Assembly (NCBI GenBank): GCA_937991945.1
Contig: CALKLO010000031.1
Location: 124,001-188,000, forward strand
DNA length: 64,000 bases
From: an uncultured Granulosicoccus sp.
GTDB lineage: Bacteria > Pseudomonadota > Gammaproteobacteria > Granulosicoccales > Granulosicoccaceae
Reading direction: 5' to 3'
In this document: piece by piece, positions 1 through 64,000 of the stretch
How positions within the stretch are numbered: the stretch's first letter is position 1
Layout: each line of letters opens with the position of its first letter
The notes under the pieces: generated by a model
Databases searched by the model: none
Told to the model about the DNA's origin: nothing
The model's input: the letters and a program-made list of their open reading frames with translations, nothing else
Position numbers and translations under genes: made by a program

Positions 1-218
1 GTCTTGCCGCTGGCATCGAAGATAACAACCATAATTTCTGGCTGATAGTCAGTCACCAAGCGGCGAAGCATGTTGACCACGCCGTAAATGGCGCCTGTGG
101 GCTGACCTTTGGAGTTGGTCAACGGCGGCATGGCATGGAACGCACGATATAGATACGCAGACCCATCCACTAGAATAACGGGGGATGTGGTTGTTACTTT
201 GGTTTCGACACTGGTCAT
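1..218 (-). CDS. polA: DNA polymerase I, N-terminal fragment (cut by window edge)
   Basis: This is the first 72 codons of DNA polymerase I, which fills gaps and removes RNA primers during replication and repair. The reading frame starts at the ATG at 218-216 and runs off the left edge. The peptide has the start of the 5'-3' exonuclease domain: a [13 protein letters not shown]-like stretch followed by [16 protein letters not shown] and VNMLRRL, typical of PolA N-termini. The conserved Asp of that VDG motif, a metal ligand in the family, is present. The gene is transcribed away from the LOG-family gene, with 86 bases between the starts. The identification is secure although about 90% of the protein lies outside the window. 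Confidence 0.95.
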
Positions 219-304
219 AAATGACACCTGACAGGGCAATGACGTAAGTGTACCTAACCCACGAATCCGCCAAGGCATTAATACACAACAACTAGGACGA
301 GTCG

Positions 305-1027
305 ATGAGACAATTACCTACTCACAACCAGATGCGAAGGGATGCCCGTGATAAGGCCCTGACTAGCGACTCTTGGAAAATCTTCCAAATCATGTCTGAA
401 TTCGTTGATGGGTTTCAGCAGCTAGCCGATTTAAGCCCATCAGTCAGTATTTTTGGCTCGGCACGATTCAAACCAGACAACCCGTACTACAAGGCCAGTG
501 AGGACATCGCTCGTTTGCTGTCCGATTCAGGGTTTGCTGTCGTCAGCGGTGGTGGGCCAGGTGTCATGGAAGCCGTTAACAAGGGCGCGTTTGCCGGCAA
601 ATCAGCCAGCATTGGTCTGAATATCAAATTGCCCCACGAGCAATCTGGCAACGGATATCAAGATATCAGCGTTAACTTCAAATACTTCTTCGCACGCAAG
701 GTCATGTTTGTAAAGTACGCATCTGCCTACGTGGTCATGCCAGGCGGCTTCGGCACGCTAGATGAAATGGCAGAAGTTCTGACACTCGTACAAACGGGGA
801 AATCTAAGAAAATCCCCATTATTTTATACGGCTCTGAGTTTTGGGAAGGCCTACTCGAGTGGTTTAGAACGTCACTAGTAGATACAGGCACCATCAGCGC
901 TGATGACCTAAACCTGTTCCATGTCACAGATGACCCACAATTTGTGGTCGACACTATTTTCGATTTTTACGAAGGCGTGGATCTGGATAGCATCATTGAC
1001 GAAACACAATTAATGATGGATCTGTAG
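305..1027 (+). CDS. LOG-family (TIGR00730-type) nucleotide phosphoribohydrolase-like protein
   Basis: The 240-residue protein belongs to the Rossmann-fold LOG family, often annotated as lysine decarboxylase-like. Characterised members release a base from nucleoside 5'-monophosphates. The two family signatures are present: GGGPGVMEA at residues 82-90 and PGGFGTLDE at 146-154. The first binds phosphate and the second carries the catalytic Glu region. The start is the ATG at 305, preceded by AGGA at a suitable distance. It diverges from polA and converges on the hybrid kinase gene. Family membership is clear; the physiological substrate is unknown and should not be assumed to be a cytokinin. Confidence 0.9.
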
Positions 1028-1037
1028 AGGGTCTTTG

Positions 1038-1077
1038 GATAGCTGTAGCCTAGGCGGCGCGTTAGGCTGCAGCTATC
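1038..1077. terminator. Long hairpin between convergent genes
   Basis: Arms 1038-1052 and 1063-1077 can form a 15-bp stem with one G-U wobble around a 10-base loop. The right arm includes the last codons of the kinase gene, whose stop codon is at 1062-1064. Neither side has a T-run, so it is not a textbook intrinsic terminator. It sits where convergent transcripts need to stop. Confidence 0.5.
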
Positions 1078-3833
1078 AGATCATTGAGCTGCTCTGACAC
1101 AAGGCCATACTCGTCCTTTAGCGACGACACCAGCTCTTTCAACACTTCAGTTTCTTGATCGTTGGCAGAAGACTCTATCTGTTTACACAGCTCAGACATT
1201 CTCTCAGCCCCTAAATATGCACTACTGGACCCTAGGCTGTGTGCACCTGCCGATACGACATCAATATCAGCTTCGTTGGCAGCCTGTTGCATTTGATCAA
1301 TGACTTCAGATGTTTTGCTGAAAAACACACCTACCACTTTGGTTAGCAGATCGTCCTTGCCAGGCCGTTGCATAGATCGGATCGTTTCTATAGCTTCAAC
1401 ATTGATGGTAGATGACTGGATAGTTTGTCTATCGCCCCCATCCGACAACACAGTATCGGCATCGGCATCGGCATCGGCATCGGCATCGGCATCGGCATCG
1501 GCACTCTCTATCGTGGGTGACGCAGCTTTAGCGGGTGAAGAAACTTCATTTAAATGGCTGTCTGTGTGTAGATGTTCCTCAGGCAATATCGGGAACTGAC
1601 TCGGCGATAACTCTCCAAGATTTGTTTCATAGCGAATATCTGAATCTCGTACGCCTGTAAACAGCATTGGAGGATCTTGATCAAGTACATTCGGATCAAT
1701 CTTATTAATAGGATGAGCAACCCACTTGTCCAACATATGCGACAACATGCGAGTTCTAACAGGCTTACTAACGTAATCGTCCATACCCGCCGAGAGACAC
1801 TTTTCACGATCGCCCATCGTTGCATTGGCCGTAAGCGCAACCACGGGTGTGGGTGCATTTAACGACCCATCTGTTTTAATTCTGCGGGTAGCTTCATATC
1901 CATCCATCAATGGCATTTGACAATCCATTAATACAATATCGTATTTTTCAGACTCACCCATCGCCACCGCGGCGTTGCCATCTTCAGCAAGCGTAACGTG
2001 GCAACCTAAATGCTCTAGCATTTCCACCGCCACATCGCGATTAATCATATTGTCCTCTACCAACAATACCCGCGCATTTTTTGGTTTTGGATTCGCAATA
2101 AGTGATTCACCAGCAGCGGATGATTTGCTAGGCATAACAGAGGCCAACGAATCATGTAGAACAGACTGGCGAACAGGCTTGCTCACGTACTTATAAATTC
2201 CTAACTTGCGAAGCTCGACGCCTTCTAATTGCACAGAGGCTGAGGTCAATAGTAATGATTTGATATTCTGTAAATCAGGATCAGCTTGTATGTGTTTGGC
2301 AAGCTCAAGACCATCCATATTCGGCATGTGCAGATCAAGCACAATGGCATCGAACCGTTGATCATTTTGATGTGCTTCACGTAAGGCTTTTAGCGCAAGC
2401 TCACCACTTTCTACTGTTTCAACGACCATACCCCAGCTAGTCAACTGGTGAAATAAGATTGTACGATTTGTATCGTTATCATCAACGATCAAAACATGCG
2501 CACCGGCCATAGTTCTACGGCGTGAAATAGCGGTATCGTCATCCACGACACTATCTAAGTCCATCGTAAAACTAAAACGGGTACCGCCTCCAAGTCGACT
2601 TTTGAAGGTGATCTCGCCATTCATCATAGAGACAAGTTCTTTGGTAATGGCCAGCCCCATACCTATACCGCCATGCCCACGCGTAACTGAAGAATCAGCC
2701 TGTGTGAATGCATTGAATAACTGAGCCTGCATTTCTGGAGAAATACCCAAACCTGTATCTTGCACATCACACTGGTAAGACGATTTGTTTTCGCTGTCAG
2801 TGGTTTGAGTTAGCCGTACAACCACTTCGCCAGTTTCTGTAAACGCTATTGCATTGGTAATTAAGTTATTTAAGATTTGCCTAATGCGATTAGGATCGCC
2901 ATCCATTTTCTCAGGCACATTGTCATCGACGTAACAGATAAGTTCGACCTTTTTCAGGTGGGCTGAAGCTGCCAGTGAAGAACAGACATCCTCCACACAA
3001 TCTCGTACTGAAAATCTCACATGTTCAAGTTTTAACATACCCGATTCTATTTTCGAGAAATCCAACAAATCATTGATAATTCCTAGCAGTGAACTTGAAG
3101 ATCCCGCAATAGAATTAACAAACCGTTTTTCCCTATCGGGTAAATCACCGGCTAACAGTAGATCGGTCATACCCACGATGCCATTCATGGGTGTCAATAG
3201 CTCATGGCTCATGTTAGCCATAAAGTCAGATTTGGCAACGCTTGCATGCTGCAATTGCTCTCGACAATCAACCAACTCTCTACGAATACGATCTAGTTCG
3301 TCGGTGGCAATTTTCAGTTGCTTATTAACATCACCTTTTTTAACAGGCGCAGCTGCAGTTTGCGTCGCAGCCTTTTGAATGGGCATATCAGGTGATGATT
3401 CAGATTTTTTTTCGTGCAATTCTTTTCTAATATCTTGTAAGTTATCGACCGCTGGGAAGCTGCTACCGCCATCTGCATAAAATTCTGCGCTTGATGTTTC
3501 TGGCTGATTTTCGCGCGAAAGACTTGCTCGCCCTAGAATCAGAAAAACACAACACACGGCTACAAAGGTAAGAGAAATCATCTCTACACGGAGCACCATT
3601 AAAATATTGGAAAGACTATTTGTGACACTAGGCGGACTGAACAAGTAAATATCCCACGGCGCCATATTTGTTTTCAAACTAACCAGGGCAAAGAAAGCCG
3701 CTAACCAAAAAGAAAAGACAATGAATAACTTGGTCGCAATTTTATTGCTAGGTTCTCCAGTCCAAGCCTTTTCGTCTTTCGCTATAACACTAGCGTGCTG
3801 CTCTGATGGATTATTGCTTGATTCCACAGTCAA
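1062..3833 (-). CDS. BarA-like hybrid sensor histidine kinase with two receivers and an Hpt domain
   Basis: The 923-residue protein is a membrane-bound phosphorelay kinase. Visible parts in order: two N-terminal membrane segments (about 35-54 and 86-100) with only a short loop between them; a linker and coiled coil at 170-200; a HisKA domain with phospho-acceptor H210; a HATPase domain with N-box near 320-330, DTGLGIS and GGIGMGLAI; receiver 1 with D500; receiver 2 with D637; and an Hpt domain with H865. The H-box reads HELLTP, where most relatives have HELRTP. The usual Lys two residues after the Hpt AHxL motif start is replaced by Gly. Residues about 778-793 are eight Ala-Asp pairs encoded by a perfect hexanucleotide repeat. 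There is no large sensor domain, so the signal is unknown. It is head to head with a second hybrid kinase. Confidence 0.93.
1455..1502. repeat. Hexanucleotide tandem repeat, 8 perfect units of ATCGGC
   Basis: Eight uninterrupted copies of ATCGGC lie inside the hybrid kinase gene. They encode eight Ala-Asp pairs in the linker between receiver 2 and the Hpt domain. Because the unit is six bases, gain or loss of copies keeps the frame and only changes linker length. Confidence 0.97.
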
Positions 3834-4377
3834 ACCCCTGATGCAATTATATGTCGAGTGCTATCGGCAACCTGAGTCCCTGTAGCGATGGTGTGTTGCG
3901 AACACCCACACCTATTAGTTAGCGGCTGCCCTATCGTATTGTTAACAAGCCCGCCTCCGCGTTTACGGTTTCTTCGTGGATAACGTCATAGTGAAATAAC
4001 ACTCCCATACCTAAGAATCATTACTACTTCACAAAATAAAATCAATGCCGTTAACTCTCACTCACCAACATGAACCAAGCTCCTACAGCATTACGGGCGT
4101 ACACAGTCACGTAATCTTCCTATTAAAGACGTCGTATTCGAATATTTTGGATACTTGATAAGGAACACTAAAACGTCGAAATCTCTAAAAGATCGGGACA
4201 TCTTGCCGCTACCAAAGCAAACCCATTGTTTGATGTAACTGAACTAATAGGTAAAGACGCTTTTATGTTCCCAACAATTAGGGCCATACAAGCACCTTTG
4301 ATTCCATCACTATTAATCACGTCGACCATGCATCAGCCATATGAACACACCGTTACTTTTAGAGATTTAGCTTAATC
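3834..4377. other. 544-bp intergenic region between two divergent hybrid kinases
   Basis: No convincing gene is visible. It must hold the promoters of both kinases, but I could not fix a clear -35/-10 pair. One rightward frame is open for 67 codons at 4172-4372, just before the GTG start of the downstream kinase. It has no good start codon or ribosome site and could be chance or a gene remnant. A stretch near 3975-3985 resembles a DnaA box with one mismatch; I give it no weight. Confidence 0.6.
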
Positions 4378-6681
4378 GTGTTTGCTAAGTTCTTCAAAAA
4401 CTGGCCGCTTCGTCAGCAAATCATTCTGGTTATGGGTTGCACCATACTCACAGTGGGGTTACTGGCAGCCGAATTCGTTAGATACAACGAAACGAAAGAC
4501 TTCGGCCGAAAGATACATGACGAGACACAGAATCTTGTCGCCATGCTATCTCAAGCATCGTTACAAGCCATTCTGTTAGAAGACAAACGCAGTTTAGATA
4601 ACAACATTCGACGCATCGTCGATAAGACCCCCGAAATAGAAACGGTTAACATCTATAACCGCCGCGGAATCGCTCTGACTGAATGGCAGAAAAACGAGAC
4701 CATCGACGAAGCATGGAGCTTGGATTTCTCGCACGAAGTAATATTAGACGGTGAGTCTTTTGGCAGGATTGACCTGAAATGGAACGTTAAAAAACAACAA
4801 GAAGAAATTAGCACCTACGCTGCAAAGATATATTTGTATGCGGCAACCATGTCGTTGATTCAGGCATTCATTGTCGTTAGTCTTATCAACGGATTAGTCG
4901 TGGCACCTATTAAGAAAATACACGATCACTTACTAGGGCTTAAAACAAACAAAGACGCTGGCAGCTTAACCATTGTTGCAGCTAGAGAGCTCACCGATCT
5001 AGGCAACTCTGCCAACGAACTGGGCACTATTCTCGAGCTAAGAAAACAAAAAGAATTAGAACTAGAGGAAGCATCTCGCGCTAAGTCTGAATTTCTTGCC
5101 AACATGTCTCACGAACTGCGAACACCAATGAATGGTGTTCTGGGCATGTTGTCTTTGTTGAAAGGCACAACATTAGATCCCGAGCAAAACGAGCAAGTAA
5201 AGATTGCGACAACCTCGGGCCGATCACTGCTTACTCTGATCAACGACATCCTAGATTTCTCTAAAGTTGAGGCTGGAAAACTAGAATTCGAAAGCATAGA
5301 CTTCGATTTAGAAGAGGTTGTCGAAGGCTGCGCGCTTGCGCTAACCGAGCAGGCAAACAGTAAAAAACTCGAACTACTCTGCGACATACAAGCTGATATT
5401 CAACAATACGTAACAGGTGACCCTACTCGCCTACGCCAAGTCATAACTAACCTCATGGGTAACGCGGTTAAATTTACCAGCGAAGGCGAAGTTAAAATCA
5501 GCGTGCGTGAAGTACGCCGAGAGAGTAATCAGTCTAAACTGCTATTCACCATTTCAGACACGGGCGTGGGTATTCAAGAATCCTCACTGGAAACTGTTTT
5601 CCAATCGTTCGCTCAGGCCGATGGCTCCACAACCCGTAAATACGGTGGAACCGGATTGGGCCTTGCGATCAGCCGGAAATTGATCGAGGGCATGGGCGGC
5701 GAGATTGGAGTTAAATCTGTTATCGGTGAAGGAAGCGACTTTTGGTTTGAAGTGACATTGCCCACCTCTGGTGAGAGCGTTGCTGAAAAAGCTCAACGAC
5801 AATCTGTTAACGCTCGTAAAGTCATTCTTATTGAAAACAATAAGGCCAGCGCTGAACTCATTTCGAGTCTGCTCAGAGAATTGTCTTTGGAAACAATTGT
5901 GGTTGATTCAGGGAAATCTGCCTTGAGTTCATTGCGTCAAGCTATCTCGGACAATGCCGCACCCGAGCTCATTTTGTTTAGTGCAAAACTCAGTGATATG
6001 CCTGGTGAAATATTTGCACGCTGTGTCGAGGCCGACCCACTGTTTGATGACATACGCCTTGTTCCAATGACGTACGTTACCGAACAGGTCCCAGAACTAT
6101 ACCCACATAAAAACGCCCGCATAGCCGCGTTAATTACGAAACCAGTTAAACGATCTGAGCTGGGCCGAATCCTTGAACAAGCTATTTCAGGCACAAGCGA
6201 AGATCAAATGGTGGAAGACCAACAAATAACAGCGCGTCTGAATGCTTACGCAAAATTGAAAGTGCTAGTAGTAGAAGACAACGCAGTCAATCAGGAAGTA
6301 GCATTGGGCATGCTTGCTAAAATTGGATTTGATGCAGATGTAGCAGACAATGGCCAAGTAGGCATAGACACCTTAGCAAAAGAGCATTTCGACTTGGTAC
6401 TCATGGATTGTCAAATGCCTGTACTTGATGGGTATGAAGCAACTAAAGCACTTCGTAGTAGAGAAGCGACGAACGATGACCCTCGGATACCTATTATTGC
6501 GCTAACAGCTAACGCGATGATCGGAGACGCAGATAAATGTTTGGCTGCAGGCATGGACGACTACCTACCCAAGCCCTTCGAAGAGCATGTGCTTGAAGAG
6601 AAAATTGCCTTTTGGTTGTCCACACGCATTACCGAGCTTATCAACGAACAAGAGTCAAACAGCGTTGATAAAGCTGCGTAG
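4378..6681 (+). CDS. Hybrid sensor histidine kinase with a degenerate and an intact receiver
   Basis: The 767-residue membrane kinase has membrane segments at about 14-35 and 151-177 enclosing a roughly 115-residue periplasmic sensor region of unknown ligand. A linker leads to a HisKA domain (H245 in [10 protein letters not shown]), then a HATPase domain ([15 protein letters not shown]). The first receiver (about 480-600) has lost its acidic pair (EN at 486-487) and has Ser535 where the phospho-acceptor Asp should be, but keeps Lys588. The second receiver (about 628-745) is intact with D677. There is no Hpt domain, so phosphoryl output must use a separate Hpt protein; the neighbouring kinase has one. 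The start is a GTG at 4378, since an in-frame TAG at 4360 limits the frame. A small basic-protein gene follows 75 bases downstream. Confidence 0.93.
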
Positions 6682-6756
6682 ATCGTTGCCGATACCACCG
6701 ACGATTACATTTTAATTGAATACCAGACTAACAATGTCACACGAGATAGGGGAGAC

Positions 6757-7005
6757 ATGAGCGACCATACCGACAATTACAACGCAGCTTCAGATGACTC
6801 CATCGAAGGAAACACCAATGACATTTACAAGTTAACGTCAGAGAGGATGTCACGCCACCGTTCAAGTTTAGAACGACGGCGATTCAAAGACCTACTCGGC
6901 GACAGACGCTCGAAGGTCAGACTTACCGCATCAGGTGAACCCCAATCCGATCGTCGAACCGCAAACCGGGTCGCCAACGAAAGGCTTAGAAAAAAGACAG
7001 GCTAA
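6757..7005 (+). CDS. Small basic hypothetical protein
   Basis: I do not recognise this 82-residue protein. It is preceded by a strong ribosome site (AGGGGAG ending 5 bases before the ATG), which argues that it is translated. The first 25 residues are acidic and polar. The rest is rich in Arg and Lys, with three similar pieces: LERRRF near 38-43, DRRS near 49-52 and DRRT near 65-68. It has no membrane segment or signal peptide. It lies 75 bases after the hybrid kinase gene on the same strand and may be cotranscribed. Nucleic-acid or membrane-surface binding would fit the charge but is only a guess. Confidence 0.65.
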   Translation: MSDHTDNYNAASDDSIEGNTNDIYKLTSERMSRHRSSLERRRFKDLLGDRRSKVRLTASGEPQSDRRTANRVANERLRKKTG

Positions 7006-7033
7006 GCATCAACATAGCGCTTTGAACTAGGCG

Positions 7034-9136
7034 CTAATTCGCGGGCAATAGATCTGGCAAGAATGTGGTGATAACGGGGTAATTCCACAAAAGAACTAAA
7101 CCGATAACTTGGATAATGACGAACGGCCAAATACCCCGGTAGATATCACCGGTAGTTACACTGGGAGGCGCAACCCCTCTTAGATAGAACAATGCGAACC
7201 CAAAAGGAGGTGTGATGAAAGAGGTTTGCAGATTCACAGCAATTAGAATCGTTATCCACTCTGGCGGCATTAAATTAGGATCTGCCGCATAAATAACAGG
7301 CCCCACAATTGGAATAACGATAAAAATTATTTCAATAAAGTCGAGCACGAAACCCAATACAAAAAGCACAAGCATGACGACCAATAGAAGCTTTCTGGGG
7401 TCATCAATACTCCGTAGCAATTCTTGGATATAGTGCTCTCCGCCATAGGCGCGAATTGACAAGCTCAAAAACAAAGACGCAATCAGTATCATAAATACCA
7501 TACTGGTGACTTTGGTCGTCTCTCGAACCACCGGTGACATCACGCGTTTTCGTATTAGTACGAAACAGCTGTAGAGCAGCCCAAACACAGCGACGTGGTA
7601 AGCCGCGATAGTGACCCAAACAGCTATCTGATCCTCGAAACTAATTTCATCTAAGCTCATACGCAAATCAAAATTACCGCGCATCAGAAGCATGATGACG
7701 ATCGCGAATGAGGCCCACAAAATGACACGTGTTGATCCACGCTCCCCAGCGGATAAGCGAGCAGCCGCAAGCATGATTGCACCGGCGGCACCCAATGAAG
7801 CAGCAGGGGTTGGACTCGTTATGCCACCCAGTATTGATCCAAGGACTGAGACAATGAGTATGACTGGAGGCGCAACAACGCGCAGAACATCGATATCACT
7901 CAAACGACCCAGAGCCGATCTGACACCGAACAAAGTCAGTATTGATGGTATTGCATAAGCAAGAAAACGCTGTCCCGATGAAGCTGCTACATCCAACACC
8001 AATAAATCGACAAGTACATAACAAACGACGCCCAACACACCAATTAGGACGGGGAATTTTATGTACTGTGGCTGCAAGGCCAACGACAACAACAAGACAA
8101 AAAGACCGGCAGTTGCTATGAAAAGAGTGCCATGGGATAAAAGCCCTGTGTCACTTAGACTCTGCTGAGTGGTGACAATACCCATCTGAGTCAACACTAT
8201 CCAACTACTAACCAGCAACACGATGGGTCCAAGCACCAGTAGTAACAGTAAACCTGTGCGATATCCGTAGTGCTTAGCGACATCAAATTTGTTTGGATCA
8301 ACATCTGCCAACTTTATTGGCGGGGCGGCGCTGGGCTTAAACAAGGCATAACCAAACGCATAAAGAGCGTAAAGCATGGCCAGTACAACGCCGGGTATGA
8401 AGGCCGCCTTGAACAAGGTTCCTGTGGAGAGAACAGCAGGTTCGCCAAGCATTTCGATAACCGTTTGCCCAAGTTCCCGAGCTCGGTTTTCCTGACCTAT
8501 CGAATACATATCACCAACGATTGAACCGAGTAAAACGATAACAATAGAGGGTGGAATAATTTGCCCTAAGGTGCCCGATGTCGCAATGACACCCGTTGCA
8601 AGAGACTTAGAATAGCCAGCTCTTAGCATGGTCGGCAAAGCGATAAGTCCCATCGTGACAACCGTTGCACCGACAACACCGGTGCTAGCGGCCAGCAAAG
8701 TGCCTACCAGAACCACAGCAATCGCAAGACCACCAGGAAGAGAACCAAATGTCCTCGCCATAGTAGTGAGAAGATCTTCAGCAATCCGTGAACGCTCTAG
8801 TGCAATACCCATGAGTACGAATAAAGGCACCGCCAATAGCGTTTCAACGTTACCGCCGAACGCTCGGGAGAAAACACCACCAGACCATGTCGACAGCGTG
8901 GATAAAAAGGCACCGTCCCAACCTTTAGGTAGCACGGGCACAATTTCAGTGACACCTGCTCGTTCGACCAAGGTGTACAACAAACCCGCATGACTCATCA
9001 CAGCGATAATGCCAAAACTGACAATCGCAGAACCCGCAATAGCAAACGCGACTGGAAAGCCTGACAAGATGCCGATGAACAAACACGTAAACGTGATGAT
9101 CAGAGATATTTCTATACCGTTTAATCCGAAGAACAT
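7034..9136 (-). CDS. TRAP transporter large permease (DctM-type), enlarged
   Basis: This is the 700-residue large membrane subunit of a TRAP transporter, which uses an ion gradient to import the ligand delivered by the periplasmic binding protein. The DctM core is clear: FPVAFAIAG near 27-35, SGTLGQIIPPSIVIVLLG at 187-204, SPTPAASLGAAGA at 441-453, and a C-terminal part with LDFIEIIFIVIPI near 598-610. Typical DctM proteins are about 430 residues. Here about 270-430 and 470-560 hold extra hydrophobic segments. I chose the ATG at 9136 because GAGGA, overlapping the stop of the small-permease gene, sits just upstream. A longer frame would add 11 residues from 9169. Confidence 0.92.
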   Translation of the reverse strand: MFFGLNGIEISLIITFTCLFIGILSGFPVAFAIAGSAIVSFGIIAVMSHAGLLYTLVERAGVTEIVPVLPKGWDGAFLSTLSTWSGGVFSRAFGGNVETLLAVPLFVLMGIALERSRIAEDLLTTMARTFGSLPGGLAIAVVLVGTLLAASTGVVGATVVTMGLIALPTMLRAGYSKSLATGVIATSGTLGQIIPPSIVIVLLGSIVGDMYSIGQENRARELGQTVIEMLGEPAVLSTGTLFKAAFIPGVVLAMLYALYAFGYALFKPSAAPPIKLADVDPNKFDVAKHYGYRTGLLLLLVLGPIVLLVSSWIVLTQMGIVTTQQSLSDTGLLSHGTLFIATAGLFVLLLSLALQPQYIKFPVLIGVLGVVCYVLVDLLVLDVAASSGQRFLAYAIPSILTLFGVRSALGRLSDIDVLRVVAPPVILIVSVLGSILGGITSPTPAASLGAAGAIMLAAARLSAGERGSTRVILWASFAIVIMLLMRGNFDLRMSLDEISFEDQIAVWVTIAAYHVAVFGLLYSCFVLIRKRVMSPVVRETTKVTSMVFMILIASLFLSLSIRAYGGEHYIQELLRSIDDPRKLLLVVMLVLFVLGFVLDFIEIIFIVIPIVGPVIYAADPNLMPPEWITILIAVNLQTSFITPPFGFALFYLRGVAPPSVTTGDIYRGIWPFVIIQVIGLVLLWNYPVITTFLPDLLPAN

Positions 9137-9140
9137 GGCT

Positions 9141-10337
9141 TTATCCTCGAGTTGAACGAGCACTAACACCCGCAGGTATTAGTGAGTTAATAGACACAGA
9201 ACCCGTGCGCTTACGCGTCTCTTCTGTGCGCGCTCGCTGTCTGTCGCTAATACCGTTAACTCCCAGATTGTAGTTATCCTGACCAGCGCCGGAGGGCTTT
9301 TGTGTCTGAGCTGGAATCACAGTATCTTGCACCTCATAGGCAACGGCTGGAGACTCTTGAGCCAATAGCTGGACGTCAACTTTGTCTATAGCTAAATGCG
9401 CCGCACTGTCGAGCTGAATATCAGGTGTCATTGGATCGGGTGAATCGGATGAGTCGGGGTCCGTTGACTGGTCCGTCGGATTTGACTCATCTGGATCAGA
9501 AGGGTGTGAGTCGACAATTTCATCGCGCGACAACAATGCCCAAATATTTCGAAGCATGAACGCTACCGCCTGAATAAAAAGCAGCGCAGCAAACACTAAA
9601 ATTAGTACTTTAAAAGCCCATATCCACGTGAATTCAGCGGTACCCGATGTCTCAAGCTTCACACCACGCCAGCTGGCTTTGGTGGAGAAAATGTTCATTG
9701 GACGCTGGGCAAAAATAGAGTTCATGGCTAATGGCCAAGCAAACCACCACAATAAAATTGTCGCTGGCAACATGAATACGATGGAGCCAAGAAGATCAAT
9801 GAAACGCTTGGCTCGATAACCGAGGTTGCCGTACACCAAGTCAACCCGAACATGCCCTCCTTCGATGAAGGTGAACGCCGAGGCAAAAGAGATCAAGATG
9901 GCATTGTAAAACTTAAGCTGACCCGACAGCCATTGAAGTTCGGCATTCGATAGCGCCATACCAAATGGTGAGAACAGTAGCTCGTTACCTTTGAACACTT
10001 GCCCCATGACAATGATCATTACTTGCTGGAGCATTAGCAGCAGAACAAACCATGAAGCCACTTGGCCGATCTTACGGTTGAACGCTTCAAGCGATAACAC
10101 CGTGGTCTTTAAAAATCGCCGATTTATAAGGCCAAACAAAATCAGCAGCAACACAACGCTAAGCATCATATAAAGGAATTCAACAGACTTCCCCGCCAAA
10201 GTCAGCGCTACCATGCGCTCTTTGACAACCTCAATGCCAGCCCACTGCCAGATAGTCCATGGCAGCATCACCAGATCTAGCAGACCATTTCCTAGGCCTT
10301 TAAGTATCGAGAGAAATGTTGCCAAGTTTGCCTCCAT
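9141..10337 (-). CDS. TRAP transporter small permease (DctQ-type) with long C-terminal tail
   Basis: The 398-residue small membrane subunit has several hydrophobic segments (about 56-72, 92-112, 143-158, 180-200, 237-265). It carries the DctQ-like EGGHVRVDLVY stretch at 159-169. DctQ proteins are usually 160-230 residues. This one continues after about residue 270 with some 125 hydrophilic residues rich in Asp, Ser and Pro, probably disordered, ending in a basic region. It is followed four bases after its stop by the large-permease gene, so the two are probably translationally coupled. The binding-protein gene lies upstream, across an intrinsic terminator. Confidence 0.88.
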   Translation of the reverse strand: MEANLATFLSILKGLGNGLLDLVMLPWTIWQWAGIEVVKERMVALTLAGKSVEFLYMMLSVVLLLILFGLINRRFLKTTVLSLEAFNRKIGQVASWFVLLLMLQQVMIIVMGQVFKGNELLFSPFGMALSNAELQWLSGQLKFYNAILISFASAFTFIEGGHVRVDLVYGNLGYRAKRFIDLLGSIVFMLPATILLWWFAWPLAMNSIFAQRPMNIFSTKASWRGVKLETSGTAEFTWIWAFKVLILVFAALLFIQAVAFMLRNIWALLSRDEIVDSHPSDPDESNPTDQSTDPDSSDSPDPMTPDIQLDSAAHLAIDKVDVQLLAQESPAVAYEVQDTVIPAQTQKPSGAGQDNYNLGVNGISDRQRARTEETRKRTGSVSINSLIPAGVSARSTRG

Positions 10338-10361
10338 TAAAACTTTTTTGTTCTACAAAAT

Positions 10362-10417
10362 AAAAAACTGCAATGCCGCAGCGGGTGCGTCTTACAAGCA
10401 TCCGCTGCGTATTGCAG
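10362..10417 (-). terminator. Intrinsic terminator between TRAP binding-protein and permease genes
   Basis: Read leftward, arms 10417-10398 and 10388-10368 form a GC-rich stem of about 17 pairs with one small bulge and a nine-base loop. It is followed directly by six T residues, then ATTTT. This is a textbook intrinsic terminator inside the TRAP operon. Partial read-through would give more binding protein than membrane subunits. Confidence 0.88.
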
Positions 10418-10448
10418 TCATGAAAACAGTCAAATAATACTGACCATC

Positions 10449-11546
10449 TTATCCGCGTACACGATCTCTTTGACGTGTGTAAACACCGTCAGATACCGCA
10501 GCCCAACGAGAAGACAGCTTCATGCTTTCCATAACAGAGGCATGAGTCTTAGCGAAGAACTCATCGTCCATGTTCTCGTCCATGATTTCTTGTGACGCCG
10601 TACCGAAGGCATCCCAAACTGAATCAGGGAATTCAAGTGTCTGAACGCCAGCAGCCACTAGACGGTCAAGCGCTTGAGCGTTGTTCGCTAAGTACTGGTG
10701 TAGGTTCCAGCTGTTAGCCTCGCCTGCAGCAATTTCGATGATTTTCTGATGATGTGGCTTCAGACTAGCGAAACGATCAGCATTTGTAGCAACTGTTAAT
10801 CCAGCGCCTGGCTCATGAAATCCTGATGTGTAGTAAATCTTAGTGATTTCTTGGAAGCCTGCTTTCTCATCAGCCCAAGGACCAATCCACTCAGTACCAT
10901 CGAGTGCACCAGAAGCAAGAGCCTGATAAACCTCAGAACCTGGCAACGTCTGAACAGAAGCGCCTAAACGACCAAGCGCTTTACCGCCAAGACCTGGCAT
11001 TCTGAATTTTAGGCCTTTAAAATCGTCAGCGCTGTTGATTTCCTTACGGAACCAACCACCGGCTTGAGCGCCCGTGTTACCTGCTAGGAAAGGAACTAAG
11101 CCGAATTCTTCGCCTAGCTCGCGGTGCATTTCTTTTCCGCCCATATGGTAGTACCAGTTATTCAATTCGACCGGTGTCATACCAAAAGGTACTGCTGTGA
11201 AAAATGCGAATGCAGGGTGCTGACCTACCCAGTAATAATCCGCACCGTGGTACATGTCGGCCTGACCACTGGTGACAGCGTCAAATACGGCTGGTAAGCC
11301 AGAGACGAGTTCGCCCTGTGCTTTGATTTCGATTTCTAGTGTGCCGTTTGACATGGCATTTACAGAATCAGCTACGCGTTGTGCTGCATCGAAAACACCC
11401 GCCAGACCACGGCCCCACGTTGTCACCATGACAAGCTTTTCGCGACCCTGTGAAATAGCTGGCGCGGATGTGATGATTCCAGTTCCTGCAACAGCAGCAA
11501 CACTGGCTGCTCCTGCACCGGTTTTCAGAAAATTACGACGTGACAT
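10449..11546 (-). CDS. TRAP transporter periplasmic substrate-binding protein, TakP-like, Tat-exported
   Basis: The 365-residue periplasmic receptor captures the ligand and hands it to the two membrane subunits. The N-terminus has a twin-arginine signal (SRRNFLK followed by an Ala-rich hydrophobic stretch, cleavage likely near residue 32). Segments such as GELVSGLPAVFDAV, GGWFRKEI, GLKFRMPG, ALASGALDGTEWIGPWADEK and the following Tyr/Trp-rich part match what I recall of the 2-oxoacid receptor TakP. A 2-oxo acid or similar carboxylate ligand is therefore the best guess. The 283 bases upstream (11547-11829) must hold its promoter; no confident promoter or hairpin was seen there. Confidence 0.92.
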   Translation of the reverse strand: MSRRNFLKTGAGAASVAAVAGTGIITSAPAISQGREKLVMVTTWGRGLAGVFDAAQRVADSVNAMSNGTLEIEIKAQGELVSGLPAVFDAVTSGQADMYHGADYYWVGQHPAFAFFTAVPFGMTPVELNNWYYHMGGKEMHRELGEEFGLVPFLAGNTGAQAGGWFRKEINSADDFKGLKFRMPGLGGKALGRLGASVQTLPGSEVYQALASGALDGTEWIGPWADEKAGFQEITKIYYTSGFHEPGAGLTVATNADRFASLKPHHQKIIEIAAGEANSWNLHQYLANNAQALDRLVAAGVQTLEFPDSVWDAFGTASQEIMDENMDDEFFAKTHASVMESMKLSSRWAAVSDGVYTRQRDRVRG

Positions 11547-11829
11547 ATGTTGAGTCTCTTGATTAATTTAAAGAAAATCTGATTTTCAGTGTTTTAGCTC
11601 TTGTGGCTTAAGGATAATCCACAGAGCGCACTTGTTCGGGTTGAGAACAGCTATTGTTCAATTGCCGATGTAGGTAATGTAGCCCAATCGACGAACAAAG
11701 GTCTACATTTCGGCCCGTTCAGACAGACTTTGACAGAGCTAAGTGTGAGCTAGTTCAGAAATTATTTGGCACATGAGCAGGGCGTGCCTCACCGCACCAA
11801 AACAGTGCCAACGCATCAGTGTCTTTGGT

Positions 11830-12648
11830 TTATTTGGCAGATTTCCCCAAAGCCTGATCGTTGCGGGCTACATCGGCTTTGAAGACGTCTCTCAGCATGC
11901 CCACATCAGATCCACTAAAGACTAAATCGTAGCCTTCAGAAAACAGCTTACGCGCGCTTCGTGAGGGGTTCGTAAGCGTCGCAAGCGGCTTACCACACGC
12001 TTTGACAACCTTTTGGATATGGCGAATAGCGGCTCGAGTGTCTTTATGCTCAGGCTCTCCTACATTGCCCAAGCTCCCAGCAAGGTCATAGGGACCGATA
12101 AAAATAGCATCAATCCCTTCCACACTTGCTAAATCGGAGGCCACGGCCACAGCCTCGGCAGTTTCAATCTGAATGATTAATTGAAAATGCTTACGATGAT
12201 TGGCCATGTATTCTTCGGTGTGTACCCCGTATCCAGTGGCGCGAACGATGCCTGCGGCCATCCCTCGTGTGCCTTTCGGTGCGTAGAAGGATGCTAAAGC
12301 AACAGCTTGCGCTTCTTCCACGGTGTTCACCATCGGGACCATGACGCCATCCGCTCCCATGTCCATTAAGCGCCCAACCCATGCTGGATTTTTATCTGGC
12401 GCTCGCACCCACGCTTGGGCGCCTGAGTGTTGCACCGCTCTTATCATCGTTAACGTTGAATCTAATGAGACAGGGCTGTGTTCCATATCGATCATTGCGT
12501 GACTGTAGCCACAGGCCCCCACCAATTCTCCCACTATGGGGTTAAAAAGGTTTATCCAACAACCGCTTGCAGGCGATTTTTCACTCACACCACGCTTGTT
12601 CACCGATGATCGGGATTGGCGTTTGGTCACCTTAGTCTTCTGAGTCAT
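11830..12648 (-). CDS. HpcH/HpaI-family class II aldolase
   Basis: The 272-residue protein is a metal-dependent aldolase of the HpcH/HpaI family, whose members cleave 4-hydroxy-2-oxo acids to pyruvate (or oxaloacetate-type products) and an aldehyde. Family landmarks: MIDMEHSP, WVRAP with the substrate-binding Arg, GVMVPMVNTVEEA, the metal ligand Glu in IQIETAEAV, and the metal ligand Asp in IGPYDLAGSLG. The start is the ATG at 12648, preceded by AGGAAA. The frame stays open upstream but that extension runs antisense to the DUF6502 gene and lacks homology. It lies upstream of the TRAP genes on the same strand, fitting catabolism of an imported oxo- or hydroxy-acid. A perfect 16-bp palindrome sits 31 bases before its start. 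Confidence 0.9.
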   Translation of the reverse strand: MTQKTKVTKRQSRSSVNKRGVSEKSPASGCWINLFNPIVGELVGACGYSHAMIDMEHSPVSLDSTLTMIRAVQHSGAQAWVRAPDKNPAWVGRLMDMGADGVMVPMVNTVEEAQAVALASFYAPKGTRGMAAGIVRATGYGVHTEEYMANHRKHFQLIIQIETAEAVAVASDLASVEGIDAIFIGPYDLAGSLGNVGEPEHKDTRAAIRHIQKVVKACGKPLATLTNPSRSARKLFSEGYDLVFSGSDVGMLRDVFKADVARNDQALGKSAK

Positions 12649-12678
12649 AGTCGTTTTCCTGTTAAAATTACGCAAACA

Positions 12679-12694
12679 TGGGATAATTATCCCA
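12679..12694. promoter_or_regulatory. Perfect 16-bp palindrome, operator-like, before the aldolase gene
   Basis: TGGGATAATTATCCCA reads the same on both strands. It lies 31 bases upstream of the aldolase start, where a promoter or operator is expected. No regulator gene is adjacent. Confidence 0.6.
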
Positions 12695-12771
12695 ACTAGC
12701 CCACATTTTGACGCTAAGCAGCTGCGGTAAGGCACGGCTCCTGCGCAGCTTAGAATAAACTTGCGCGCAGT

Positions 12772-12791
12772 GTCTCTAACTAGTTTGAGAC
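12772..12791. promoter_or_regulatory. Near-perfect 20-bp dyad upstream of the DUF6502 gene
   Basis: GTCTCTAACTAGTTTGAGAC is an inverted repeat with one mismatched symmetric pair. It lies 43 bases before the DUF6502 start in the divergent promoter region. It is probably a protein-binding site. Confidence 0.45.
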
Positions 12792-12833
12792 GCCGACTCC
12801 GCATCCAATTTTTGACATACCTAACGAACACGT

Positions 12834-13652
12834 ATGCACGAAACATTGCAAAAAGCTGTGACACGCGTGCTCTCACCTCTGGTGAGACTAGTGCTGCGCC
12901 ATGGCGTATCGCACGCAGAATTTGCCAACTGGGCCAAGCAAGCTTACGTGAACGAAGCGCAGGCTCATTTTGGTATCGACGGTAAGTCACCCACCGTATC
13001 GCGCATCGCTATCGTGACAGGTATTAATCGCAAAGAAGTTAAACGCATAAGCGAGCTCTCTAGCGAGGTCAATACCGGTGTCAGCAAGCATAATCGCGCT
13101 ATCCGCGTCGTGACTGGATGGCTACAAGACAAAGATTTCCAAAATGCTAAAGGCCAACCTGTGTCCTTACATTTTGGCGATCCAGAAGACAGCTTCAACC
13201 AACTGGTTAAACGCTATGGCGGCGATGTGCCTGCTCGTGCGATGCTCGATGAATTGACAAGAGTGGGTACGGTTAAAAACATCAACGGAAAAGTGTCGTT
13301 GCTACAAAAAGGGTATGTCCCACATAAAAGCGAAGCAGCTTTGCTCGATTTATTTTCCACCAGTGCCAGTGACCTACTAACAACACTTGACTACAACCTA
13401 CAACAATCAAATGCCCAAGGACGACGGTTTCAAATGAGCGTGGCCTACGATGATGTGACCGATGAAGGACGAAAGGCATTTCAAGCACTCAGTGCCGAAC
13501 AGTCACTCGCATTGTTAAAACACTTGGATCAAACACTGTCGGAATATGACCGGGGTGCAAATCCAACGGTCCAAGGCGAAGGAAAAAACCGTGTTGGCTT
13601 GGGCATATATTGGATAGAAGATGCTAATGAGGAGAATCAAAATGAGCATTAA
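12834..13652 (+). CDS. DUF6502-family protein
   Basis: The 272-residue protein resembles the uncharacterised DUF6502 family. Its N-terminal third has the family's look: LSPLVRLVLRHGVSHAEFANWAKQ near 13-36, then SPTVSRIAIVTGINRKEVKRI near 52-72, which reads like a helix-turn-helix-type segment. The rest is polar with no membrane segment or signal peptide. It probably acts in the cytoplasm, possibly binding DNA, but no function is established. The ATG at 12834 has no obvious ribosome site. Its 3' end overlaps the start of the lipoprotein gene by 11 bases, implying coupled translation. Confidence 0.75.
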   Translation: MHETLQKAVTRVLSPLVRLVLRHGVSHAEFANWAKQAYVNEAQAHFGIDGKSPTVSRIAIVTGINRKEVKRISELSSEVNTGVSKHNRAIRVVTGWLQDKDFQNAKGQPVSLHFGDPEDSFNQLVKRYGGDVPARAMLDELTRVGTVKNINGKVSLLQKGYVPHKSEAALLDLFSTSASDLLTTLDYNLQQSNAQGRRFQMSVAYDDVTDEGRKAFQALSAEQSLALLKHLDQTLSEYDRGANPTVQGEGKNRVGLGIYWIEDANEENQNEH

Positions 13653-14541
13653 AACATGCCTGACTCGACTCTCACTCATTCTGTTGCTCTGCGCTCTCAG
13701 TGCTTGCGACGGTGGAATATTTGGAACAGGCGATGGTTCGAATAATATCCAAATCATTGGAGACAGTGACAGCGGCGTACCTGAAGATAATGAAACTGAA
13801 AGTGAAGCTCCCGATACAACAGGTAATGATGCTGCCCCTGAGACCGAAGCGGATACAAACACCGATGTTTCGTCGGAGGGCGAGACTGTGTCAACGTCTT
13901 TCGAAAACCTGCAAGTTGGAACAACATCGACGATACCCGGTATACATCTGATCAATGTTAGCGATCGATCAATCTCTGTATTTAATGAAACAACTGGGGC
14001 AAACGTATTCGCAGGCCCGGTGCTAGCAGGTTCCGTTAGCGATGCAGCTGCCATACAAATCGGTGACAATAATATTGTCATATCAGAAACAGACAACAAC
14101 ACGGTCGTCGCCAGTATTCGACCACTCAGCGCAGGTACCTCAACCCTAACAACGCTTATTGTTCGCAACACTGACGACTCAAGTCTGGATGTCGTAAAGC
14201 TCAGCTCCACATCGATAAGCCTTACGCCAACCATGGCCCAAGTGCGTGTCGTGCAAGCCAGCGTATTGGGCGCAACTGACACCTCCGCAACGTTTATGCT
14301 GCTACCCGCTGGCGAAAACCCAGGTGGCTCAGCCATATTGTTTAACAACGTTAGTAATGATAGCGCTGCTGATGCTAGCTACCAAATCGTAGCTCCCGGG
14401 GACTATCGCCTAGTGGACTCTTTAAGCCGAGTAGACGCAGCCTCACTCAGTGTAGAAGCCGGAAAAGTGTATACGTTGATCATTCAACAGGGGCAAGACA
14501 CGCCTGTTCTAATTCACGAAGACGATCAACTGTCTTTTTAA
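13642..14541 (+). CDS. Predicted lipoprotein with DUF4397-like C-terminal domain
   Basis: The 299-residue product begins with a lipoprotein signal: charged start, a hydrophobic Leu-rich stretch, then lipobox LSAC near residue 20-23, so it should be acylated at that Cys. An acidic low-complexity region rich in Asp, Glu, Thr and Ser follows to about residue 85. The remainder is beta-rich. The last 100 residues (VRVVQAS, then an APGDYRLVD-like turn, then GKVYTLII) resemble DUF4397 repeats found in envelope proteins. I chose the ATG at 13642 because GAGGAGA lies just upstream; an earlier ATG at 13621 would add a cytoplasmic-looking leader. Role unknown. Confidence 0.75.
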   Translation: MSIKTCLTRLSLILLLCALSACDGGIFGTGDGSNNIQIIGDSDSGVPEDNETESEAPDTTGNDAAPETEADTNTDVSSEGETVSTSFENLQVGTTSTIPGIHLINVSDRSISVFNETTGANVFAGPVLAGSVSDAAAIQIGDNNIVISETDNNTVVASIRPLSAGTSTLTTLIVRNTDDSSLDVVKLSSTSISLTPTMAQVRVVQASVLGATDTSATFMLLPAGENPGGSAILFNNVSNDSAADASYQIVAPGDYRLVDSLSRVDAASLSVEAGKVYTLIIQQGQDTPVLIHEDDQLSF

Positions 14542-14553
14542 ACAACACTAAAC

Positions 14554-15030
14554 GTGACGGCGCTATCGCAAAAAACACTATTGATTGTTGTCAATAGACC
14601 TTCTGACAATACTGCAACTCTGGCAGGCTCTGTTGTTAGTGGCGCCAAGCATGAAGACATTCAGAATGTTAGCGTTGTATTTAGGGATCCTTTGTCCGCA
14701 ACCGCTGAAGACGTGCTGAATTGCGATGGCATTTTATTAGGAACCACTGAAAACTTCGGATACATGAGTGGCGCTCTCAAAGATTTCTTTGAGCGAATTT
14801 ACTACCCTTGCTTAGAACATACCCAAGGCCTACCGTATGCCCTTTACGTAAAAGCGGGTAATGACGGCAGCGGCGCACAATCATCGGTTGAGCGAATTGT
14901 TACGGGCTTACGTTGGTCAGCAATACAACCCTGCCTAGTATTAACAGGGGATTATGATCCGATGTTTGAGCAACAATGCCACGAACTGGGCATGCTTATG
15001 TCAGCAGGCTTAGAAGCTGGAGTGTTCTAA
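14554..15030 (+). CDS. Flavodoxin-like / NADPH-dependent FMN reductase family protein
   Basis: The 158-residue protein has a flavodoxin fold pattern. It opens with a hydrophobic strand (LLIVVNRPSDNT) ending in a phosphate-binding-like loop. In the middle it has a GTTENFGYMSGALKDFFERIY segment split by its conserved features: G(T/S)xxxxGxxSGxLKxFxxR, typical of FMN-binding flavodoxin-family and WrbA-like proteins. It probably binds FMN in the cytoplasm; partners are unknown. The only early start is a GTG at 14554, 12 bases after the lipoprotein stop and without a strong ribosome site. It converges on uvrD with 16 bases between. Confidence 0.75.
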   Translation: MTALSQKTLLIVVNRPSDNTATLAGSVVSGAKHEDIQNVSVVFRDPLSATAEDVLNCDGILLGTTENFGYMSGALKDFFERIYYPCLEHTQGLPYALYVKAGNDGSGAQSSVERIVTGLRWSAIQPCLVLTGDYDPMFEQQCHELGMLMSAGLEAGVF

Positions 15031-15046
15031 CACGCCTACAACACTA

Positions 15047-17212
15047 TTAAGCAGGGCTCAGATTTGCGTACGCTAGCACTAGCCACTTGCTACCCGCATC
15101 TTCAAAGTTAACCTGCACTCGCGCCTGCTTGCCTCGTCCCTCTTGATCCAACACGATACCGATTCCAAACTTCCCGTGTTTAACCATCTGCCCTATCGAT
15201 AAGCCTGAGTCGTATTCCTCTTGAACATAACTTTGTTCTGGTCGGTATACCGGCATACTGACTTGCATACGTGGGCGTATTTCTTCGAGTAATTCAGACG
15301 GTAGCTCTGCAACAAACTTCGATGGCGGATTATATTGATCTCGCCCGTGTAGTCTGCGTTGCTCAGCCATGGTCATGTATAGCTTTTTCTCGGCTCTGGT
15401 TATACCCACATAACAAAGGCGTCGCTCTTCTTCCATTCGCACAGGATCTTCTGCCGAACGTTGATGTGGAAACAGTCCTTGCTCCATACCCGCCATAAAG
15501 ACTGTTGAGAATTCTAATCCTTTTGCTGAGTGCAACGTCATTAGCTGAACCGCGTTGTCATCGGCATCAGCCTGGCCTTCCCCTGCTTCAAGCGCTGCGT
15601 GTGCAAGAAATTCATCAATCGGGTTTAGATCAGGGTCATCGGATCCGTGGTGTATGAAGGTGCGCGCCGCGTTAGCCAGTTCTTCAACGTTTTCCACACG
15701 ACTTTGACCGCGATCACTTTGATCTTTCTTAAAGTGTTCTACTAATCCGCTGAGATCCGTTACGGTCTGAATTTGCTGCGGTAAGGCTTGCTCTTGAAGA
15801 CCATCTCGCATGCTGTTCATCAAGCTTAAAAATTTACCAACCGCTGTATTAGCTCGACCACTAAGACGTTGCTCTTTAACCAAATCACACGCCGCCTCCC
15901 ACATGGGAATACTACGGGTTCGAGCTTCTAAACGAATGTCGGCAACCGTCTTATCGCCGATACCACGCGCAGGCTGATTGATGATGCGCTCTAGTGACAC
16001 GTCATCGTAACTGTGGGTTGCCAAACGCAAGTAAGCCAATGTGTCTTTGATTTCAGCACGTTCGAAAAATCGCAAACCGCCATAGACTCGATAAGACACG
16101 CCAGCGGCTACCAAGTATTCCTCTATAACTCGAGACTGCGCATTAGAGCGATATAAAATAGCGCAGTCGCTACGCTGACCACCGTCGGAGACGTAATCTA
16201 CAATTGTCTCAACGATGAAACGTGCTTCATCGGTTTCGTTATAAGCGTTGTAAATCGTGATTGGAGAACCATCTGAACCCGCAGTCCAGAGATTCTTGCC
16301 CAGTCGCCCTTGGTTCTTATCAATAAGCGCATTAGCCGCTTTCAAAATAGTACCGGTTGAACGATAGTTTTGCTCCAACCTGATGAGCTCAGCACTAGGA
16401 AAATCCTTATCAAAATTCAGGATGTTCTCTACGCGAGCTCCTCGCCACGCATATATAGACTGGTCATCATCGCCTACCGCAAAAAGATGACCCGTATCGC
16501 CTGCAAGCAAGCGAATCCATGCGTACTGAATGGAGTTAGTATCTTGGAATTCGTCAATGAGCAGGTATTGCAGACGTTTACGATAGTGAGCAAGCAGGCC
16601 TGCGTTGTCGCGTAATGTCTCTAAGGCACGAAGCAGTAACTCGGCAAAATCTATCGCACCGGATCGAGCACAAGAGGCCTCATAGGCGGTGTAAACCCGA
16701 ATATATTGCTGTGTGATGGGATCGTTTTCGTCATCTATATGATGCGGACGTCGACCTTCATCCTTATGCCCATTGATGAACCATTGAACCTGACGCGGTG
16801 GAAAGTGCGTTTCATCGAGCTCAAGGGATCGAATGGTGCGCTTGACCAACCTGAGCTGGTCATCAGAGTCAAGTATCTGAAATGCCTGAGGCAACCCAGC
16901 TTCTTGCCAATGCATGCGCAAAAAACGATGAGCGATGCCGTGGAATGTGCCGATCCACATCGGGCCGATGCCCATCCCCAACAACTGTTCGACACGAAGC
17001 CGCATTTCCCGGGCGGCCTTGTTCGTAAAGGTGACCGCCATAATACTGAACGGCGAAACACCTTCAACCCGATTCAACCATGCGATGCGATGCACTAGCA
17101 CACGGGTCTTTCCACTGCCTGCGCCAGCTTGCACAAGAAGGTGCCCCGGAGGGGAGCTCACAGCAAGCCGTTGAGCGTCGTTTAATGAGTCGAGCAGGTC
17201 TGAAACATCCAT
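15047..17212 (-). CDS. uvrD: DNA helicase II UvrD
   Basis: The 721-residue superfamily 1 helicase unwinds DNA 3'-5' in nucleotide-excision and mismatch repair. Its length is nearly that of the 720-residue E. coli protein. Motifs from the N-terminus: Walker A AGAGSGKT, VTFTNKAAREM, WIGTFHG, DEFQDTN, VGDDDQSIYAWRGA, LEQNYRS, and near the C-terminus TLHSAKGLEF and VGITRAEKKL. The C-terminal tail (VKHGKFGIGIV..) is also UvrD-like. I chose the ATG at 17212 because MDVSDLLDSLN matches the start of E. coli UvrD. The longer frame to 17251 adds 13 unrelated residues. No LexA-box-like dyad was seen upstream. Confidence 0.97.
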   Translation of the reverse strand: MDVSDLLDSLNDAQRLAVSSPPGHLLVQAGAGSGKTRVLVHRIAWLNRVEGVSPFSIMAVTFTNKAAREMRLRVEQLLGMGIGPMWIGTFHGIAHRFLRMHWQEAGLPQAFQILDSDDQLRLVKRTIRSLELDETHFPPRQVQWFINGHKDEGRRPHHIDDENDPITQQYIRVYTAYEASCARSGAIDFAELLLRALETLRDNAGLLAHYRKRLQYLLIDEFQDTNSIQYAWIRLLAGDTGHLFAVGDDDQSIYAWRGARVENILNFDKDFPSAELIRLEQNYRSTGTILKAANALIDKNQGRLGKNLWTAGSDGSPITIYNAYNETDEARFIVETIVDYVSDGGQRSDCAILYRSNAQSRVIEEYLVAAGVSYRVYGGLRFFERAEIKDTLAYLRLATHSYDDVSLERIINQPARGIGDKTVADIRLEARTRSIPMWEAACDLVKEQRLSGRANTAVGKFLSLMNSMRDGLQEQALPQQIQTVTDLSGLVEHFKKDQSDRGQSRVENVEELANAARTFIHHGSDDPDLNPIDEFLAHAALEAGEGQADADDNAVQLMTLHSAKGLEFSTVFMAGMEQGLFPHQRSAEDPVRMEEERRLCYVGITRAEKKLYMTMAEQRRLHGRDQYNPPSKFVAELPSELLEEIRPRMQVSMPVYRPEQSYVQEEYDSGLSIGQMVKHGKFGIGIVLDQEGRGKQARVQVNFEDAGSKWLVLAYANLSPA

Positions 17213-17616
17213 GGCCCCATGGTAGCAATGCACCAGCTTTTGCGCACTCAAATGCTGAGTATTGTTGACGATTCTCGTCTACGTGCCTCTCTGCGCACCG
17301 AAGAAGGCTCTGAACACGGCCAACGGGATAGTAAACAACGGTAAACATCAGCTTTTGAAGGCAATATAAAAACGATCGAGGGGCATTATTGACCGACGAT
17401 GATCTGTGGAACCAGCTCTCGAGAGAAGAAAATAAGTGTTAAGCCTGTCGTAACCGAGCCGCTAAGCTATATAACCTTGGCTGAGCTAAAGTCACTGGTG
17501 GGTACGATAAAGCTGGCGACACATAACATGCGCTATGCCGCTGACAGGTTGCAATGCCACAAGCAAAGCATCTACTTGAAGAGCAGCCGTAGCAACATTA
17601 CACCGAGGAATATCCA
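17213..17616. other. 404-bp intergenic region between uvrD and the sulfotransferase gene
   Basis: The region lies between divergent genes and should hold both promoters. A 73-codon rightward frame at 17399-17620 has no ribosome site and overlaps the sulfotransferase start, so I do not call it. I saw no repeats, strong hairpins or RNA gene. Confidence 0.55.
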
Positions 17617-18579
17617 TTGAGTATCAGATCTAACCCACTTGTACTGAGCTTTCTGCACTTCTCAAATTGGTACAAAGCTGGGCCAAAACCCAACTACTTC
17701 TTGTTCTCGACTCCCAGAAGTGGCTCAACGTGGGTTAAAGAACTGATCGGCTCGCAGTCCGGTTTCCGAAATTGTGAAGAACCTTTTAATCTTCGCGATA
17801 ACAATATTTCGGGTTACCTAGGCAACGCTGAATGGAAAGACATATACCAGGAGCCGATCAATCCGATTGCTCTGGATTATTTGGACTCATTGGTCGAATG
17901 CCGTCGAGCGACTGCATTCAACAATCCTATTCCATTTCGCAACAACTATAGACTTCGGACTAACCGAACCATCTTCAAATTCTTGCATTCGATGGAAGAT
18001 CGAATGAACCAGCTCGGTGAGCGCTACGATGCGAAAATCATCCTGCTTGTACGGCACCCGCTTGCGGTAAGTACATCTCGAAAATCGTGCCCCAGACTCA
18101 CCTCGTTCATAGACTCTGATTACTCTAGAAATTTCACGGCAGAGCAAATAGCGTTCTCTAAGTCGATCATCGACTCTGGCACAGCCATGGAAAAACTGGT
18201 GCTTAGCTGGTGTCTGCAAAACGCGGTAATGCTGAAACAACGTAAAGAAGGCTGGTTAACGCTTACGTACGAGCAGTTAGTCATGGAGCCTGACAAGATG
18301 CTCAACGTTATTTGCGACGACCTTGAGTTCAAAGAGCCTGAGAAAATGAAAGCAGCATGGGGACAGCCTTCTGCCTCCACGTATCAATCTGACACAGGCA
18401 CACAGAAGCTTTTGGCTGCAGACAGTACGAAAGAAAAGACTCAATACCTGATCGAAAAATGGCGAAAAATCGTCAAGGACGATGAAGAGCGTCACCTAAT
18501 GTCCATGTTGGAGAGATTCGATATCGATATCTATAAGCACGGTGATTTGCTACCGAACAAAGAATATTGGTTCGACTGA
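17617..18579 (+). CDS. PAPS-dependent sulfotransferase family protein
   Basis: The 320-residue protein has the two cofactor-binding signatures of sulfotransferases that use 3'-phosphoadenosine 5'-phosphosulfate. These are the 5'-phosphosulfate loop STPRSGSTW at 31-39 and the 3'-phosphate site VRHPLAVSTSRKS at about 145-157. Such enzymes move sulfate to hydroxyl groups of glycans, lipids or small molecules. No signal peptide is evident, so it is probably cytoplasmic. The start appears to be a TTG at 17617 with GAGGAA six bases upstream. No glycan or lipid biosynthesis genes are adjacent, so the acceptor cannot be inferred. Confidence 0.85.
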   Translation: MSIRSNPLVLSFLHFSNWYKAGPKPNYFLFSTPRSGSTWVKELIGSQSGFRNCEEPFNLRDNNISGYLGNAEWKDIYQEPINPIALDYLDSLVECRRATAFNNPIPFRNNYRLRTNRTIFKFLHSMEDRMNQLGERYDAKIILLVRHPLAVSTSRKSCPRLTSFIDSDYSRNFTAEQIAFSKSIIDSGTAMEKLVLSWCLQNAVMLKQRKEGWLTLTYEQLVMEPDKMLNVICDDLEFKEPEKMKAAWGQPSASTYQSDTGTQKLLAADSTKEKTQYLIEKWRKIVKDDEERHLMSMLERFDIDIYKHGDLLPNKEYWFD

Positions 18580-18660
18580 CCCTCACTAAAGCGAACTGAT
18601 CTTTGCCAGCTAGGCACTCTGTGTATCGCGAGTATTCGTATTGCGATTACAATAGGGCCT

Positions 18661-19308
18661 ATGACAAATGCAAATGAAGCACTAGAAAGACTCAAGGCTG
18701 GCAACGAACGATTCGTTGCCAACGTTCGGGATATGTCTGCTCTAGCTAGCCAGTCACGTCGCGAGGATCTCATTGAAGAGCAAAACCCGTTTGCTATCAT
18801 CCTGGGTTGTTCAGATTCACGCGTTCCCGCGGAAATTGTCTTTGATCAAGGCCTAGGGGATTTATTTGTTATCCGGGTTGCCGGCAACATCGTTGCTCCC
18901 TCATTACTCGGAAGCGTCGAATTCTCAGCACTACGCCACGGCGCTCGCTTGGTCGTCGTATTGGGACACACCCTCTGCGGTGCCATACAAGCAACCGTTA
19001 GTGAGCTTAAACAGCCATCTGCAAACCGTTCGCCAAACTTAACGTCCATCGTCAATCGTATCCAGCCTTCAGTGCAAACGCTGGTAGAAGCTGGAATAGT
19101 CGATGAGCTTAAATTGGTGTCGTTAGCAACACGAGCCAACATCCGAGCTTCCGTGTCTCACCTGACGCATGGCTCTCAAGTGCTTGAAGAGCTAGTCGCC
19201 AATGACGGACTACGAATAGTGGGAGCTGAGTACTCGTTAGAGACGGGGAAGGTGGAATTCTTCCACGAAGGTGATGGAGAACATCACCACGCAGGAATCG
19301 AACATTAA
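18661..19308 (+). CDS. Beta-class carbonic anhydrase
   Basis: The 215-residue enzyme interconverts CO2 and bicarbonate. The zinc ligands of the beta class are visible: C50 in the CSDSRVP motif, with D52 and R54 as the catalytic dyad, and H103 and C106 in GHTLCGA. The size is normal. It stands alone, starting 81 bases after the sulfotransferase gene on the same strand. Its last bases overlap the convergent small hypothetical gene by four. Whether it corresponds to E. coli Can or CynT cannot be decided; there is no cyanase gene beside it. Confidence 0.95.
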   Translation: MTNANEALERLKAGNERFVANVRDMSALASQSRREDLIEEQNPFAIILGCSDSRVPAEIVFDQGLGDLFVIRVAGNIVAPSLLGSVEFSALRHGARLVVVLGHTLCGAIQATVSELKQPSANRSPNLTSIVNRIQPSVQTLVEAGIVDELKLVSLATRANIRASVSHLTHGSQVLEELVANDGLRIVGAEYSLETGKVEFFHEGDGEHHHAGIEH

Positions 19309-19613
19309 GCGGGAGCCCAAACTCCGCTGAACGCTGCTAAATCTTCTTTACTCAAGCGACCCTTTGCGTAGAAATCGTCGAGTGCGGTTTCATCCAGCTC
19401 TTGTGGTTTACCCTCTGCATCAGAATATGTCCATTCGCCATAGATGGCCATAATGAACAAGGTCTCAAGTAGATCACCGACGCGCACAGCCTGTTCGACA
19501 GCGTAGGTTTGAAGGTTTTCCATAGTCAGAGGAGATTGTTGGCTCTCATACTGGCTAAGCAAGTAGGATGAAATACCCTCATCCCAAAGAGGATCGATCG
19601 ATTGAGTTTGCAT
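19305..19613 (-). CDS. Small acidic hypothetical protein
   Basis: I do not recognise this 102-residue protein. It is acidic, with mixed hydrophobic and charged residues suggesting a folded mainly helical protein (for example VGDLLETLFIMAIYGEW in the middle), and has no signal peptide or obvious membrane span. It starts at the ATG at 19613 without a clear ribosome site. It is on the same strand as ubiB, 144 bases downstream and beyond a hairpin. Its stop overlaps the carbonic anhydrase stop by four bases. It is probably real because of its ordinary composition. Confidence 0.55.
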   Translation of the reverse strand: MQTQSIDPLWDEGISSYLLSQYESQQSPLTMENLQTYAVEQAVRVGDLLETLFIMAIYGEWTYSDAEGKPQELDETALDDFYAKGRLSKEDLAAFSGVWAPA

Positions 19614-19698
19614 GGGCTGATAAGACTATTACTTTCGAATGGTAATAACCGAATGTGCAAGCATGCTGCCAGAAACGATGAGTTAACAGTGATTCGAG

Positions 19699-19741
19699 GT
19701 GCTGATGCGTATCAAAACCCCATAAAAGGGATCATCAGCAC
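19699..19741. terminator. Hairpin downstream of ubiB
   Basis: GTGCTGATG at 19699-19707 pairs perfectly with CATCAGCAC at 19733-19741. A smaller CCCC/GGG hairpin can form inside the loop. It lies 17 bases after the ubiB stop. No T-run follows, so terminator function is uncertain. Confidence 0.45.
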
Positions 19742-19757
19742 GACTCTATACTTAAAT

Positions 19758-21410
19758 TTAGCGCCGTTTTAGGCCAATCACTAGCAAAACTGCACCCACT
19801 AACCCGGCACCCCCAACCCAAACAGATACGCTTGTTGCCCCACTGACGATGCCAGCACTGGCTACTAGCGCAGCACTGACTAGTAACGCTGCCCCCGCGA
19901 TACTAAAAGATAATGAGCGACCAGAGTCTGGTGAATGCGTATTGCCGCTTTGCCCGTTGTGAGTCAACCCTTGGCTCATGGCTTTATTTTGCAGCTGCAG
20001 ATAGTTGTGCACCAACATCGGCATCTCAGGCATTACTTTGAGTAATGCGGGTGCCTGATCAACAAATCGTTTAATGACAGTTTGGGGGTTATTTTGTTTA
20101 ACTACCCAGCGCTTTAAAAACGGCTTACCGGTTGCCCAGAGATCCAAATCTGGATAAAGCTCTCGACCCAATCCTTCGATATTCAGTAACGTTTTTTGCA
20201 GTAGCACCAATTGAGGTTGTACTTCCATCTCAAAGCGTCTGGCGATGTGAAACAAATTAACAAGTACATCACCAAAGGAAATCTCTGACAGAGGCTTATC
20301 AAATATAGGCTCGCAGACAGCTCTAACCCCTGCCTCTAAATCGCTCACTCTCGTGTGCTTTGGCACCCACCCTGAATCGATATGCAGCTGAGCAACACGT
20401 CGATAGTCGCGTTGAAAGAATGCCAGCAGGTTCTCACCGATATAGCGTTGATCCTCTTCAGTTAACGAGCCGACAATTCCAAAATCTACCGCAATGTATT
20501 GCGGGTGGTCAGGATTATCCCGTGAAACGAAAATGTTGCCTGGGTGCATATCGGCGTGAAAGAAGTTGTGGTCAAACACTTGGGTGTAAAAAATCTCTAC
20601 CCCGTGTTCGGCCAACTTTTTCATGTCGGTGCCGTTGGCTTTCAATGCATCGATGTCACGGATGGAAATACCCGAGATACGCTCTTGAACCATCACGGTG
20701 TTACGCGTGTGCTCCCAGTATATTTCTGGGATATAAAGCATTTTAGACTCTTTAAAATTATTGCGCAGTACGACTGCGTTGGTCGCTTCCGCCACTAAAT
20801 TTAATTCATTATGGATGGTGTGCTCGTATTCAGAAACCACCTCTCTGGGGTGTAGACGCTTTCCATCATGTAGCGCTAACGCCGCCATATCAGCCAGCAG
20901 GTACATCAGGCTGATATCTCTATCAATAGTTTTTTTGATGCCTGGGCGCAATACTTTTACGATAGCCTCAGTACCATCGTGCAGCTTAATACCGTGCACT
21001 TGTGCAATTGAGGCAGAGGCAATTGGCGTGTCATCAAAGGATTTAAACAATACCTCTATGCGCTCATCCAGTGCTGTCTCGATTTCAGCTCGAGCCAACT
21101 CGCTGGAAAATGGTTTCACATTGTCTTGAAGTTGCTCTAGCGATTTGCCGATGTCGTCGGGCAGTAGGTCCCGTCTTGTCGAAAGCAGCTGCCCTAATTT
21201 TACAAACACAGGACCTAGCTCTTCTAGCGCCAGCCGTATGCGCTCGCCTCGTGGCAAACTACGCAGCTCACTGTTCATCCACCGCGTGGGGGATAGCACA
21301 AATAGATGCTGTAAGTAGGACGCACGTGTTTGCTCTAAAAACAGTTTTTCTAACCCGTACTTAACGAGTACGTGTTCAATTCGAGCGAACCGGGCAATGC
21401 GAGTGATCAC
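19758..21410 (-). CDS. ubiB: UbiB, atypical kinase/ATPase for ubiquinone biosynthesis
   Basis: The 550-residue member of the ABC1/ADCK/UbiB family is needed for ubiquinone synthesis, where it acts as an ATPase on the Coq/Ubi lipid-handling complex. The family KxGQ motif is present as FVKLGQLLSTRRDLLP near 69-84, and the Ala-rich nucleotide loop as PIASASIAQVH. Conserved DxxHxGN and DFG-like stretches appear as DMHPGNI and VDFGIVG. Two hydrophobic segments at the extreme C-terminus (about 500-548) should anchor it in the inner membrane. Its start overlaps the ubiJ stop by four bases, matching the usual ubiE-ubiJ-ubiB order. Confidence 0.96.
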   Translation of the reverse strand: MITRIARFARIEHVLVKYGLEKLFLEQTRASYLQHLFVLSPTRWMNSELRSLPRGERIRLALEELGPVFVKLGQLLSTRRDLLPDDIGKSLEQLQDNVKPFSSELARAEIETALDERIEVLFKSFDDTPIASASIAQVHGIKLHDGTEAIVKVLRPGIKKTIDRDISLMYLLADMAALALHDGKRLHPREVVSEYEHTIHNELNLVAEATNAVVLRNNFKESKMLYIPEIYWEHTRNTVMVQERISGISIRDIDALKANGTDMKKLAEHGVEIFYTQVFDHNFFHADMHPGNIFVSRDNPDHPQYIAVDFGIVGSLTEEDQRYIGENLLAFFQRDYRRVAQLHIDSGWVPKHTRVSDLEAGVRAVCEPIFDKPLSEISFGDVLVNLFHIARRFEMEVQPQLVLLQKTLLNIEGLGRELYPDLDLWATGKPFLKRWVVKQNNPQTVIKRFVDQAPALLKVMPEMPMLVHNYLQLQNKAMSQGLTHNGQSGNTHSPDSGRSLSFSIAGAALLVSAALVASAGIVSGATSVSVWVGGAGLVGAVLLVIGLKRR

Positions 21411-22033
21411 GCATCATCTCCTGTATCTGTCCGTCTCAATGAGCTAAGTCGCTTTACACGCGCTTCTAATCGATCTGCGGCCGCACGAACCTCATCAACA
21501 TCATTACAAAAGGCTTGGACCTCGCTGTTAGGGGCCACTAATTCAGCTTCCTCTTGTAAATATTCGCTGGTGTTTTGTTTCATGGCAGAGTGTGTTCGCT
21601 CAAACCACGATGACAATCCTTGGCTTGCCAACGCTAACTGATGTACGAGCGTGTCTCCTAAGAGCGGTGATAGGAACTCTTCCCAATCAGGGTCAAGCGT
21701 TGAGGCAAGCTCTTTGAGTTGCTGTCCAACGCCGATATCACCCTCTATACGTACCTCTCCCTGATACAAGGCATCGTTGCCAGAAGACAGGGAGCGCAAT
21801 GCTGACAATGAACCCGACAAGGTTGTGTCTGCTGGCGTATCAACCGCACCTATAAGGTGTACTTGCTGATCGACAATCGATAGCACGACGCTCACAGTAG
21901 GTTGAGTCACGTTGATAGCGATGACTTTCCCGTTGAGTGGGATGAGTCGTTGACTAGCATCGGGGTCTAGTTTGAGCACCGCATTGATAGCGCGCTCGAT
22001 GGCCACATTGGCAGGGGATGGTAAGACGCTCAT
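21407..22033 (-). CDS. ubiJ: UbiJ, SCP2-domain ubiquinone accessory factor
   Basis: The 208-residue protein has an N-terminal SCP2-like lipid-binding domain (SVVLSIVDQQVHLIG region with following strands). A C-terminal helical, charged region follows. Position between ubiE and ubiB, with a four-base overlap with ubiB and 12 bases from ubiE, supports UbiJ (formerly YigP). UbiJ helps hold the cytosolic Ubi complex and its hydrophobic intermediates. Sequence identity in this family is low, so the assignment rests on size, domain and gene order. Confidence 0.88.
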   Translation of the reverse strand: MSVLPSPANVAIERAINAVLKLDPDASQRLIPLNGKVIAINVTQPTVSVVLSIVDQQVHLIGAVDTPADTTLSGSLSALRSLSSGNDALYQGEVRIEGDIGVGQQLKELASTLDPDWEEFLSPLLGDTLVHQLALASQGLSSWFERTHSAMKQNTSEYLQEEAELVAPNSEVQAFCNDVDEVRAAADRLEARVKRLSSLRRTDTGDDA

Positions 22034-22045
22034 AAGCGTGGCAGA

Positions 22046-22792
22046 TTAAACCTTGTAACCCTTATGCAGAGCAACAACTCCGCCGGTCAGATTATGGTAA
22101 GTCGCTTTGGCAAAGCCTGCGCCTTCCATCATCTGTTTTAGTGTGTCTTGGTCTGGGTGCATACGTATGGACTCTGCCAGGTAACGATAACTCTCCGCAT
22201 CGTTGGCAACCAACTTACCCATCATGGGGAGCGCGCTAAACGAGTAAGCATCGTAAGCTTTACTCAATAGGGGCAACACAGGCTTAGAAAATTCGAGTAC
22301 GAGCAAACGTCCACCCGGCTTGAGTACGCGGTTCATGGAGCGAAGGGCTTTGTCTTTGTCCGTGACGTTGCGTAATCCGAAAGCGATCGTGATGCAATCA
22401 AAAGAGTCGTCAGCAAAAGGTAATACTTCTGCATTGGCCTGAGCAAAATCGATATTGCCGATAAGCCCTTTATCGAGCAATTTATCTCGACCGGTAAAGA
22501 GCATGGAAGCATTGATGTCTGCGAGTACTACCGTGCCTTGCGCACCCACCCGCTTGGAGAACTGGCCGGCTAGATCACCGGTTCCACCAGCGATATCAAG
22601 AACCGCATGACCAGGTCGCACTCCAGACTGGTCCAATGTAAATCGTTTCCATAAGCGATGCACGCCAAACGACATGAGATCGTTCATGACATCGTACTTG
22701 GATGCAACCGAATCGAACACCTGACCGACCATGCCTGCCTTCGCAGCCTTGTCGACGTCCTGATAGCCAAAATGTGTTTTTTCGTCGCTCAC
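22046..22792 (-). CDS. ubiE: UbiE, ubiquinone/menaquinone C-methyltransferase
   Basis: The 248-residue SAM-dependent methyltransferase adds the C-methyl group during ubiquinone (and, where present, menaquinone) synthesis. Family signatures are clear: TFFGYQ-like start [26 protein letters not shown] at about 25-43, SAM motif [13 protein letters not shown] at 64-76, and FGLRNVTD near 138-145. The protein ends in the usual [12 protein letters not shown]-like tail. It is the first gene of the ubiE-ubiJ-ubiB run. Confidence 0.97.
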
Positions 22793-22839
22793 GCTTCGTT
22801 TACCTCAATACTTGAAAAGTTGGATCACTATTAGAACCA

Positions 22840-23190
22840 CTAACCTCGGCTTTTACCCGCAGCCTCTAGCTTGGCTAGATAGCCCTGCCAGTTCTCTTCG
22901 TAGTGCTTACCCAAGCCATATAGATAGTCCCAGGTGAAAAGCCCAGAATCATGACCATCGTCAAATTGAATCTTTAGCGCGTAGTTGCCGGTAGGCTCCA
23001 AGCCTGCAATACCCACAGTTTTCTTTCCATACTGCAGGACTTCCTGACCTGGGCCATGTCCTTGCACCTCAGCGGATGGGGAGTTAACTCGTAGGTACTC
23101 GCAGGTTAAATTACATTCGAAGCCATCATCAAATTGCAGCTCAAGAACGCGGCTTTTTTGATGCAGCTTGATATCAGTAGGTCTAGGCAT
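22840..23190 (-). CDS. DUF971-domain protein
   Basis: The 116-residue protein has the DUF971 (gamma-butyrobetaine hydroxylase N-terminal-like) domain: RVLELQFDDGF, LTCEYLRVNSPSAE, GNYALKIQFDDGHDSGLFTWDYLYGLG. This fold is found alone in bacteria and as the N-terminal domain of carnitine-synthesis dioxygenases. In some proteins it binds zinc or helps iron-sulfur handling, but the role of the stand-alone form is not established. It follows hslU by 29 bases on the same strand, an arrangement I recall from pseudomonads, so it is probably part of the hslVU operon. Confidence 0.88.
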   Translation of the reverse strand: MPRPTDIKLHQKSRVLELQFDDGFECNLTCEYLRVNSPSAEVQGHGPGQEVLQYGKKTVGIAGLEPTGNYALKIQFDDGHDSGLFTWDYLYGLGKHYEENWQGYLAKLEAAGKSRG

Positions 23191-23219
23191 TTCTGGACGC
23201 TTTTCCGCTGTTTGGTAAT

Positions 23220-24551
23220 TTAAAGAATGTAGCGACTTAGATCGACGTCTTCCACCAAATTACCCAGGTGGCTATCAACGTAATCTGCATCGACGGTTAG
23301 GGTTGTACCACCTTTGTCTGAGGCATCGAAGGATGCCGATTCAAGTAGTCGTTCCATAACGGTGTGTAATCGGCGAGCACCGATATTCTCAGTACTTTCA
23401 TTGACCTGATAAGCAACCTCAGCAATACGGGCAATACCCGCTTCAGTGAAATCTACGCTGACGTTCTCGGTTCCCATCAATGCCACCGCCTGCTCAGTTA
23501 ATGAGGCATCAGGTTCACTGAGTATACGAATAAAATCGGCCGTTTTTAAGGCATCGAGCTCTACTCGAATGGGCAGCCTGCCCTGCAACTCAGGAATCAG
23601 ATCAGAGGGTTTAGACACGTGAAAGGCGCCACAAGCGATAAACAAAATGTGGTCAGTCTTGATCATGCCAAACTTGGTAGAAACAGTGCAGCCCTCTATT
23701 AAAGGCAATAGATCGCGCTGTACGCCGTCTCGCGAAACATCGGCACCGCCAGAGCGCTCACCACCACGAGCTACCTTGTCAATTTCATCGATAAAAACAA
23801 TGCCGTTTTGCTCGATGTTTTCCAGCGCCTGAGCTTTTAGTTCTTCGTCGTTCACCAGCTTGGATGCTTCTTCATCAACAAGCAGCTTTAATGCCTCCTT
23901 TATCGGCATTTTTCGCTTTTTGGTGCGATCCCCACCCAAGTTCTGAAACATACCTTGCAGCTGCTGAGACATCTCTTCCATACCAGGGGGCGCCATTATT
24001 TCCACACCCGCCGGCTGTACGCTGATATCTATTTCGATTTCTTTGTCATCTAAATCGCCTTCGCGTAATTTCTTACGAAATTTTTGGCGTGTGCCGCTCT
24101 CTGGCGTTTCGCTGACATTGAAGCCTGCAGATGAAGCGGGTGGCAACAACACATCAAGCACGCGTTCTTCAGCTGCATCTTCAGCACGGTTGCGCATCTT
24201 CAAGACCGCCTGCTCTTTGACCTCTTTTAACGCAACGTCTGCCAGATCCCTAATAATGGATTCGACATCACGGCCAACGTAGCCCACTTCCGTAAACTTC
24301 GTCGCTTCTACTTTGATGAAAGGTGCATTAGCGAGTCTGGCTAACCGCCGCGCAATTTCTGTCTTACCGACCCCTGTGGGGCCAATCATCAGAATATTTT
24401 TAGGCGTGACTTCGTTTTTCAGCTCGTCGTTAAGCTGTTGACGACGCCATCGATTGCGCAACGCAATGGCCACAGCACGTTTTGCACTGGCCTGCCCAAT
24501 GATGTGCTTATCCAGCTCTTGGACAATTTCTCGAGGGGTCATGTTTGACAT
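23220..24551 (-). CDS. hslU: HslU, ATPase subunit of the HslUV protease
   Basis: The 443-residue AAA+ unfoldase feeds proteins into the HslV peptidase. Walker A is GPTGVGKT at 57-64 and Walker B lies at about 250-257 (IVFIDEID). The inserted I-domain spans roughly 110-230. A GYVGRD pore loop is near 90-95, and the C-terminus ends LSRYIL, the tail that docks into and activates HslV. The ATG at 24551 gives [10 protein letters not shown], matching the E. coli start. The gene follows hslV by 49 bases. Confidence 0.98.
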
Positions 24552-24600
24552 AGGATTAGACAGCTATCTCGTGTTCTTTATTGGATGCGCTCAACACTGT

Positions 24601-25146
24601 TCAGGTGTCAAAGTTGAGCGTTTCGATGGTTAGGTTCTTATTGGTATAAATGCAGATATCTGCGGCCGTTTCAAGACTGTAACGAACGATATCTTCAGCT
24701 TCCAACTCAGTATGATCAAGCAAGGCGCGAGCCGCTGACTTTGCGAAGTCGCCACCAGAGCCGATTGCAATTAAGCCGCCCTCAGGTTCGATTACATCAC
24801 CATTGCCCGTGATGACCAAGGACGCTGTCTCATCCGCTACCGCTAATAATGCCTCAAGGCGACGTAGCATTCGATCGGTGCGCCAATCTTTGGCAAGCTC
24901 GACGGCGGCACGGGTTAATTGCCCACCATGCGCCTCCAGCTTGGCTTCAAAGCGTTCGAAAAGAGTGAACGCGTCCGCAGTACCGCCCGCAAAACCTGCA
25001 ATGACTTTGTCTCGATACAGGCGCCTGACTTTGCGTGCATTGCCCTTCATGATCGCGTTGCCCATGCTGACTTGGCCGTCGCCGCCTATGACAACCTGAT
25101 TGCCACGACGTACCGAGCAGATCGTGGTCCCACGGAACTGTTCCAA
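24601..25146 (-). CDS. hslV: HslV, peptidase subunit of the HslUV protease
   Basis: The 181-residue N-terminal-nucleophile peptidase forms a double hexameric ring. The catalytic residue is the first Thr of the TTICSVRRG stretch (residue 7 here), exposed after removal of a short propeptide. [22 protein letters not shown] and AIGSGG are family-typical. I prefer the TTG at 25146 because MEQFxGTTI is, as I recall it, the start of close relatives. Another TTG at 25161 has a GGGAGG ribosome site nine bases upstream and would add five residues. No ATG exists before the catalytic Thr, so the start is non-ATG in any case. Confidence 0.96.
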
Positions 25147-25244
25147 AACACCCACCCTCAATTAGTAAGACCTCCCAGTGTACCTCTGCTGATGAACCAG
25201 CGGTGCCAACAATGCTAGGCGCTAGGCTGTGTTAGCCTCTCGCC

Positions 25245-26813
25245 ATGCAATTGACTGTTCCTCAACGAACCCACGCTGACTCTGGGAGCTTTCCGATAGA
25301 TCCGGAAGGTGTGGGACAGTGGCTCAAAGGGCTCCATCCGCTAGAACCGGATGCGCATGCTCGCGAAATCTACCGAGGCCTGAAACACAGCAACCGCTTA
25401 CACAATGATGTCGACCAACGTCGAGGCGTCATCAGTTGCTTCATCCCTATCATTAGGGAATTACAATCCTATTTGAGTGAGTCTAACCAGGCGCAACCTC
25501 TGCCGCTGTCACGTGAGTTTTCAAGAAATGCTCGACTGGCGGATGCTTTGCACAGGGAGGAGGCGTTCGCGTTCAAGATTTTATTGTCCGACAGCCGAAC
25601 CCCTCTAGCGGACGATGCTGGGCGCGCCATGCACGCGCTGGCCCGGCAGGCAGAATCTGTGACGCATGCCTACAAGCCCATTCCCGATACACTCATACAC
25701 GACGCAAACCAGCTGTACCGAGTGGCCGAGGCGCACAACTTGTTGTCAACAAACCAAAGTTCAGAGCTTCTGTCGCTACAAGATCACTACCGGTTTATCC
25801 TGCTGCTTAGCATTGCCGATTTAGCCCAACAACGTGTGCGTCAGCTTTCACTGGTTATCGACTTTCTCAAAAGTTGCATCCGTGACATACATATCGAAAC
25901 TCGCCAAGATCATGACAGCATGGCAAGCTTCGATTTTGCGTTCAGCCTAGAGCCCGGTTCTCGTCCTGAGCCAGCTCATAGCCTATTAAGTGAAGACCCA
26001 GCCTTAGTGAGATGCTTCAGTGTTGCGTCGGTGCTCAATCGAATTGATGCACACTCTTCGCGTCTTAGAACAACCTCTACGACCACACTGGGCAGCGACA
26101 CACTAGAGCGTCAATCTTTAGCCCGCTTGCATGTCGCGTTGTCCAGAACGCGCAAGCGTCGCAGCGCCCGGAAAATCACCTTTGAACCGAACCGTGTCGT
26201 GTTCGGACACAAGGAAGTCTGTGCACACTTGCTCTATCAATTAGAGGAAAAGTTCAGTCACGATGCCTCGAATTGGAAGGTCATTAATTCATCAGCTCAA
26301 GGCATGTGTATTCAAAACCCACAGTGCCGCGCGGGATTAGTGCAGGTTGGCGAACTCGTCAGTGTCACCGATCCCAAAGTGCCGTTGCGTAATCGAGATA
26401 AAACCAAGAGCAGCAAACTCGACGCCTCTCTAGGTGTCGTTCGATGGGTGCACGCTTTAGGTAGCGAGGGCATCACGATGGGTGTCGAGATACTAGCCAG
26501 AAGTGTGCTTCCAGTTAGAGTCCTGAGAGATGAAAGAAACCCACTGAGTTCCACGGACTCATCGTCATCCACACTACGTGAAGACGATGAGCTAGACCAG
26601 GACATTGGCGTGGGTGAGAACGCCCTGATTATTGCCTGTAAGGTGCAAACATCAGTGCTTCAAACGTTGCTAACGCCCTCGTTCCTCTATCAGTCAGGAG
26701 ACAAGCTCACCGCTTCGCAAGGCGGTAGGTCACGTAAAATGCAACTTCGAACTTGTTTGCAAACCAACGGACTGTTTAGCCAATATTCATTGGTCGACGT
26801 GGCTGATTCTTAA
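25245..26813 (+). CDS. Uncharacterised protein with C-terminal PilZ-like region
   Basis: The 522-residue protein has no clear full-length relative that I recognise. The N-terminal 300 residues are helical and polar without signal peptide or membrane span. Residues about 301-420 resemble a PilZ barrel: a basic RTRKRRSARK stretch, then VINSSAQGMCIQ (NxSxxG at 348-353), then LGVVRW and MGVEILA near 396-418. In PilZ proteins RxxxR plus (D/N)xSxxG bind c-di-GMP; here the first motif is only approximate. A Ser/Asp-rich linker near 434-452 precedes a further strand-rich tail. It is divergent from hslV and its stop overlaps that of xerC. No ribosome site is obvious before its ATG. Confidence 0.7.
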   Translation: MQLTVPQRTHADSGSFPIDPEGVGQWLKGLHPLEPDAHAREIYRGLKHSNRLHNDVDQRRGVISCFIPIIRELQSYLSESNQAQPLPLSREFSRNARLADALHREEAFAFKILLSDSRTPLADDAGRAMHALARQAESVTHAYKPIPDTLIHDANQLYRVAEAHNLLSTNQSSELLSLQDHYRFILLLSIADLAQQRVRQLSLVIDFLKSCIRDIHIETRQDHDSMASFDFAFSLEPGSRPEPAHSLLSEDPALVRCFSVASVLNRIDAHSSRLRTTSTTTLGSDTLERQSLARLHVALSRTRKRRSARKITFEPNRVVFGHKEVCAHLLYQLEEKFSHDASNWKVINSSAQGMCIQNPQCRAGLVQVGELVSVTDPKVPLRNRDKTKSSKLDASLGVVRWVHALGSEGITMGVEILARSVLPVRVLRDERNPLSSTDSSSSTLREDDELDQDIGVGENALIIACKVQTSVLQTLLTPSFLYQSGDKLTASQGGRSRKMQLRTCLQTNGLFSQYSLVDVADS

Positions 26814-27730
26814 CGAATCCGATCGTTAGCCGCTTGTTCAATACGCGCTCGAGGATGAGACTCTTCATACACTTGAGCCAAGTGCTGAAAATCCAGATGC
26901 GTATAAATCTGAGTGGTGCTGATATCAGCGTGACCCAGCAACTCTTGAACAGCACGCAAGTCCCCACTGCTCTCAAGTAAATGACTAGCAAACGAATGCC
27001 TTAGCATGTGCGGATAACAATCGCGATCTAGGCCCTGAGACTCTGCTAGCTTCTTCAACCGCATTTGCACGGTACGAGGCGCTATGCGTTTGCCACGAGA
27101 ACTTAGAAACACCGCTCGATCACCAGCACCCGGCATGCTACGTCGATAGCCTAACCATTTGTTGATGGCCTCTACAGCGTGAGCACCTACGGGTAAGTCA
27201 CGAACCTTACCGCCTTTTCCCGTCACCCGAACTTGACCCACACTCAGGTCCAAGTCGGCAAGATCGATGGAGACGAGCTCTGCCAGACGAAGGCCAGAAG
27301 AATACATCAGCTCGAACATTGCCAAGTCACGGCAGATCATGGGGTCATTAAGATTCTGAGCCAGCAAACGGCTGACCTCTTCAGGATCTAAAGTCGCAGG
27401 CAGCGCCTTCTTGTCTTTGGGGGCAAGGATATCTTGTGCAGGGTTAACCTCACACTTGCCCAGCCCGATCAAAAAGTTGTACATACCACGTAACGCTGAC
27501 AGGCGACGGGCCAACGATCGACCCGCAATTCCATCGCGATGCTGTTGGGCTACGATGGCACGAACATCACCACCGGTTAAGCCGTGCCAGTCCTCGATAC
27601 CGCGAGTTTTAGCCGACAACGCAATTGACTTCAAATCGCGCGCGTAGTTGCTAACGGTATGCGGAGAACAACGACGTGCCACCCGCAGGTCTTCCAGATA
27701 GAAATCTATGTCAGGCTCAAAGGCGCTCAT
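26810..27730 (-). CDS. xerC: XerC tyrosine recombinase
   Basis: The 306-residue recombinase resolves chromosome dimers at dif together with XerD. All catalytic residues are visible: R148 in SGLRLAE, K172 in GKGGK, H241 and R244 in HMLRH, H267 in LGHAD, and nucleophile Y276 in STTQIYTHLD. The FQHLAQVYEESHPRA ending matches XerC more than XerD. Order dapF-DUF484-xerC agrees with E. coli and pseudomonads. The start overlaps the DUF484 stop by four bases; the stop overlaps the convergent PilZ-like gene by four. Confidence 0.95.
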   Translation of the reverse strand: MSAFEPDIDFYLEDLRVARRCSPHTVSNYARDLKSIALSAKTRGIEDWHGLTGGDVRAIVAQQHRDGIAGRSLARRLSALRGMYNFLIGLGKCEVNPAQDILAPKDKKALPATLDPEEVSRLLAQNLNDPMICRDLAMFELMYSSGLRLAELVSIDLADLDLSVGQVRVTGKGGKVRDLPVGAHAVEAINKWLGYRRSMPGAGDRAVFLSSRGKRIAPRTVQMRLKKLAESQGLDRDCYPHMLRHSFASHLLESSGDLRAVQELLGHADISTTQIYTHLDFQHLAQVYEESHPRARIEQAANDRIR

Positions 27731-28536
27731 TTTTTAGCTTTCGGCGCATACGCACCATAGCTGTGTAAACGTCGACCCAGTAGCTCGCCTAGTTGGTTCA
27801 AGAACATAACGCCTTTGCCAGACGCAAATCGCGATTCATCGCGACTGGTTAGCATGACAACGCCAAGTTGTCGCTCGTGATACAACGGAATCAACGCCGC
27901 TGATGCGATATTGGAGTATTCCTTCCCAACAAAACATTCAAGCTGTTCAGCGTTAGGTAGTCCGCAAACGGTATCACCTGCTTCAAACAAGTCCGCAAAC
28001 AATCCTAGCTGTGAGTCGGTGTGTGTAACCACTTGCAAACCTTCAAGGGCGCTAAGCTTACGACGCCTTGTGGAAGCCGCCCGACTAGCAGCTGCTTTAG
28101 CAGACTTGCCTGCGTCATCCTTTTTGGCCGTCTTTCTTGCCGTTGTGGTCGCAGGTTTAGCATCGACAAGCAGCATGTGCACTTCGTCAGCGTTAAAATT
28201 TGCACGTAAGCTATTTTGCGTCAGCGTGACGATTTCTTCGATGTTCGCTGCAGAAATAACTTCTTGTAGCAATACATGTAATCGCTGATGCAAATTTTCG
28301 TTGTCGCGAGCCACCTCGATAAGATCACGCAAACTATTTTCTAGCGTGCCGCACTTTGAACGCAGCACAGATACCTGTTTTTCGATTAAAGATACTGCGT
28401 TGCCAGTGCCATGCGGAATCCGCAATCGTGGCAATACTTCCTCGTTATTAACAAAGAACTCGGGGTTCAATGTCAGAAATCTGAGTACGGCTTCATCAGT
28501 GAGCACGTTGCTCAGATCAGTTTGTTCGGGTTGCAT
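27727..28536 (-). CDS. DUF484 (GAF-like) protein
   Basis: The 269-residue protein belongs to the DUF484 family found between dapF and xerC in many gammaproteobacteria. It shows the family start (VLRFLTLNPEFFVNNEEVLPRLRIPH) broken by a short coiled-coil (about 45-90), followed by a GAF-like domain ending in GVVMLTSRDESRF and LGELLGRRL. An Ala/Lys-rich insert at about 135-160 breaks the GAF part. Function is unknown. It sits seven bases after the dapF... side of the operon (dapF stop at 28543) and overlaps xerC by four bases. Confidence 0.9.
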   Translation of the reverse strand: MQPEQTDLSNVLTDEAVLRFLTLNPEFFVNNEEVLPRLRIPHGTGNAVSLIEKQVSVLRSKCGTLENSLRDLIEVARDNENLHQRLHVLLQEVISAANIEEIVTLTQNSLRANFNADEVHMLLVDAKPATTTARKTAKKDDAGKSAKAAASRAASTRRRKLSALEGLQVVTHTDSQLGLFADLFEAGDTVCGLPNAEQLECFVGKEYSNIASAALIPLYHERQLGVVMLTSRDESRFASGKGVMFLNQLGELLGRRLHSYGAYAPKAKK

Positions 28537-28542
28537 TATTCT

Positions 28543-29376
28543 CTACATTCTCGTGTGTCCCTCAAAGACTGTAGAACATGGCCCCGTCATTTCAATTGAA
28601 GTATTTTCATTTGGCCAACTAACTCGCAAATCTCCGCCGGGTAAGGTCACAGTGACCGTCTTGTCAAGTAAACCCTGATGATGGCCTATAGCAACGGCTG
28701 CACAGGCTCCAGTGCCGCAAGCACGGGTCTCACCGACCCCTCTTTCAAAAACTCGTAAAAGAATTTGCTGTCGGTCAATTATTTGCATGAATCCGACGTT
28801 AACGCGATTTGGGAAACGCTCGTGTGATTCTATCAACGCACCCAATCGTTGAACTTCAGCTGTTTCAATGTCGTTCACTTTCAACAAAACATGAGGGTTA
28901 CCAATACTGGCAGAACCCACTCTTATGCTCTGACCATCGACCATCAGCTCATAGTACAAGCTTTCGTCTTTAGCAATGAACGGTATGCGTTCAGGACGAA
29001 ATTCTATTAGTCCCATGCGCACAGTAACTTCACCGTTGTCTTGAAGATCCAACGTCAGAAGACCACTTTGCGTATTGACCTTTATCGAACGATTCGTCGT
29101 CAGGCCTTTATCGACGACAAATCGGGCGAAACATCGCGCACCATTTCCACAGTGTTCTACTTCCTCTCCATCGGCGTTGAATATTTGATAATCAAATTCG
29201 GCGTCAGGGATAGAGGGGCTGTTTACGATAAGCAATTGATCAAAGCCCACACCGGTATATCGGTTGGATAGCTGTCGAATTTGTTCGCTCGAAAGTGTCA
29301 CTGATTGCGACGTGTTGTCGATAACGATGAAATCATTGCCCAAGCCATGCATCTTGGTGAATGCAAAGTCAGTCAT
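28543..29376 (-). CDS. dapF: Diaminopimelate epimerase
   Basis: The 277-residue PLP-independent epimerase converts LL- to meso-diaminopimelate for lysine and peptidoglycan synthesis. The two active-site Cys residues are in place: C76 in EHCGNGARC and C220 in RACGTGACA. The MHGLGNDFIVID start is standard. Its start overlaps the lysA stop by four bases, and DUF484 follows after six bases, so lysA-dapF-DUF484-xerC are likely cotranscribed. Confidence 0.98.
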   Translation of the reverse strand: MTDFAFTKMHGLGNDFIVIDNTSQSVTLSSEQIRQLSNRYTGVGFDQLLIVNSPSIPDAEFDYQIFNADGEEVEHCGNGARCFARFVVDKGLTTNRSIKVNTQSGLLTLDLQDNGEVTVRMGLIEFRPERIPFIAKDESLYYELMVDGQSIRVGSASIGNPHVLLKVNDIETAEVQRLGALIESHERFPNRVNVGFMQIIDRQQILLRVFERGVGETRACGTGACAAVAIGHHQGLLDKTVTVTLPGGDLRVSWPNENTSIEMTGPCSTVFEGHTRM

Positions 29377-30620
29377 GGCAACAAAGACTCACGAGCAAAC
29401 AGCGACTCTGTTTCTTCTCGAGCACAAACCAGGTGCACGGAGTCGCCATCAACCATGACTTCGGCGACACGGGGTCGCGTGTTGTAGTTGGAACTCATTA
29501 CCGAGGCATACGCTCCCGATGAGCGCACGCACAACAGATCATTTTCAGCGATGGCCAACGTTCTTTGCTTGCCTAAAAAATCGGCCGACTCACAGATAGG
29601 ACCAACCACATCGTAGACTTTGCTCTCTCGTGGCAGCGTCTCTACCGATTCGATTGCCTGCCAGGCGCTGTACAAAGCTGGGCGTATCAGATCATTCATC
29701 GCAGCATCGACTACCGCGAAATGACGATCTTCATTGCTTTTCAAATACTCAATTCGAGTCAGCAGAACACCCGCTGGGCCAACAATATAACGACCTGGCT
29801 CAACCAGAATTTCTAACTTTCTGTCGCCAATGGCATCGCGTATGCAGCTCGCCCAGGCATCAACGTTCAAACTAGACTCTTCCTCGCTGTATTGGATACC
29901 TTGGCCACCACCGACATCGATATGAGACAGCTGTATGCCTTCGCTAGCGAGCTTATCGACCATCTCGACCAATAGTCGCACCGCATCGGCGTAAGGCTCA
30001 AGCTTGGTCAGCTGTGAGCCTATATGGCAATCTATACCGTGCACCTCAATGGAATCCAGTTCAGCGGCCCGACGATACGTCAGCATCGCCTCAGCCATAT
30101 TGATACCAAACTTATTTTCTTTTAAGCCAGTCGATATGTAGGGATGTGTTTGCGCATCAACGTCTGGGTTTATTCTTAACGATATGTTGGCTTTGGTTCC
30201 ATGTGCTGCAGCAACTGTTGCCAAGCGTTCCAGCTCAGAAGGTGACTCGACATTGAAGCAACGTATGCCAGCTGCAAGTCCAGCTTCCATCTCTCGTGTT
30301 GTTTTTCCAACCCCTGAGAACACAATTTTCTCAGGTTGGCCACCGGCTGCTAGAACTCGTTGAAGCTCGCCTTCGGAAACAATGTCAAACCCTGAGCCTA
30401 ATCTGGCCAATGCATCGAGCACGGCTAAATTGCTGTTGGCTTTAACCGCGTAACAAATCAGGTGGGGGTGACCCGCTAGGGCTTTAGAGAATTCTTGCCA
30501 AGCGAACTCAATAGCCGATCGGTTATACACATAGAGCGGCGTTCCAAATTTTTCAGCAAGCTCAGAAAGACTGACCTGATCGCTCATCAAAGAGCCGTTG
30601 TCACGATAGAAAGGTGTCAT
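29373..30620 (-). CDS. lysA: Diaminopimelate decarboxylase
   Basis: The 415-residue PLP enzyme makes L-lysine from meso-diaminopimelate, the last step of the pathway and the step after DapF. K60 in ICYAVKANSN is the PLP-binding Lys. HIGSQ and IDVGGG-type cofactor-phosphate motifs follow, then a substrate-binding EPGRYIVG and a dimer-interface Cys stretch (VGPICESADF). I chose the ATG at 30620; a TTG at 30638 would add six residues. Both lack a strong ribosome site. The lptM stop lies 24 bases upstream. Confidence 0.97.
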   Translation of the reverse strand: MTPFYRDNGSLMSDQVSLSELAEKFGTPLYVYNRSAIEFAWQEFSKALAGHPHLICYAVKANSNLAVLDALARLGSGFDIVSEGELQRVLAAGGQPEKIVFSGVGKTTREMEAGLAAGIRCFNVESPSELERLATVAAAHGTKANISLRINPDVDAQTHPYISTGLKENKFGINMAEAMLTYRRAAELDSIEVHGIDCHIGSQLTKLEPYADAVRLLVEMVDKLASEGIQLSHIDVGGGQGIQYSEEESSLNVDAWASCIRDAIGDRKLEILVEPGRYIVGPAGVLLTRIEYLKSNEDRHFAVVDAAMNDLIRPALYSAWQAIESVETLPRESKVYDVVGPICESADFLGKQRTLAIAENDLLCVRSSGAYASVMSSNYNTRPRVAEVMVDGDSVHLVCAREETESLFARESLLP

Positions 30621-30644
30621 GGTTAATTCGTCATTCAATTGAGA

Positions 30645-30911
30645 TTATTGACCAGCGGGTGTGCTCTGGCTCTTGTCCTTTTTTGAGTCTTCATCAGTCG
30701 ATTCTTCCTCGTCAGAAACACCTTCAGATAACAAATCTTCTACGGTTGTCGTTGGTGTTCCGCCCTGCAATGTCTGCTCAAGATTTATGAGCTCTTGCTG
30801 AGTCAATTCGTCGGGCACAAGGAAGAGTTCGCCTTTATTGCCACACGCTGTTAACAATAAGGCAAGCAATAACCCCAATGGGGGTGCCATAGTCCGCGGC
30901 TTCAATGTCAT
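30645..30911 (-). CDS. lptM: LptM-type small lipoprotein
   Basis: The 88-residue lipoprotein has a signal peptide rich in Leu ending in lipobox LLTAC, followed immediately by GNKGELFLVP. This is the conserved N-terminus of LptM (YifL), which assists oxidative maturation of the LptD LPS translocon. Position just before lysA-dapF is also usual. Unlike the roughly 67-residue E. coli protein it has a longer acidic, Ser/Thr-rich tail. Start chosen at the ATG at 30911; a GTG at 30953 would put an extra hydrophilic leader before the signal, and an internal ATG at 30890 is also possible. Confidence 0.85.
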   Translation of the reverse strand: MTLKPRTMAPPLGLLLALLLTACGNKGELFLVPDELTQQELINLEQTLQGGTPTTTVEDLLSEGVSDEEESTDEDSKKDKSQSTPAGQ

Positions 30912-30985
30912 GACGAGTAGTCTCGAAGGTGGGGCTATGGAGTATACTCGCACCTCGCCTTAGCCATGTAAGAGCAGTGTCAACC

Positions 30986-31663
30986 ATGTCTCAAAAACTG
31001 CTCGATTGCATCGAAATAGCAACCGCTGAACAAGTCGAATATACCGTCATCTGGCTACACGGTTTAGGTGCTAGCGGTCATGATTTCGAACCCATCGTTC
31101 CAGAACTCACCCTGTTGCAACGACCTGGTGTTCGGTTTTTGTTTCCTCATGCCCCCATTCGCCCCATCACTATAAATAATGGCGCGGCCATGCGCGGCTG
31201 GTATGACATCACCTCATTGGATTTCGGTAGTCGAGCCCAAGATACTGATGGCATTAAGGAATCAGCAGCACTGATCCACGACCTTATCGAAAACGAGATT
31301 AGCCGAGGCATACCGGCGAGCAACATCATTCTGGCTGGATTTTCACAAGGTGGCGCTATCGCCTTATACGCAGGTTTAACCGGTCAACACAAATTGTGTG
31401 GCGTTATGGCGCTGTCAACGTACATGCCCATCCAAGATGAAGCATTACCCGCAATAACCGCAGAACACCTAAGCACGCCGGTGTTCATGGCGCACGGTGA
31501 AATGGACGAAGTCATTCAGATCCAACACGCCATCCAGTCAAAAGAGGCGTTGGAGGCCAGCAACGTCATCATTGAGTGGCACGCCTACCCCATGCCACAC
31601 AGTGTGAGTCCTGACGAAATCGCAGATATTTCGATTTGGCTAAAACGTCAGCTCGGAATGTAG
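30986..31663 (+). CDS. Carboxylesterase/phospholipase-family alpha/beta hydrolase
   Basis: The 225-residue serine hydrolase resembles the carboxylesterase II family (PF02230 type). Catalytic Ser is in GFSQGGAIA, Asp in AHGEMDEVI, His in PMPHSV, and an oxyanion-type [12 protein letters not shown] lies near the start. Members hydrolyse short-chain esters or lysophospholipids; the natural substrate is unknown. No signal peptide, so cytoplasmic. ATG at 30986 is the conserved start; an in-frame GTG at 30977 is an alternative. It diverges from lptM and overlaps the 3' end of argH by 16 bases. Confidence 0.92.
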
Positions 31664-33072
31664 GTTGCCGCTAAGCGCCCTTTAGCCCGAACGATTGCCG
31701 CTCGTACCGCCTCAGGAGCAGTACCACCGATATGACTTCGGGCTGTTACTGACCCCTCCAATGTCAATACGTCAAAGACATCTTCATCGATATCGCTGCT
31801 GAAGCCCTGTAGTACCTCTAGGGACATGTCAGACAGGTCTAGCTCGTTGGCTAAGCCGTAGGCCACCGCTGCGCCTACGACCTCGTGAGCATCTCGGAAA
31901 GCCAGGCCTTTACGGACCAAATAGTCAGCTAAATCGGTAGCTGTAGAGAATCCTGATTTTGCAGCCGCTAGCATCTCTTCTTTTCGTACTTCGATAGCCG
32001 GCAACATATCCGCAAACGCTCGCAAGCAACCCATTAGGGTATCCACAGAATCAAACAGTGGCTCTTTGTCTTCTTGGTTGTCTTTGTTATAAGCCAAAGG
32101 CTGACTTTTCATTAGCGTTAAGAGCGCGATGAGGTTGCCATTGGCTCGGCCCGTTTTACCACGCACCAGCTCTGGAACATCAGGGTTTTTCTTTTGCGGC
32201 ATGATGGATGAGCCTGTGCAAAATCTATCTGGCAGCTCAACAAATCGGAACTGAGCTGACATCCACAGCACGAGTTCTTCGGCAATGCGAGATAGGTGCA
32301 TCAAACATATGGCGGTGTTGGAGCAAAATTCGATCGCGAAATCTCGGTCACTTACTGCATCTAGAGAGTTTTCACAGACGGTATCAAAGCCAAGAAGCTC
32401 CCGAGTGATTTCGCGTTGAATGGGGTACGAGGTGCCGGCTAAGGCTGCAGCACCCAGCGGCATACTGTTAAGCCTGCGCCGAGTGTCGGCCAATCGGTCC
32501 AAATCTCTTAGCAACATTTCAAACCAAGCCATAACATGATGCCCGAAGGTCACCGGTTGAGCGGTTTGCAGGTGGGTGAAGCCTGGCATGATTGTGTTGC
32601 TATGAGTCTCGGCCAGGATCAGTAAACCTTCGAGTAGTCGACGGAATTCTGATGAGGCGACATCGCAGGCATCGCGAAGATAGAGCCTGATGTCTGTTGC
32701 GACCTGATCATTTCGCGAGCGACCCGTGTGCAATCTTTTACCGGCATCGCCTATTTTAGCGGTCAACGCTGACTCAATATTCATGTGGACGTCTTCTAAG
32801 GCCACCGACCATTGAAATTGACCCGCTTCTATCTCTTTTTCAATGCTGTTCAGCCCAGATTGAATGGACTCGCAATCTTGCTCAGTAATGACCCCACTTT
32901 TCATGAGCATGGTGGCATGGGCGCGAGATCCGGCTATGTCCTGACGGTACATGCGCTTATCAAATGTCACCGACGCGGTAAACGCTTGGACGAATTGATC
33001 CGTGGATTCTGAGAACCGACCACCCCATAAGGTGTTGGTGTCGGACGTCGAAGAGGAATCTGATTGGCTCAT
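31648..33072 (-). CDS. argH: Argininosuccinate lyase
   Basis: The 474-residue enzyme splits argininosuccinate to arginine and fumarate, the last step of arginine synthesis. The superfamily signature [12 protein letters not shown] is at 287-298 and carries the flexible-loop catalytic Ser. THLQTAQP at about 166-173 has the second active-site region. TLWGGRFSE near 14-22 is the usual N-terminus. The start is the ATG at 33072; the longer frame to 33168 has no homology. hemC, which often follows argH divergently, is absent here. Confidence 0.97.
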
Positions 33073-33300
33073 AATCTGTCTGTCTACACTATCGAAGTCG
33101 CGACTGGCTGCTATTTCTGGCCAAACGCCCCTTCGAGCAATTAGTTGAAAATTATCGTATCTGGGCAAGTGTACTGATTCAGGCTGCTAACGTGTAGCTC
33201 AGCAAATTCATGTGAATACGATTCCACCTGCTAACGTTAGGTAAGCAAGCTCCAATAACGTGGATCAACCCAGCCTCTAAAAGCGTTAGTCGATTAAAAC

Positions 33301-34050
33301 ATGACCTCATATTCGGCCACCATATTACTCACCAGACCCGCAGGCCAACACGAAAAACTGGCATCACTGTGTGAGAGCTTGGGTCTCACCGTTAAGCATC
33401 TGCCCTGCATAGCTATCGCACCTTTGCCAGACGTCGCATCGTTACGCCTACAATTGCACGGCGCAGATAGTATCCTTTTTACAAGTCGCAACGCTGTTTT
33501 GCACGCTCACGCACAAATTCCATTGCCATGGTCGGGCAAGCAAATCCACGCTATCGGGCCTGCTACGGCTGCCACGCTCATGGAATTTTCTCAACCCGTC
33601 AATCTTGAGCCTGCACCACCTTTTAACAGCGAATCTTATCTTGTACAGTTGCGCGCGTTTGAGCCTCAACAACTGCTTATCATCAAAGGCTCAGGTGGTC
33701 GCAACCTGATCGAGCCACAACTTCAAGCCCTCAACTGGCAAGTCCAAACGGTTGATGTGTATCAGCGCAACTTACCCATTGTCGATAAAACAGACCTCAA
33801 GGCCATCTTCAGTGACGCTATACCAGACATAGTGAGTGTCACCAGCGATGAATCTTTACGCAATTTAAAGACTCTGGCCTTGCCCTATTGGGAACACCTA
33901 GAAAACCTCCCACTGATTGTTAACAGTGAACGCTGTAGTGCTCTGGCAAGATCACTCGGTTTTACACAACGCCCCAGGGTTGCCCGTGTTGCAGGAGATG
34001 TTGGCCAGTTAGAACAACTCGAACACTGGCTTAAGAGTAGAAAAACCTAA
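33301..34050 (+). CDS. hemD: Uroporphyrinogen-III synthase
   Basis: The 249-residue protein has the two-lobed HemD pattern: ILLTRPAGQHEKL at the start, DSILFTSRNAVLHA near 55-68, IHAIGPATAATL near 81-92, LLIIKGSGGRNLI near 121-133, and DIVSVTSDESLRNL near 177-190. It cyclises hydroxymethylbilane to uroporphyrinogen III for haem, sirohaem or B12. HemD sequences diverge widely, but these landmarks are good. Neither hemC nor hemX/hemY is adjacent, which is unusual for this group. Confidence 0.9.
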   Translation: MTSYSATILLTRPAGQHEKLASLCESLGLTVKHLPCIAIAPLPDVASLRLQLHGADSILFTSRNAVLHAHAQIPLPWSGKQIHAIGPATAATLMEFSQPVNLEPAPPFNSESYLVQLRAFEPQQLLIIKGSGGRNLIEPQLQALNWQVQTVDVYQRNLPIVDKTDLKAIFSDAIPDIVSVTSDESLRNLKTLALPYWEHLENLPLIVNSERCSALARSLGFTQRPRVARVAGDVGQLEQLEHWLKSRKT

Positions 34051-34065
34051 GCATTCAATGATATA

Positions 34066-34092
34066 AATTGTGTTTTCTAAACCGACACAATT
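34066..34092. terminator. Hairpin after hemD
   Basis: AATTGTGT at 34066-34073 and ACACAATT at 34085-34092 form a perfect 8-bp stem with an 11-base loop, 15 bases after the hemD stop. AT-rich and without a T-run, so only a candidate terminator. Confidence 0.4.
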
Positions 34093-34140
34093 CTGTGTGT
34101 GAACTACACTTATTTATAGTTAAACCAAGCTGTTGCACCA

Positions 34141-34164
34141 GACGATTCTTATTCAACAATCGTC
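34141..34164. promoter_or_regulatory. Hairpin in the leader of the GGDEF/EAL gene
   Basis: GACGATT at 34141-34147 pairs with AATCGTC at 34158-34164 (7-bp stem, 10-base loop), followed by CTTTAT. It is 45 bases before the GTG start of the GGDEF/EAL gene. It does not look like a known c-di-GMP riboswitch. Terminator or leader structure are both possible. Confidence 0.35.
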
Positions 34165-34209
34165 CTTTATCCCACACAGCCATCAACGAGTTAAGGAATA
34201 CAAATTCGG

Positions 34210-36912
34210 GTGAACGAGACGGGTACTGAAAAATGCGCTGACACTGAAGCGCGACAAGCGGTTGATAACATACAGTATCGTTTTCTAGAACGAATTGGTG
34301 ACCGCGTTGCCAATGGTTTATCAATGCGTGAGCTCAGTGAAGAATTAATCATTGAAGCACTCAATGTCACCAGTGCCAGCTATGGCTGTGTGCTCCGACT
34401 CGAAGCGGAAGGTACATTGTCGCTAAATGCTGTCGTCTCAAAAGACGAGGATGGCAAAGCGCATCGCCAGCACGACACCTTGTTAAATCGCCAGCCTGAC
34501 CTGCTCATGAGCGATGTCATTCATGGCATGAAGGCAAAATTTAGCAACAATGCCAGGCGCATGCTCAGTGCCAACCTACCCAGTTGTCATCCACGCGTGC
34601 ATTCCTACGTGCTGTTACCCATTCGTGAAAAATCACGAGTCACCTCATTACTCTTTATTGCTAACGCTCAGTTTTCACTTGATCTAGTTATGGTCAATCG
34701 ATTGCAATCCATGCTGGATGCGTTCATTCGTATACATCTCAACAGCATTGTTAATCAAGGCATTAGCGATGTTATTACGGACATTGGCCACACTAGCCGT
34801 CAACTCGTGACGCTGTTGGATACCACCTTTGATGGTGTCATCACGATAGACGAATTCATGGTGGTCAGCGCATTCAACCCAGCTAGCGAACGCATGTTTG
34901 GCATTAGTGCGGATGCCGCTATTGGGTCCTCGTTCAATACCTTTCTACCACCAGATGTTCTGACCAACGTTCTCGATCAAGCAGAGATATTTCTGGGTTC
35001 GCAAAGTGGCAGTGAAACCCGGCCTTTGCGAATCAAAGATGTACAGGCAACTCGAGCCAGCGGACAGGAATTCGCCGTTGAGATTGCGGTGTTTCACACA
35101 CGCATAGCTAATGCGGTTTATTCGACCTTGGTGATCCACGATGTTACGGATAGGGTCCAGTCTATTCGCGACTTACAAGATACCGTCGTTCAATACGAAA
35201 CACTCACGCGGCTAGCACCTGTGGGCATTTTAAAACTTAATCGCGAATGGACCTGCGATTACGCCAACCAGTTGTGGTGTGATTTGTGTGGCCATACACT
35301 TGAACAAACCCTTGGCAGCGGTTGGGCTGATGCGTTTCATGAAGACGACAAAAGCCAAACGCTTCTTGATATGCACAATGCATTGAACAAGCGCGAAGCC
35401 TACAGCAGTATTGTTAGGCTTAACGTTACCACCGGGGATGTGCGCTATGTCAGCGTTAATGCGACAAGCCTCATGGATGAATTAGATCAGAACACCGGCT
35501 GTTTGCTCGTTGTAAACGATATCACTGATCAGCAACTGGCTGAGCGTCGGCTCAAACAGATCGCACATGAAGACGAACTCACAGGACTGCCTAATCGGGC
35601 AAGCTTTTTACGGCATCTGAATCGATCACTACAAACACGCAGACCGCTTGCTGTGGTTGCGCTGCTATTTATTGGCTTGGACGGTTTCAAAGCCATTAAC
35701 GATACATGGGGTCCGAGCGCCGGTGATGAATTGCTACAACAAGTGGCAACACGATTGAGTCTAGCGATACGTGACGAAGACACCGTGTCTAGACTCAATG
35801 GCGATCAATTTACTGTCGTACTCAACACACTGAATACCGAGCAAGACGCCAGTCGTGTTGCACAAACCTTGTTGGATGCGTTAAAAGAACCTTTTCTACT
35901 CAGCGTTGATGAAATAACTATTTCAGCAAGCATTGGTATCTCAACAATATCCGATGCCGAGCCCTCAACGGAAGAACATGCAAACACTCTGATAAAACAG
36001 GCCGATGTTGCACTATATAGAGCAAAATCTTCGGGTCGCTCCAGACATGTTTGTTATACACCCAAGCTTGATCAAACTCAGAATGACAAGTCTGCATTAC
36101 TCACAAGCTTACGCCGTGCGGTAGATAGACATGACTTTGAGTTGTACTACCAACCTCAGGTATTGATCAAAGAGCAACGACTTCTCGGCTTTGAAGCCTT
36201 GCTACGCTGGCCACAAGAATCGGGTGAAAACATTAGCCCTGCGGTATTTATTGACGTACTGGAAGAAACCGGATTAATCGGTGAGATCGGTGAATGGGCA
36301 ATATCAGAAGCCTGTGGGCAACATAAAATTTGGTTAAAGAAAGGGCTTATCAGTCCTGCCACCACTATGTCTGTCAATGTCTCTGTCAGGCAACTGGGCA
36401 TGCCTGGTTTTGCAGACAAAGTAGAAGCGATATTAAACAAACATGCGATGCGCCCCGACAGTCTGATTCTAGAAATAACAGAATCAGCCATGGTCGAAAC
36501 CATAGAGACCGATATCATCCATCACTTGAAACGCCTAGGTGTGCAAATCTCGTTGGATGATTTTGGAACAGGCTATTCTTCACTGGCGTACCTTAGCCAG
36601 TTGCCATTGGATCATCTAAAAATTGATAGATCCTTCATTGCCGATATTGCTCGCTACCCGCACGCGGTGTCTATAGTCAAAAGCATCATCGCCTTGGCCA
36701 ACACATTAGGTATTCGTGTTATCGCTGAAGGTGTTGAAGACGCAGGCGTATTTCCACTGCTGTTAGAGCAAGGTTGTGAAAGCTATCAGGGATACTATTT
36801 TTCTAAGCCCCTACCTGCTCGCCAAATGGCCAAAGACTTGGCCAAGATAGAGACAGTGAAACTAAGCCATTACGTCAATTTTATTGATCTTGACGAAACA
36901 GCTCCAGCGTAA
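34210..36912 (+). CDS. GAF-PAS-PAS-GGDEF-EAL protein, probable c-di-GMP phosphodiesterase
   Basis: The 900-residue cytoplasmic protein has a GAF-like domain (about 20-180), PAS domains at about 200-315 and 325-445, a GGDEF domain (about 450-615) and an EAL domain (about 630-880). The cyclase signature is degenerate: residues 530-534 read NGDQF in place of GGDEF. The phosphodiesterase residues look intact: E662 in EALLRW, SVNVSVRQ, EITESAM, DDFGTGYSSL, KIDRSFI, and the catalytic-base region AEGVED. So it probably degrades c-di-GMP, with the GGDEF domain serving as a regulatory or inactive module. No membrane segment. The start is a GTG at 34210 without a strong ribosome site. Confidence 0.92.
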   Translation: MNETGTEKCADTEARQAVDNIQYRFLERIGDRVANGLSMRELSEELIIEALNVTSASYGCVLRLEAEGTLSLNAVVSKDEDGKAHRQHDTLLNRQPDLLMSDVIHGMKAKFSNNARRMLSANLPSCHPRVHSYVLLPIREKSRVTSLLFIANAQFSLDLVMVNRLQSMLDAFIRIHLNSIVNQGISDVITDIGHTSRQLVTLLDTTFDGVITIDEFMVVSAFNPASERMFGISADAAIGSSFNTFLPPDVLTNVLDQAEIFLGSQSGSETRPLRIKDVQATRASGQEFAVEIAVFHTRIANAVYSTLVIHDVTDRVQSIRDLQDTVVQYETLTRLAPVGILKLNREWTCDYANQLWCDLCGHTLEQTLGSGWADAFHEDDKSQTLLDMHNALNKREAYSSIVRLNVTTGDVRYVSVNATSLMDELDQNTGCLLVVNDITDQQLAERRLKQIAHEDELTGLPNRASFLRHLNRSLQTRRPLAVVALLFIGLDGFKAINDTWGPSAGDELLQQVATRLSLAIRDEDTVSRLNGDQFTVVLNTLNTEQDASRVAQTLLDALKEPFLLSVDEITISASIGISTISDAEPSTEEHANTLIKQADVALYRAKSSGRSRHVCYTPKLDQTQNDKSALLTSLRRAVDRHDFELYYQPQVLIKEQRLLGFEALLRWPQESGENISPAVFIDVLEETGLIGEIGEWAISEACGQHKIWLKKGLISPATTMSVNVSVRQLGMPGFADKVEAILNKHAMRPDSLILEITESAMVETIETDIIHHLKRLGVQISLDDFGTGYSSLAYLSQLPLDHLKIDRSFIADIARYPHAVSIVKSIIALANTLGIRVIAEGVEDAGVFPLLLEQGCESYQGYYFSKPLPARQMAKDLAKIETVKLSHYVNFIDLDETAPA

Positions 36913-36919
36913 GGTTTTT

Positions 36920-38377
36920 TTATAAACCCAGCTTTGGCCACAGCTCATCAACCCGTTGCTTAACAGACTCTGACATCTCAATGGGCTCGCCCCATTCTCT
37001 GTTGGTTTCACCCGGCAACTTGTTGGTCGCATCCATACCCATTTTGGATCCAAGACCTGAAACTGGCGAGGCAAAATCCAGATAATCGATAGGTGTGTTT
37101 TCTATCAATGTGGTATCCCGAGCAGGGTCCATGCGTGTAGTGATCGCCCAAATGACATCTTCCCAAGAGCGCGCATTAATATCGTCGTCTACCACGATGA
37201 CAAACTTGGTGTACATGAACTGACGCAAGAATGACCACACACCCATCATGACGCGTTTAGCGTGACCCGGGTATTGCTTCTTCATACTCACAACGGCCAT
37301 TCGGTAAGAACACCCTTCTGGCGGCAAGTAAAAATCAGTGATTTCAGGAAACTGTTTTTGCAGGATCGGTACAAACACCTCATTGAGCGCTACACCCAAT
37401 ATAGCTGGCTCATCTGGTGGCCTGCCGGTGTACGTTGAATGGTAAATGGGGTTGGTTCTATGAGTCACTTTCTCGATAGTGAATACTGGAAACTCATCCA
37501 CTTCATTGTAATAACCCGTGTGGTCACCAAACGGGCCCTCAGGTGCCATCTCACCGGGATGTAAAAAACCCTCCAGTACAAATTCTGCAGAGGCAGGTAC
37601 TTGTAGCTCTGATAATTTGGCTTTTGCTAACAGGGTTCGTTCTCCTCGAAGGAGTCCAGCAAACGCATGCTCAGACAAGGTATCCGGTACAGGCGTTACT
37701 GCCCCTAAAATAGTCGCAGGATCAGCCCCCAACACAACCGCTACCGGAAACGGTTCACCCGGATGTGCTTGCTGCCACTCGCGAAAATCCAGAGCACCAC
37801 CTCGGTGACTCAACCAACGCATAATGGTTTTATTGGGCCCTATCACTTGCATGCGATAGATACCCATGTTTTGCCGCTTCTTAAGCGGGCCTTTTGTAAT
37901 AACCAAGCCCCAAGTAATTAGCGGACCTGCATCGCCGGGCCAGCAGGTTTGCACGGGCAGCCGGGATAGATCAACCGTATCCCATTCTTCTTGCTGGCAT
38001 GCTGCTGAGCGTGTGGTCTTGGGTGCCATGTCCAACACCTTTTTAAAAATAGGCAGTGTGTTCCACGCATCCTTAAGACCTTTTGGTGGATCAGGCTCTT
38101 TCAAAAACGCTAACAGCTTACCCACCTCTCGAAGTGCCTCAACAGAATCCTCACCCATACCGTAGGCAACACGCTCGGGCGTACCGAACAAATTCCCCAG
38201 TAACGGTACATCGCTGCCAATCGGGTTTTCAAACAGGATAGCTGGGCCACCGCTGCGTAATGTTCGATCACAAATTTCGGTAATTTCCAGATTCGGATCC
38301 ACCGGTTCGCTGATACGAATCAGCTCACCTTTGGATTCAAGTCCTTCTATAAAATCACGCAGATCACGGTATTTCAT
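36920..38377 (-). CDS. ubiD: UbiD, 3-polyprenyl-4-hydroxybenzoate decarboxylase
   Basis: The 485-residue enzyme removes the carboxyl group of polyprenyl-4-hydroxybenzoate in ubiquinone synthesis, using prenylated FMN made by UbiX (not in this window). [14 protein letters not shown] at the start, the RMQVIGPN region, [10 protein letters not shown]-like [14 protein letters not shown] with the catalytic Glu-Arg network, and [15 protein letters not shown] are typical. Seven bases separate it from the convergent GGDEF/EAL gene, and prlC lies 19 bases upstream on the same strand. Confidence 0.97.
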
Positions 38378-38396
38378 GGGTCAGTGTATCGTTGCC

Positions 38397-40424
38397 TTAA
38401 GCCGCCAAGCCAGAATGGCGAAGCAGTGCATCTACGTTGGGTTCGCGTCCACGAAAAGCTTTGAATGAACTCATAGCATCACGAGACCCACCCACTTCAA
38501 GTACATGTTGTAAAAAGGCTCGACCTGTCTCTTCGTTGAATATGCCGTCTTCTTCAAAACGTGAGAATGCATCAGCTGAGAGTACCTCGGCCCATTTATA
38601 ACTGAAGTAACCCGCGCTATAACCGCCGGCAAATATATGAGAAAAGCTGGTTTGAAAACGATTAAATGACGGTGCTTCTATCGCCGCCACTCTGTCTCGT
38701 ATTGTATTGAGTGTGGCTTGAACATTTGGTGCCTGAGTTGGCGTTGCATCCAGATGCAATTGCATATCGAATAACGAGAATTCCAATTGTCTAACAAGCT
38801 GCATAGCGGATTGAAAGTTTCTCGCATTGCGCATCTTTTGCAGCAATTCGTCAGGAAGAGCCTCACCTGTTTGATAGTGCCCACTAATCAAATCAATAGA
38901 CTCGCGTTCCCAACACCAGTTCTCTAAAAACTGACTAGGCAGCTCAACGGCATCCCACTCCACACCGTTAATACCTGAGACGCCCGCTGTTTCCACCTGA
39001 GTCAGCATGTGGTGTAAACCATGACCAAACTCATGAAACAAAGTGGTCACCTCCATATGTGTCAGTAACGCAGGGTCATCACCTACCGGTGGTGTGAGAT
39101 TACACGTAAGGTAAGCGATAGGTTGCTGAACTTGATCACCAACTCGTTGCCGCGTCGCACAAACATCCATCCAAGCACCGCCACGCTTATTCTCTCGCGC
39201 GTAGTTATCCAGGTAGAACTCGCCTCGTGCCTTACCGTGTGAATCTGTTATGCCGTACAGGCGAACATCTGGGTGGTATACATCCACATCTTCGATAGGA
39301 GCAATGCTCAAACCAAACAATTTACCCACGACTGCGAACATACCCGGTATGGCTTTGTCTGCCGGAAAGTAAGGCTTCAGTTCTTCATCAGACACATCGT
39401 GCAGTTGCTTCTTCAATTTGTCACTGACGTAGGCAGCATCCCATGCGGCTAAATCATCCAGACCTAGCGACTCTTGTGCGAAGGCTTTGAGCTCTTTAAA
39501 TTCTGCTCGGGCTACGGGTACCGCTTTGTCTGCTAAGTCATTGAGAAAATCTAACACCTGAGTGGGCGACTCAACCATTTTAGGTACTACCGACAGATCT
39601 GCATAAGACGCAAAACCGAGTAGCTGAGCTTTCTCAGCACGCAAACTTAAGATCTGCTCTATCCGATGGGTGTTATCGAATTGCTTTGCTTGCGGTCCCA
39701 TATCTGAGGCTCGTGTGGCAAATGCGGTGTACACCTCTTCGCGCAGCGCTCTGTCATTGGCGAACATCATGACGCTCATGTAGCAAGGGAACTCTAGATT
39801 CAGCAAGTAACCGGCTTTGTCTTTAGACTCAGCACGCTGACGAGCAGCAGCAATAGCTGATGCCGGCAAGCCCTCTAATGCATTTTCGGAATCAATGATT
39901 TTTTCCCAGGCGTTTGTTGCATCCAGTACGTTGTCGGAAAATTCGGTCTTGAGCCTAGAGAGCTCTAAGGCGATTTCACCGTAACGGCTTTTCGCGCTAT
40001 CACTAAGCGATACCCCACCCAGCTCGAAATCTCTAATGTCTTGTTCAATTTGGCGTTGTTGCTCAGGCATTAACTGGTCGAATGCTGCTGAATTTTTCAG
40101 CGCCAGAGTGACGTTGTATAGATCAGAGTGTTGACCCAGCGCTGTGTAGTAGCTGCTGAGCTTAGGCAAACAACGCTTATTCACTTCTCGCAATTCATCG
40201 TTATTCATAACGGAATTGAGATGACTCACGGGTGACCAATACAAGCTCAAGGCGTTGTGCACCTCGCCCAGAGGTTGCATCAGCGTGTCCCATGTTGGGC
40301 TCTTTAACACTGCAACTTCGTCTACCACTGCTTGGCAATCGGCCAATAGGGCATCCAAGCTCTCTTCAATTGAATCGATTTGCAGTGATGAGAATGCGGG
40401 GCGTTGAATCAGTAGCTCAGACAT
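38397..40424 (-). CDS. prlC: Oligopeptidase A
   Basis: The 675-residue zinc metallopeptidase of family M3 degrades cytoplasmic oligopeptides, including cleaved signal peptides. The HEFGH motif lies at 464-468 (zinc ligands H464 and H468, catalytic E465), within TLFHEFGHGLHHML. The C-terminal YFSYKWAEVLSADAF segment is also typical. Length fits the family (680 in E. coli). The start codon is the ATG at 40424, and ubiD follows closely. Confidence 0.95.
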   Translation of the reverse strand: MSELLIQRPAFSSLQIDSIEESLDALLADCQAVVDEVAVLKSPTWDTLMQPLGEVHNALSLYWSPVSHLNSVMNNDELREVNKRCLPKLSSYYTALGQHSDLYNVTLALKNSAAFDQLMPEQQRQIEQDIRDFELGGVSLSDSAKSRYGEIALELSRLKTEFSDNVLDATNAWEKIIDSENALEGLPASAIAAARQRAESKDKAGYLLNLEFPCYMSVMMFANDRALREEVYTAFATRASDMGPQAKQFDNTHRIEQILSLRAEKAQLLGFASYADLSVVPKMVESPTQVLDFLNDLADKAVPVARAEFKELKAFAQESLGLDDLAAWDAAYVSDKLKKQLHDVSDEELKPYFPADKAIPGMFAVVGKLFGLSIAPIEDVDVYHPDVRLYGITDSHGKARGEFYLDNYARENKRGGAWMDVCATRQRVGDQVQQPIAYLTCNLTPPVGDDPALLTHMEVTTLFHEFGHGLHHMLTQVETAGVSGINGVEWDAVELPSQFLENWCWERESIDLISGHYQTGEALPDELLQKMRNARNFQSAMQLVRQLEFSLFDMQLHLDATPTQAPNVQATLNTIRDRVAAIEAPSFNRFQTSFSHIFAGGYSAGYFSYKWAEVLSADAFSRFEEDGIFNEETGRAFLQHVLEVGGSRDAMSSFKAFRGREPNVDALLRHSGLAA

Positions 40425-40738
40425 GCGTGAAAGTAACTCTGTATTGAAAACTGTATACGTGAACCGTGCAAAAACTGTTCACTATTAAGCGGTTAACATC
40501 AAACCGGTAGGAGTTTTAGACGATCGATGCGTACTACTAAACATTTTAGCGGAATATCAGGATTCGACAGAACTACACCGGCTCCAATGCTTGAATCTTA
40601 CCCCCAGCTAAGAGTCAAAAACCCCATGAGTGCATTTCACACCTCTCACCCGTCGTTTCGTCGCAAATAGCAGGATTTCGTTCCCCGCCGGTCGTAAATT
40701 GATTGTGCACCTTACGTAAACCTTATGGGAACACACTG
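40425..40738. other. 314-bp intergenic region between prlC and the DUF2141 gene
   Basis: Divergent genes flank it, so it should contain two promoters. I could not fix a convincing -35/-10 pair; TTGATT near 40700 is the best -35-like hexamer. A 47-codon rightward frame at 40527-40670 lacks a properly spaced ribosome site and is not called. Confidence 0.5.
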
Positions 40739-41161
40739 ATGAAGCACATATTCTTAAGCACAACTGTTGCGGTTGGAACGCTACTTTTCTCAGGGCTCGC
40801 CACGGCGGGCACGCTTACCCTTAAGTTGACGGACCTAGAAGTCAACAATGGCGATATTCGAATAGCTGTTTACGATAGTGAAGACACATTCAGCAAAAAG
40901 CCTGCTCACGTGCTGGGAGCAGCATCAACAACTGAGAGTGTCACTGTCACCTTAAATGACTTACCAGCGGGTGAATATGCTGTGATGTTGTATCAAGACA
41001 GCAACGGCAATGAAGATCTCGATTCGAACTTGTTAGGCATACCCACGGAACCTTGGGGAGCTTCGTTAAACGGCACTCAAGTTTTTGGCCCACCAAAGTG
41101 GAAGCATGTGATGTTTGTCGTCCCAGAAGAAGGCACTCAAATCACCATTGCTTTGCGATAG
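40739..41161 (+). CDS. Exported DUF2141 protein
   Basis: The 140-residue protein begins with a clear Sec signal peptide (charged MKH, hydrophobic core, cleavage likely after ATA near residue 23). The mature part is a DUF2141 domain: GDIRIAVYDSEDTF near the start, LPAGEYAVMLYQDSNGNEDLDSNLLGIPTEPW broken by its hallmark DxNxNxxLDxxxxGxPxE pattern, and GPPKW near the end. DUF2141 proteins are periplasmic or envelope beta-proteins of unknown function. I chose the ATG at 40739 because it begins the signal peptide; an upstream start would bury it. The carotenoid oxygenase gene follows 14 bases after its stop. Confidence 0.88.
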   Translation: MKHIFLSTTVAVGTLLFSGLATAGTLTLKLTDLEVNNGDIRIAVYDSEDTFSKKPAHVLGAASTTESVTVTLNDLPAGEYAVMLYQDSNGNEDLDSNLLGIPTEPWGASLNGTQVFGPPKWKHVMFVVPEEGTQITIALR

Positions 41162-41175
41162 CCGGACTACTCACT

Positions 41176-42708
41176 ATGAATCGTCGGGATATTTTAAAGT
41201 CAGCAGGACTACTAGGTTTGAACCTAGGGATGGGTTCAAGCATGAGCACCTTCGCCGCTAGCCTTCAACAACCTGCAGTGGCAACTCACTCAACCGAGCC
41301 TAGTAACGCATTTAGCAACAGCTTTTTATCAGTACCGGAGTCGTACGGACCTACCCAAGTCGCATTCGACCGACCATTGCCTAAGGCACTAGAGGGCACG
41401 CTTTACCGAAACGGCCCCGCTAGAATGCATCGGGGTGAAACCCACTATCACCATTGGTTTGATGGCGACGGCATGATCCACGCCTTTCACCTTCACAACG
41501 ATTCGATGACTCATAACGCATCGATGATACGAACGGATAAATACCGTGAAGAAGAACAAGCGGGTAAATTTCTAAGGGACGGTTTCGGTACGCATTTCGA
41601 TAATGGACTCTCTGTCTTGAAGCCCGATGACTTAAACGTAGCCAACATATCAGTCTTGCCTTTGGGCGATGAGTTGCTGGCTTTGTGGGAGGCAGGCTCA
41701 GCGTGGAGAGTGGACCCTGATACGCTAGAAACCCTCGGTAGGAAAGTGTTCTCCGCGCAAACCGATGGCGTGTCCTTTTCAGCTCATCCGCGTGTTGACC
41801 CTGATGGGCACGTTTGGAATTTTGGCTATTTAACCGGTGCCAGCAAACTGGTGATCTATGACATCAACCCTAATGGGGCCTTAAATCGCACACAAGTCAT
41901 TGATGCCGAACACACCAATATGGTTCATGATTTTGCTGTCACTGAACACTATTTGATTTTCGTCCTAATGCCCGTCACCTTCGATAGTCAAAAGACAGGT
42001 GCGTTCTCTGACCGGCTGGGTTGGGACGATGAAAGCGCCGTTGATGTTCTGGTTATCGATAAGGCCACGCTAAACGTCCAACAACGCTTTGAGCTACCTG
42101 CATTTTTCGCCTTCCATTTCGGCAACGCGTGGGAAGACGGTAAGCAGGTTCGCATTGAGGTCGCTACATCAGAACCGTTAGGCGAATTCAACACTGTGAT
42201 AAAACAAACAATGAAAGGCCACTTGCCAAGCCAGGCACAAGTGCAGTCACGTGATCACACTCAAACCATGGAAATCGTTCTTGATCTTGCCTCAAAACGA
42301 GCACGAACCGAAATCATGCCGTTTGGTCGAGCAGATTTCCCAAGCTTTGATAATCGCTTTGCTGGATACAAAACCCAATCACTCATAATGATGACCCGGG
42401 GATCAAGTATGCCAACAGATGTTTTCGGATTCAATCAAGTGTCTCGATTCGACCGAAAGCGTGATCGTATCGTTCAATGGGACTATGGCGATGAATACAT
42501 CGCGGAAGAACATATCTTTGTTCCAAAGCCAAATGCGAAGGAAGGTGATGGCTGGTTAGTAGGTACCGCCTACGATTGGAAAAATGCCAACACTTCATTG
42601 TCCGTTTTCGACACGGGTTCTTTAGGCGAAGGCCCTGTGGCAGTCTGCACACTACCGTATCACTTACCGTTGGGATTACATGGGAAATTCGTTGGAAACC
42701 ATACGTAA
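41176..42708 (+). CDS. Carotenoid oxygenase family protein with Tat-type signal peptide
   Basis: The 510-residue protein is a carotenoid/stilbene cleavage oxygenase relative, a seven-bladed propeller holding Fe(II) by four His. The likely ligands are H204 (SAHPRVD), H251 (VHDFAVT), H314 (FHFGNAW) and H502 (GLHGKFV). LEGTLYRNGPA and HHWFDGDGMIHAF near the start are family-typical. The N-terminus MNRRDILKSAGLLGLNLG with a following hydrophobic stretch ending near AASL looks like a twin-arginine export signal, so the enzyme may act in the periplasm. Substrate unknown; no carotenoid synthesis genes are nearby. Its 3' end overlaps the start of the LytS-type kinase by 29 bases. Confidence 0.9.
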   Translation: MNRRDILKSAGLLGLNLGMGSSMSTFAASLQQPAVATHSTEPSNAFSNSFLSVPESYGPTQVAFDRPLPKALEGTLYRNGPARMHRGETHYHHWFDGDGMIHAFHLHNDSMTHNASMIRTDKYREEEQAGKFLRDGFGTHFDNGLSVLKPDDLNVANISVLPLGDELLALWEAGSAWRVDPDTLETLGRKVFSAQTDGVSFSAHPRVDPDGHVWNFGYLTGASKLVIYDINPNGALNRTQVIDAEHTNMVHDFAVTEHYLIFVLMPVTFDSQKTGAFSDRLGWDDESAVDVLVIDKATLNVQQRFELPAFFAFHFGNAWEDGKQVRIEVATSEPLGEFNTVIKQTMKGHLPSQAQVQSRDHTQTMEIVLDLASKRARTEIMPFGRADFPSFDNRFAGYKTQSLIMMTRGSSMPTDVFGFNQVSRFDRKRDRIVQWDYGDEYIAEEHIFVPKPNAKEGDGWLVGTAYDWKNANTSLSVFDTGSLGEGPVAVCTLPYHLPLGLHGKFVGNHT

Positions 42709-43750
42709 TACATCGCACAAACAACGCCAGAACAAGGGAATCTATTCCTCACACTCGGCGTTTGTTCTGGTCATTAACGCGTTGGTTTGTACAGCCATCG
42801 CGTTGTTTCTATGGCTGGCGATACCCACCTACCAAGAGCAAAGCTTCTGGAGCATATGGGTTTACGCCCAATGTATCGGGCAGAGCATATGCGCTATGTT
42901 GCTCATCTGGTCTCACTACTGTAATAGCCGACCGAAGCTGTCGTTACTGGTACGCGTGTGCGTATTTGCAGCCATTGTCGTTATAGCCTTTGTTTTCGGC
43001 ACAACGCTCGGTAGTGCAATCAATGGTCATCCAGTAAAAATCGTTCTCACAGAATCCGTTTTTCTGATCTCTTTTGCTGTGTCTGTGTTGATGGCGGCGG
43101 TATCTACCTGGTTCTATGAGACACGCGTGAAAGTGGCCACACTCCAGCTTCAAGCCAGCGAAGCTCAATTGGCCATGCTCAAAGCTCAGATAGAGCCACA
43201 CATGTTGTTCAACACACTGGCGAACCTTCGTGTACTGATAACTAAGAACCCCGAGGAAGCCCAAGCACTACTAGATCAACTTATCGATTTTCTTCGAGCG
43301 ACCCTCGATGCTTCCCGTAATTCCAACGGTACTGTCGGCGAAGAGTTCGAATTGCTGCAAAATTATCTCTCTCTCATGAAGATACGATTTGGAGAAAGAC
43401 TCAATTACACGCTAAACCTTCCAGACGAACTGTCTCACGTCAGACTCCCTACCCTGCTCTTACAACCCATTGTGGAAAACGCAATAAAGCACGGTATTGA
43501 GCCCGTTGCATCACCGGAGAGCATTCGTATTACTGCCGATCAATCAAACAATAACGTGATCATCACGGTTGAAAATACGGGGACAAACATGGATACACCA
43601 GTATCAAGCGTCGGCTTTGGTGTGAAAAGCGTCCGTGATCGTTTGAAAGAGCGCTTCGCTGGACAGGCAACCATTACCTATCTCTCCCCTCTGTCGCCTC
43701 TCAACAGCGGCACATTGGTAACAATCACACTGCCCATTAATTATGACTGA
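42680..43750 (+). CDS. LytS-type membrane sensor histidine kinase
   Basis: The 356-residue kinase has four membrane segments (about 27-48, 56-77, 91-111, 123-145) with very short loops, so it has no large sensor domain. A short coiled coil (148-168) follows, then a His_kinase domain with phospho-acceptor H174 in IEPHMLFNTLANLR (relatives usually have NPHFLFNTL). A HATPase domain has its N-box in LQPIVENAIKHGI near 261-273 and VGFGVKSVRDRL near 311-322. The ATG at 42680 lies inside the carotenoid oxygenase gene, so translation is probably coupled. The response regulator gene overlaps its end by eight bases. Confidence 0.9.
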   Translation: MGNSLETIRNTSHKQRQNKGIYSSHSAFVLVINALVCTAIALFLWLAIPTYQEQSFWSIWVYAQCIGQSICAMLLIWSHYCNSRPKLSLLVRVCVFAAIVVIAFVFGTTLGSAINGHPVKIVLTESVFLISFAVSVLMAAVSTWFYETRVKVATLQLQASEAQLAMLKAQIEPHMLFNTLANLRVLITKNPEEAQALLDQLIDFLRATLDASRNSNGTVGEEFELLQNYLSLMKIRFGERLNYTLNLPDELSHVRLPTLLLQPIVENAIKHGIEPVASPESIRITADQSNNNVIITVENTGTNMDTPVSSVGFGVKSVRDRLKERFAGQATITYLSPLSPLNSGTLVTITLPINYD

Positions 43751-44561
43751 GCTCTCTCTGCCAGCTCCCAACGTATTGTTGGCGGACGATGAACCTCTTC
43801 TATTGGAGGCTATTGAATCTGAGTTATCGAGTGCGTGGCCAGAGGCTACCGTGCTCAGTCGCTGCCGATCTGGATTAGACGCTATTGAGGCTTTGCAAAC
43901 ACTGCCTATTGATATTGCGTTTCTGGATATTCAAATGCCAGAGGCTAACGGGTTGGAAGTCGTACAAACCGTTATTGAGGAATGGCCTGAGGAGGCACAT
44001 CGCCCTATGCCATTGTTTGTCTTTGTAACGGCCTATACCGAACACGCGATTGACGCATTCAAACTAGCAGCGGTGGATTACATCGTAAAACCTATTACAG
44101 CCAAAAGAATGGCAGACACGGTTGAACGACTGAAACATCATCAGAACACTAGAGCACTGGCTAATGCACCAGAGGAACTCAACCAACAGATAGTCAATTT
44201 ATTGACCAATACTCCCAACAAGACAACTCACGTAGAGAAGCTTCAAACAGTGAGAGCCAGTGTTGGTGAACAGGTGTATTTGATACCAATTGAGGATGTC
44301 ATTCTGTTTGAAGCATCCGATAAATACATTGAGGTTCACACAGCTTCAAAGTCTGTTGTGATCAGAGAGTCTTTGCGCAATTTATTACCGCAGTTAGACC
44401 CGACACAATTTACCCAAATTCACCGGAAGTCCATCGTGAACCTGCGCAAAGTGAATGCCGCTGTCAGAGAGAACAACGGGAAGATGAAACTCAATTTACA
44501 CGAGTCGTCCCTGACCCCAGTGGTAAGTCGTTTATACCGGCATTTGTTTCAAGCGCAGTAA
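43743..44561 (+). CDS. LytTR-family response regulator
   Basis: The 272-residue regulator has an N-terminal receiver (acidic pair in LLADDEP at 12-18, phospho-acceptor D62 in FLDIQMP, conserved Lys116 in VDYIVKPI). Its C-terminal LytTR DNA-binding domain (about 170-270) includes FEASDKYIEVHT, RESLRNLLPQL and IHRKSIVNL. It should be phosphorylated by the overlapping LytS-type kinase and bind direct-repeat promoters. Target genes are unknown; the upstream DUF2141 and carotenoid oxygenase genes on the same strand are candidates. Confidence 0.95.
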   Translation: MTELSLPAPNVLLADDEPLLLEAIESELSSAWPEATVLSRCRSGLDAIEALQTLPIDIAFLDIQMPEANGLEVVQTVIEEWPEEAHRPMPLFVFVTAYTEHAIDAFKLAAVDYIVKPITAKRMADTVERLKHHQNTRALANAPEELNQQIVNLLTNTPNKTTHVEKLQTVRASVGEQVYLIPIEDVILFEASDKYIEVHTASKSVVIRESLRNLLPQLDPTQFTQIHRKSIVNLRKVNAAVRENNGKMKLNLHESSLTPVVSRLYRHLFQAQ

Positions 44562-44573
44562 ATCAGTTTACCC

Positions 44574-44596
44574 AACAGTGTCGACATGACACTGTT
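44574..44596. terminator. Perfect hairpin between convergent lytTR and gyrB genes
   Basis: AACAGTGTC at 44574-44582 and GACACTGTT at 44588-44596 form a perfect 9-bp stem with a 5-base loop. It sits 12 bases after the regulator stop and 64 bases after the leftward gyrB stop. It is probably a bidirectional terminator, though T-runs are short. Confidence 0.6.
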
Positions 44597-44660
44597 TGCG
44601 TTGACTATCGACGCATCCAAACAGACCAGTTGATTAACTAACCGGTAGATTTGTGGAGCG

Positions 44661-47081
<2,421 letters not shown>

Positions 47082-47102
47082 CTAGTTCGCGTAACCCAGC
47101 AA

Positions 47103-48179
47103 TCATACTACCTTTTTGACTTCTCCGTCGAGCATGTGAAACCGCTCATGGTTCTGGGATTCAAGAACACTCAGATCAACACCTGAAACAAATATCTGCC
47201 CCTGTAAATCGACCAGTTGTTGTATCAATCTTTGGGAGTGCTCAGTGTCTAGCTCCGAGGTCAAATCATCGCATAGCACCACGGCTTGTCGACTTTGGAT
47301 GGTGTTCAGTAAATCAAGCTGTGACAGGTGAAGTAAGTACACCAATACTTTTTGCTGACCTCTTGATAAAACTTGTTTGGCCGGTACACCGTCGGACAGC
47401 ATCACCATTTCAGCGCGATGTGGACCATCAGTCGTCGTTTTCATTCGTCTGTGGTAATCGCTATTTCTAACCATCACTTCAGCTAGCTCATAATCTGAGG
47501 ACCAACCAGATCGATATTGAAGTTCCACGTGGAACCTCGACGCTAGAGAGTTCAAGCGAATCTGTAAGGCTTTCGATAATGATTCGACGTAACTAATTCG
47601 AAAGTCATTAATTTGGTTGGCAGATTCAATGAATAGTGAATCCCAAGAACTTAGCTCTTGAGAAGATCCATTTTCACGTAACAGCTGATTGCGTTGTGAC
47701 AGCGATCGTTTGAACTGACGCCATATGTCGAAAAACGCAGGTTCCACGTGGAACACACCCCAATCCAAAAATATGCGGCGTTCCTCAGGACCTTCCTGAA
47801 TAAGTTTGTGGCTATCGGGTGTTAACGATTTTATGGGGAGGAGGCGAGTAACTTCAGCGATGCTGGATATTTCTTCGAAGTTAAGTCGCATGTCCGTCTT
47901 ACCATCTCGTTGCCGTTGTAAACCGGCTCGATGATCGCGCGAACTACCGGGATCATGGAATAGGGCGGTGACTGTGAATTCTTCAGATTCGCGTTGAATC
48001 AGTTCTTTCGCCTTGCGAGTCCTGAAAGAATGCCCTGTGGATAAGCATTGTATGGACTCTAGGATCGAACTCTTTCCAGAACCGTTGTTCCCAGTGATCA
48101 GATTGAGACTGGGATGCGGTTCTAGAGTAATAGCATCAATATTTCGAAAATGAGCTATGTCGAGCTTTGTCAGAATCAC
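47103..48179 (-). CDS. recF: RecF recombination mediator
   Basis: The 358-residue SMC-like ATPase loads RecA at gaps with RecO and RecR. Walker A is GNNGSGKSS near 30-38, the ABC signature is LSRGQQKVL, and Walker B is VLCDDLTSELD near the C-terminus. The HFRNIDAITL start is typical. Its start overlaps the dnaN stop by four bases. The coding sequence carries two perfect parS palindromes and one perfect DnaA box, so the DNA has segregation roles independent of the protein. Confidence 0.97.
   Translation of the reverse strand: MILTKLDIAHFRNIDAITLEPHPSLNLITGNNGSGKSSILESIQCLSTGHSFRTRKAKELIQRESEEFTVTALFHDPGSSRDHRAGLQRQRDGKTDMRLNFEEISSIAEVTRLLPIKSLTPDSHKLIQEGPEERRIFLDWGVFHVEPAFFDIWRQFKRSLSQRNQLLRENGSSQELSSWDSLFIESANQINDFRISYVESLSKALQIRLNSLASRFHVELQYRSGWSSDYELAEVMVRNSDYHRRMKTTTDGPHRAEMVMLSDGVPAKQVLSRGQQKVLVYLLHLSQLDLLNTIQSRQAVVLCDDLTSELDTEHSQRLIQQLVDLQGQIFVSGVDLSVLESQNHERFHMLDGEVKKVV
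47522..47535. promoter_or_regulatory. parS centromere site 1
   Basis: GTTCCACGTGGAAC is a perfect 14-bp palindrome matching the core of the bacterial parS consensus (TGTTNCACGTGNAACA) and the form used by pseudomonads. It lies inside recF. The outer bases are A and C. Confidence 0.9.
47741..47754. promoter_or_regulatory. parS centromere site 2
   Basis: A second identical GTTCCACGTGGAAC palindrome lies in recF, 219 bases from the first. The outer bases are G and A, so one flank matches the full consensus. It is the expected binding site of the ParB encoded at 60.8-61.9 kb. Confidence 0.9.
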
Positions 48180-49282
48180 AGACGCATTGGCATGACAACG
48201 TATTTGCTGTCGCTGGTGTTTTCAGGTGTAACCAACGCACTGCTGTTACCGTCTTTGATTAAGATTCGAGCGTTTTCAGTGTCGATGGCATTGAGTACAT
48301 CAAGCAAATAGGTCACGTTGAAACCTATCTCAGCTGATTCACCGGTGTAATCAACCTCTAGCTCATCAATGGCTTCTTCTTGATCAGGGTTATTGCTGGA
48401 TATTGTTAGGGTTCCAGTTTGCAGAGCAATTCTTACCCCTCGGTACTTTTCATTGGATAAAACAGAAGCTCTGGTCAACGATTGCTTGAGTGTTTGACAA
48501 TCGATGAGTAATTCTTTGTTTCCATCCAATGGAATTACGCGGTTGTAGTCTGGAAAACGTCCGTCTATTAACTTCGTGCTTAATCGAACACCACCGACCT
48601 GAACTTGAAGGTGTTGGGCGGTGACAAGTAATGTTACGGGTTCAGCTGCATCAACACCGCCTAACAACCGTTGTAGCTCTCCAATACTTTTTCTTGGAAT
48701 AATTGCTCTAACGGGTGTTTCGGGCTCAGCGTCTGTATCGCATTGAGCATAAGCCAGGCGATGACCATCTGTGGCTACGCATGACAATCTGTCTGCGCCA
48801 ATTTCTAACAACATGCCGTTTAAATAAAAGCGAACATCTTGTTGTGCCATTGAGAATGCCGTGTTTTTAATACAGCTATGTAAAACATCTGCTGTTAAAA
48901 CTACTCTCTGTGGTGAGTCCAGTTCTTCAACCTTTGGGAATTCTTCAGGGGGAAGCGTAGCGAGTGTGAACTTACTTCTACCTGATTTAAAAATGACTTT
49001 GTCACCTGAATAATCAAAATCCACTCTGGCTGAATCGGGTAAGTGTTTACATATCTCTAATAACTTTCTAGCAGGGACAGTCGTAGCACCTGGTCTGTCG
49101 ATGTGCATCTCAACCCTAGCCATCATTTCAATTTCTGAATCTGAGGCTGTAAGCGTTAAATACCCATCGTCTGCTTTCATCAAGACATTCCCGAGTATAG
49201 GCGTTGTCTGTCGACGTTCTACTGCGCCTACTACATGTTGTAGTGGAGCGAGCAAAGTCTCTCGTTGTGCACTGAATTTCAT
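48176..49282 (-). CDS. dnaN: DNA polymerase III beta sliding clamp
   Basis: The 368-residue protein forms the dimeric ring that tethers DNA polymerase III. It starts MKFSAQRETLLAPLQ and ends with VTPENTSDSKYVVMPMRL-type residues, the standard clamp C-terminus; the three repeated clamp domains fill its length. It follows the probable oriC and overlaps recF by four bases. The start is the ATG at 49282, which needs a promoter or read-through across the 262-base dnaA-dnaN gap. Confidence 0.99.
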   Translation of the reverse strand: MKFSAQRETLLAPLQHVVGAVERRQTTPILGNVLMKADDGYLTLTASDSEIEMMARVEMHIDRPGATTVPARKLLEICKHLPDSARVDFDYSGDKVIFKSGRSKFTLATLPPEEFPKVEELDSPQRVVLTADVLHSCIKNTAFSMAQQDVRFYLNGMLLEIGADRLSCVATDGHRLAYAQCDTDAEPETPVRAIIPRKSIGELQRLLGGVDAAEPVTLLVTAQHLQVQVGGVRLSTKLIDGRFPDYNRVIPLDGNKELLIDCQTLKQSLTRASVLSNEKYRGVRIALQTGTLTISSNNPDQEEAIDELEVDYTGESAEIGFNVTYLLDVLNAIDTENARILIKDGNSSALVTPENTSDSKYVVMPMRL

Positions 49283-49544
49283 GGCAGTCTAAAAAAAGTG
49301 TTTGTTTATATTTGTATGATTATTACTACTATTACTGATGTCAAACTCTGTGGATAAGTCACTATTTACTAATGAATTCAAAGTCTTACATTTTTATTTC
49401 AGTCTGTATAACTATACTTAAACAAGGTACCAAACCTGTGTGTGAATTGTGGATAACCCAGTTGGGGCGAAAACATCCACAAAAGCGCACATGGTTATCC
49501 ACAGGTTTATACCGTGGTCGTTCAAGGTGCTGTTTGAGCACTTT
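49283..49544. other. Probable chromosomal replication origin (oriC), dnaA-dnaN intergenic
   Basis: The 262-base gap has three perfect DnaA boxes (TTATCCACA or its complement): 49349-49357 and 49448-49456 reading TGTGGATAA, and 49495-49503 reading TTATCCACA. A strongly AT-rich stretch (about 49290-49430) on the dnaN side could be the unwinding element. A weaker box-like ACATCCACA lies at 49473-49481. No GATC occurs in the gap, so Dam/SeqA-type control is not suggested. A small hairpin at 49527-49541 (5-bp stem) lies just after the dnaA stop. Confidence 0.8.
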
Positions 49545-50969
49545 TTAGCTTGATAATGTTCTTAACAAATTGCTGTAATCTTCTCTAATTACGCTATCTG
49601 CTTCTTTTAGTTCTGCAATCTTTCTACAAGCGTGCAGCACAGTCGTGTGATCGCGCCCTCCAAAGGCCTTACCTATTTCAGGCAAGCTCTTGCTGGTAAG
49701 CTCTTTTGCTAGCGCCATAGCCAACTGACGTGGACGAGCTATGGAACGGGAGCGTGACTTACCAGATAAGTCAGATAATCGGATCTTATAGTACTCCGCT
49801 ACCGTTTTCTGAATATTCTCAAGCGTTACGCTTTTGGCTTGTACCGCTAGTAGGTCTGCTAAGGCTTCTCGAGCAAACTCCAACGTAATGGGTGTGCCTA
49901 TAAGTTGTGAGTTTGCGATGATTCGTTTAAGCGCCCCTTCAAGCTCACGTACATTGCTACGTATACGTTTGGCGACAAAAAAGCTGACCTCTGAGGGCAG
50001 GGTGATACCGTTCTGTTCAGCTTTACTATTGAGTATGGCCACGCGCATCTCAAGCTCAGGTGGTTCGATAGCCACAGACAGGCCCCAACCAAATCGAGTT
50101 TTGAGTCGTTCCTCTAAACCATTGACCTCTTTAGGGTAACGGTCGCATGTCAGGACTATCTGCTGATTGCCCTCAAACAATGCGTTGAAATTGTGGAAAA
50201 ACTCCTCTTGAGTTTGGTCTTTACCCGCAAAAAACTGCACATCATCGATGAGAAGAGCATCCAGACCACGGTAAAACGCTTTGAACTCATGCATTTTGCC
50301 ATGCTGAAGAGCGCTTACCATTTCAGCTACATAACGCTCAGAATTTATATATAAGACGCGTGCGTCAGGATTGTTGGCCACTATTTCATTGCCAATAGCT
50401 TGCATAAGATGAGTCTTGCCTAAACCAGACGCGCCATAAATGAGGTACGGATTGTATGCAGTGCCCGGGCTACCGCCGATTTGTAATGCAGCAGCTCTCC
50501 CCAATTGATTGCTCTTACCTTCAACCAGCGTTGTAAAGCTAAATTGAGATTTTAAATTGGACTGGTGTTGCGGAACACTCTGAGCAATCTGGGAATGCGC
50601 GGGTACGGCTCTGCCAAACGAATGAGTTGAGTTTGAGGGTGGAACTCTTGCTGAACTGCCAAATTGCTGAGTAGGCTGTTCGTTTTTGGGAGGCGTTGTG
50701 GTCGAAGTGGTGGTCGGGTTAAACATTTCGGAGCCAATAACCAGAACGACATCGACTGTATCAGGCGCTGTTAGCGAAGAAGCAATCTCCTGTATACGGG
50801 TGCGAAAGCTACTTTGCACCATATCTAGTACAAATCGATTAGGCGCAAGAATCCTAAGTTGCTCATTAATATGTTGCGCTTGAAGCGGTCTGATCCAGGT
50901 ATTCAACTGCTGGTCCGACAGTTCGGCTTCAAGCTGAGACAGACAGCGATCCCAAAGTGGTGCTCTCAA
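49545..50969 (-). CDS. dnaA: Chromosomal replication initiator DnaA
   Basis: The 474-residue initiator binds DnaA boxes and melts oriC. Domain I begins PLWDRCLSQLEAEL and runs to about residue 70. A Thr/Ser/Pro/Gln-rich linker spans about 85-140. The AAA+ domain has Walker A GASGLGKT at 179-186 and Walker B LLIDDVQFF. The C-terminal DNA-binding domain has RPRQLAMAL and GGRDHTTVLHAC. I chose the TTG at 50969, which has GGAG nine bases upstream and gives a start aligned with E. coli DnaA. The frame stays open to another TTG at 51029, adding 20 non-homologous residues. No ATG lies before domain I. Confidence 0.98.
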   Translation of the reverse strand: MRAPLWDRCLSQLEAELSDQQLNTWIRPLQAQHINEQLRILAPNRFVLDMVQSSFRTRIQEIASSLTAPDTVDVVLVIGSEMFNPTTTSTTTPPKNEQPTQQFGSSARVPPSNSTHSFGRAVPAHSQIAQSVPQHQSNLKSQFSFTTLVEGKSNQLGRAAALQIGGSPGTAYNPYLIYGASGLGKTHLMQAIGNEIVANNPDARVLYINSERYVAEMVSALQHGKMHEFKAFYRGLDALLIDDVQFFAGKDQTQEEFFHNFNALFEGNQQIVLTCDRYPKEVNGLEERLKTRFGWGLSVAIEPPELEMRVAILNSKAEQNGITLPSEVSFFVAKRIRSNVRELEGALKRIIANSQLIGTPITLEFAREALADLLAVQAKSVTLENIQKTVAEYYKIRLSDLSGKSRSRSIARPRQLAMALAKELTSKSLPEIGKAFGGRDHTTVLHACRKIAELKEADSVIREDYSNLLRTLSS

Positions 50970-51098
50970 CAGCGATTTCTCCGAAGCGAAACAATCTCCT
51001 GAAACAAGGGAAGTGTGTGCAGAGCACAAGAGGGGATTGCGAGCCAGTGACTCTACGCGAATCAGACCCTATTGTTCAATCTGAAATGCGAGGTTTTT

Positions 51099-51111
51099 CC
51101 TATAAAATAGG
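51099..51111. promoter_or_regulatory. Inverted repeat in the dnaA-rpmH divergent region
   Basis: CCTATAAAATAGG is a 13-base dyad (4-5 bp arms about an AT core) 130 bases before the dnaA start. It could be an operator or part of a promoter for dnaA. No perfect DnaA box was found in this 278-base region. Confidence 0.3.
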
Positions 51112-51163
51112 GTATCCAAGGTTGTGGTCAGTCGCTAATTAGCATATTCCTATAGATCAACGC

Positions 51164-51192
51164 TTGACTGTCATGATCTGACAGATTACTAT
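51164..51192 (+). promoter_or_regulatory. Sigma70-type promoter for rpmH
   Basis: TTGACT at 51164-51169 (5 of 6 with consensus) and TACTAT at 51187-51192 (4 of 6) are separated by 17 bases. Transcription would start near 51199, about 49 bases before the rpmH ATG, and could serve rpmH-rnpA-yidD-yidC. Confidence 0.65.
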
Positions 51193-51247
51193 TGTGGGTT
51201 CGTAAAAGACCGCGCAGCCTGTTGCGCTGCTATTGAGTATTGCTAAC

Positions 51248-51382
51248 ATGAAAAGAACATTCCAACCGAGCAAGATCAAACGCGCTCGCACCCATGGTTT
51301 TCGCGCTCGTACAGCGACACGAGGTGGCCGTGCTGTACTCGCCGCTCGTCGTCGTAAAGGTAGGGCTCGCCTAAGCGCTTGA
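51248..51382 (+). CDS. rpmH: Ribosomal protein L34
   Basis: This gives a 44-residue basic protein of the large ribosomal subunit. [21 protein letters not shown] at the start (family hallmark) and [12 protein letters not shown] at the end make identification certain. Its TGA stop overlaps the ATG of rnpA (sequence TGATG), so the two are translationally coupled. Confidence 0.99.
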
Positions 51383-51825
51383 TGTCTGAATCTGACTTGA
51401 CGGCCAAGATCGATGTGTCGTGTCAGATAACCCAGCATCAATCTGAGTCTGAAACTTTTTCAGGCTCAGAGCGAAACAACTATTCGTTTCCTCGCTCCGC
51501 ACGGCTGCTCACAGCTGCTGATTATTCGGACGTGTTCAAACGCAACCAGCGATTCTCCGACAGATACTGGACCATCTTGGTTCACAAATCTGAACAGGGA
51601 AGCGCTCGTTTGGGTTTAGCGATCGCAAAAAAGCGAGCGAAGCGTGCAGTCGATAGGAACAAAATCAAACGAGTCGCCAGAGAGTCCTTCCGTGTTCACA
51701 GCGAACACATGACAGGACTTGAGCTAGTCATAATGAATCGAGACGCAGCAGCATCGGAAAACTTAAGTGCTCTGCGAAAATCAATAGATTCATTGTGTCG
51801 TAAGATAATTACCAAATACCGTTAG
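51382..51825 (+). CDS. rnpA: Ribonuclease P protein component
   Basis: The 147-residue protein helps the RNase P RNA (rnpB, not in this window) mature tRNA 5' ends. The RNA-binding signature is RNKIKRVARESFR near 93-105. FPRSARLLTAADYSDVFK near 36-53 is the usual start of the fold. Most RnpA proteins are 110-130 residues; here about 34 extra polar residues precede the core, between the ATG at 51382 and FPRSARL. Because the ATG overlaps the rpmH stop, that longer start is plausible. Confidence 0.96.
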   Translation: MSESDLTAKIDVSCQITQHQSESETFSGSERNNYSFPRSARLLTAADYSDVFKRNQRFSDRYWTILVHKSEQGSARLGLAIAKKRAKRAVDRNKIKRVARESFRVHSEHMTGLELVIMNRDAAASENLSALRKSIDSLCRKIITKYR

Positions 51826-51911
51826 TGAGCGGGACGCAGCCTGAACAAACATTGCACAACTTTCCTGTGTCAAGGCTAAGCACTCCGCGCAAAAACAGGC
51901 GATAATAATAG

Positions 51912-52232
51912 ATGCTTCGGCTGATAGCATTCTACAGGCGCTGGGTAAGTCCTCTGTTACCTCCGCGATGTCGATTTGTTCCCAGTTGTTCTGCGTATGC
52001 CGCAGAAGCAATCGAATCGTACGGAGTAATGCGTGGAAGTTGGCTAGCCACTCAGCGCATCTGCCGATGTCATCCTTTTCACCCTGGTGGATTTGATCCT
52101 GTGCCGCATAAAGAAGACGTGTGTGTGAGTCAATCGCAACATAGTGACGAAAGTCACAGTACCTCGGAAGAGGCGACTTCTATGTGTTCTAAGGCCTCCG
52201 CCAACCAACCAATAGACCCGACAAAGAACTAA
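51912..52232 (+). CDS. yidD: YidD membrane protein insertion efficiency factor
   Basis: The 106-residue protein has the complete YidD core: [21 protein letters not shown] broken at its Cys motif, then [34 protein letters not shown]. It helps YidC insert membrane proteins. Most YidD proteins end soon after the DPVP motif; here a roughly 40-residue Ser/Glu-rich tail follows. Its TAA stop overlaps the yidC ATG by one base, tying translation of the two. Confidence 0.95.
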
Positions 52233-53905
52233 TGGAAACCCAACGACTTCTGTTGTACCTCGCGTTTGGATTCTTGAGTCTGATTATTTACCAGACCTGG
52301 CTACAGGATTACCACACGCCAGTCCCAACTGTTCAGACAAGTACTGATGTACCGGGTGCTACGCCTACAGCGGGTGGAACATCCTCCGCGAGCAACGCAG
52401 CTGATCTACCTTCGGCGGTAGCTGGCTCTATCGCAACAGCTACTGATTCAGGAAACGGTGTAGACATTCCAACTGTCACCGTCAGCACTGACGTCATGGA
52501 TGTCATCATCAGTGCAAGAGGTGCAACCATCGTAGGTGTTGAACTTCTCGACTATCCAGTGTCCATCGAGTTGCCGGATACGCCTTTCAAAATGATCAGC
52601 GACGATCCGCTGCAATACTTGGTTGCAGAGTCTGGATTACAGGCGCGAGAAAACGAAGCCGCTCCTACTCATAGAGAGTTAATGACGCCAGAGGCTGAAA
52701 GCTATTCACTGGTTGATGGGCAAGACTCTATTAAGGTGCCTTTTGTATGGACCTCTGAGGCAGGTATTACGGTCACCAAAACATTGACGTTTTATCGCAG
52801 CAACTACGAAGTAGATGTCGATTATCAAATTGCCAATGCGTCGAGCTCAGATTGGACTGTTAATCAATACCGCCAGTTAAAGCGTAAGCCTGGTACTAGT
52901 GACGAAAAACAACAATTTGTTAACACCTATATTGGTGGTGTCGTCAGTAACGAAGAAGACCGTTACACCAAAGTATCGTTCGGTGATATGGAAGACGAAG
53001 ATCTCAACGTAAACGTTACAGACGGTTGGGTTGCCATGATTGAACACTACTTTGCTGCGGCATGGATTCCAACGGTAGCTGAGCAAAATACCGCTTATAG
53101 TCGCTACTTACCTCAAGAGAACCGATACCTAATCGGTATGGTCTCGGCAAGTCAGGTTGTACCTGCTGGAAGCCAAGGTTCATTCAACTCCAAAGCGTAC
53201 ATTGGACCAAAAATTCAAGACAACTTGTCAGCGGCAGCTCCTCACTTAGAGCTCACGGTTGATTTTGGTTGGTTGACCATCATTGCACAGCCGTTATTTT
53301 GGTTACTAAAAACCATTCATGGGTATGTGGGTAACTGGGGTTGGGCAATCATATTCACCACCTTTGTTATTAAGGCTGTTTTCTACAAACTGTCTGAAGC
53401 TAGTTATCGCTCAATGGCGAAAATGAAGATGCTTCAACCTAAGCTTGCATCATTAAAAGAGCGACATGGCGATGACCGTACCAAGATGGGTCAGGCAACC
53501 ATGGAGTTGTATAAGAAAGAAAAGGTGAACCCGCTCGGGGGTTGTTTACCGATGCTTATCCAAATACCGGTGTTTATCGCACTGTATTGGACTCTGCTCG
53601 AGAGTGTCGAATTACGACAAGCACCTTTCATGTTGTGGCTGCAAGATCTGTCTATCAAAGATCCATTGTTCATTCTGCCGGTCATAATGGCGGCGACAAT
53701 GTATTTTCAACAGAAGCTAAACCCTGCTCCGGTTGATCCTATTCAGGCCAAGGTATTCCAATTTCTACCGTTAGTATTTGGAATCTTCTTTGCTTTCTTC
53801 CCAGCCGGATTAGTCTTGTATTGGGTAGTCAACAACACACTGTCTATCGCGCAGCAGTACTACATAACTCGTCATGTGCTTGCAAGTAGCAACGCCAAAA
53901 AATGA
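52232..53905 (+). CDS. yidC: YidC membrane protein insertase
   Basis: The 557-residue inner-membrane insertase has an N-terminal membrane segment (about 6-22), a large periplasmic P1 domain (about 55-340), and the conserved YidC/Oxa1 core. The core has GWAIIFTTFVIKAVFYKLSEAS with the functional Arg-bearing groove region, MLQPKLASLKERHGDDR as the cytoplasmic helical hairpin, NPLGGCLPMLIQIPVFIALYW, and a C-terminal membrane helix. It acts alone or with Sec. Start is the ATG at 52232. Confidence 0.98.
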   Translation: METQRLLLYLAFGFLSLIIYQTWLQDYHTPVPTVQTSTDVPGATPTAGGTSSASNAADLPSAVAGSIATATDSGNGVDIPTVTVSTDVMDVIISARGATIVGVELLDYPVSIELPDTPFKMISDDPLQYLVAESGLQARENEAAPTHRELMTPEAESYSLVDGQDSIKVPFVWTSEAGITVTKTLTFYRSNYEVDVDYQIANASSSDWTVNQYRQLKRKPGTSDEKQQFVNTYIGGVVSNEEDRYTKVSFGDMEDEDLNVNVTDGWVAMIEHYFAAAWIPTVAEQNTAYSRYLPQENRYLIGMVSASQVVPAGSQGSFNSKAYIGPKIQDNLSAAAPHLELTVDFGWLTIIAQPLFWLLKTIHGYVGNWGWAIIFTTFVIKAVFYKLSEASYRSMAKMKMLQPKLASLKERHGDDRTKMGQATMELYKKEKVNPLGGCLPMLIQIPVFIALYWTLLESVELRQAPFMLWLQDLSIKDPLFILPVIMAATMYFQQKLNPAPVDPIQAKVFQFLPLVFGIFFAFFPAGLVLYWVVNNTLSIAQQYYITRHVLASSNAKK

Positions 53906-53937
53906 CACGATAAAGTCGCTTGTGGTGACATCGCTCA

Positions 53938-55281
53938 ATGACTGAGACCAACGATGACACCATAGCGGCTATTGCCAGTGGAGCAGGGCGTGCCGGTATT
54001 GGTGTCGTCAGAGTCAGTGGTTCCTTGGCGCCTGATATTGCCAGGCAAGTCTGTATTGAACCGCTAACTCCCCGGGTTGCCCGGTACCTGCCATTTGTAG
54101 ATGCTCATAACGTATCCATCGATGAGGGTATCGCACTCTTATTTGTTGCACCCCATTCTTTTACTGGTGAAGACGTTCTTGAATTGCAAGGACACGGTGG
54201 GCCAGTTGTCTTAGATATGATCATGCGGCGTGTGCTTGAATTGGGCGCGCGCCCTGCAAGGCCGGGTGAATTTTCAGAACGTGCGTTTCTGAACGATAAA
54301 CTAGACCTAGCTCAAGCAGAAGCTATCAGCGATTTAATCGATAGCAGTAGTGTTGCGGCAGCTCAAGCCGCGGTGCGCTCTATGAGCGGTGAGTTTTCCG
54401 CCCAAGTTTCCATTATTCAAGAAGAGCTTATTGCGTTGCGCGTTTGGCTGGAAGCTGCCTTGGATTTTAGTGAGGAGGAAATAGACTTTCTGGCTGAGCC
54501 TTCATTACGACTGCGAGCAGCGGCGCTACGAACAGAGTTCGACAACTTACTGGCTCGAGCTGAACAAGGGCAACGTCTACGCGATGGGTTAACCATTGTT
54601 ATTGCCGGTGTTACCAATGCGGGCAAATCCAGTTTGCTCAATGCGTTGGCAGGTGTTGATTCTGCGATTGTCACTGATATTGAAGGGACTACTCGCGATG
54701 TATTGCGAGAGCAGATATCCATTGAAGGCGTTCCTCTGCACATTGTTGATACTGCAGGGTTAAGAGATACCGAGGATAGGGTAGAGCAAGAAGGTATACG
54801 ACGAGCTCGAGAACAAATGCAAAGTGCTGATCATGTACTGGTGCTTTTGGATGCGCAAAACCCGGTGTATCCCAGCTTAGATATCGATGATCGTATTGCT
54901 CGTACTGTTATCGTTAATAAAGCGGACACGGTAGAGCCTACCGTCTTGAATTCGCTACAAGAACACTATGAATCAACGATGCATATCTCGGCCAAACATG
55001 GCCAGGGCATCGATTCGTTGAAAGCTTATCTACTCTCGTTAGCCGGGCATGATAGTGCTATCGAAGGTGTATTTAGCGCAAGACGTCGCCACCTTGATGC
55101 GCTGATCAAAGCTCGGGAGGCAACTGCTGCCGCTATTCAACGTTTAGAGCAGGCCGACATGCCTGAATTAGCAGCAGAAGAATTACGCTTGGCGCAAAAA
55201 TCACTGGACATGATTACTGGCCGCTTTGATAGCGAAGATTTGCTAGGCCGTATTTTTTCAAGTTTCTGTATTGGCAAGTAG
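53938..55281 (+). CDS. mnmE: MnmE tRNA-modifying GTPase
   Basis: The 447-residue GTPase works with MnmG to modify U34 of several tRNAs (carboxymethylaminomethyl group). An N-terminal folate-binding domain begins DDTIAAIASGAGRAGIGVVRVSG. The G domain has G1 GVTNAGKSSLLN, IEGTTRDV and DTAGLRDTED, and the protein ends FSSFCIGK with the invariant C-terminal Cys motif. It lies 32 bases after yidC. It converges on the ABC exporter, which interrupts the mnmE-mnmG adjacency seen in some genomes. Confidence 0.99.
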   Translation: MTETNDDTIAAIASGAGRAGIGVVRVSGSLAPDIARQVCIEPLTPRVARYLPFVDAHNVSIDEGIALLFVAPHSFTGEDVLELQGHGGPVVLDMIMRRVLELGARPARPGEFSERAFLNDKLDLAQAEAISDLIDSSSVAAAQAAVRSMSGEFSAQVSIIQEELIALRVWLEAALDFSEEEIDFLAEPSLRLRAAALRTEFDNLLARAEQGQRLRDGLTIVIAGVTNAGKSSLLNALAGVDSAIVTDIEGTTRDVLREQISIEGVPLHIVDTAGLRDTEDRVEQEGIRRAREQMQSADHVLVLLDAQNPVYPSLDIDDRIARTVIVNKADTVEPTVLNSLQEHYESTMHISAKHGQGIDSLKAYLLSLAGHDSAIEGVFSARRRHLDALIKAREATAAAIQRLEQADMPELAAEELRLAQKSLDMITGRFDSEDLLGRIFSSFCIGK

Positions 55282-55308
55282 CTTAGTTAAAGTGCTACCT
55301 GTAAGACG

Positions 55309-57153
55309 TCATGAAATACCAAACTGCATTGACGCTAGTCGTGAATACAGGCCACTCGTTTTCAGTAGTGCTTCATGAGTCCCTGATTCCACGACTCTAC
55401 CTTCATCCAGCACTAATATCGTGTCTGCATTAACAATGGTGGCAAGTCGGTGTGCGATAACCAATGTGGTCCTACCGTTCATGGCTCGATCCAATGCTTT
55501 TTGAACTTTGCGTTCACTTTCGGCATCGAGCGCACTGGTGGCTTCATCGAGTAACAGCAGGGGTGGGTTCTTAAGTAGGGCGCGTGCAATTGATAGCCGC
55601 TGCCTTTGACCGCCCGAAAGCCTGACACCTTTTTCACCTAGATACGTGTCAAAACCATTGGGTAGGCGTTCGATGAATTCCAGTGCCTGTGCATCGCTCG
55701 CTGCTTGCCGAACTTGGGCATCCGTTGCATCCAATTTCCCATAACGTAAATTGGCAGCAACATCGTCAGAAAATATCACGCTATCCTGAGAGACAAAGCC
55801 GATATTTTCCCGCAAATCAGTTAAGCCTAAGGTTTCTGTGGCATGGCTTTCAATTTTTATAGACCCTGAAATTGGGTCATAAAATCGCAGCAACAACTGC
55901 AAGATGGTCGTTTTTCCAGCGCCTGATGGACCCACCAGTGCCACTGTTTTGCCAGGCTCTAGCGTAAAGGATACGTTGGATAAGGCTGCTTCATTTGCTC
56001 TACTGGGGTAGCTAAAACTAACGTTGTTAAACTCTACATGTGCACCATTTAACATGTCGCTATTAGACTGAATGGTGAGCGATTGTGTACCCGATTTAAT
56101 CGTAGGCTGCGCATCAAGCAGTTCTAACAAACGCTCTGTTGCACCGGCAGCTCGTTGAACATCTCCGAGTACCTCGGCTAGTGCGCCTGTTGATCCGGCA
56201 ACCAGTGCGGCATACAACATAAATTGGGTGAGTAACCCGGCCGACATTTGACCATCAATGACGGCCTGTGCTCCTAACCATAGAACAAACACGATAGAAC
56301 CAAATACTAGTGTGATAGCGAGTGCTGTTAGATAGGACCGGTTTCGATTGCGTCTAACCGCACTGTGAAAAGCCGTGTCGGTAGCTACCGAATAGCGTTC
56401 GCTTTCCATGTTCTCACGCACATAGCTTTGAACTGTTTGCATGGCATTGAGCGTCTCATTCGCTAATGCGCCGGTGTCTGCCAGTTTGTCCTGACTGTCT
56501 CTGGATAGTTTACGAACACGTCTCCCGATAACAAGGATAGGAACCACGACAAGTACTAACAAACCGACGATGATGCTAGCAAGACCTGGGCTTGACCAGA
56601 TCATCATTAACAGGGCGCCGATAAATAACAGCGAATTTCGCAAGCCTAAAGAAATACTTGAGCCAATCAAGGATTGGATGAGCGTCGTGTCACTGGAAAG
56701 CCGTGACTGAACTTCTCCAGTTCGTAAGGTTTCGAAAAAAACAGGATCTTGATGCAGTACTTGCTTAAACACGGCATTTCGTAAATCAGCGGTTATACGA
56801 TCACCTAACCATGAGACGCAATAAAAACGGATCGCTGTCGCTGCGGCAAGAATTAGCGCGACTCCGAAAAGTGTTAAAAAAACACTGTCTACCTGTGAGG
56901 AGTCTGCTGATCCGACGCCGGTGTCTGGCAATGTGAAACCTTGGTCTATCAGTAATCTAAATGCGGTGGGAATCGCAAGAGTTGCAGCGGCGGCCACCAA
57001 TAAGGAAGCACCAGCGACTATTACTCTTGTTTTGTATGGAATTAGGAAAGGCAGCAATCTCTTCAGAGTGCGCCAAGCCGATAACTCACTAGACGGGGTT
57101 TTAGTAGATTCAGTCAAAGGGATTCTATTCTTGAACAAAAAGATAAGTGACAA
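55309..57153 (-). CDS. ABC exporter with fused membrane and ATPase domains
   Basis: The 614-residue half-transporter has six hydrophobic segments in its first 320 residues, followed by an ATPase domain. The ATPase shows Walker A GPSGAGKTT, Q-loop region GFVSQD, signature LSGGQRQRLSIAR and Walker B LLLLDEATSALD. It should work as a homodimer and export lipids, peptides or drugs; MsbA-like architecture does not fix the substrate. The frame opens at a TTG at 57153, but a TTG at 57117 (residue 13, beginning a hydrophilic TESTKTPSS leader) is equally possible; neither has a clear ribosome site. It is the only leftward gene right of the origin here. Confidence 0.9.
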   Translation of the reverse strand: MSLIFLFKNRIPLTESTKTPSSELSAWRTLKRLLPFLIPYKTRVIVAGASLLVAAAATLAIPTAFRLLIDQGFTLPDTGVGSADSSQVDSVFLTLFGVALILAAATAIRFYCVSWLGDRITADLRNAVFKQVLHQDPVFFETLRTGEVQSRLSSDTTLIQSLIGSSISLGLRNSLLFIGALLMMIWSSPGLASIIVGLLVLVVVPILVIGRRVRKLSRDSQDKLADTGALANETLNAMQTVQSYVRENMESERYSVATDTAFHSAVRRNRNRSYLTALAITLVFGSIVFVLWLGAQAVIDGQMSAGLLTQFMLYAALVAGSTGALAEVLGDVQRAAGATERLLELLDAQPTIKSGTQSLTIQSNSDMLNGAHVEFNNVSFSYPSRANEAALSNVSFTLEPGKTVALVGPSGAGKTTILQLLLRFYDPISGSIKIESHATETLGLTDLRENIGFVSQDSVIFSDDVAANLRYGKLDATDAQVRQAASDAQALEFIERLPNGFDTYLGEKGVRLSGGQRQRLSIARALLKNPPLLLLDEATSALDAESERKVQKALDRAMNGRTTLVIAHRLATIVNADTILVLDEGRVVESGTHEALLKTSGLYSRLASMQFGIS

Positions 57154-57285
57154 GGCATTCTACGTATTGGTCACCAAGGGGGTGCAATTGCGTAAAAGAC
57201 CTACTTCACTCTCAATAATCTAAACGCGAACCCTTTATACTCCGATAGCTCTAGACTCGTTTGATGATTGATTGTGAGTAGTATC

Positions 57286-59196
57286 ATGGACTTTCCAACC
57301 CGCTTTGATGTCATCGTAGTTGGCGGTGGACATGCCGGTACCGAAGCTGCACTTGCTGCAGCCAGAACGGGTGCCAGTACTCTGCTGCTCACGCACAACA
57401 TCGACACATTAGGCCAAATGAGCTGTAATCCAGCTATTGGCGGTATTGGCAAAGGCCACTTAGTCAAGGAAATCGACGCGTTAGGCGGTGCAATGGCTAA
57501 GGCTGCCGACAAGGCAGGGATCCATTTTCGCACCTTAAATTCACGTAAAGGGCCGGCTGTGCGGGCAACTCGCGCACAAGCTGATAGACAGCTCTACCGT
57601 GAAGCGATCAGATCGATTCTCGAAAACCAACCGAACCTTACTTTATTTCAACAAGCTGTTGATGATCTGATTTTGGAGCCAGTGTCCGATTCGGGCGCTC
57701 AAGATGCTCGGGTTACCGGTGTTGTCACACAGTTGGGTGTGCGTTTTAACGCTGAGACTGTTGTGCTGACAGTCGGTACGTTTTTGGCGGGCAAAATCCA
57801 CATTGGTGAAGCGAATCACTCTGCTGGCCGAGCGGGCGATCCACCGGCTATGACGTTGGCTAGTCGCTTACGCGAAATGCCGTTCGAAACGGGACGCCTG
57901 AAAACCGGCACACCACCCCGAATCGATGCCCGTTCTATTGATTATTCAACATTGCAAGCGCAACCCGGGGATGACCCTCGGCCGGTATTTTCTTATTTGG
58001 GCAGTTTGGCGGATCATCCTCGCCAAATAAATTGCCATATGACTGAAACAAATGAGAAAACACACGACATCATTCAGTCTGCATTGCATCGTTCTCCATT
58101 GTTTTCTGGAGATATCGAAGGCGTAGGGCCTCGCTACTGCCCCTCCATAGAAGACAAGGTTGTGCGTTTCGCGGATAAAAACTCACATCAAATATTTATT
58201 GAGCCTGAAGGGTTAAACACGCACGAGATCTACCCCAATGGTATTTCGACAAGCTTGCCTTTTGATATTCAAATTGCTTACGTGCAGTCCATTCGAGGCT
58301 TTGAGAAAGCGCATATCACGCGCCCCGGATACGCCATCGAATATGACTTCTTTGATCCACGTGGTTTAAAGGCCTCACTGGAAACAAAAACCGTAGCGGG
58401 TTTGTACTTTGCGGGTCAAATTAACGGCACAACAGGGTACGAAGAAGCGGCTGCGCAAGGGTTGTTGGCCGGATTAAATGCCTCTCGCCAAGTAAGGTCT
58501 CTAGAGCCTTGGACTCCACGTCGAGATGAGGCTTATATAGGTGTACTGGTAGATGACCTGATTACCCGAGGTACTCGTGAACCGTACCGTATGTTCACTA
58601 GCCGTGCGGAATATCGCCTGAAGTTAAGAGAAGATAACGCCGATTTACGATTAACTGAAATTGGGCGAGAAATGAATCTTGTCGACGATAACCGTTGGGT
58701 AGCATTTACCGAAAAATCAAAATCTGTTGATGTGCTCAAACAGCAAATTCAGACGTTGTGGATCCGTCCGAACACGGACGAGTCTGCGGCCCTTGCCAAC
58801 GCCACCGATATGACATTTGCGCGTGAACGTCGCGTTAGTGACTTATTGAAGATGCCTGAAATCAAGTTAACAACGGTGCTGAATATTGTGGCGCCAGAGC
58901 TTGCAACTCAAGATCCGGCAGTTATAGAGCAAGTTGAAATTCAGGGCAAATACGCTGGGTACCTCGATAGGCAGCAAGCCGATATCGATAAAACGCTGAC
59001 ACAGCAAGAAATTCGGCTTCCCGATACGTTGGATTATTCCAACGTAACAGGGCTCTCCAACGAGGTATTACAGAAATTCAGCGAACACAGGCCTGGAACC
59101 ATTGGGCAGGCGTCCAGGATTTCTGGTGTGACGCCGGCCGCCATATCGTTGTTATTGGTCCATTTAAAAAAGCAGGCGATGAAACAGAGCGCTTAA
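57286..59196 (+). CDS. mnmG: MnmG tRNA uridine modification enzyme
   Basis: The 636-residue FAD enzyme is the partner of Mnm[18 protein letters not shown] near 12-28 is the FAD-binding fold; [23 protein letters not shown] and [11 protein letters not shown] are GidA-family signatures, and the [15 protein letters not shown]-terminal FAD contact is present. I chose the ATG at 57286 ([14 protein letters not shown]); a TTG at 57268 would add six residues. Its stop precedes rsmG by only three bases. Confidence 0.99.
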
Positions 59197-59199
59197 ATT

Positions 59200-59862
59200 G
59201 TGACTATGGCTGTTTCTCCTACTGAGCACCTCAAGCAAGGCCTTGAGGAGTTGCAGCGGCTATTAATTCCAAATGTGTCATTAGACCTTTTGGAGCCGTT
59301 GGATGAATTTCTCTCATTACTCGTAAAGTGGAATAAGGTTTACAACCTAACTGCTGTGCGTGATCCGTTAGAGATGGTGGACCGCCATCTCATGGATAGT
59401 TTGATAATGAGCCAATGGCTGCCCTCTAGCACAAGTCCTTCAGATTCTACGGTGGATGTCATCGATATTGGCTCAGGTGCTGGTTTGCCTGTATTGCCGT
59501 TAGCTATTGCCCGTCCAGACTTAGCATTCGTCTCAATTGAATCTAACGGTAAAAAGACACGGTTTCAGCAGCAATGCCTCACCCAGTTAACACTGCCTAA
59601 TGTGACGGTTATAAATAAAAGGGTACAAGATGTATCGTTGAAAAGTCAGTTAGTTGTGTCTCGAGCGTTTACAGCACCCGCTGAGTTTTTAAGCATCGCT
59701 GCGCCCTTATGTGCGAAACAAGGCCGTGTTGCGATCATGCTTGGGCGAGCTGAGCGTTTTCCAGAAACACTTTCTAATGATTTCGTATTAGAAGAGTTTG
59801 TTGAAGTCAGCGTGCCAGGTACTGAATCTGCACGACATGTCGCTGTGTGTCGGCGACAATAA
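59200..59862 (+). CDS. rsmG: RsmG 16S rRNA G527 methyltransferase
   Basis: The 220-residue SAM-dependent enzyme makes m7G527 in 16S rRNA. WNKVYNLTAVRDPLEMVDRHLMDSL shows the GidB hallmark (KWNKxxNLTA), and DIGSGAGLPVLPLAIA is the SAM-binding loop. Start is GTG at 59200 or ATG two codons later at 59206. It is in the usual mnmG-rsmG-parA-parB order, with parA starting within 30 bases of its stop. Confidence 0.97.
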   Translation: MTMAVSPTEHLKQGLEELQRLLIPNVSLDLLEPLDEFLSLLVKWNKVYNLTAVRDPLEMVDRHLMDSLIMSQWLPSSTSPSDSTVDVIDIGSGAGLPVLPLAIARPDLAFVSIESNGKKTRFQQQCLTQLTLPNVTVINKRVQDVSLKSQLVVSRAFTAPAEFLSIAAPLCAKQGRVAIMLGRAERFPETLSNDFVLEEFVEVSVPGTESARHVAVCRRQ

Positions 59863-59885
59863 GCATTATGGATTACACTGCTCGT

Positions 59886-60803
59886 ATGAGTCGCGTAATA
59901 GCAATAGCCAACCAGAAAGGCGGAGTCGGGAAAACCACCACCACGGTGAATTTATCTGCGGCCCTGGCCAACATGCAAAAGCGTGTACTACTTATTGATC
60001 TTGATCCACAGGGCAATGCGACCATGGGTTGTGGGGTCGATAAGTACGATGTTGAAAAGAGTGTTTTTGACGTTCTTGTCGATGACATGAGTATCTCTGA
60101 AGCGCGACAAGCCTCTCCCGAAAATAAGTGTGATGTGCTTCCGGCTAATGCTGATTTAACGGCCGCCGAAGTTGAGCTTATGAGTATGGAGCGACGTGAA
60201 CAGCGGTTAAACCTTGCGATACAGGCTGTCCGACCAGAATACGATTACATTCTTATCGATTGCCCTCCGTCACTTAATATACTGACGCTCAACGCATTTG
60301 TAGCGGCAGACAGCGTTTTAGTGCCTATTCAATGTGAGTACTACGCTCTTGAAGGTTTGTCCGCATTGCTTGAAACCATTGAAGGCGTTAGAGAAACCGT
60401 TAATCCTCAGCTAGAGATTGAAGGTCTACTAAGAACGATGTACGACGGCCGAAATCGTTTGGGTGTAGAAGTTTCAGCACAACTCATCCAGCACTTTGGC
60501 GATCAAGTTTTCCGCACAGTGGTGCCACGCAACGTCCGATTAGCCGAGGCTCCTAGCCATGGCGTGTCCATCATGCAGTACGATAAAACGTCGAGAGGCG
60601 CTTTAGCCTATTTAGCGTTAGCGGGTGAGATTTTGCGACAGCGTGCTAGACATGAAAAGTCAGCACCAACTCAAGCACCTGATGCGGTTAATGCGGAGAG
60701 TCATTCTGCCGTTAACGAGGAAGTCGTGAAAACACCCGCTTCATCCGACATCGCATCTCCAGAACAGCCTCGTAGCCCGGACATAGAAACAGCAGATGGC
60801 TAA
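59886..60803 (+). CDS. parA: ParA chromosome-partitioning ATPase
   Basis: The 305-residue deviant Walker ATPase forms a DNA-bound gradient that moves ParB-parS complexes. The deviant Walker A KGGVGKTTT is near residues 10-18, DLDPQGNATMG near 38-48, DYILIDCPPSLN near 118-129. Standard ParA ends near residue 255; here about 45 further residues, rich in Ala, Ser, Pro and Glu, form a likely disordered tail. ATG at 59886 fits homologues; an in-frame ATG at 59868 is possible. Its last eight bases overlap parB. Confidence 0.96.
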   Translation: MSRVIAIANQKGGVGKTTTTVNLSAALANMQKRVLLIDLDPQGNATMGCGVDKYDVEKSVFDVLVDDMSISEARQASPENKCDVLPANADLTAAEVELMSMERREQRLNLAIQAVRPEYDYILIDCPPSLNILTLNAFVAADSVLVPIQCEYYALEGLSALLETIEGVRETVNPQLEIEGLLRTMYDGRNRLGVEVSAQLIQHFGDQVFRTVVPRNVRLAEAPSHGVSIMQYDKTSRGALAYLALAGEILRQRARHEKSAPTQAPDAVNAESHSAVNEEVVKTPASSDIASPEQPRSPDIETADG

Positions 60804-61899
60804 ACGACCCAGAATGGGCAGAAACTTGGATGCACTGCTAGGCGGAGCATCACGCGAGCGCGCAAATACCGCTAATTCGCAAAACGCGAGTTCGGAAACA
60901 ACTGCCGAACCGAACACGGTAAGCCCTATGTCACCTGCGACGACTGATTCTTCAGTTAGCGCAATACCAAGTGTAACGGTGGTGCCTGCAAATCAGAACA
61001 GTGAGCCCACTACTTCGGCAGTAACTCTACCCGGTGTAGTTTCAAAACAGACAGATACGGTAAATTCGTCAAATACCGAGGCCAGCTCAGCTAAGGATTC
61101 AATCGTAAGCGAGCCAGCCGATAGGCTGCAAATGATTAGCATCGATAATATTCGTCGCGGAACTTATCAGCCTCGCCGCTTGTTTGATCAGACTCTATTA
61201 CAAGAGCTCTCAGACTCAATAAAGGCCGAAGGACTCATACAGCCTATTTTAGTGCGTCCTTTTGCGGGTGCATACGAATTGATCGCAGGCGAGCGTCGAT
61301 GGCGCGCTGCTCAATTGGCTGGTTTGACTGAATTGCCAGCAATCGTGCGCGAAATGCCCGATAAAACCGTCGCTGCTGTCGCTTTAATTGAAAACATACA
61401 ACGCAAAGATTTGAACCCGCTAGAAGAAGCGGCCGCTTTTGAGCGACTTTGCGATGAGTTTGGTATGACCCACAAGGCCGTTGCAGAATCTGTCGGCCGG
61501 TCACGAGCATCTGTGTCTAACTTGCTTCGCCTTCTAGAGCTTCATGACGAAGTGAAAGTATTGGTGGATAAAGGTGAAATAGAGATGGGGCATGCGCGAG
61601 CAATCCTGGGTGCGCCAAAAGAACAACAATTTGAAATAGCTCAACAAGTCATCGATCGAGGCTTAACGGTTCGTGCAGTTGAGAAGTTGGTTAGAGAACT
61701 TGTGGACGGTCCTGCCGATAAACCTGTTCCGTCTAAGCAATCTGTGATTGATCCTGACATTGAACGATTGAGTAAGAAGCTGGGTGAGACACTTGGTGCA
61801 TCAGTTAAAATTCAGCATAAATCGACTGGCGCCGGGAAGTTAGAAGTATCCTATTCGTCAGTTTCTGAGTTGCAGGGAATTCTCGCTCATATAAAATAA
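60796..61899 (+). CDS. parB: ParB chromosome-partitioning CTPase/DNA-binding protein
   Basis: The 367-residue protein loads at parS, spreads as a CTP-gated clamp and recruits ParA and SMC. The N-terminus has the ParA-stimulating MGRNLDALLGG motif. A Thr/Ser/Val-rich linker of about 85 residues (about 25-110) follows, unusually long. Then the CTP-binding domain (IRRGTYQPR, GERRWRAAQLAGL, ENIQRKDLNPLEEA) and a helix-turn-helix parS-binding domain (VGRSRASVSNLLRLLEL), ending in a dimerisation domain. The two parS sites in recF are its presumed targets. Confidence 0.97.
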   Translation: MAKRPRMGRNLDALLGGASRERANTANSQNASSETTAEPNTVSPMSPATTDSSVSAIPSVTVVPANQNSEPTTSAVTLPGVVSKQTDTVNSSNTEASSAKDSIVSEPADRLQMISIDNIRRGTYQPRRLFDQTLLQELSDSIKAEGLIQPILVRPFAGAYELIAGERRWRAAQLAGLTELPAIVREMPDKTVAAVALIENIQRKDLNPLEEAAAFERLCDEFGMTHKAVAESVGRSRASVSNLLRLLELHDEVKVLVDKGEIEMGHARAILGAPKEQQFEIAQQVIDRGLTVRAVEKLVRELVDGPADKPVPSKQSVIDPDIERLSKKLGETLGASVKIQHKSTGAGKLEVSYSSVSELQGILAHIK

Positions 61900-62047
61900 C
61901 GCGTGTTTTAAGCCTATTTTCAATATGTGTTGTGGTCGATATTAATAATAAGTATTCAGTTAAATACAAAGTCGCACCACGGTATTATGGACAAAGCGAT
62001 GTGACTAATTATTAAGTTGCAATTGTTTTTCTTTAAAAAAACGCTGC

Positions 62048-62053
62048 TATACT
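62048..62053 (+). promoter_or_regulatory. Possible -10 element of the atp operon promoter
   Basis: TATACT at 62048-62053 lies 71 bases before the atpI start, in a 224-base gap after parB that is AT-rich. I could not find a good -35 at 16-18 bases; TTGTTT about 19 bases upstream is the best match. Confidence 0.35.
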
Positions 62054-62123
62054 TCCGCTGCTCGAAGACGGTCGATTGGCTGATCTAGTTAGATTTGTTT
62101 GCGTAAACCTCAAGGACGTTGTC

Positions 62124-62516
62124 ATGCAACAAGCAGAACAACGACTGCAAGTCATCAGACAACTGCTGATTTGGCAGCTAGTAGGGGCTTTTACAGTAGG
62201 GCTAATTGCTCTATCGTGGGGGCAACACGCTGCAATAGGGGCATTTTTTGGGGGCATTATTGCTTGGCTTCCAAATTGTTATTTTGCTTACCGAGCCTTT
62301 AGGTTCCGGGGAGCGAGAGCGGCACGCTTAATTGTCCGCTCGTTTTATGCAGGTGCAGCAGGCAAGATGTTGCTCACGGCAGGTTTATTTGCGTTGGTGT
62401 TTGTAAACGTAAGGCCTCTAAATGCCCCAGCGGTATTTATAGGGTTTGCGACGGTACAAGCACTCAACTGGATGGTTCCTTTGGTTTTTGCCAAACGGGA
62501 TGCGCGAAAGAAGTGA
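62124..62516 (+). CDS. atpI: ATP synthase accessory subunit AtpI
   Basis: The 130-residue hydrophobic protein helps assemble the c-ring. It has four membrane segments, including WQLVGAFTVGLIALSWG, AAIGAFFGGIIAWLPNCYFAYRAF broken by GG, a KMLLTAGLFALVFV helix and a final FIGFATVQALNWMVPL. I chose the ATG at 62124, which has AAGGA seven bases upstream. The earlier start at 62076 adds 16 residues without support. First gene of the atp operon. Confidence 0.93.
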   Translation: MQQAEQRLQVIRQLLIWQLVGAFTVGLIALSWGQHAAIGAFFGGIIAWLPNCYFAYRAFRFRGARAARLIVRSFYAGAAGKMLLTAGLFALVFVNVRPLNAPAVFIGFATVQALNWMVPLVFAKRDARKK

Positions 62517-62562
62517 GCAAACGTTGCGACAGAAAGCAACGGGTGTGCGAGTTGTAGTATAA

Positions 62563-63453
<891 letters not shown>

Positions 63454-63493
63454 ATTTATCGCACGTTTTTTCTTTTATCATCATTAATCGTAA

Positions 63494-63769
<276 letters not shown>

Positions 63770-63823
63770 TCCCATTTACACCGACTTGTATCCTTTAAAG
63801 GGTCTTAGGACTGGAGAGCAAAC

Positions 63824-64000
63824 GTGAACCTGAATCTCACATTATTAGGTCAGGCCATCTCGTTCGCGATTTTCGTACTCTTTTGCATGAAGTATGTGTG
63901 GCCACCTATCATGGGTGCTCTACGCGAACGTCAGGCAAAGATTGCGGAAAGCCTCGCGGCAGCCGAACAAGGCGAGCAGCGACGTGAAGAGGCAGAGGCC
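63824..64000 (+). CDS. atpF: ATP synthase F0 subunit b, N-terminal fragment (cut by window edge)
   Basis: The first 59 codons of subunit b are present: [29 protein letters not shown] is the membrane anchor (interrupted here at its WPP turn), followed by the start of the long charged helix ([17 protein letters not shown]). The start is a GTG at 63824 with GGAGAG upstream. The rest of the stator subunit and presumably the other atp genes lie beyond the window. Confidence 0.96.

Follow-up and report, generated by a model that had tools for sequence, protein, structure and literature searches.

A compact four-gene cluster

The window, a 64,000-nucleotide stretch of a Granulosicoccus-family genome, contains four plus-strand genes between positions 40739 and 44561, just where a preliminary description of this DNA had placed them. 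The first (40739..41161, +) encodes a DUF2141 protein of 140 residues (PF09912, E 3e-28; 98.3 bits against a cut-off of 24.4), and the second (41176..42708, +) a carotenoid cleavage oxygenase of the RPE65/CCO family, 510 residues in length (PF03055, E 1e-105). These are followed by genes for a LytS-type sensor histidine kinase of 356 residues (42680..43750, +; PF06580, E 2e-23, along with PF02518) and a LytTR response regulator of 272 residues (43743..44561, +; PF00072 and PF04397, E 9e-21). The genes are as tightly packed as had been described: 14 bp separate the DUF2141 and oxygenase genes, the kinase start lies inside the oxygenase gene with an overlap of 29 bp, and the regulator starts 8 bp within the kinase gene. 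Upstream of the cluster, three imperfect direct repeats (40633..40683, +) form a putative LytTR operator.

Conservation and genomic setting of the module

We surveyed 80 related loci and found DUF2141 upstream of the oxygenase in 79 of them, the remaining locus beginning at a contig end. Downstream, 35 loci have LytS and/or LytTR genes, and a LytTR gene on the opposite strand, mostly encoding a membrane-anchored protein, is present in 24 more. No LytTR gene was seen nearby in 15 of the 80 loci with enough flanking sequence, and the copy on a Variovorax megaplasmid has none within 6 kb. Other carriers of the module include a Pseudoalteromonas luteoviolacea strain and an Undibacterium strain, the latter lacking an adjacent regulator. 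At two loci (L040 and L063) the LytTR gene is 5.4 kb away, and at another (L037) it was seen only as a short, weak fragment. For controls, we used a class sample of 370 genomes, in which LytTR genes lie near 5/6 oxygenase–DUF2141 pairs, 0/27 other oxygenases and 1/38 DUF2141 genes without an oxygenase. Gene order is kept well beyond these controls. The preliminary description had held that kinase genes not conserved beside the oxygenase would count against a coupled system; in the genomes compared, linkage to a LytTR-type regulator is conserved. In a quick tree of 91 rows, the oxygenases of the module cluster as one group (SH-aLRT 99).

Clustering of the neighboring genes at the 80 loci gave no additional family common across clades among the 15 clusters inspected. 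Several of the clusters resembled shadow frames of high-GC genes. A small protein resembling a 2TM domain is encoded 3' of the oxygenase in six loci; the one such protein scanned scored 24.3 bits in Pfam, just under the cut-off of 24.8.

In the host genome, the module sits between gyrB and prlC. It is carried by 3/27 genomes of the genus, and the gyrB–prlC site is empty in 9 of the 13 module-free genomes of the genus that were examined. The cassette seems to be laterally acquired and transferable. The insertion site, the wide spread of the module, the replacement regulator of the sister clade and the operator-like repeats all lie outside what the preliminary description covered.

The LytS/LytTR pair and upstream repeats

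A PF06580 kinase and a partner combining receiver and LytTR domains identify a two-component system. Alignment of 29 kinase sequences places H174 within the motif IEPHMLFNTL. The AF2 model of the kinase has four N-terminal helices joined by short loops, with no extracytoplasmic domain, and a hydropathy scan indicates that three of the four helices are membrane segments. The kinase domain is closest to GanS (Z 19.2, rmsd 5.0 over 185 residues), with structural matches mainly covering residues 168–356. The best curated match of the regulator is BtsR, at 121 of 246 bits, which misses the orthologue cut-off; the LytR equivalog, at 100 of 375 bits, is missed as well.

The arrangement recalls the AlgZ/AlgR and BtsS/BtsR circuits, in which a LytS-type kinase is likewise combined with a LytTR regulator. 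Unlike in those circuits, the presumptive target here is an oxygenase operon. In the sister clade, the membrane-anchored LytTR protein is a one-component regulator, as is CoxC (MHYT-LytTR), although the one protein scanned has LytTR only and lacks the MHYT domain. Profile comparison of the membrane helices of LytS with those of the one-component protein (probability 74, E 2.7e-5, 111 columns) is suggestive, though no more than that, of homology between the membrane parts.

The three repeats begin at positions 40633 (CATTTCACA), 40654 (CGTTTCGTC) and 40674 (GATTTCGTT) on the plus strand, with spacings of 21 and 20 bp, and lie about 105 bp upstream of the DUF2141 start. A pattern built on this site matches once in the window, versus 0.03 matches expected. 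At its own thresholds a generic repeat finder did not list the repeats, and a promoter scan in their vicinity gave no sigma-70-like site. According to the available text of PMC11347149, the mapped site of CoxC consists of three LytTR direct repeats at 18–21 bp, a two-helical-turn spacing like that seen here. Direct repeats of 20 bp occur upstream of 16/32 two-component, 11/18 no-regulator and 5/24 one-component regions. Repeats resembling those of the window are found upstream of many relatives but not all; they are not visible in several, including two of the same family (L084 and L085). A strict version of the window pattern matched three times in the host genome, compared to four times for a reversed control pattern, and the two matches outside the module fall inside long reading frames, such that this one-pattern search revealed no further target. 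We regard the repeats as a putative operator to which the LytTR regulator may bind.

Probable export of the oxygenase

The preliminary description had proposed an exported, and hence unusual, oxygenase, and had named an N-terminus that did not direct export as evidence to the contrary. At the level of sequence, the export signal is there. The N-terminus (MNRRDILKSAGLLGLNLGMGSS) is a Tat-type signal spanning about residues 1–28, and twin arginines with a hydrophobic stretch are present in 86/86 complete oxygenases, that of the window included (calls by script with a hydropathy rule; one truncated row dropped). Such signals are rare in other oxygenases, as only 3/27 in the class sample have a Tat-type look by eye. 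The oxygenase is likely to be exported from the cytoplasm.

The DUF2141 protein

An apparent Sec signal was recognized by eye in the DUF2141 protein (about residues 1–23). Its AF2 model is an Ig/FN3-like beta sandwich (pLDDT 89). Foldseek returned no match with E < 0.001 for this model, and a sequence search gave no solved structure (best E 0.8). In fold comparison, a secretin pilot protein ranks first (Z 8.7, rmsd 2.3 over 89 residues), closely followed by many entries of FN3/Ig-like type, and none of these relatives is informative. Across 70 aligned sequences, D87, N97, P102 and E104 are invariant in a loop of the form DxNxNGxLDxNxxGIPTE; that its DxNxNG part binds Ca2+ is a guess.

The association of DUF2141 with carotenoid enzymes is not exclusive: of the 45 places where it occurs in the class sample, 39 lack an oxygenase next to it. 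Three papers in the open-licence literature searched mention DUF2141. In the available text of PMC5989583 and PMC9241875, DUF2141 adjoins crtG in Sphingomonadales, which again links it to a carotenoid-modifying enzyme; in the part of PMC3597751 available, it appears as one table row. The Sphingomonadales partner is a biosynthetic hydroxylase in carotenoid producers, whereas the module pairs DUF2141 with a cleavage enzyme that has an export signal, and the host genome gave no match to phytoene synthase. Beside the oxygenase, the DUF2141 protein would most likely bind or deliver a hydrophobic substrate or product.

Active site and probable substrate of the oxygenase

The oxygenase matches PF03055 with 355 bits (cut-off 27) over profile positions 21–468 of 469. 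Among the 86 complete sequences aligned, H204, H251 and H314 are kept in all and H502 in 85, with one gap; as in other members of the CCO family, we take these four to be the iron ligands. E172 and E445 are also conserved. Judged from its sequence, the enzyme has an intact iron site.

Identity to every solved relative is low. The top PDB match, 7qr6 (listed as 'Dioxygenase', 153.7 bits; presumably a NOV1-type stilbene enzyme), ties with the apocarotenoid oxygenase ACO of Synechocystis (2biw, 152.3 bits), a member of the same family that aligns over residues 50–505. ACO and the window protein have in common the family histidines and the W-E motif (W171-E172 here), where the other best relative has K-E. 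They differ in that the similarity reaches an E value of only 1.7e-43, in that the Tat-type signal and the operon with a regulator are features of the window, and at residue 387, which is Asp in the window protein and Glu in 79/86 sequences. We infer that the enzyme acts on a carotenoid or a similar conjugated polyene.

Where such a substrate would come from depends on the host. No PF00494 (phytoene synthase) match was found in the host genome (97% complete) or in either of the two other carriers of the genus (99% and 82%), so in these organisms a carotenoid would be external. Matches of at least 130 bits are present in 9/24 non-carriers of the genus.

A proposed LytTR-controlled cassette for extracytoplasmic polyene cleavage

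On balance, and with some reserve, we favor the view that these genes constitute a self-contained, LytTR-controlled cassette that serves to cleave an external carotenoid, or a conjugated polyene resembling one, by oxidation outside the cytoplasm. The oxygenase would fold with its iron in the cytoplasm before export by Tat, and in the periplasm would be partnered by the DUF2141 protein, most likely as a binder or deliverer of hydrophobic substrate or product. The membrane-helix bundle of LytS is the sole possible sensor outside the cytoplasmic part of the kinase, and may detect a lipid-soluble cue: the substrate, the cleavage product, or a membrane change caused by either. LytS would then phosphorylate the LytTR regulator, which would bind the direct repeats spaced 20–21 bp apart upstream of DUF2141 and control its own operon. 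In the other clade, the membrane-anchored LytTR protein would combine sensor and DNA binder in one polypeptide. The ligand of the LytS/LytTR pair, like the direction of regulation, is one that we infer.

The same Tat-type signal, and a sensor that in the model consists of membrane helices alone, would also suit an oxygenase whose substrate is one of the cell's own envelope polyenes or isoprenoids (an aryl polyene pigment, a quinone or a hopanoid-linked lipid), with LytS/LytTR monitoring membrane state. Carriers without phytoene synthase could hold other polyenes, and strong PF00494 matches (squalene/phytoene synthase-type genes) are present in 12/38 carriers, in which internal isoprenoids could be substrates. 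We nonetheless think this unlikely, as the patchy distribution (3/27) and single insertion site are more in keeping with a catabolic or sensing trait that was acquired than with upkeep of the membrane, and the neighbor clustering (selected clusters, inspected by eye) revealed no further family across clades.

A second idea, that the enzyme is a lignostilbene/isoeugenol-type dioxygenase handling plant phenolics in the periplasm, draws on the NCBIfam comparison, in which lignostilbene dioxygenase scores best, and on the tie with 7qr6. The enzymes concerned (NOV1 and LsdA) belong to the same superfamily and score similarly. The oxygenase falls far short of the NCBIfam equivalog cut-offs, however, and even this best score reaches 212.6 of the 800 bits that the curated cut-off requires. 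Moreover, W171, invariant in 86/86 sequences, stands where 7qr6 has a lysine, and F137 where it has a tyrosine, two residues that we presume to bind the phenol group of the substrate in stilbene enzymes. Among the papers listed in a literature search, none dealt with the function of this lysine. Stilbenes, among the substrates first suggested for this enzyme, are less likely because these aligned residues differ, and we consider stilbene cleavage a minor and rather improbable rival.

It is more doubtful still that LytS/LytTR and DUF2141 form a separate signaling unit with the oxygenase as a passenger gene. One case (G015) does have a DUF2141-LytS-LytTR set without the oxygenase, preceded by repeats that by eye are similar to those of the window, and some oxygenase–DUF2141 pairs have no nearby regulator; but LytTR genes accompany DUF2141 far more often with an oxygenase (5/6) than without (1/38), and the pair is found with two distinct regulator architectures. 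What G015 does imply is that the cue for the regulator need not be the oxygenase product. Finally, although retinal-forming enzymes exist within the family (PMC5133782, available text), we consider it very improbable that the enzyme cleaves carotenoids made by the cell to supply retinal or some other apocarotenoid, e.g. for a rhodopsin; for this host, the distribution of PF00494 described above largely refutes the idea. Rhodopsin (PF01036) matches were seen in 0/38 carriers and 0/47 relatives, but this counts for little because the control genomes gave no match either.

Relation to described systems and implications

The preliminary description knew of no comparable system, and we likewise found no published description in the open-licence literature. 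No paper there was found to treat a carotenoid oxygenase together with LytTR, an absence that is no proof, and nothing similar was among the matches listed for periplasmic or Tat-exported carotenoid cleavage, or for apocarotenoids and two-component systems. The main text of a CCO review (PMC5133782) mentions neither periplasm, signal peptide nor secreted.

Many bacteria, then, seem to have an exported carotenoid-cleaving enzyme under a dedicated membrane-linked switch. For a widespread group of carotenoid oxygenases, this points to a probable extracytoplasmic location, to DUF2141 as a partner and to a circuit that may control them through a predicted site in the DNA, and a domain of unknown function and an uncharacterized enzyme clade become one testable system. 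This opens the question of whether algal and plant carotenoids are sensed and used by bacteria at the cell surface. One tentative and rather speculative extension is that bacteria producing no carotenoids of their own perceive carotenoid-rich organisms such as algae, plants and phototrophs through periplasmic cleavage of external carotenoids by the Tat-exported oxygenase, with DUF2141 as a carrier and the apocarotenoid sensed in the membrane by LytS or by the one-component LytTR protein. If true, this would constitute an apocarotenoid perception system in bacteria.

Organization of the module and export signal of the oxygenase

Four rightward genes are tightly packed in the window, as the preliminary description had it: a DUF2141 gene (40739-41161), a carotenoid oxygenase gene (41176-42708), a LytS-type kinase gene (42680-43750) and a LytTR regulator gene (43743-44561), each with a Pfam match far above cut-off. 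A 14 bp gap separates the first two, followed by overlaps of 29 bp and 8 bp, the former confirming that the kinase gene starts inside the oxygenase gene. The host genome (3.83 Mb, 97% complete) contains one oxygenase-family gene, one DUF2141 gene and three LytTR genes. In the named collection, a Granulosicoccus MAG matches this locus best (65% in the oxygenase). Names read from frames place prlC and ubiD to the left of the module and gyrB, recF, dnaN and dnaA to the right.

The oxygenase N-terminus, MNRRDILKSAGLLGLNLGMGSSMSTFAAS, had been described as a Tat-type signal. We compared 87 sequences: the host, 80 related loci retained out of 91 in a public genome collection, and six of seven full-length relatives from 95 related genomes, the seventh being a contig already among the 80. 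(Of the 95 genomes, 12 gave an oxygenase match: these seven, the host, one with a distant match and three with fragments.) An N-terminus is present in 86 of the 87, the other being cut by a contig end, and in all 86 it carries twin arginines ahead of a hydrophobic stretch; the 80-locus sample may lean towards the Tat motif, because one of the six search peptides contains it. For a control, we used 27 oxygenases without an adjacent DUF2141 gene, from a class sample of 370 genomes chosen independently of this locus (host included). An RR pair lay within the scanned N-terminal part in 8/27, and by eye three (L252, L257, L266) looked like Tat signals; L269, L272 and L276, broken or cut, are among the 27 and could not be judged. 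Two of these control genes, L269 (genome G096) and L272 (G386), look broken, one with an internal TAA and one split in two. In the same sample, all six oxygenases with an adjacent DUF2141 gene, the window being one, carry a Tat-type motif. On sequence evidence, the predicted Tat-type signal belongs to the module oxygenase clade and not to the family at large.

Gene neighbours and regulators

In 79/80 loci a DUF2141 gene precedes the oxygenase in the same orientation, and the remaining locus starts at a contig end. The kinase genes, proposed to form one cluster with the oxygenase, follow it less uniformly: LytS and/or LytTR lie downstream in 35/80 loci, 30 of them with a LytS-LytTR tandem. Among the other five, LytS follows the oxygenase in L040 and L063, with a LytTR gene 5.4 kb off; L037 shows LytTR as a short weak fragment only, the contig of L007 stops before LytTR, and L017 has no LytS match. 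Another 24/80 loci lack the downstream pair and instead carry an opposite-strand LytTR gene. All but that of L051 form one family (215-327 aa), with three or four predicted membrane helices in the eight proteins scanned and a LytTR domain (Pfam E 7e-16, one protein scanned). In 22 loci the opposite-strand gene lies upstream of DUF2141 and is divergent from it; in the two Marinicella loci it is downstream and convergent. In 15/80 loci, each with at least 3 kb downstream and at least 2.5 kb upstream, no LytTR gene was found; these are mainly from Undibacterium and other Burkholderiales. A further 6/80 have too little flank to judge. Among the eight full-length copies in the host's family, DUF2141 and LytS are present throughout and LytTR in seven, the contig of the eighth ending there. 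A Variovorax megaplasmid copy has DUF2141, with neither LytS nor LytTR within 6 kb.

In the class sample, 42/370 genomes have DUF2141 and 28/370 the oxygenase family. The regions fetched, with ∼5 kb per side where contigs allow, cover 43 of the 45 DUF2141 genes and all 27 oxygenases that lack a DUF2141 neighbour. Purpose-built profiles detected LytTR beside 5/6 oxygenase-DUF2141 pairs (window included), compared to 0/27 other oxygenases and 1/38 other DUF2141 genes, the six pairs not being independent because three come from one family. No oxygenase stands beside 39 of the 45 DUF2141 genes.

Two further neighbours recur. A small 2TM-domain-like membrane protein is encoded directly after the oxygenase, before any kinase, in L006, L007, L012, L018, L019 and L041. 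A conserved gene of 553-556 aa, presumably a GMC-type oxidoreductase, borders the module upstream on the opposite strand in L031, L036, L040, L048, L063 and L081 (Pseudomonadales and unclassified Gammaproteobacteria).

A putative LytTR operator

Upstream of DUF2141, the window shows a putative operator of three imperfect repeats, with starts at 40633, 40654 and 40674 and thus 21 and 20 bp apart. The site mapped by experiment for CoxC, a LytTR regulator, likewise comprises three direct repeats, with 18-21 bp spacing (PMC11347149). A two-repeat pattern built on the window's own site matches once in the window (0.03 expected). TTCGTCGCA occurs upstream in 15/31 two-component loci (LytS-LytTR pair; 0.05 expected), and ATTTCACGA in 15/23 one-component loci (membrane-anchored LytTR; 0.15 expected). 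In a motif-free test, we counted, for every spacing between 12 and 40 bp, the loci in which an 11-base stretch recurs. Counts peaked at 20 bp, with 16/32 two-component, 11/18 regulator-less and 5/24 one-component regions; like all repeat counts here, these include close relatives repeatedly and omit 12/86 loci in which the script found no start. Other distances gave at most 2, 2 and 5, respectively, the one-component regions scoring 5 at 40 bp too. A paired half-site (at least 14/16) was found in 14/32 two-component, 4/18 regulator-less and 4/24 one-component regions, against 0.2 expected each, with a consensus derived from the sequences it then scored. Repeats are not visible in several members, among them L084 and L085. 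The repeats of the regulator-less clade suggest that in those genomes a LytTR protein encoded at another locus acts on them.

Genomic site and a plasmid copy

The module lies between gyrB and prlC in the host and in G015, another oxygenase carrier of the genus. Among 13 module-free genus genomes with a fetched gyrB locus, prlC comes next after gyrB in nine (match starting ∼60-770 bp on); G012 and G014 show no prlC in the fetched 1.5 kb after gyrB, and the other two are cut off. The oxygenase occurs in only 3/27 genomes of the genus. Given these empty sites and few carriers, the module is an accessory element that behaves as one block, a pattern compatible with gain or loss. A DUF2141-oxygenase pair also resides on a mobilizable plasmid (NZ_CP123587.1) of an alphaproteobacterium, Alisedimentitalea scapharcae; IS5 and IS30 transposase genes precede the pair, and a LytTR gene lies 1.8 kb downstream.

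Components and substrate

The family histidines H204, H251, H314 and H502 are unvarying across 86 oxygenases, apart from a single gap at H502, and E172 and E445 are invariant. At position 387, taken here as the third second-sphere residue beside these two, the window has Asp, against Glu in 79/86. The closest solved relatives are tied, 7qr6 ('Dioxygenase', which we take to be NOV1-type) scoring 153.7 bits and the apocarotenoid oxygenase of Synechocystis 152.3 bits. The window enzyme shares with the apocarotenoid oxygenase the tryptophan preceding E172, whereas 7qr6 has lysine there, and F137 is replaced by tyrosine in 7qr6; this lysine and tyrosine are presumably the residues holding the phenol of stilbenes. 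None of the NCBIfam equivalog cut-offs is reached, all being missed widely (lignostilbene dioxygenase, 212.6 bits versus 800). In a quick tree, module oxygenases form one group (91 rows, SH-aLRT 99), separate from the controls. The tree includes 20 control oxygenases, six of the 26 in L250-L275 being omitted along with L276, and it carries a long-branch warning, chiefly for the controls.

In the kinase, H174 and N267 are conserved in the alignment. In the model (pLDDT 83), four helices at the N-terminus are joined by short loops and no periplasmic domain is seen; the cytoplasmic part is similar to GanS (Z 19.2, rmsd 5.0, 185 residues). Judging from this model, the likeliest cue would be lipid-soluble or membrane-borne; it may instead be cytoplasmic.

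DUF2141 is modelled as a confident beta sandwich (pLDDT 89), its alignment shows a conserved loop, DxNxNGxLDxNxxGIPTE, and structural comparison of the model returned no informative relative. In Sphingomonadales, DUF2141 is reported to adjoin the carotenoid hydroxylase gene crtG, its role being left open there (PMC5989583, PMC9241875). This link, together with that to the oxygenase, hints at carotenoid handling by some DUF2141 proteins, a role that cannot be claimed for all, since most DUF2141 genes in the class sample have other surroundings. G015 has a second DUF2141-LytS-LytTR set without an oxygenase (L111, 4971-7523); an MMPL-type exporter gene lies alongside, and comparable direct repeats can be made out by eye ahead of the set. 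In G026, a genus member without the oxygenase, a lone DUF2141 gene is followed by a DUF3179 gene (L110, 3924-5395).

No match to PF00494 (squalene/phytoene synthase-type genes) was found in the genus's three carriers, the host, G015 and G022 (97, 99 and 82% complete); matches of at least 130 bits occur in 9/24 non-carriers. Carriage and a strong match thus never coincide in the genus (0/3 versus 9/24), numbers too few for a rule. Among 38 carriers, 22 have no match, four weak matches only (24-61 bits) and 12 strong ones. Two strong matches are in tandem in 10 of these 12, which we take to be the hopanoid pair hpnC/hpnD; four Massilia genomes have a third, and carotenoid synthesis is therefore possible there. 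Any carotenoid substrate of the host enzyme would have to come from outside the cell. Granulosicoccus as a genus, though not necessarily the source of this genome, is described as abundant on kelp (PMC9238374).

The preliminary description envisaged a system sensing or processing a compound at the envelope. As gene organization, such a predicted envelope system with a dedicated regulator is well supported. Every component belongs to a known family. For their combination, in which DUF2141 and a carotenoid oxygenase bearing an export signal are placed beside LytTR regulators of two architectures, the literature searched yielded no account, in agreement with that description.
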